Below, in pieces: positions 1-64,000 of a stretch of DNA of 64,000 bases. The stretch is taken from the NCBI RefSeq assembly GCF_018143015.1, contig NC_054742.1, positions 53,639,195-53,703,194 on the forward strand, given 5' to 3'. Each line of letters starts with the position of its first letter. Position 1 is the first letter of the stretch. Position numbers and translations under genes: made by a program. The notes under the pieces were generated by a model that saw only the letters and a list, made by a program, of their open reading frames with translations, was not told the origin of the DNA and did no database searches. The DNA comes from Lytechinus variegatus. Lineage: Eukaryota; Echinodermata; Echinoidea; Temnopleuroida; Toxopneustidae.

Positions 1-37057
<37,057 letters not shown>

Positions 37058-37599
37058 CTTTGTCTTTCTCGTCTTTTGTACACCCGCAATAATTGAACGA
37101 AACTGTCGCACATTTTTGAGCGGCTGGGAGCTGGTGGTCAAGTTTTGCGTTGCCAATTTTATGACTAACACGTATGATTACTGCTCGCATGAAATTCAGA
37201 GTAAATCAAAAAGGTAAAATAAGATAAAGGAAAGCCTTATTCTTGTAACAGAGAAATATTATTACGTTCAAACATGACAAATCTTCAATGAAGATCATCA
37301 TAAAAGTTTAGGAACTCGGTATGCCTATTGCAAGAAAAGTGTGGAGCAGATCGGCCTATATACTGAAAACAATGAGGGCTTGTCAGGTTTTGTTCCCCAA
37401 ATGTGCCAAGACTATATTATATGAATACTCATTAAAATATAAACTGTAGCACCTTTTACAAAAAAAAAGGAAACTCAGTTGTACAAAAAAAAGAAGAAAA
37501 AACACGTATACGGAACACGGAGCAATTGTGAAACCTAGCACTATACAAAGGTTAAGGGACAAGTCCACCCCAACAAAAAAAAGTTTGAATACAAAACGA

Positions 37600-38530
37600 A
37601 AATTGTTGAAATTTGGTATCGTAACAAATATGAAATGTACTTATTGCATTGAAAATGATGAAACAATTATGCATATATTTTATTATTATTATTATTTATT
37701 TATTTGACCAATATAAAAAAAGTACATACACAGTACATTAGAAAATTTACAGTACATTAACATGCAAAGAAATGCGGGAACGGCATGTGGGTCAGGGGGC
37801 ACAAAAGCGAAATTCATCACTGTTACCCGAAGGCATGAGCCCCCACACCTTTGTACTCATTCTAATGTAATATGGTCGAGAATAGAATCATGGATAGTTC
37901 AAAATACTCAACGAGAAGCGATCGTATTAACGAATGAAAACATTTTTTGGATTTTTTGGTACAAATAACAATGCTCTTAACTGTGCCATGATGATCATAA
38001 GACAAGAGATGTATTTAGCCAAATTGAGAAAAGAGTTACCTTCATTTACCTCAATTATGTCGGCTTTAAAACTTTATTATGAAATGGAAAAACATATTTA
38101 TGAAACAAATTTCAGAGAAAATAAGTTCAGAAAGAAATGGTTTATTTTCAAAAACTTTTTCGAACAAGCTGGCAATCTGTCACATTAACAAACATTACCA
38201 GTGTTTATTTTTTAGATAATGTATCTGGGGGCGTTTCATGAAAGGACTTGTCGGACGTTTTATCCGACAGTTACCAAAGGAATAGTGCCTCTCAGCCAAT
38301 CAAAATCATGGAAAGATGTCAGATCTGACAACTTGTCGGATGAAAATATTGATGAAACGCTCCCCAGATCTCTTATTTTCTTGCCAAATTTGCTTTGGCT
38401 GTGACAACTTGATTGTATAAGTCAGTTTGACTACATGTCTATATATTATATTTATTGTTTGTCTGACTTGTAAATATTAAGGCTATGCTTTTTGAAAATA
38501 AAGGACCCTGTGGAAGGGTAAAAAATTGAG
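37600..38530 (+). mobile_element. LINE 3' fragment, itself interrupted twice
   Basis: Encodes the C-terminal LINE pattern CTYCIENDETIMHIFY, then WSRIESWIVQNTQREAIVLT and ALNCAMMIIRQEMYLAKLRK, with PSFTSIMSALKLYYEMEKHI. About 180 bp of another retroposon tail (from the ATT run at 37680 to about 37860) splits it, and there is a frame change near 37945. Ends in an AATAAAGGACC-type 3' region. CR1/L2-like clade is a guess. Confidence 0.65.
38227..38365. mobile_element. 139-bp palindromic MITE inside the LINE fragment
   Basis: GGGGGCGTTTCATGAAAGGA and TTGATGAAACGCTCCCC are inverted; inner TTGTCGGA and TCCGACA motifs also pair. Confidence 0.7.
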
Positions 38531-41500
38531 AAAAAAGAAAGAAAAATAGGCCTAACACAAGCATAACACTGAAAATTTCATCAAAATCGGATGTAAAATA
38601 AGAAAGTTATGACATTTTAAAGTTTCGCTTATTTTTCACAAAACAGTGATATGCACAATTCAGTGACGTCCAAATGAGACTGTCGATGATGTCCTTCACT
38701 CACTATTTCTTTTGTTTTTTATTGTTTTAATTAAACAATATTTCATTCTTTAAAAACAAATTTGACAATAAGGACCAACTTGACTCAACCATATAGTATT
38801 AAATAATGCTTATTCCACAGGTGCAGGGAGGAATTAATTGTTGTTTCACTTGACAATGAGGAGAAAATTAGAATATTTTATATTCCATTATAATAAAGTA
38901 CAAAAGAAATAGTGAGTGGATGACGTCATCAGTCTCCTCAGTCGCATATATACCGACCAGCCAGATATGGATAAAATAAATGTTTTATGAAATTAGGCGA
39001 AGCGAAACTTTGAAATGATAACTTTCTTATTTTACATCTGATTTTGATGACTTTTCACCGTCATGCTTGTTGGATTTTTCTCTTTGTTTTCAAATCAACT
39101 TTTTTTGGGGTTGGACTTGTACTTTCAAGATTGGGCTCCCGAACCGAAACCATTATAATGTCTATATAACGAAGGCTCTCTCCAGTAGGCCTATATTCAG
39201 ATGTTCGAGAAGATTCATACACGGTAGTTTAGCCAAGGCAAAGTGATATGAATGAACTATCCGGGGAATTTAAAATAGTTGTAAAATAACCGGGAGGAGC
39301 AATTAAGCCATGCACGAAGAAGACAAATAACAGCAATAATTTTTTTTGGTGAAATCAAGATACGGCCAGTATATAGGGTCCTCCGATCAGAGGAGGAATA
39401 GTGATAATCTACACTCTTAAAACGAATCAGTCAAATTGACTATAGCTGGGAGCAACTGATATGGCAATCACTGATATTCACATTTCTGACATAATATATT
39501 CTAGTCAAAACTTTGTTCTCGTAAATATGACTAGAATAACAGTTACACCCAGCTGACCCTATTAACTAGTCATTTTTTACTGATTTGTTTTTAGAGCGTA
39601 CTAATGGGATACGAAATGACAGACGTGAATGGTTACCGTGTAAAAATCGAAATGAGAAGTAATATTTTCTCCCTTATTTTCTGAAGACTTGTATTTCATA
39701 TTAATTTTTGCATTACTTGGTCTCTACTTGCGGCCTTTTTTGCTTCAAATGGACATATCTTTAAAAATTATTTCGAATAGGGCCTAATGATATAGTTATT
39801 ATAGTCAAAGTTACTTTAATTTGCATTAGTTCTCATTGTTTATACCTTATTTCGATTGATGTTGTACTGTAAATTTGACTATGTATTGTTTGATTTTGTT
39901 GTGCTTGCTTTGTGAATGGAAAATGAATAAATCTAAATCTAAATCTAAATAGACAGAAAAGTTCATCTAATTTGTATACTTTTTTCATCCCTCCACTTAT
40001 TTGTGCATTTCTTCTTTTCCGCACTTCACGGTTTGTTTGTTTTGTTTTTATTTGCATTCATAGTCGTAACTACAAAACGAGGTTGTACATCTGTTAAGGG
40101 AAGTCCACTCCAACAAATAAAAATCAAAACTGAACATCATGTAAATAGGATGTAATGAAACTTTTGAGGAGGGTTATTTAGATAAAATTAGATGGGATTT
40201 CCTTTACCGTCATTGTCTTATTTTGGGGGCTGCAACTGCAGGCAAACGGGGACTGGGTGGGGTCTACTGCAGAACCCTGCCTGAATCCTTCCCTCCCTCC
40301 CTCCAGTAACGGGACTGATCATTCCTGGGTGTTCCAAAATTATTGGTATCTTGTTTTGTTCTCAGGATTTTTTTTTAATTCCTGTCAATCTGAAGGTTAC
40401 TTCGTTTTATTCGTTTTGTAATACTAGTAATATGTTTACCTGGTCCGAATCTGAATTAAGCAATTAATTTATAAAATAATTACTTATAAACTAAGAACTA
40501 AATAAATTGAATGAAATGAAGAAAAAAGGCCTGTGCACCGTGTGTATGCCAAGCTTTGTAGGCTATTCTCCTATTCTTCTGATACATGAATTAAAAAAAA
40601 ATGTGCCTGTATTATCACGATTATTATGATTTTTTAATGATTACTGTATTACCATTTTTTAGTTTTCACTTTCAGTAAAATATCCTCCCTATAATGTGAT
40701 AAAAATGTGTTTAACTTCACAGAGAACTGGTAATTAAACTGCTTGGCAACAACGTATAAAGTTCTACGAAAATGAACTTATCGGTATTTTCATTTTGTTC
40801 ACAATGGAGTTGCTAATTTGTGCCTAGAGAAAACAATGAAAATCAAAGAATCATTACGTTAATTTCTAACCTTATTTCTTAATTATATAAATCGTATACA
40901 GTAATAAATGTATATATATTACTTTTTTTAAATAAAACGTTATAAAATCTATTGTTTTTTACACAAATTAATTTCCTGTTTGTAAATTGATAGTCAAAAT
41001 GTATTATGGCGACTTCCCGAGAACTACATGTTAATTCGGCAATGATGAAGGGTAAAGAGATCATAGTTTTTACTCTTAATTAATTCAAATTTAAATAATT
41101 GATTCAATAATAAGGATAAGATCGCACCTGTTTACGGGAAAATGTGATTTTCGTGCTCAACTCTATTTGAATTTTGTTATGTTGGTACAAATTATAATAA
41201 TTGCAATTGTGCTACAGTTGTGTAGCCCCATTTATTAGGAATTGTGTACGGTATGGCTCGAGAGCGAGACGATCATCAATACGTAATGTGAACGCTTACA
41301 AGGCGCTAATGCCATGAATGCAGTTTAGTATCCCCGTTGCAAATATGATCAAACTTGATTTAGAACATTATTAATGTCATACTTATTCGTATATCAAAAT
41401 TCAAATCAGAGAAATAATCTCACATCGGCATTATCGTGATATAGGGAACCACCGTTCACTTCATACAGCAGCGCTTTATTCAGTCACACGCACGGTTCCC

Positions 41501-41644
41501 TATTTCCACCTCCATTCACTTTGTACACAAGTGCGAGTACACAAATCTACGAGTGGTTCCCAAAACCACGATTTGGCCCTCACATCTATGTTACCGTGCC
41601 TGGCCTGATATTGATTCTGAATGAAATTTGAAGCCTTGCCTTAC

Positions 41645-41928
41645 CTTGGGCTGGCTGGCTCAGTCTGAATTTTAGGCTTTAAAGGCCACTCTAGGCGACA
41701 CCGCAATACTTACCCGTGTTAAGAAACTGAGACTCCACTCACGCGCATTTGGGCAGCCCTAACTTAGAACTAAGCTTTCTTTCCGTAAAAAATCTTTATT
41801 CTTATGATTCAATAAATGTTAATGAATATATAATTACTCTTAAATCGGTACTCACCGGTTCTTTTCTTGAATTTTCTGCCAAATTCCCACGCTTCTGGCT
41901 TCAATTCTGCGATGGATTCTGTTGCCAT
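41645..41928 (-). CDS. Possible start of an unidentified gene (two candidate exons)
   Basis: An ATG at 41928 opens 24 codons (MATESIAELKPEAWEFGRKF-KKRT) ending at a good donor (ACCG/gtgagt) at 41856. TATAAAT at 41953-41959 lies just upstream on this strand. A possible second exon at 41645-41690 (EWPLKPKIQTEPASP, donor AAG/gtaagg) keeps the phase but has a poor acceptor. I do not recognise the protein and cannot follow it further left. It does not join SMARCC exon 2 in phase. It could be chance. Confidence 0.25.
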
Positions 41929-42445
41929 AGACAGCTACACATGCAACTCTATTTATAAATGGAGCGCCCCTTACGAGAGTTGTTAATGCCGCGGAAAAAT
42001 TGTTAGGCATTTTGGCCTGTGGTCAAGGCGTTCTTTTGTTCTATTTTTTTTATAGGTATGAGATCGAAATCACAGCGACTATTCACACTGTTCCATAATG
42101 ATTCCGAAAGGAGGTGCAGCACCCCCCACCCACATGGGCGCAAATCCCAGGGGGACACTTCCCCCTAACCCAAAATAGTAGGGGCACATTATCAAATGTC
42201 CCCCTACTATTTTTGTTCTTTTATATATGATGGAAAGAAATAGGCCTACATCATTTAAATCGAAGTAAAACATGTATTTTGGACGAGACGACCTTCTTTT
42301 GGGGGTGATAAACCTTCCTTTTTGATTTTTTTTGTTAGTTTTTTTTTTTTTTTTTTGCCTGTTTTCCAGCCCCTGGTCCCCTACCTTAGATTTCCACCCT
42401 TGCCTCCCACTACTCTTGATATTGTTTGCGAATCAGTTTTGTAAA

Positions 42446-42720
42446 TTAAAGGGGAATTTCACCCTGATAAAAAGATGATGAAAATATGAGAAAAATCATT
42501 TCAAAATATCGATGAAGGTGTTATTTGACAAAAAATGGAGTTGATGAATTTAGAATGCTTGATTTATTGTGACGTCTATAACGAGCAGTTGCTCTATCCT
42601 AAATATAAAATGCCCAAATTTCCCATTTTTAATGGTCCGTAACGACCCACTTTTTTCTTTTTGATAACAAGTATGAATTGATATAGGCCTACTAAAATGT
42701 ACCATAAAAATCATTATCAT
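42446..42720. mobile_element. Truncated TTAAAGGGGAATTTCACC element
   Basis: Left end TTAAAGGGGAATTTCACCCT resembles the TTAA MITE ends at 1619 and 53865; no matching right end seen. Confidence 0.5.
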
Positions 42721-42795
42721 GTATTTCTTGACATTTCATTTACTTTTTTACCATAATAATAGCTGCTTGCAAAGGCCTACGCCGTCACAAAAAAA

Positions 42796-43357
42796 CCCGG
42801 GGGCCGGGGGGGCACTTACATTGACGAGTGGATACCATGCGCGACCAAAAAAAAAACGTAAAAAGGATGTCCTTTTCACGATAGGGCACGTTACCTACGT
42901 AACGTGATAAGGGTGTCAAAAACACAAAAATAACGAAAAAAGGGTATCTATTAATTCGCTAGGAAAACCGTCGTGTTTAGGGTCTAATTTGCGGGGATGA
43001 TAAAACAAAATCAAAATGTTTTATAAAGGATGTCCTTTTTGCTCCAACACTTCGTGTTTAGAGTCCGATTTGCGCGAGGTGTAGAAGGTGGGGTCGTACT
43101 AAACCAAATAAGGTAAAGCCGACGACCGAAGGACCCGTAACAATAAAACATTCCTGTACTTGTTTAGGGGTTCATTTCAGGGAATATTTGCCAAGAGTAT
43201 CGTTTTGTTTCCAATACTTGTTAAGGGTAGGGTTTCACACGCCAATACTTGTTAAGGGGTGCATTTTCAGAATATGGAAATTACGTGTTTAGGGTGCTTT
43301 TCGAGACCCCATGGTCGCGCATGGTATCCACTCGTGAATGGAAGTGGCCCCCCCCGG
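42796..43357. mobile_element. TIR element with 8-bp target duplication, copy A
   Basis: Ends CCCGGGGGCC, with CATTGACGAGTGGATACCAT near the left end and ATGGTATCCACTCGTGAATG near the right. Flanked by CAAAAAAA on both sides (42788-42795 and 43358-43365). Internally repeats GTGTTTAGGGT / CTTGTTAAGGG words. Closely similar to 60101-60625. No transposase frame. Confidence 0.8.
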
Positions 43358-43507
43358 CAAAAAAAAAAATCTTACCTTTGAAAAAGATTGGTGGGGGATG
43401 GATTTTCCTCGAACGCATACCAATTTTTTTCTGCTATTTTCATAATAAACTTTAAATGAATTCAACTTTGCACTACTTAATTTTTTCAAAGACAAAATAA
43501 CAAAATT

Positions 43508-43618
43508 ACATCTCGTCATCATCATCATCACCACTATCATTAGCATCACCACAACCGTCACCACAACCATCATCATCACCAAGATAATTTTCATCATCGT
43601 CATTGCCATCATCATCTT
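43508..43618. repeat. ATC/ACC microsatellite
   Basis: Degenerate trinucleotide run; any open frame here is low complexity. Confidence 0.85.
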
Positions 43619-43952
43619 TTTTTTTCTTTATTTTTTCCCCATCCCTTCTTCTTTTTTTTTTCTTCCAATATTCCTCCTTTTTTTAGAGCGGCACACCGTC
43701 ATGCTCCCTCACTGATTATCCGCCTCTATATGCTTGGTGTTGTATAAATTGGCGGATACCTGAATGAAATACTGAAGAGAAAATAAGGAAAGGGAAAAAG
43801 TAAGAAGAAAAAGAAGATGAGGAGAAGAAAAAAAGAAAGCCAAACAAATGAAACAAAACAATGTCAAAATTTCGTAATAAAGTCTTCTACATGTACGTCA
43901 GTTTAATAATGATGTTTTCATTGAAATGAGAACAAAAAAGAATTGAAACCAT

Positions 43953-44123
43953 AGGCGGCGGAAGCGGGGACGTTCCCCCCTAAATTTGTTGTTGACCTTT
44001 TTTTTTTTGCTTGTCAATTTATTTTCCTACGTCCCCCTAAAATGTTTGGGTTGAGAGCCTTTTTTTTTGCTTGTCAAAATTTTTTAGGTTGTCCCCTCCT
44101 AAAATTTGGGGCTTCCGCCGCCA
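43953..44123. repeat. GGCGGCGGAAGC inverted-repeat element
   Basis: AGGCGGCGGAAGC and GCTTCCGCCGCC bracket two direct units, each with TTTTTTGCTTGTCAA and GTCCCC-TAAAAT words. Confidence 0.65.
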
Positions 44124-44717
44124 ATGATTGAAACAGGACTACATTATAGTGTAAAGAAATAGAGGGAAGCTCCGAGACAATAAAAAGGTTGAAAAAGAAA
44201 AAAATGTGAAAACACAAAGCTCTCACAACATGAGCATAATAACAAATAATAACAAATAAGCGAGGACAAGTAGCTGAGGGACCCCCCCCCCCAACTCTCT
44301 CTCTAGTTATCTATCTATCCGACTCGATTATATAAGAGAAGAATTTACTAATCAAAATATTATGAGCAAAAAGCACGAGCTGATATTTTTTATGAATATT
44401 CAAAACTGATAGAGAGACGCAATCGAATTATTCGATTGCGACAAAATTGATGATCTGAGAATTTATTGTTTTTAGGAATTCATTAAAAGCATAAAGTTGA
44501 TCAGCATTAAAATATGGCAGGCGCAACGCATGAGCTAAAGCTTTATAGGCATACACCGATAAAAAAATTTAAGTATTTTTGGTAATCATGAAAAAAATTG
44601 ATATTTCATGAAAGAAAGCTCAAATCCCGAGGAGGAATATTCTTATGAATTGACTTTAAAAAAAACTGTGGTAAGCCCCATTTAATATTTGATTATAAGT
44701 CGAATAAAACAGTAAAA

Positions 44718-45165
44718 GCTGACAAACGTTCGCGTGATATTTGGCAACCTCCCCCCCCAAAAAAAAAAAAATAAATAAATAAAAAAAAGTTTTTAACTAT
44801 AATAATGATCGAAGGTAATTTTGTCTCGCGTAGAACTGGACAAATGAAAAAAAGATTGTCACTAAAAAAATGAAGGTAATTTTGACCCACGTAAAATTTG
44901 GCGAGCCCCCCCCCCCAAAAAAAAAAAAAGGAAAAAAGGTTTTAACAAGCAAAAAAAGGCTAAAAAGGAGAAAGAAGAGACAAGAATAATTATGAACGAA
45001 ATATCCCCATTACAAATAATGCTGTGATCATCATAAGGGAGGGTCGCATAACTAATATGAACAACGTATTTAATTCCAAAATATTTACTACAAATCGAGG
45101 GGATCGGGCAGAAATGCTCACCCCCACCCCCACCCCCCCCCCCCCCCCCCCGATCCGCCACTGAT
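44718..45165. repeat. Degenerate units with long poly-C/poly-A tracts
   Basis: Three imperfect units carrying GGTAATTTTG-type or CGCGTGATATTTGGC-type blocks followed by C-runs and A-runs; ends with a C tract of more than 20 bases at about 45119-45151 and GATCCGCCACTGATT. Confidence 0.6.
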
Positions 45166-45271
45166 TCCAATCAATAATGACATTTATCTGCAATACTGAT
45201 ACTTTGGAATCAAGATACTGAAGATTGATACGCTTTACATAAATTATGAACGTCTGACAAAAAGATAATCT

Positions 45272-45300
45272 ACCGATCACCTGACCGATCAGCTGACCAG
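45272..45300 (+). promoter_or_regulatory. Tandem E-box repeat near the presumed EMC6 promoter
   Basis: Two direct copies and a partial third of a 12-bp unit (CCGATCACCTGA / CCGATCAGCTGA / CC) carrying E-boxes CACCTG and CAGCTG, about 70 bp before the presumed non-coding first exon of EMC6. Promoter role is inference. Confidence 0.3.
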
Positions 45301-45329
45301 TTCGCGTATCACTTCGGAGTTGATCACTC

Positions 45330-45380
45330 GTCGCAGCTGTGTGGAACGCTCACCGAAAATCAACAAAAAGGGCATGAAAT
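45330..45380 (+). other. EMC6: Candidate EMC6 leader exon (end only)
   Basis: A strong donor (gaaatgtaagt) at 45381 lies 800 bp upstream of the first certain EMC6 exon. Joined to 46180 it would create ATG AAA TAG, a two-codon upstream frame, and cannot supply the N-terminus. It may be an untranslated exon, or an intermediate coding exon may be missing. The left limit is arbitrary. Confidence 0.3.
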
Positions 45381-46179
45381 GTAAGTTTAATGATAATATA
45401 TTTTAATTTGAACTACTTAATTAATACTTTTAATGTATCCCCACCAAATGAAAGTCATATCACGTAACTCCAATTTGTATTAAGGCGTACATTTACCAAA
45501 GTCTTGGGTTGGAAATCAGAACAGCATTGTCTAACCCATATTTTTGGGTAATGTCGCCTATGAGGTCCATACATGTTAATGTTTGGACCTCATTGGTACT
45601 AGGAGTGTTAAAGGCTTAATTTTTACAATTTTAGAGGAAACATTTTGATGATAAACTGTCGATCCTAGGAGATAATTCTGGTTTCTGCTTGCAAGTATTT
45701 CGGGTTTTTAACATTGATTAACTGTTTTCTGAATATGTATTTTTACATTTTATATGCCTATTTTTTATTGCAATATTCAATATAAAATTAGCATTGTTTC
45801 TGAGGAGTTTTTGAAGATTTTCTTTTCTTTTTTTTGGGTCTGATTGATACAGTAGAGCCAGAAGAAGTCTCAGGAGAGTAGTATACTAATACTAACCTTG
45901 CAATACGTGTGAGTGCAGCAGAGCATATCCCTGACAGAAATAGATCTATTTATCGGTCTACTCTAGACTATAAAGTCAGAATCTAAATTGTATTGCCCAC
46001 CAAATAAACAGTTTGTCACTAGTGACACAACCATTCATGCATTGTCATGGTTGTGTTTATATTGGAGTTATGAAAAGTTTTAGCAAGGCATTATTTTAGC
46101 TGTTCAACCTTATTAAAGCTAATCTTTATTTGTGGTTTACACTCTCTTTCTCTTGATATTTTTTGTTCTGATTTTCTAG

Positions 46180-46343
46180 AGCAACCAGTAATATACAATG
46201 AGTTGGCTATAAGGGGAAATATGTCCATATTGGACTATTGTCGTACATTCATGTCGGCTATATCTGGATCAGCAGCAGGTATACTTGGTCTTACTGGACT
46301 TTATGGCTTCATCTTTTATTTCATCACAGCATTTTCTCTATCA
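46180..46343 (+). CDS. EMC6: EMC6 first certain coding exon
   Basis: Two bases then 54 codons, [20 protein letters not shown] ... FITAFSLS. Acceptor gattttctag, donor gtgagt, ends in phase 0. The codon split across the acceptor must be NAG with N from an unseen exon. Confidence 0.92.
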
Positions 46344-48413
46344 GTGAGTACTGTTCTTGATGCTTCCTCACTTACAAAACTTTGGAGGTTTTTTTTGTAA
46401 GAGCCACCAAGAATTATTTTGAGTTAAAAATGGGATATGCCTATGGATTTTATTTTTCCATTCAAGATGTTTACAAAATCATGCTGGAATTAATGAAGGA
46501 CTTGAACATGTCTGAGCTATTTAGATACCTAACAAAGAAGAGCTGAAATTCAACTGACCCCGATAAAAATATTCTTTCTGTTCACTTCTACATGTATGAT
46601 GTACTTTAAGGTATGATACGTGGAATACTTTTACTTCTCGAATTTATTTGCATTTCTGAATGTAAGTGAAGACCTTTCTCAACTATACTTTGTACAGTCT
46701 TTTGTCCTATATATATGCAGTCATGAAAAATGTGGAGCAAATTGTGATGTGATGCCAGGAAGAATATTGATATACTTGAGAGAACTGTCCACAGGTGTGC
46801 ATGTAGCATGCAAGTATTCTTTGTTCTGGGGAAAAAGTGTGATAAACTGGTACAATGTATATTTGTTTTTTCTCAACAGTTCATGTTGTTCTTGAAGACT
46901 GGTGGACAATGGCACAAATATTTCAGGATGAGACGACCTCTCTTGACACATGGACTGTTTGGTGGACTTTTTGTATCCTTTCCAGAATGAACTCTTTTAG
47001 AAATCTTCTGCTTTGCAATCATCTTTTTTAGTTCTTTATATTACTATGCCTCCGCTTTAGATAGATTGCCAGATGCATCATTGTTTTGGGTTGCCCGTCC
47101 TGTTTTGTTCTCGCAGTAACTAAACTGTTTAATGATTTAACTGGTCTAAGTATACATTTAGAAGAGATGTTGATCTGATTAGAAGTGGGTAATCAAGGTC
47201 AAAGGTCACTGTATTAACTGAGGACCATTTGATAGATCAATTTAAAGCATATAACCATTATGCATGTTGGCAGGACAGTAATCTGATTAGATTTCGGGGT
47301 CACAAGGTAAAAGTTAGGTCATTACATACCTGAAAATGCCTTATTTTGGGATTATTATAGAACTGTTTCATGGTTCATGTACTTTAAGCAAATGAGTTAG
47401 GATTAGTCTTATTCAACTAAAAGTAATGTATTATGATTTTACACACCAATAAGATATAGTAAATGGAGTTGTTGAAGTTAAGAAATTGACCACTTATGAT
47501 TTAAAATGTCTATTGTTTTGTGATCTATATAAGTTGTATAATTTGTAAATAGAAATTTTGAAGTCAGCTACATTTCATCAATCCCAGGTGATTTTACATA
47601 CGTGCAAGATTTACATCACATATCCTGTGTATTGAATTTTGAATTATTCTGTGTAACTGTTTATGAAGTTTATTTTCCTTGACTTCTTTTTTTGTCTCAG
47701 ACATACATCTTATTTTGGACGTATCCTTTACATTATGACGTCAACACTTATGTAGAAGAAAGTTTTCCATTTCGTCATTCCTGAAATAGAAATTTATGGG
47801 GAAAACAATGTGAGGGGTATAACGGTATTGCTTTATCATGGTATTGAAACTAGAATTGCATGATTTCATGTGAAGTTACCAGAATGATGTTCTGAGGCCC
47901 ATTTCATGAAGAGCTACAACTATTATAACTTTCAACTTTGCCATTTTGGCAACTTCCATGCTAAGAAGCCTAAACAGCTTATCAAAATCAAGGTTTCTAT
48001 GGTAGTTGCCATAATGACAGAATTACAATATTTGTAACGCTTTATGGAAAGGGCACCAAAACTGTTTTAGCCTACTGATGACAAGATCATAAGGTTCTGG
48101 GTGAATTGGTTAAAACCTAGATATCTACTCTGTTTTATCGTTCATGGTCTAATCTCATTTAATTTGTTAGTAGGACCATGAAGCATTGAAGTTTCCAATC
48201 CATCACAAATAACATTGACCAATCAATGTAATTGTTGCTTGTGCAATTGTGCATATTGTTCAGTTATCAGGCAGTAAGAATTATGATTTGAAATTTTCTA
48301 TTTATCGCAAATCTTCTCGTAAACAGGCCCAGGTCATTTGATAACCGTCTAATTGTTAACTTCCATAACTAGATCCGAACAGATTTCTCTATGGCATGGT
48401 GCACGTGTACTGA
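46180..48413 (+). CDS. EMC6: ER membrane protein complex subunit 6 (four coding exons placed)
   Basis: Small two-or-three-helix subunit of the EMC, which inserts tail-anchored and multipass proteins into the ER membrane. Exon translations give [60 protein letters not shown] and [16 protein letters not shown] stop, matching human EMC6 ([60 protein letters not shown]) almost position by position. 101 residues are placed, against 110 in human, so roughly 8 N-terminal residues are unassigned. Exon 2 to 3 uses an ordinary GT-AG intron; the last two introns have U12-type signals. Human EMC6 is, as I recall, intronless in its coding part, so this gene structure is notable. Confidence 0.95.
46880..46972 (+). 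CDS. EMC6: EMC6 exon, second transmembrane region and R-R-P loop
   Basis: 31 codons, [20 protein letters not shown] then [11 protein letters not shown]. Acceptor tctcaacag (U2-type). Donor GTATCCTTTCC, the full U12-type consensus. Confidence 0.94.
47701..47720 (+). CDS. EMC6: EMC6 20-nt microexon between two U12-type introns
   Basis: Encodes TYILFW plus AC of Thr, matching TYVLFWT. Preceded by TTTTCCTTGAC (U12 branch site, adenosine about 18 nt before the AG) and tttgtctcag; followed by GTATCCTTTAC. Reading through would replace the conserved tail by an unrelated one; splicing to 48383 restores it exactly. Confidence 0.93.
48383..48413 (+). CDS. EMC6: EMC6 last coding exon
   Basis: One base completing Thr, then FLYGMVHVY and stop TGA, identical to the human C-terminus. 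Acceptor gatccgaacag; TTCCATAAC, one mismatch from the U12 branch consensus, lies about 14 nt upstream. Confidence 0.94.
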
Positions 48414-48884
48414 CCCAAGATTAGAACGAGACTCCATACACCACAGAGAGCCCTCCTAAATATCCACCAGCCATCATAGCAACCATCATTTGCCATCAAG
48501 ATGGAAGACGCTCTCATCAGATATAATCTTTCAAGGAAAGCGATGTGGCATAGGGAGGAAACCCATTCTGGCCATTAGCTACTGAAATTACATTCCCACA
48601 TAGGCATAACCTGTTTATTATTATATTAGTTTATTCCATAGACTAAGCGCAGTGATTACCAGGTTCGTTTAGCCAGTGGGCAAATTTAGAAGAGGACAAT
48701 GTTAAGTGGTGGGGCAAGACCAACTCCCACTAATATATTGAAATCGGGCCAGTGTGGGGACGATGATCCTAACAAATATTACCGATAGTTTGTGTAAGGT
48801 GGTGTTGAATATTGTCTGCTAAATACAGGATCGTATTGACGATTTAGGAAAAAGCGACAATCCATTGCCATCATTATGTCAAAA

Positions 48885-49005
48885 CAAAAGAATGGGAAAT
48901 GTGGGAAAGCCGCTCCACTGTGAAAGATACATAGCCCCTTTATAATGGGATTCAATAGTGCCTTGTGTCTTTGACAGTAGGTTTTTCACATTTCCCATTC
49001 TTTTG
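48885..49005. repeat. Short inverted-repeat element
   Basis: CAAAAGAATGGGAAATGTG and its exact reverse complement bracket about 80 bp. Confidence 0.65.
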
Positions 49006-49071
49006 TCTCTGATGAATGTGGATTTACAATGCAGGATTCCTGCATGAAAGATGTGGCACTAACGTTCAGTA

Positions 49072-49223
49072 ATACCTCAGTCACATTTGCTCTACGGCAG
49101 CCGTACGGCGAGTAGAAAACCGCCATTTTATTCAAACCACCTATATGTAACTGATACAAAAATGTTGAAACGGCCGTTTTCGACTCCCGTACAGCCGCCA
49201 TAGAGCAAATATGACCGAGGTAT
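49072..49223. mobile_element. Small palindromic MITE, copy 2
   Basis: Ends ATACCTCAGTCACATTTGCT and AGCAAATATGACCGAGGTAT are inverted. See copy 1 at 5702-5858. Confidence 0.8.
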
Positions 49224-49390
49224 AAGGATCCTTGTGAATTTACCAACCCCAGCTATCTTGGGTGAAATTCTTATTTCATGTTCATTAATACAATGGAGCA
49301 TCCGGTTCTCAATATAACAGCTCACAATTATACAAATAAGGGCATTACATGTATGTCTAGATGTTGGCTTATGTGGATCTTTCTATTATA

Positions 49391-50209
49391 CAGTGCGTCC
49401 CAGAATAAACGAAACCGAGATTTAGCGATCATTTTTCATAACTTAATCATAAATAGAATAGACAAATGACCTATCAATTTAAAGCTGAGAATCTCCTCTT
49501 TCATCTGATATTACTTAGGTTATTTCTCATTCACGCATGAGTGAGCAAAAACAATTTGAAGAAAGGATACCAAAAACTCATTTGGCGGGGGGTATCTGGG
49601 TTTCAAAAAGAAAACCACATTTCTGAAAAGTTCAATATCTGCTCTTTAATTTGGTGCCTAAATTACAGAAAATGGTCAAGAAATAAAAAAGTTCTGGTCA
49701 TTTGAAATAAGGCTTGTATTTTCATAATTTCATGAGATAAACGTGTTTCCACCGGTTTCTCACAGAAGCTTTCGTATGGTGAACAAAAGATTTAATGCAT
49801 GGCTGATCGTCAACAAAACAGAGTGTCGAGAGAGTTTGAAAGCCAGCCTGGAGAACCTCTTCATTTTATGAAATTATTGAAATTCAAGCCTTATTTCAAA
49901 TGACCAGAACTTTTTTATTTCTTGACTATTTTCTGCAATTTAGGTATCAAATTAAAGAGGAGATATTGAACTTTTCAGAAATGTGGTTTTCTTTTTAAAC
50001 CCAGATACCCCCCGCCAAATGAGTTTTTGGTATCCTTTTTTCAAATTGTTTTTGCTCACTCATGCGTGAATGAGAAATAATCTAAGTAACATCAGATGAA
50101 AGAGGAGATTCTAAGCTTTAAATTGGTAGGTCATTTGTCTATTTTATTTATGATTAAGTAATGATAAATGATCGCTAAATCTCGGTTTCGTTTTTTCTGG
50201 GACGCACTG
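49391..50209. mobile_element. 819-bp fold-back element, Tc1/mariner-like ends
   Basis: CAGTGCGTCCCAGAATAAAC at the left is mirrored by GGGACGCACTG at the right, flanked by TA on both sides. Arms of about 350 bp are nearly identical in inverted orientation around a centre of about 120 bp. No transposase. Superfamily inferred from the TA duplication and the terminal CAGTG. Confidence 0.85.
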
Positions 50210-53200
50210 TATAATCAACTGATAACTATCATGGATTAATCTATATGATTCAGAAATATTTGATTCTATTATGAATTTTCCTTCTTTTAGGTGATGTGAA
50301 GACTGTAAATTAGTTTGAAATTCTTACAAAAGAGAATTTTCTGATATTTTTTTGACAAGGGCAATCAAATACCAGTCTATAGGCTTATGTCAAAGCAGTG
50401 TTGAATTTTCTTTATAAATGGGTTTGGGTAGCACTAAATAGGAACAGACAGGTACAGTAATAAGTGTTCAGTGCAGACTAACAACAGATATAGATTTTTT
50501 TTCTTTCACATACGTGCATTGTTCAATAACAGACCGTGTGGGTCGACATGCTCAGTGCATTATCTGACTGGAAATGCATAAAGTTATGCAGTATATTCAT
50601 CATATATTTCTGACTATTTCCCCACCACTGCCCATCTTTCTTACCCCTTTTTATACAAAGGAAATGTATTATTTTGTATCCTCATGACTCAAGCTCACAA
50701 AATGAATGATCATGTTGAATTTTGAAGAAAAAATTTATTAATTTTTAAAGTAAATCCACCAGCAAACTTAGTTGCATTGTAAGAGTGTGTATCAAATCAC
50801 TACCGTTTTGTGTAAAGTGTATGTGTTCTAGCAACTCGAGTGAGTGGTGATAAGATACATGTAAGAAAACAGTTTGTATGTCAGTTACTATTTGAGATAT
50901 GTTTGTGCAATTATTTATGATTAAATCTGGTGTAAACTACACTTTGTGACTAAGACATTTGATTTCTCTGTATCAGTACTTAAAACTTTAATTTAGTTTT
51001 TGCTGGAAGAGAAAATGTTCAGTGGACGTACAGAATTAACATTTTTTCATACAAAGAATGAAAATGGTAAATAACATGGTGTTGGGAGAATTCTTTTAAC
51101 TTGTGCAAAAAAAGTATCCAAAGTTTTCTTTCTCTTCATTTTACCCTTCCAGGTTGGCAATAATCAGTTGATATTTAGTATCAATTAAATTTGAAAAGAT
51201 GCTTAGTACCACAAGATCTAAAACTGGTATGCTCAATATTTGAATAGCATATTATTGGGAGCAAAAGCAAGAACGAACAGAAAATGAAATCAATGAAAAC
51301 AGAAGTTAAAAAACTTGGTATTTCACTTTTTGCACCAGAAGTGTAATTTTGTGTAAATGAAATACCCAACAAAATTGATATTTTGAGAATAAGAATTGGA
51401 GAGACCCAGTGGAAGAGCAATCATAAGGTGCTATATCCGTGGTTTAATACTTTAATTTCCAACAAAATATTTTGTCCACGAGCTTACAAAAAGTGGATAG
51501 AAAGGAGTGAATAGAAGTAAAAATTGTATCACTGATTCTGAATTTTGTTAAAGAACTTTTGATCAAAGATCAGTGCATGTGATAAGTCATGTGAATAGTT
51601 GTCCAATAACTCAAATTCATATCTAGCGTAGCACGTTTTGCAATGAATGATACGGTTATTTGGTTCTTATAATCATGGCAATGCAGTCATCAATGATGTT
51701 TTATCTAGATGAGATTGCAGATTATAAGTAAGTCATTTTAAGTAAATCGGTGAGGGGCTTGTTTCATTTAACTCATCAATGACAAGTTACAACCTTCTTT
51801 TATAAGCTTCTGAATAGGTGCAATTTCATTGTCTGAGAGAATTACAATATTGAATTCTAGCATTTGTTACATGTTTTATGAAATGAACCAAGATCTGGAA
51901 TGCTGTGTTCAACAATAAATACAGGACAAGCCTTGATATAGTTTTTTCAAAATATTGTATACTTTAATATTCAATACGCCATATTAAATGTATGCATCCT
52001 AGTAGGTTACACATTAATCTATTTAAAAAAATTAACCACAACACTCGTGACTCCTCACATTGCACATCACAAAATATCACATAAACAAATTGTTTTATCA
52101 TATAAATTTTGTGTAGAAAGGCAACCATCAATTTTATGAAGCACTCTTGAAGAAAAATATACTGAATTTTAAATGTATTAGGTTCACTGAATTCCATTAA
52201 TAATATTAATTGAATGAAATAACTTGAATATCTGATTATGAATTGATATTAGTACTGTATGTTTTATAGTGTATAAATTATATACCATATTCTAAATTCT
52301 TGAAAAAAATTATTTAATTGGACATGTATTTTATAACTGACATCTACATCACAAGAGATTAAAGACTTTCTTTTTTCTCATTAATTTATACAAAACTACC
52401 ATCATCAAGACTGGTCTTGCTTGAATCTGGTAAACTTAGAGAGGGTATATGTTAATAGTACATAATTTAGTATCAACAGATTCATGAAAAGGGTGATGAG
52501 CTCCAAATACATTGTTTCATGGTGAAATGACACAACAAAATGAATAATGAATTACCCTAAAGTAATGACATATCACTGCTATTCGTCAATAGGGTTCCTA
52601 AAAGCATATCTTCTAGAACATACAGTATATCCAAATTGGACAATAACAAATCAAATAAACTTGTTAACAAAAAATAGTGCCAAAAGAAATTAATATACAC
52701 AACTCATATAAAAACAAACCATGAATATATTTTACTTATGAAAATGAAGTAACATTCTAGGCATACTGGTATTCAAAACTCCAATATCAAACTCATGAAT
52801 TCAATTGAAAAGAATAAAAACTCCATTTACAAAACTGAATGTTGACCAATATAGTCAAAGAGGCTGAAGTTTTTATTTCTTAACCTGTACCTCACAGGGT
52901 ATTTTAAAAACAAAAGTATTAGGAAACATTTCCATAGACTAATATACATATTTAAAGGTTCATACTACCTTGTCTGATGTGAAGGGTATGTGTAGCTAAA
53001 CAACAAGAGAAAACACACAAAATGCAAGGTATTTAAATAAAATCACATTTTCACTCAATCACTTGAAATGCTAAATATCTTATTTAATTAAAAAGTATTT
53101 TGTTGCAGACAACAGATAATCACAATTCAAAATCACTTTACTTCTATATTATTTTATGCATGCATTATATTCACATAACTGCTATACAGAAAAAACTCTA

Positions 53201-53864
53201 TATTGAGGCTTTGAGCACACAAACATTACATGATTTGAAATTGGTCACTCATACTGCACTGTTTAAGAATATAAACATATCCATGATATATATGTACATT
53301 TATAAAACTATCAATCTGTGTTAATAACTCTGTGATAAAATAATTGGTCACTCTACATGTACTACATTGGAATAACATTAATAGTGAAAAGATTGGTCAA
53401 ATTACCTTATAGTTACCTGAAAAAACAAGCCAGTAATACATATATTCATGGTACAAGATAAGCAGTCTTTTATTTTATTTATGTAGGAATAAGAACAGAC
53501 ATTGAAAACATTAATATTCCTGTGTATGCACCAAACTGTTGCAAATATAAAAGGCCTGAGGGGCATGAGCACAAGGGGACACCTTTTTGTGCTAAAAATA
53601 GTGAGTTGTGCCTCAAATTCTTGTAAGGAAATTACTTCCTACTTTGGAGTGAAACCCTGCATTGTGTATTTCCTTGTAAATTGTTTGACAGTTGATTTGG
53701 GGAACGGGAACCATTTTAATTTTTGTTTATTTAGTTTCTCAGATAATTTGAAAGAAATCAGAATACATTATGTGCCCCATCTTTGATACAATTCTGGATC
53801 AGCTCCTGTCAATGCATTAAAACATATGTTACAAAGAGAATGATGGTTGCTGTATGACTGACAA

Positions 53865-54467
53865 TTAAAGGGGAATCCAGCCTTGGCCATAAAATGTTGT
53901 GTTGGGAAGGAGAAAAATAAATTAAACAGAATGGTGAAAGTTTGAAAGAAATTGGACAAGCAATAAGAAAGTTATAGCTGCTTTAAAATTGAGATCACTA
54001 ATACTATGTAGATTTCAAATTGGCAACTGGGTAAGAAAATCATGACAAGGGGCAAGGACAACTTTCCCATAGGCCATGTACTTTATTATCAGGGATTTGT
54101 GGTTTTCTCCTAAGTACCCATTCCCCTGGGGCAGTAATCTAAATATAACCCATGTAATATATTGTTTTATGTCCTCATGAAAGAAAAATATAATTTGAAA
54201 TAAAACTTTTGGGATAAATGACATTTTAGCCATAATATGTATTGGAGTACATGAAAGAGTAGTCCTTGCCTTACATCACTATGACATCCCATATGCAGCC
54301 AATTTGACATCTCCATGGGTATAGTGATTACCAATATTTACAACTTTTAAAAATTCATATCTTTCTTTCTGTTTGTCCAATATTGTTCAAACTTTCACCT
54401 ATCAACTTGTCTGATTTTTCTTTTCCTTATAAAAACAAGTTTTTATTTGGGTTGGATTCCCCTTTAA
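53865..54467. mobile_element. TTAA-flanked MITE
   Basis: TTAAAGGGGAATCCAGCC and GGTTGGATTCCCCTTTAA at the ends; inner arms pair over AAAGTTTGAAAGAAATTGGAC versus the GTCCAATATTGTTCAAACTT zone. Confidence 0.8.
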
Positions 54468-54675
54468 GTCATGATGTTCATCCATAAAACAAATCTATGT
54501 GGAAGTTCTAAGTGTATCGGTTTTATCTGCAATCCCTCCCCCCCCCCAAATAATAAAAACATTTCAAATTTGATTAGATATTAATAAGAGGTATAATACA
54601 GATGTAGGTATATAATGCTGACTTTGAAACAAAGATGAATATGATTTTAAAAAGCACTATTCAAATGATAATAAA

Positions 54676-55012
54676 ATACCATGTTCATTGACCCTAAATG
54701 ACCTTTGGTCTAGATTATGTGACCTGATTACCCTTTACGTCCAAGTTTCATGAACTTGATCAATAAACTTTGAAAGTTATGGCATTTAAAAACAACACCC
54801 CTACCTATGACCTCAATCAAGTGACCTACAACTTGGGAAAATGATCGGTGATACTTGAATACCCTATGTCCAAGTTTCATAAATAAGTCCATATACTTTT
54901 TAAGTGGATTTCAAATACTTAACCTTGGTTAAGAATTCAATGTTGACCCTGCAGACACTGCATGAAATTGGCGCAGACATGTATAGTCTTGGTCTGCTAT
55001 GCAGGTGAGACA
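54676..55012. mobile_element. Truncated copy of the TGACCT element
   Basis: Begins TTCATTGACCCTAAATGACC and ends GGTCTGCTATGCAGGTGAGAC; lacks the left terminus. Same family as 23487-24570. Confidence 0.75.
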
Positions 55013-56527
55013 AAAAAATAACTATAGTATTTGGGGGTTAAATATAATATTAGACAATATACTTCTGCTGAAGAGTATATTAGAAGAGCAGGGTTAAATT
55101 CCCTTGTAATACCTGATGAAATTATTGAAAATAAATTATCATTAACTCAAAGACATCAACTTCAGCCATTGTACACCTGTAATATCAGAAGGATATAAAC
55201 TCCAGAACGGAATAATATTTCAAAGCATGTTGTAGAAAAATATATTCAATGCTTGACGCAAAAATTACATTTACAAGGAGGGATTTGTAAACATATCAAA
55301 AAATGCTCCTCGATATCAGAAAAAAACATTACTTTTCTCTCTGAAAGCTTAAAACAAAGATTTATGTGATACAGTATGAAATAGCATGATGCAACACACA
55401 TCCAAAACCCTATAAATAATGAAACAGCAAATAGATGTTGGCTTATATTGTGATATGTGCTCATATATATATACTTGGAAGAAGAAAAGAAAACCAAGGA
55501 AGAGGAAGATAATAATTGTTAATCTACAAATCCCCAAACATGAAAAATATTCGGGAATTTTCATATAGATTTGACAGAAAAGGCTATCGGGTGAATGGCT
55601 ATGTAAAGTTTAGGATGTTCAAGATATGTAGCACCTTATATTGCATATTAGCATTCAAGGAATCCCTGGAATATTTTCATTACCATTTTGGATGCATGAA
55701 GTACAAGATACATGTAAAATGATATTAGTTTAGTTTTAAAACTTATATAACTCTTTGAGACATAGAAGGGAAATTCAAAATATTAACCTTTTTGTACATG
55801 TATGCCTCACCAACATTTTCACATTTTTTCTTTATTTCATAAACTGCTGAAGCAATGATAATTTGAAATTATTGCAACCTTTCATATGAGTTAGAGAACA
55901 GAGAGAGATCTTTTTAGGATAAGGTTGGACAAACTTTATGAAATACCCAAAACATAACATTCTAATGCAAATGAACAAAAGGAATATTGGCATAAAATAG
56001 ATAAATTATATACCATGATTGCCAAACAATCATATAAATTACCACTGAGAGGCCATCTGGCTTACAACTCATGATTTATTTCCAGCAAACCATTCAAACG
56101 ATCCCATAGCAATTGTTAATAAGTAGTCTGCATTTAGTATCACAAGCATGCCATATTGTTAGAAACGTCATTGTTTCTATAGGTGAGTGAATATTTCAAA
56201 GACACAGTCGTAACACAAATAACTTTTTGAAAATTATTTTTAATCATTTTCAGAATGACTTTCGTTAAAAGAATAACAATACTTCAAATAAAGTACTGAC
56301 CATGTAGTTTCTTTCATTCTAATGTAGTTATATATCCTAAGCACCATCTTTCACCTGTTATTGGACTTGGGTTCTGTTCAAGACTTGTTATAATAACAAA
56401 TGACAATTCTTATAACAGTTAACTATCAGCTAGATAACGATTTCAGTAGCTTATATTACTGCAAACTTTTCATAACAAGTTAAATGAAAATGCCCAGGTA
56501 TCTTTAAAATATCTAGTCATCTTCTTT

Positions 56528-56653
56528 TTACTTTCCTGGTCCATATGGATTTGGTTCATCTGGTTTGATATCACTCAAGGTGTGGTTGACCTCACGATGG
56601 TGGGCTTCATCAGCACGGATGGCTCGGAACAGATCAATATAATCTGCATCAGG
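56528..56653 (-). CDS. AOX: AOX exon g, last ligands and stop
   Basis: [20 protein letters not shown] then [21 protein letters not shown] and [11 protein letters not shown] carries the second ExxH motif. Acceptor cttgacag. Confidence 0.97.
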   Translation of the reverse strand, partial: PDADYIDLFRAIRADEAHHREVNHTLSDIKPDEPNPYGPGK

Positions 56654-59600
56654 CTGTCAAGAAAAAAGAAGGATACCATGCAAAATGGTCAACTGCATAA
56701 TCCTGTCAAGAATATGGACAATGGTAAAAAGTTATCACTGATCTGATTTATAATGTACAATTTTAATTCTATAAAGCGCATTGAGAGTCCTTACAGGTCT
56801 GATATGTGCTATATAAATACTACATTATCATCATTTTTATCATTATTGGACATGTTGAATATGATGGTAAAGATTCCTCTATGACCTCAAATGACATTTC
56901 ACCCAACAATGATGGGAAGATCACCTAACTATCTAAACTTTGCTTGTAAGCATACCACTACCTATAGAGTTATTTGACCTTCAATATGACCTATCACTAA
57001 AAACTATTCAAAATATCATTAACAAAAACTACCACAAAGTGTTGACTGTTGACACAGAGAAAGACAAAGATATACATGGAGGTATAACTAGATCATATTT
57101 AATGACAAATCATAATTTGATGATCTTTTCCCAAGCTCTTTCAATATATTATGTTCACAATGTCTGCCCGAATTCTTTGGCACATGCGTTTTATTTATAC
57201 AAACAGACACTTTGGTGGTCATTTAATTGGATTCAGTACGAACTCATTTTGATATCGTTACCAAAACTAGCATTTACCTAATTAAAATTCACTTAAAAAT
57301 GCCGACTATATAAAACTTACTCGTAACTTCCAATAATTAATGGAAATCTCTGGTGCTATCTTATCTTTCCACTTTGGCAAAGCATCTTCTCTTAAATCCT
57401 ACATATGTAAAACAAAAATCATAAAATCGTTATTTAAACTGTTAGACAATTTTAAAACCATGTTACCTATATGAAATGGCAAAAGATGGTAAGTCATAAC
57501 CAAATATATCAAAAACTATACTGAATCACATACAGCAATATTATATAGTTTGTATTTAATTTGAAATCATATTATATCAATTTGTGATAGGGTGGTTAAT
57601 AATTTGCTTTATAAGCAATTTTCTTTGGATTTGAAGCAGGACAAACAGAAGAAAAATGGTAAAGGTTATCACTGTTCTGATTTATAATGTATAATTTTAT
57701 TTCTATAAAGCGCACTGAGAATCCTTACAGGTCTGAAATGCACTATATAAAAACTACATCATTATCATCATCATCACCATCATCATCACCATCAAGATCA
57801 TCACCATCATCATCGTCAACACCACCAACATCATCCTCATCATTTGATATACCTTGAGAAGCTTAGTGTAAGTAATGACAGCTTCCTCCTCAAGGTAACC
57901 TACAAATCGATGGCAGAACTTTGGACTTATCAGGTATGAGATGAAGAACATGTTCACAAAGATACCTGAAAAGCATTACAAAAATAAAATCAAGACAAAT
58001 AAAAAAGTATAAGTTATCATAAACAAAAACAAGCTGGAATATATTCCAAAATATTTCATATTGTGTAATACTCCCTATTTTCTTCACAAGCAAGGAAATG
58101 AAAGAAAGCAAGTAAAATATGAAATAACAATATACAGCTTTATGGGGTTGATGAGAGATTGATTCTAGAGGTCTGTGGATAGGAAAGAAGAGACAATATT
58201 TGTACAATAGTACACTTTTCATTCATTCCAAAATAACAGTTAACATTTTTCAATCCATACCACATTTATATAACTTTTTCATTTTTTTTTCAAAACAATT
58301 ATGGCTCATTTCTGGTCTGCGATTTTCCTTAATTAAACAACATCCTTCATATCTTCCTTCTGATATGCTTTTAAATACTTTCATTATCAAACGTGTAGAC
58401 AAGGAAGTTATTAATTTACATCCATCTTACCTTGTGCCCCTAACACCATCAAACGAAAGAACATTGATGGTTGCTTGATCTCAAGAGCTGTCATCAGATG
58501 CATTCTTTCATTTTCAGCTTCCTCTAAAAATATAAAAGGTATATAGAGCAAAGTTTCATAAGGAATTCAACTGACAAGCTTTTTCACAAATGGCCAAGTT
58601 GGGTTTTGTAAAATTCAAGCATTAGTGGCAAATAGCACTATCTGAAGGCATAACACTTTATACCATAAACTTACTACAAAATTTATTCCCATTTTTTCAA
58701 GTTGTTTCATTATACTCTTTTATCATTTCAACCACCACCATAAATGACAGCTATTAGCAGCACTATTTTCATCATGCTGAATATCCAAACCACACCATTA
58801 CCATCAAAGTGGTCATCAATCATCATCATCATGATCATCATCATCATCATCATCATCCTCATCATCTCAATCATCATCACCATCCTCATCAACATCATTA
58901 TCACCATCATCATCATTATCACCATAATCATCACCATCATCACCATCAACATCATTATCACCATCATCCTCATCCTCCACCTCCTCATCACCATCATCAT
59001 CACCATCCTCCTCCTCCTCATCATCATCATCATCATTCATCAACTAATCATCATCCTCGCAATCGTCATTGCTATCAAGACTATTAATACTCTCAATGCA
59101 AGATCATTACGATAAACACCACCACCATTACCACCCCAAATCTACCACGCCCTCTACGGTTGACATCACTCTCTCTTTGGTTACCTAATAGAGTATGAAT
59201 CCAGCCATGGTCTCTCTGCATCCTTCTTAAGGAGCGAAGATGTCTTGACATAGCTGCCACCATACCAGGAACTCCTGCTACAGTTTCCAGGAATATGATA
59301 CGACTAAACGAATGAAATGTGTCAATATTGAATTTTAATTGGAAGGTAGTAAAATGTTTGCATGCATTAAAAAAAAATAAAGAAAAATACAAACAAGACC
59401 CTTCAGTTATTCTTTAACAATCAGTAAGCAAGGTTTTATCTACATTCAAATACATTTTAGGTTAGCATCGTGGATGGAAAAATTGGGAGCTTCTGATAAA
59501 ATGTTAATGTTCCCATTCAGTGTAATAAAAGCTTATCTAAACAAATAATGACATTATGGGTCAATAATTACATATGAATCAAAGGCAGTTGCACTACAGA

Positions 59601-62600
59601 CTTTAAATATTTACCAAAGCTTTCAGCTGGGAGTAATCAAAGTCCTGATATTGATATACTCCTAAATATATTTAGGAAACATGGAGAAGTCTGATATTGT
59701 TATAATTCTCGATAATGACTGCTCACAGTGAGGAAGTAAAATAAACTTGACAAGGCAATATAAAAATAAGATTATGGTTACTGATATTTTATCTTTTAGT
59801 TACACAAAATATTCTTTTTTTTTCTTTAATTTTTACAAATCAAATCAATAACACCTGTAAAGAAAATAGCAACTGCCAGGTGGGCTTGATAGTAATGTAA
59901 ATATTAACTCACTAGATCCATTTCCTTTCTGTTCGCTTGCCCCAGGTGAACCCAGAAAAAAGGTCAAAATTTGTACGGAGCGCTTTGCACGCCCAGTAGG
60001 CTGCCTGAATGTAAACAGATAAATACAGTGTTGGTGTCAAGAAATCATCTAGTTGAGCCTATTCCACTTCCACATCAACAGTTAAACATTACACCAAACG
60101 CCCGGGGGCCACTTACATTGACGAGTGGATACCATGCGCGACCAAAAAAACACTTAAAAAGGATGTCTTTTTCACTATAGGGCACGTTACGTACGTAACG
60201 TGATAAGGGTGTCAAAAACACAAAAATAATGAAAAAAGGGTATCTATTTCGTTAGGAAAATTACGTGTTTAGGGTCGAATTAGCGGGGATGATAAAACAA
60301 AATTAAAATGTTTTATAAAGGATGTCCTTTTTGCCCCAACACTTCGTGTTTAGAGTCAGATTTGCGCGAGGTGTAGAATGTGGGGTCGACCGAAGGACCC
60401 GTAACAATAAAACATTCCTGTACTTGTTTAGGGGTTCATTTCAGGGAATATTTGCCAAGAGTATCGTTTTGTCTTCAATACTTGTTAAGGGTAGGGTTTC
60501 ACACGCCAATACTTGTTAAGGGGTGCATTTTCAGAATATGGAAATTACGTGTTTAGGGTGCTTTTCGAGACCCCATGGTCGCGCATGTTATCCACTCGTG
60601 AATGGAAGTGCCCCCCCCCCCCGGGACCAAACGAGAAAAAGGCAAGATCATCTTTTAGACATAGAAGAAAATTATAACTATGGTCAGGTCAATCGTCCAA
60701 ATGGCATTATCAGTCGTGATGAGATGAAGATGGTGCAGTAGTAGGAAAAATTGAAATTTTGCACGAACAATGCAGGACAGTGGCTTATCCTGGGACAGAT
60801 CTTTTAAATTGAATTTAATTGAATAGATTAAGAGAAATGCCAGTAGTTTTTTTTTATTTCATGAGAAAGTCTGTAAACCAGGCTTGATTGTCAGTATATC
60901 ATCGAGGATCTAGATCTGGTACAGTTACATAAAATGAACTTTGTGAAATCTTGAAATCTACGCTGAAAAGTGTTCACACTGAAGATCACCAACACAGATA
61001 AGCGCACATGGGACAGTGTATTATTATTTCTTTGAATGTCGGCCCGACGCTTGACCTGAATCCTGTGTTTATTTGCTGATTTTGCAGCAATTACACAATT
61101 TCTTCCAGAATCCTTTGGAACATATGTTTTATTTATTAAACAAACAAACACTTTGGTGGTCATTTCACTGGATTCTGTATGAACTCATTTTGATATAGTT
61201 ACCACAACTGGCATTTACCTTTAATTGTCCATAAAAAAGAAAATTCATTTTTGACTAGTAAAACAAAAATGTAGGAAATAATATTACAAAATGGTCAATG
61301 GGCCATCTGGCATTAATGTAGTTCAAATGGTCATAATATAAAGATAATAGTAGACAAAATGGATATTTTGGGACAAAGAAAGACAATAGAAGATCCAGAG
61401 AGGGGGAGGTGGGGGCATGATTAGGCTGTGCCCCAAAACCTTTTATTTTTGCTTGTCAAGAAGTTTGTATAGGAAAATGACCCAGCTGTGATTGGTAAGA
61501 ACTACATTATTTTCACATTATTTATATTTTCCTTAAGGAATCATGCAAAGGTTTCCATTATTGGTTTAAAAAATATTTCACATTTCCATTTCTTATCATA
61601 AAGCACAAAAGAAATAATGGGGTTCCCTCATTTATTTTACTCTAATGTGCATCACTCTTTTGTCAAAAATTAGCAAAATCTTTGAAATGTCATAAACTTT
61701 TCTGATTTACATAGATCTGCTTTTGATGAAATTTTTATTACTACATATGCTTGTTTATTTTCCTCAATCTATTCAAAACATTTTTCTCATTGAGAGAGAC
61801 TTTGAAGGTCAAGTCCACCCCATAAAAATGTTGATTTGAATCAATAGAGAAAAATCAAACAAGCATAATGCTGAAAACCTCATCAAAATTGGATGTAAAA
61901 TTAGAAAGTTATGACATTTTAAAATTTCGCTTATTTCACACAAAACAGTTACATGTATATGCACAACTCAGTAACATGCAAATAAGAGAGTCGATGATGT
62001 CACTCACTATTTTTTTTTATTGTTTGATTTATACAATATTTCAATTTTCACCAATTTGACATTTAGGACCAACTTTAGTCTGCTGGGCAAACCCTTCACT
62101 CGAAATAAGGGTCTGAATGCGCAGCCTACTAATGCCTTGTGTACTGAAGGCTCTCTCGCTCAATGGAAAGTGACTCTGAAAGGAGGAGGTGGGCCCAGAT
62201 TTGGAGCGTGAGAAATGATCTTTGGAAGATTATGCAGACCCTGTAATGGAACAGCAAGTTTTGTATGTGCTAGTCTTTGCATGGAGGCACACTTGTTGAT
62301 CAAAGTTCCAATGAGGGTCTGTGCCTGCAGACTAGACCAACTTAGCTGAACCACATAATGTTATTCTACACATGTTCAGGAAGGAACAAAACTCGATTTC
62401 ACATGACAAGGGGGAGAAAATCAGAATATTTCATATTTTATATAATAAAATACAAAAGAAATAGTGAGTGGGTGACGTCATCAGTCCCCTCATTTGCATA
62501 TCAACCAGGATGTGCATATAACTGTTTTGGGAAATTAAGCGAAACTTTAAAGGTAAATGCTAGTTTTGGTAATGATTTCAAAATGAGTTCGTACAGAATC

Positions 62601-63170
62601 CAATGAAATTACCACCAAAGTGTCTGTTTGTATAAATAAAACGCATGTGCCAAAGGATTCTGGAAGAAATTGTGTAATTGCTGAGAAATCAGCAAATAAG
62701 CACAGGATTCGGGTAGAGCATCGGGCCCGACGCTCTAAGCATTAATTATACATTGTCCAACGTGCGCTTATCTGTGTTGGGGATCTTCGGTGTGAACATT
62801 TTTCAGCGTAGATTTCAAGATTTCACAAAGTTCAGTTAATGTAACTGTACCAGATCTAGATCCTTGATGATATACTGAAAATTAAGCCTTGTTTTACAGA
62901 CTTTCTCATGAAATCAGTGTTTACTGCAACTACTGGAATTTCTCTTTAAAATGTCATAACTTTCTTATTTTACATCCGATTTTGATAAAATTTTCAGTGT
63001 TTTGCTTGTTAGATTTTTCTCTTTTTATTCAAATCAACTTTTTGTTGGGGTGGACTTGACCTTTAATAAAATTTCAATCACTTGAATAAAGAGAGTGAAA
63101 TCATACCTTGTCAACCTTTTCTTTGGGTGGATTATGAGTGATCTGTACAGCATCAAGTTCTTCCTCAGAC
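56528..63170 (-). CDS. AOX: Mitochondrial alternative oxidase, seven exons, 5' partial
   Basis: Ubiquinol:oxygen oxidoreductase of the inner mitochondrial membrane (matrix face) that bypasses complexes III and IV without pumping protons. The visible 227 or so codons include all four di-iron ligand motifs: [26 protein letters not shown] and RADEAHH. The tail NPYGPGK fits the NP-[YF] ... G-[KQE] ending that I recall as typical of animal AOX. Further family blocks are [19 protein letters not shown] and [20 protein letters not shown]. Typical animal AOX is about 330 residues or more, so the mitochondrial targeting peptide and start lie beyond 63170. No frame breaks or missing ligands; the gene looks functional. 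AOX occurs in scattered invertebrates, including echinoderms, and is absent from vertebrates. Confidence 0.97.
56735..56832. repeat. SINE/LINE-type tail, copy 1
   Basis: TATAAAGCGCATTGAGAGTC ... GCTATATAAATACTACATTA followed by a short ATC run. The pattern 'aaagcgc-ttgaga ... gctatataaat' is a common retroposon 3' end in invertebrates (from memory). Confidence 0.6.
57120..57282. mobile_element. Partial copy of the TTAA MITE family at 62547
   Basis: Reverse orientation; shares ACACTTTGGTGGTCATTT, GGATTC-GTA-GAACTCATTT and AGCATTTACCT with 60828-61224. Confidence 0.7.
57321..57398 (-). CDS. AOX: AOX exon f
   Basis: 26 codons, [20 protein letters not shown] then NYWKLR; a family linker between ligand helices 3 and 4. 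Acceptor atatgtag, donor gtaagt, phase 0. Confidence 0.95.
57655..57845. repeat. SINE/LINE-type tail, copy 2, running into ATC microsatellite
   Basis: TATAAAGCGCACTGAGAATC ... CACTATATAAAAACTACAT, then ATC repeats to 57845. Matches 56735-56832 over about 100 bp. Confidence 0.7.
57853..57965 (-). CDS. AOX: AOX exon e, third ligand
   Basis: [20 protein letters not shown] then [24 protein letters not shown] supplies the next Glu ligand; the Tyr after it is the family's conserved active-site tyrosine. Acceptor cttttcag, donor gtatat. Confidence 0.97.
58431..58523 (-). CDS. AOX: AOX exon d, ExxH ligand pair
   Basis: [20 protein letters not shown] then [15 protein letters not shown] is the first ExxH ligand motif. 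The leading GAG codon is split over the intron. Acceptor ttttag, donor gtaaga. Confidence 0.97.
58818..59060. repeat. ATC/ACC microsatellite of about 240 bp in an AOX intron
   Basis: Long degenerate trinucleotide run (ATC, ACC, TCC). Its frames give poly-His, poly-Ile or poly-Met strings and are not genes. Confidence 0.92.
59185..59303 (-). CDS. AOX: AOX exon c, first iron ligand
   Basis: [20 protein letters not shown] then [19 protein letters not shown]. Glu of LETVAGVPG is the first di-iron ligand. Acceptor gtttag, donor gtaacc, ends in phase 1. Confidence 0.97.
59913..60004 (-). CDS. AOX: AOX exon b
   Basis: [20 protein letters not shown] then [10 protein letters not shown] plus TA. Matches the AYW/YxxK-LR ... 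DLFSG block of AOX. Acceptor acattcag, donor gtgagt. A second AG four bases downstream (ggcag) would break the phase with exon a. Confidence 0.93.
60101..60625. mobile_element. TIR element with 8-bp target duplication, copy B
   Basis: Flanked by perfect ACCAAACG (60093-60100 and 60626-60633). Close relative of 42796-43357; lies in an AOX intron about 90 bp from exon b. Confidence 0.85.
60828..61224. mobile_element. TTAA MITE, reverse copy
   Basis: Ends TTAAGAGAAATGCCAGTAG and AACTGGCATTTACCTTTAA. Inverted relative to the copy at 62547-62949. Confidence 0.8.
61802..63066. mobile_element. GTCCACCCC-family MITE carrying a nested MITE
   Basis: Left end GGTCAAGTCCACCCC and right end GGGGTGGACTTGACCTTTAA; inner arms contain AGTGAGTGGGTGACGTCATC. 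Interrupted by 62547-62949. Related to 37552-39128. Confidence 0.8.
62547..62949. mobile_element. TTAA MITE nested in another MITE
   Basis: Bounded by TTAA on both sides. Removing it and one TTAA restores the host-element arm GAAACTTTAAAATGTCATAA, which matches the uninterrupted arm at 39005-39025. Confidence 0.85.
63107..63170 (-). CDS. AOX: AOX exon a (first seen)
   Basis: One base then 21 codons, [21 protein letters not shown]. Matches the pre-domain segment that ends in a P-P-K ... D-[KR] motif. Acceptor ttttacag, donor gtatga, ends in phase 0. Upstream exons are off the window. Confidence 0.88.
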
Positions 63171-64000
63171 CTGTAAAAAGAAAAGAAAAAATTATTGTTT
63201 AAGCCTTTGCAAATCTCACATACCTACTAATATGTATCGTCATGCCAATTCACATCCTGCAGGCTCTATTAATAATCCTAGAGCATGCCTTTAGCAGATT
63301 GTCAACTTGTGTTTTGCTGTTCAGAGTCACAATGCATAAATAAAAAATTTTGAGCACACATTTAATCAAGTAAAAATAAATGTAAGAAACGTCATCATTA
63401 CAATTTACAAATACATATTTCTTAAGATATTATATAATCAGGTGTAAATTGCCAATTTGTATGCTTAGAAAAAAATCAAATCACTAGTGTCTGAAACTAA
63501 AAGCTCATTCCTGCAACCTTATAACCGACGTGTCCTACGTGAGCTTGAGGGCAGTATTACTGGCATTAATGGATTTGATATTTTACGTCTCGATAGGTCA
63601 AAGGCTTCCACTAATAAATCAAAAGGCAGGAGAGAGAGCCTGCATAGATGTGAATAAGCAAGGGTGCCAAAATTTTCATCAACCTGTCTATTCTTATTTC
63701 TAATTTATATGCACCTGATGTATTTGAAAATATTATTGTATTATCATGTTTTCAAATATCTTGCAAAAATCACATATGAATTTCCATGACAGATAAAATA
63801 GATGTGAATTAAAATGAACATGTCTTTTCTCATGGTGAAGCACAATTTACCTCCTCTAATTTTGAACAAAATTAATTCAATTTATTTCCACTAAAAAAAA
63901 CAGTATATACAAATTAATACAATATTTGATACATATCAATACTAGAAGAGTGGGGAGATCATAAAAGACACAAATAATGGCTTAATAAAAGACCCCATAC
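63171..64000 (-). other. AOX: Presumed AOX intron up to the window edge
   Basis: No exon in phase with 63170 could be supported; the N-terminal exons must lie further right. Confidence 0.6.

Follow-up and report, generated by a model that had tools for sequence, protein, structure and literature searches.

Two consecutive U12-type introns flank a 20-nt coding exon in a predicted EMC6 gene of Lytechinus variegatus

We analysed a 64,000-nt stretch of Lytechinus variegatus DNA (GCF_018143015.1, contig NC_054742.1, forward-strand positions 53,639,195 to 53,703,194), called the window below and numbered from its first letter. The window holds a complete EMC6 gene on the plus strand (45374-48413), whose five coding exons encode 101 amino acids in an intact frame. 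An earlier note, made from the letters without database searches, had named this gene EMC6, and homology bears the name out. The predicted protein matches two distinct solved EMC6 chains (E = 8.7e-43 and 1.2e-42) over residues 6-101, that is, through its last residue, and the Pfam EMC6 profile (PF07019) scores 83.4 bits (E = 1.6e-23), above the curated cut-off of 23.3. The 5′ part, with a 7-nt coding exon 1, is predicted from the reading frame alone. Two AG acceptors, separated by 11 nt, are candidates for intron 1: the upstream one leads to an in-frame stop, whereas the junction at 46188/46189 gives an open frame. The human EMC6 coding region is not known to contain an intron. Pattern searches for EMC6 returned 15 matches in viral contigs and 80 in prokaryote genomes, none of them confirmed, as expected for collections without eukaryotes; Rfam at its gathering threshold gave no match in the 64-kb window. 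The parts of the gene are listed in Table 1.

Table 1. Predicted exons, introns and U12 branch sites of the EMC6 gene (window coordinates).
Feature	Position	Strand	Signals and basis
EMC6 exon 1, coding part ATGAAAT (7 nt), ends in phase 1	45374-45380	+	start codon; sole in-frame join to exon 2 found
Intron 1, major type, GTAAGT...CCAG, 808 nt	45381-46188	+	donor 3/7 U12, 4/4 RAGT; best branch 6/9
EMC6 exon 2, 155 nt	46189-46343	+	gene model, solved-chain match
Intron 2, major type, GTGAGT...ACAG, 536 nt	46344-46879	+	donor 1/7 U12, 4/4 RAGT
EMC6 exon 3, 93 nt, phase 0 at both ends	46880-46972	+	gene model, solved-chain match
Intron 3, U12-type GT-AG, 728 nt, phase 0	46973-47700	+	donor GTATCCTTTCC at 46973, 7/7; branch 9/9; acceptor CAG ends at 47700
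Predicted U12 branch site of intron 3, TTCCTTGAC, branch A at 47682	47675-47683	+	9/9
Microexon ACATACATCTTATTTTGGAC, 20 nt, TYILFW plus two bases of T, flanked by introns 3 and 4	47701-47720	+	gene model, enumeration, signal-only scan
Intron 4, U12-type GT-AG, 662 nt, phase 2	47721-48382	+	donor GTATCCTTTAC at 47721, 7/7; branch 8/9; acceptor CAG ends at 48382
Predicted U12 branch site of intron 4, TTCCATAAC, branch A at 48368	48361-48369	+	8/9
Last coding exon, FLYGMVHVY plus stop, 31 coding nt	48383-48413	+	gene model, solved-chain match

Several other features share the window. On the minus strand, a SMARCC (SWI/SNF subunit) gene with large introns, which served as a source of control introns, occupies about 20190-33764 and perhaps extends to 6145; five of its stretches match SMARCC1, SMARCC2 or yeast relatives, and one matches the SWIRM-associated domain. 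Also on the minus strand is an alternative oxidase (AOX) exon at 59096-59413 (Pfam AOX, 6.3e-20; solved alternative oxidases, E = 9.5e-15). Downstream of EMC6, a short inverted repeat at 49072-49223 (plus strand) has 37-nt arms that are 86% alike. A longer one at 49385-50215 (plus strand) looks like a hairpin-type mobile element, with 229-nt arms at 95% (49385-49613 and 49987-50215) and inner 143-nt arms at 91%; two of the window's five GTATCCTTT words lie within its arms. At 23666-24344 (plus strand), the word TTCATTGAC recurs five times (23666, 23829, 23981, 24144 and 24336), which suggests a tandem repeat.

Both donors of introns 3 and 4 begin with GTATCCTTT and match the U12 consensus ATCCTTT at every position from +3 to +9 (7/7 each), whereas 11 other donors in the window reach 0-3/7; these scores are simple match counts rather than the output of trained matrices, and the consensus is general background on the class, not one trained on a U12 intron set. 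The control donors comprise eight from SMARCC, one from AOX and two from EMC6, with exon edges set by eye. Of the nine SMARCC and AOX donors, six come after exons with a match to solved structures, and the other three (after exons ending QLD, ADD and ISK) are placed by open frames only. Matches to the U1-type RAGT at +3 to +6 number 1/4 in the donors of introns 3 and 4, compared to 2-4/4 in the 11 controls. For the branch site, we took the best match to TTCCTTRAC within the final 40 nt of each intron. Introns 3 and 4 score 9/9 and 8/9, and the best motif in eight other acceptors (EMC6 introns 1 and 2 and six SMARCC introns) scores 5-7/9. U12-type donors and branch motifs are thus present in both introns where the earlier note had located them, and its expectation that they would not score below ordinary introns holds, in this simple form, for both signals.

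Between the branch A and the exon lie 18 nt for intron 3 and 14 nt for intron 4. Pyrimidines make up 15 of the last 20 bases before the exon in intron 3, 14 in intron 2 and 9 in intron 4. The last exonic base ahead of the donor is T for intron 3 and C for intron 4, and a non-G at −1 is in line with the bias against G reported for U12 GT-AG introns in passages of PMC10853781. Passages of a 2012 review (PMC3584512) give the 5′ splice site and the branch sequence as the defining features of U12-type introns, list a missing polypyrimidine tract as a further characteristic beside these two, and put the optimal distance from branch to 3′ splice site at 11-13 nt. Taken one at a time, introns 3 and 4 look ordinary for the U12 type; it is the arrangement of both that looks unusual.

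The exon between them is 20 nt long, with the edges that the earlier note had drawn, and encodes residues within the conserved tail, the third membrane helix of EMC6. To place these edges, we enumerated 20,097 two-intron models with the upstream exons fixed, drawing donors from GT, GC and AT and acceptors from AG and AC, and compared their tails with a solved EMC6. The model in Table 1 ranks first, with a score of 145. The runner-up, at 140, makes intron 3 an AT-AC intron displaced by two bases, with an exon of 18 nt and without the U12 AT-AC donor consensus, and the models ranked next have AT or AC termini. Among single-intron models with tails longer than 10 and shorter than 60 aa, those in which exon 3 runs straight into the last exon reach at most 95, compared to 145.

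Translating the possible products shows what each splicing outcome does to the protein. When the microexon is included, the conserved EMC6 tail is rebuilt. When it is skipped, the frame shifts and the product is 98 aa with an altered tail. If intron 4 is retained, the product has 112 aa and its tail is unrelated; if intron 3 is retained, with or without intron 4, the product has 90 aa. Mis-splicing therefore destroys the conserved tail, as had been claimed, and correct EMC6 requires that introns 3 and 4 be removed at exactly these edges. On this predicted gene model, a conserved membrane protein seems to rely on rare machinery twice in succession for its final segment. Regulated inclusion that keeps the frame is typical of neural-class microexons; because 20 nt is not a multiple of three and skipping shifts the frame, we do not class the EMC6 exon with the regulated neural type.

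Counted by themselves, the words for donor and branch are unremarkable in the window; what is special is where they stand. RTATCCTT occurs 11 times against 6.92 expected, a count reached in 9 of 100 shuffles, and TTCCTTRAC with at most one mismatch occurs 52 times against 38.06 expected, a count reached in 1 of 100 shuffles. The word GTATCCTTT stands at 5 of the 6,539 GT sites on both strands. Two of the five are the exact junctions demanded by protein homology; the remaining sites are at 49570 and 50030, in the arms of the hairpin repeat, and at 21994 on the minus strand. We also scanned both strands, without protein information, for two U12-like introns around an exon of 3-60 nt, using thresholds chosen after the locus had been seen. 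At 7/7 the scan returns a single microexon, 47701-47720, with possible last acceptors at 48383 and 49944, the second of which would not yield the EMC6 tail. The same microexon is returned at 6/7, with one extra upstream donor, and at 5/7 an additional 42-nt candidate appears inside the hairpin repeat. In shuffles of one strand, such an arrangement is held by 0 of 100 sequences at 7/7, 0 of 100 at 6/7 and 11 of 100 at 5/7.

A duplication of one intron into the other is unsupported. Introns 3 and 4 have 15 of 18 donor-side bases in common, but nine of these are consensus. Positions +10 to +18 share 6/9, a level attained by 1.7% of sampled 9-mer pairs. Aligned over their whole length, the introns score 27 against a mean of 23.7, near chance (38 of 300 shuffles reach 27).

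We consider it probable that the locus is an ordinary, functional EMC6 gene whose 20-nt coding exon is constitutive and sits between two minor-spliceosome (U12-type) introns in a row. A separate U11/U12 di-snRNP would recognise each intron as a whole, with U11 on GTATCCTTT and U12 on the branch motif, and the minor spliceosome would remove introns 3 and 4. The microexon could do without recognition across it, because both of its edges would be pinned by strong signals within the neighbouring introns. Both removals would be required to write the conserved EMC6 tail. That the U11/U12 di-snRNP recognises both sites of one intron together is described in passages of PMC8329584.

The strong dependence on the minor spliceosome that the earlier note had put forward is supported, by inference, because neither donor fits U1 (RAGT at 1/4 only). 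Since skipping of the microexon or retention of either intron leads to a defective protein, EMC6 output should fall if minor splicing fails, and as far as can be predicted from the DNA, EMC6 should be sensitive to minor-splicing loss. Constitutive use would be favoured because skipping shifts the frame and because alternative splicing at U12-type introns is stated to be rare; passages of the 2012 review describe it as almost entirely absent in humans (PMC3584512). Some features fit less well, and they concern intron 3. Its end resembles a polypyrimidine tract (15/20), its branch distance of 18 nt is beyond the reported 11-13 nt optimum, and it is in phase 0, the less common phase among minor introns (22% on average, according to passages of PMC10639083). 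Judged by the protein alone, the AT-AC alternative for intron 3 is close behind (140 vs 145).

The earlier note had seen in the microexon a candidate splicing switch, which our results do not support and which we find unlikely. Under such regulation, low minor-spliceosome activity would cause the microexon to be skipped or intron 3 or 4 to be kept, tuning the level or the tail of EMC6 on purpose. Each failure does have a distinct product (98, 112 or 90 aa), and, with no later junction known, the stops of the skipped and intron-4-retained products would be expected to escape nonsense-mediated decay. A role as switches has been proposed for minor introns (PMC3728624), and minor-spliceosome failure in mutants and patients raises skipping around minor introns (passages of PMC8034651). 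However, regulated microexons tend to be in frame (passages of PMC13149111), whereas the 20-nt exon shifts the frame when skipped and belongs to the most conserved segment of the protein. Local RNA structure and pairing between the introns are at chance level as well: the fold has a z of 0.96, with 172 of 200 shuffles folding at least as well, and the inverted alignment of introns 3 and 4 scores 28 against a mean of 23.5, reached by 24 of 300 shuffles. On the same near-chance alignment (24/300) and local fold (z of 0.96), we reject as unsupported a looping-out of the microexon by the 21-nt inverted repeat (86%) that links introns 3 and 4.

A minor-minor exon-definition unit is also unlikely. 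Here one U11/U12 di-snRNP would bridge the microexon before rearranging to intron-spanning complexes, U12 sitting at the branch site (47682) and U11 at the donor (47721), only 39 nt apart. Were this true, one pre-joined particle would define an exon whose length should leave no room for two separate snRNPs. Exon-definition contacts between the minor and the major spliceosome are described in passages of PMC8329584 and PMC8034651; for an exon with minor introns on both sides, we found no such contacts in the open-access literature, as far as the passages retrieved from it extend.

The pyrimidine-rich end, long branch distance and phase 0 of intron 3 raise the possibility that its acceptor might also serve the major spliceosome, which would pair it with the donor of intron 2 and drop exon 3 in frame. 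Exon 3 lends itself to this, having 93 nt, 31 codons and phase 0 at both ends, and its loss would cost the product 31 conserved residues. According to passages of PMC10853781, dual-type 3′ sites exist in human genes but are rare among U12-type 3′ sites, and inhibition of the minor spliceosome raises skipping around minor introns (also in passages of PMC8034651). We regard dual use of this acceptor as improbable.

It is most unlikely that the major spliceosome removes introns 3 and 4 and that the resemblance of their signals to U12 sites is a remnant or an accident. Either machinery can act on GT-AG termini, the end of intron 3 is pyrimidine-rich, and some introns with GTATCC donors are listed as misclassified major-type (PMC10853781, Table 1, as excerpted). 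Nevertheless, RAGT matches stop at 1/4 in both donors vs 2-4/4 in the 11 controls, intron 4 is without a pyrimidine tract, and none of the 100 shuffles holds the arrangement at 7/7 or 6/7. An erroneous gene model or an EMC6 pseudogene, with a microexon that is not real, is equally hard to credit: the model is predicted from the DNA, exon 1 has only 7 coding nt and the intron 1 acceptor lies 11 nt past another AG, but the frame is complete and conserved to the final residue, and the best model stands clear of other well-formed GT-AG alternatives.

If the constitutive exon between two minor introns is as we read it, a core ER insertase subunit depends on the minor spliceosome twice over. With a strong U12-type intron on either side, the 20-nt exon would also be a clean natural substrate for distinguishing intron-by-intron from cross-exon recognition. 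An old and conserved arrangement would limit models of minor-intron loss, and a young one would be an instance of minor-intron gain, for which passages of a pan-eukaryotic survey report very little evidence (PMC10639083).

Compared to known U12-type GT-AG introns, introns 3 and 4 are alike in their donor and branch motifs, in the non-G at −1 and in being mixed with major introns (1 and 2) in one gene, as is typical. Intron 3 differs in its pyrimidine-rich end and 18-nt branch distance, and the pair differs in that the two follow one another only 20 nt apart. Passages of PMC3584512 count about 50 human genes with two U12-type introns, and minor introns cluster in genes beyond chance in 21 of 21 genomes tested (passages of PMC7367187). 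EMC6 resembles such genes in the count of its U12-type introns, but here they are consecutive and bound a microexon. Microexons are defined as 3-15 nt or as up to 51 nt (passages of PMC13149111), and the EMC6 exon, as a very short coding exon of 20 nt, falls within the wider definition and outside the narrower one. Unlike them, it has a length not divisible by three, codes for a conserved and essential segment and is flanked by minor rather than major introns. The USSE (U11-binding splicing enhancer) of SNRNP48 and RNPC3 is similar in having two U12-type 5′ splice-site sequences per transcript, but its tandem element is not used as donors (passages of PMC8329584), whereas in EMC6 the two sites are 748 nt apart, each at a coding junction and placed as real donors. 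In the open-access literature, which leaves subscription journals mostly outside and is therefore weak evidence, we found no paper that pairs EMC6 with a minor intron or U12, or TMEM93 with U12, and the passages retrieved describe no microexon between two minor introns. Introns 3 and 4 themselves belong to an established type; we regard their back-to-back arrangement around a microexon as a variant.
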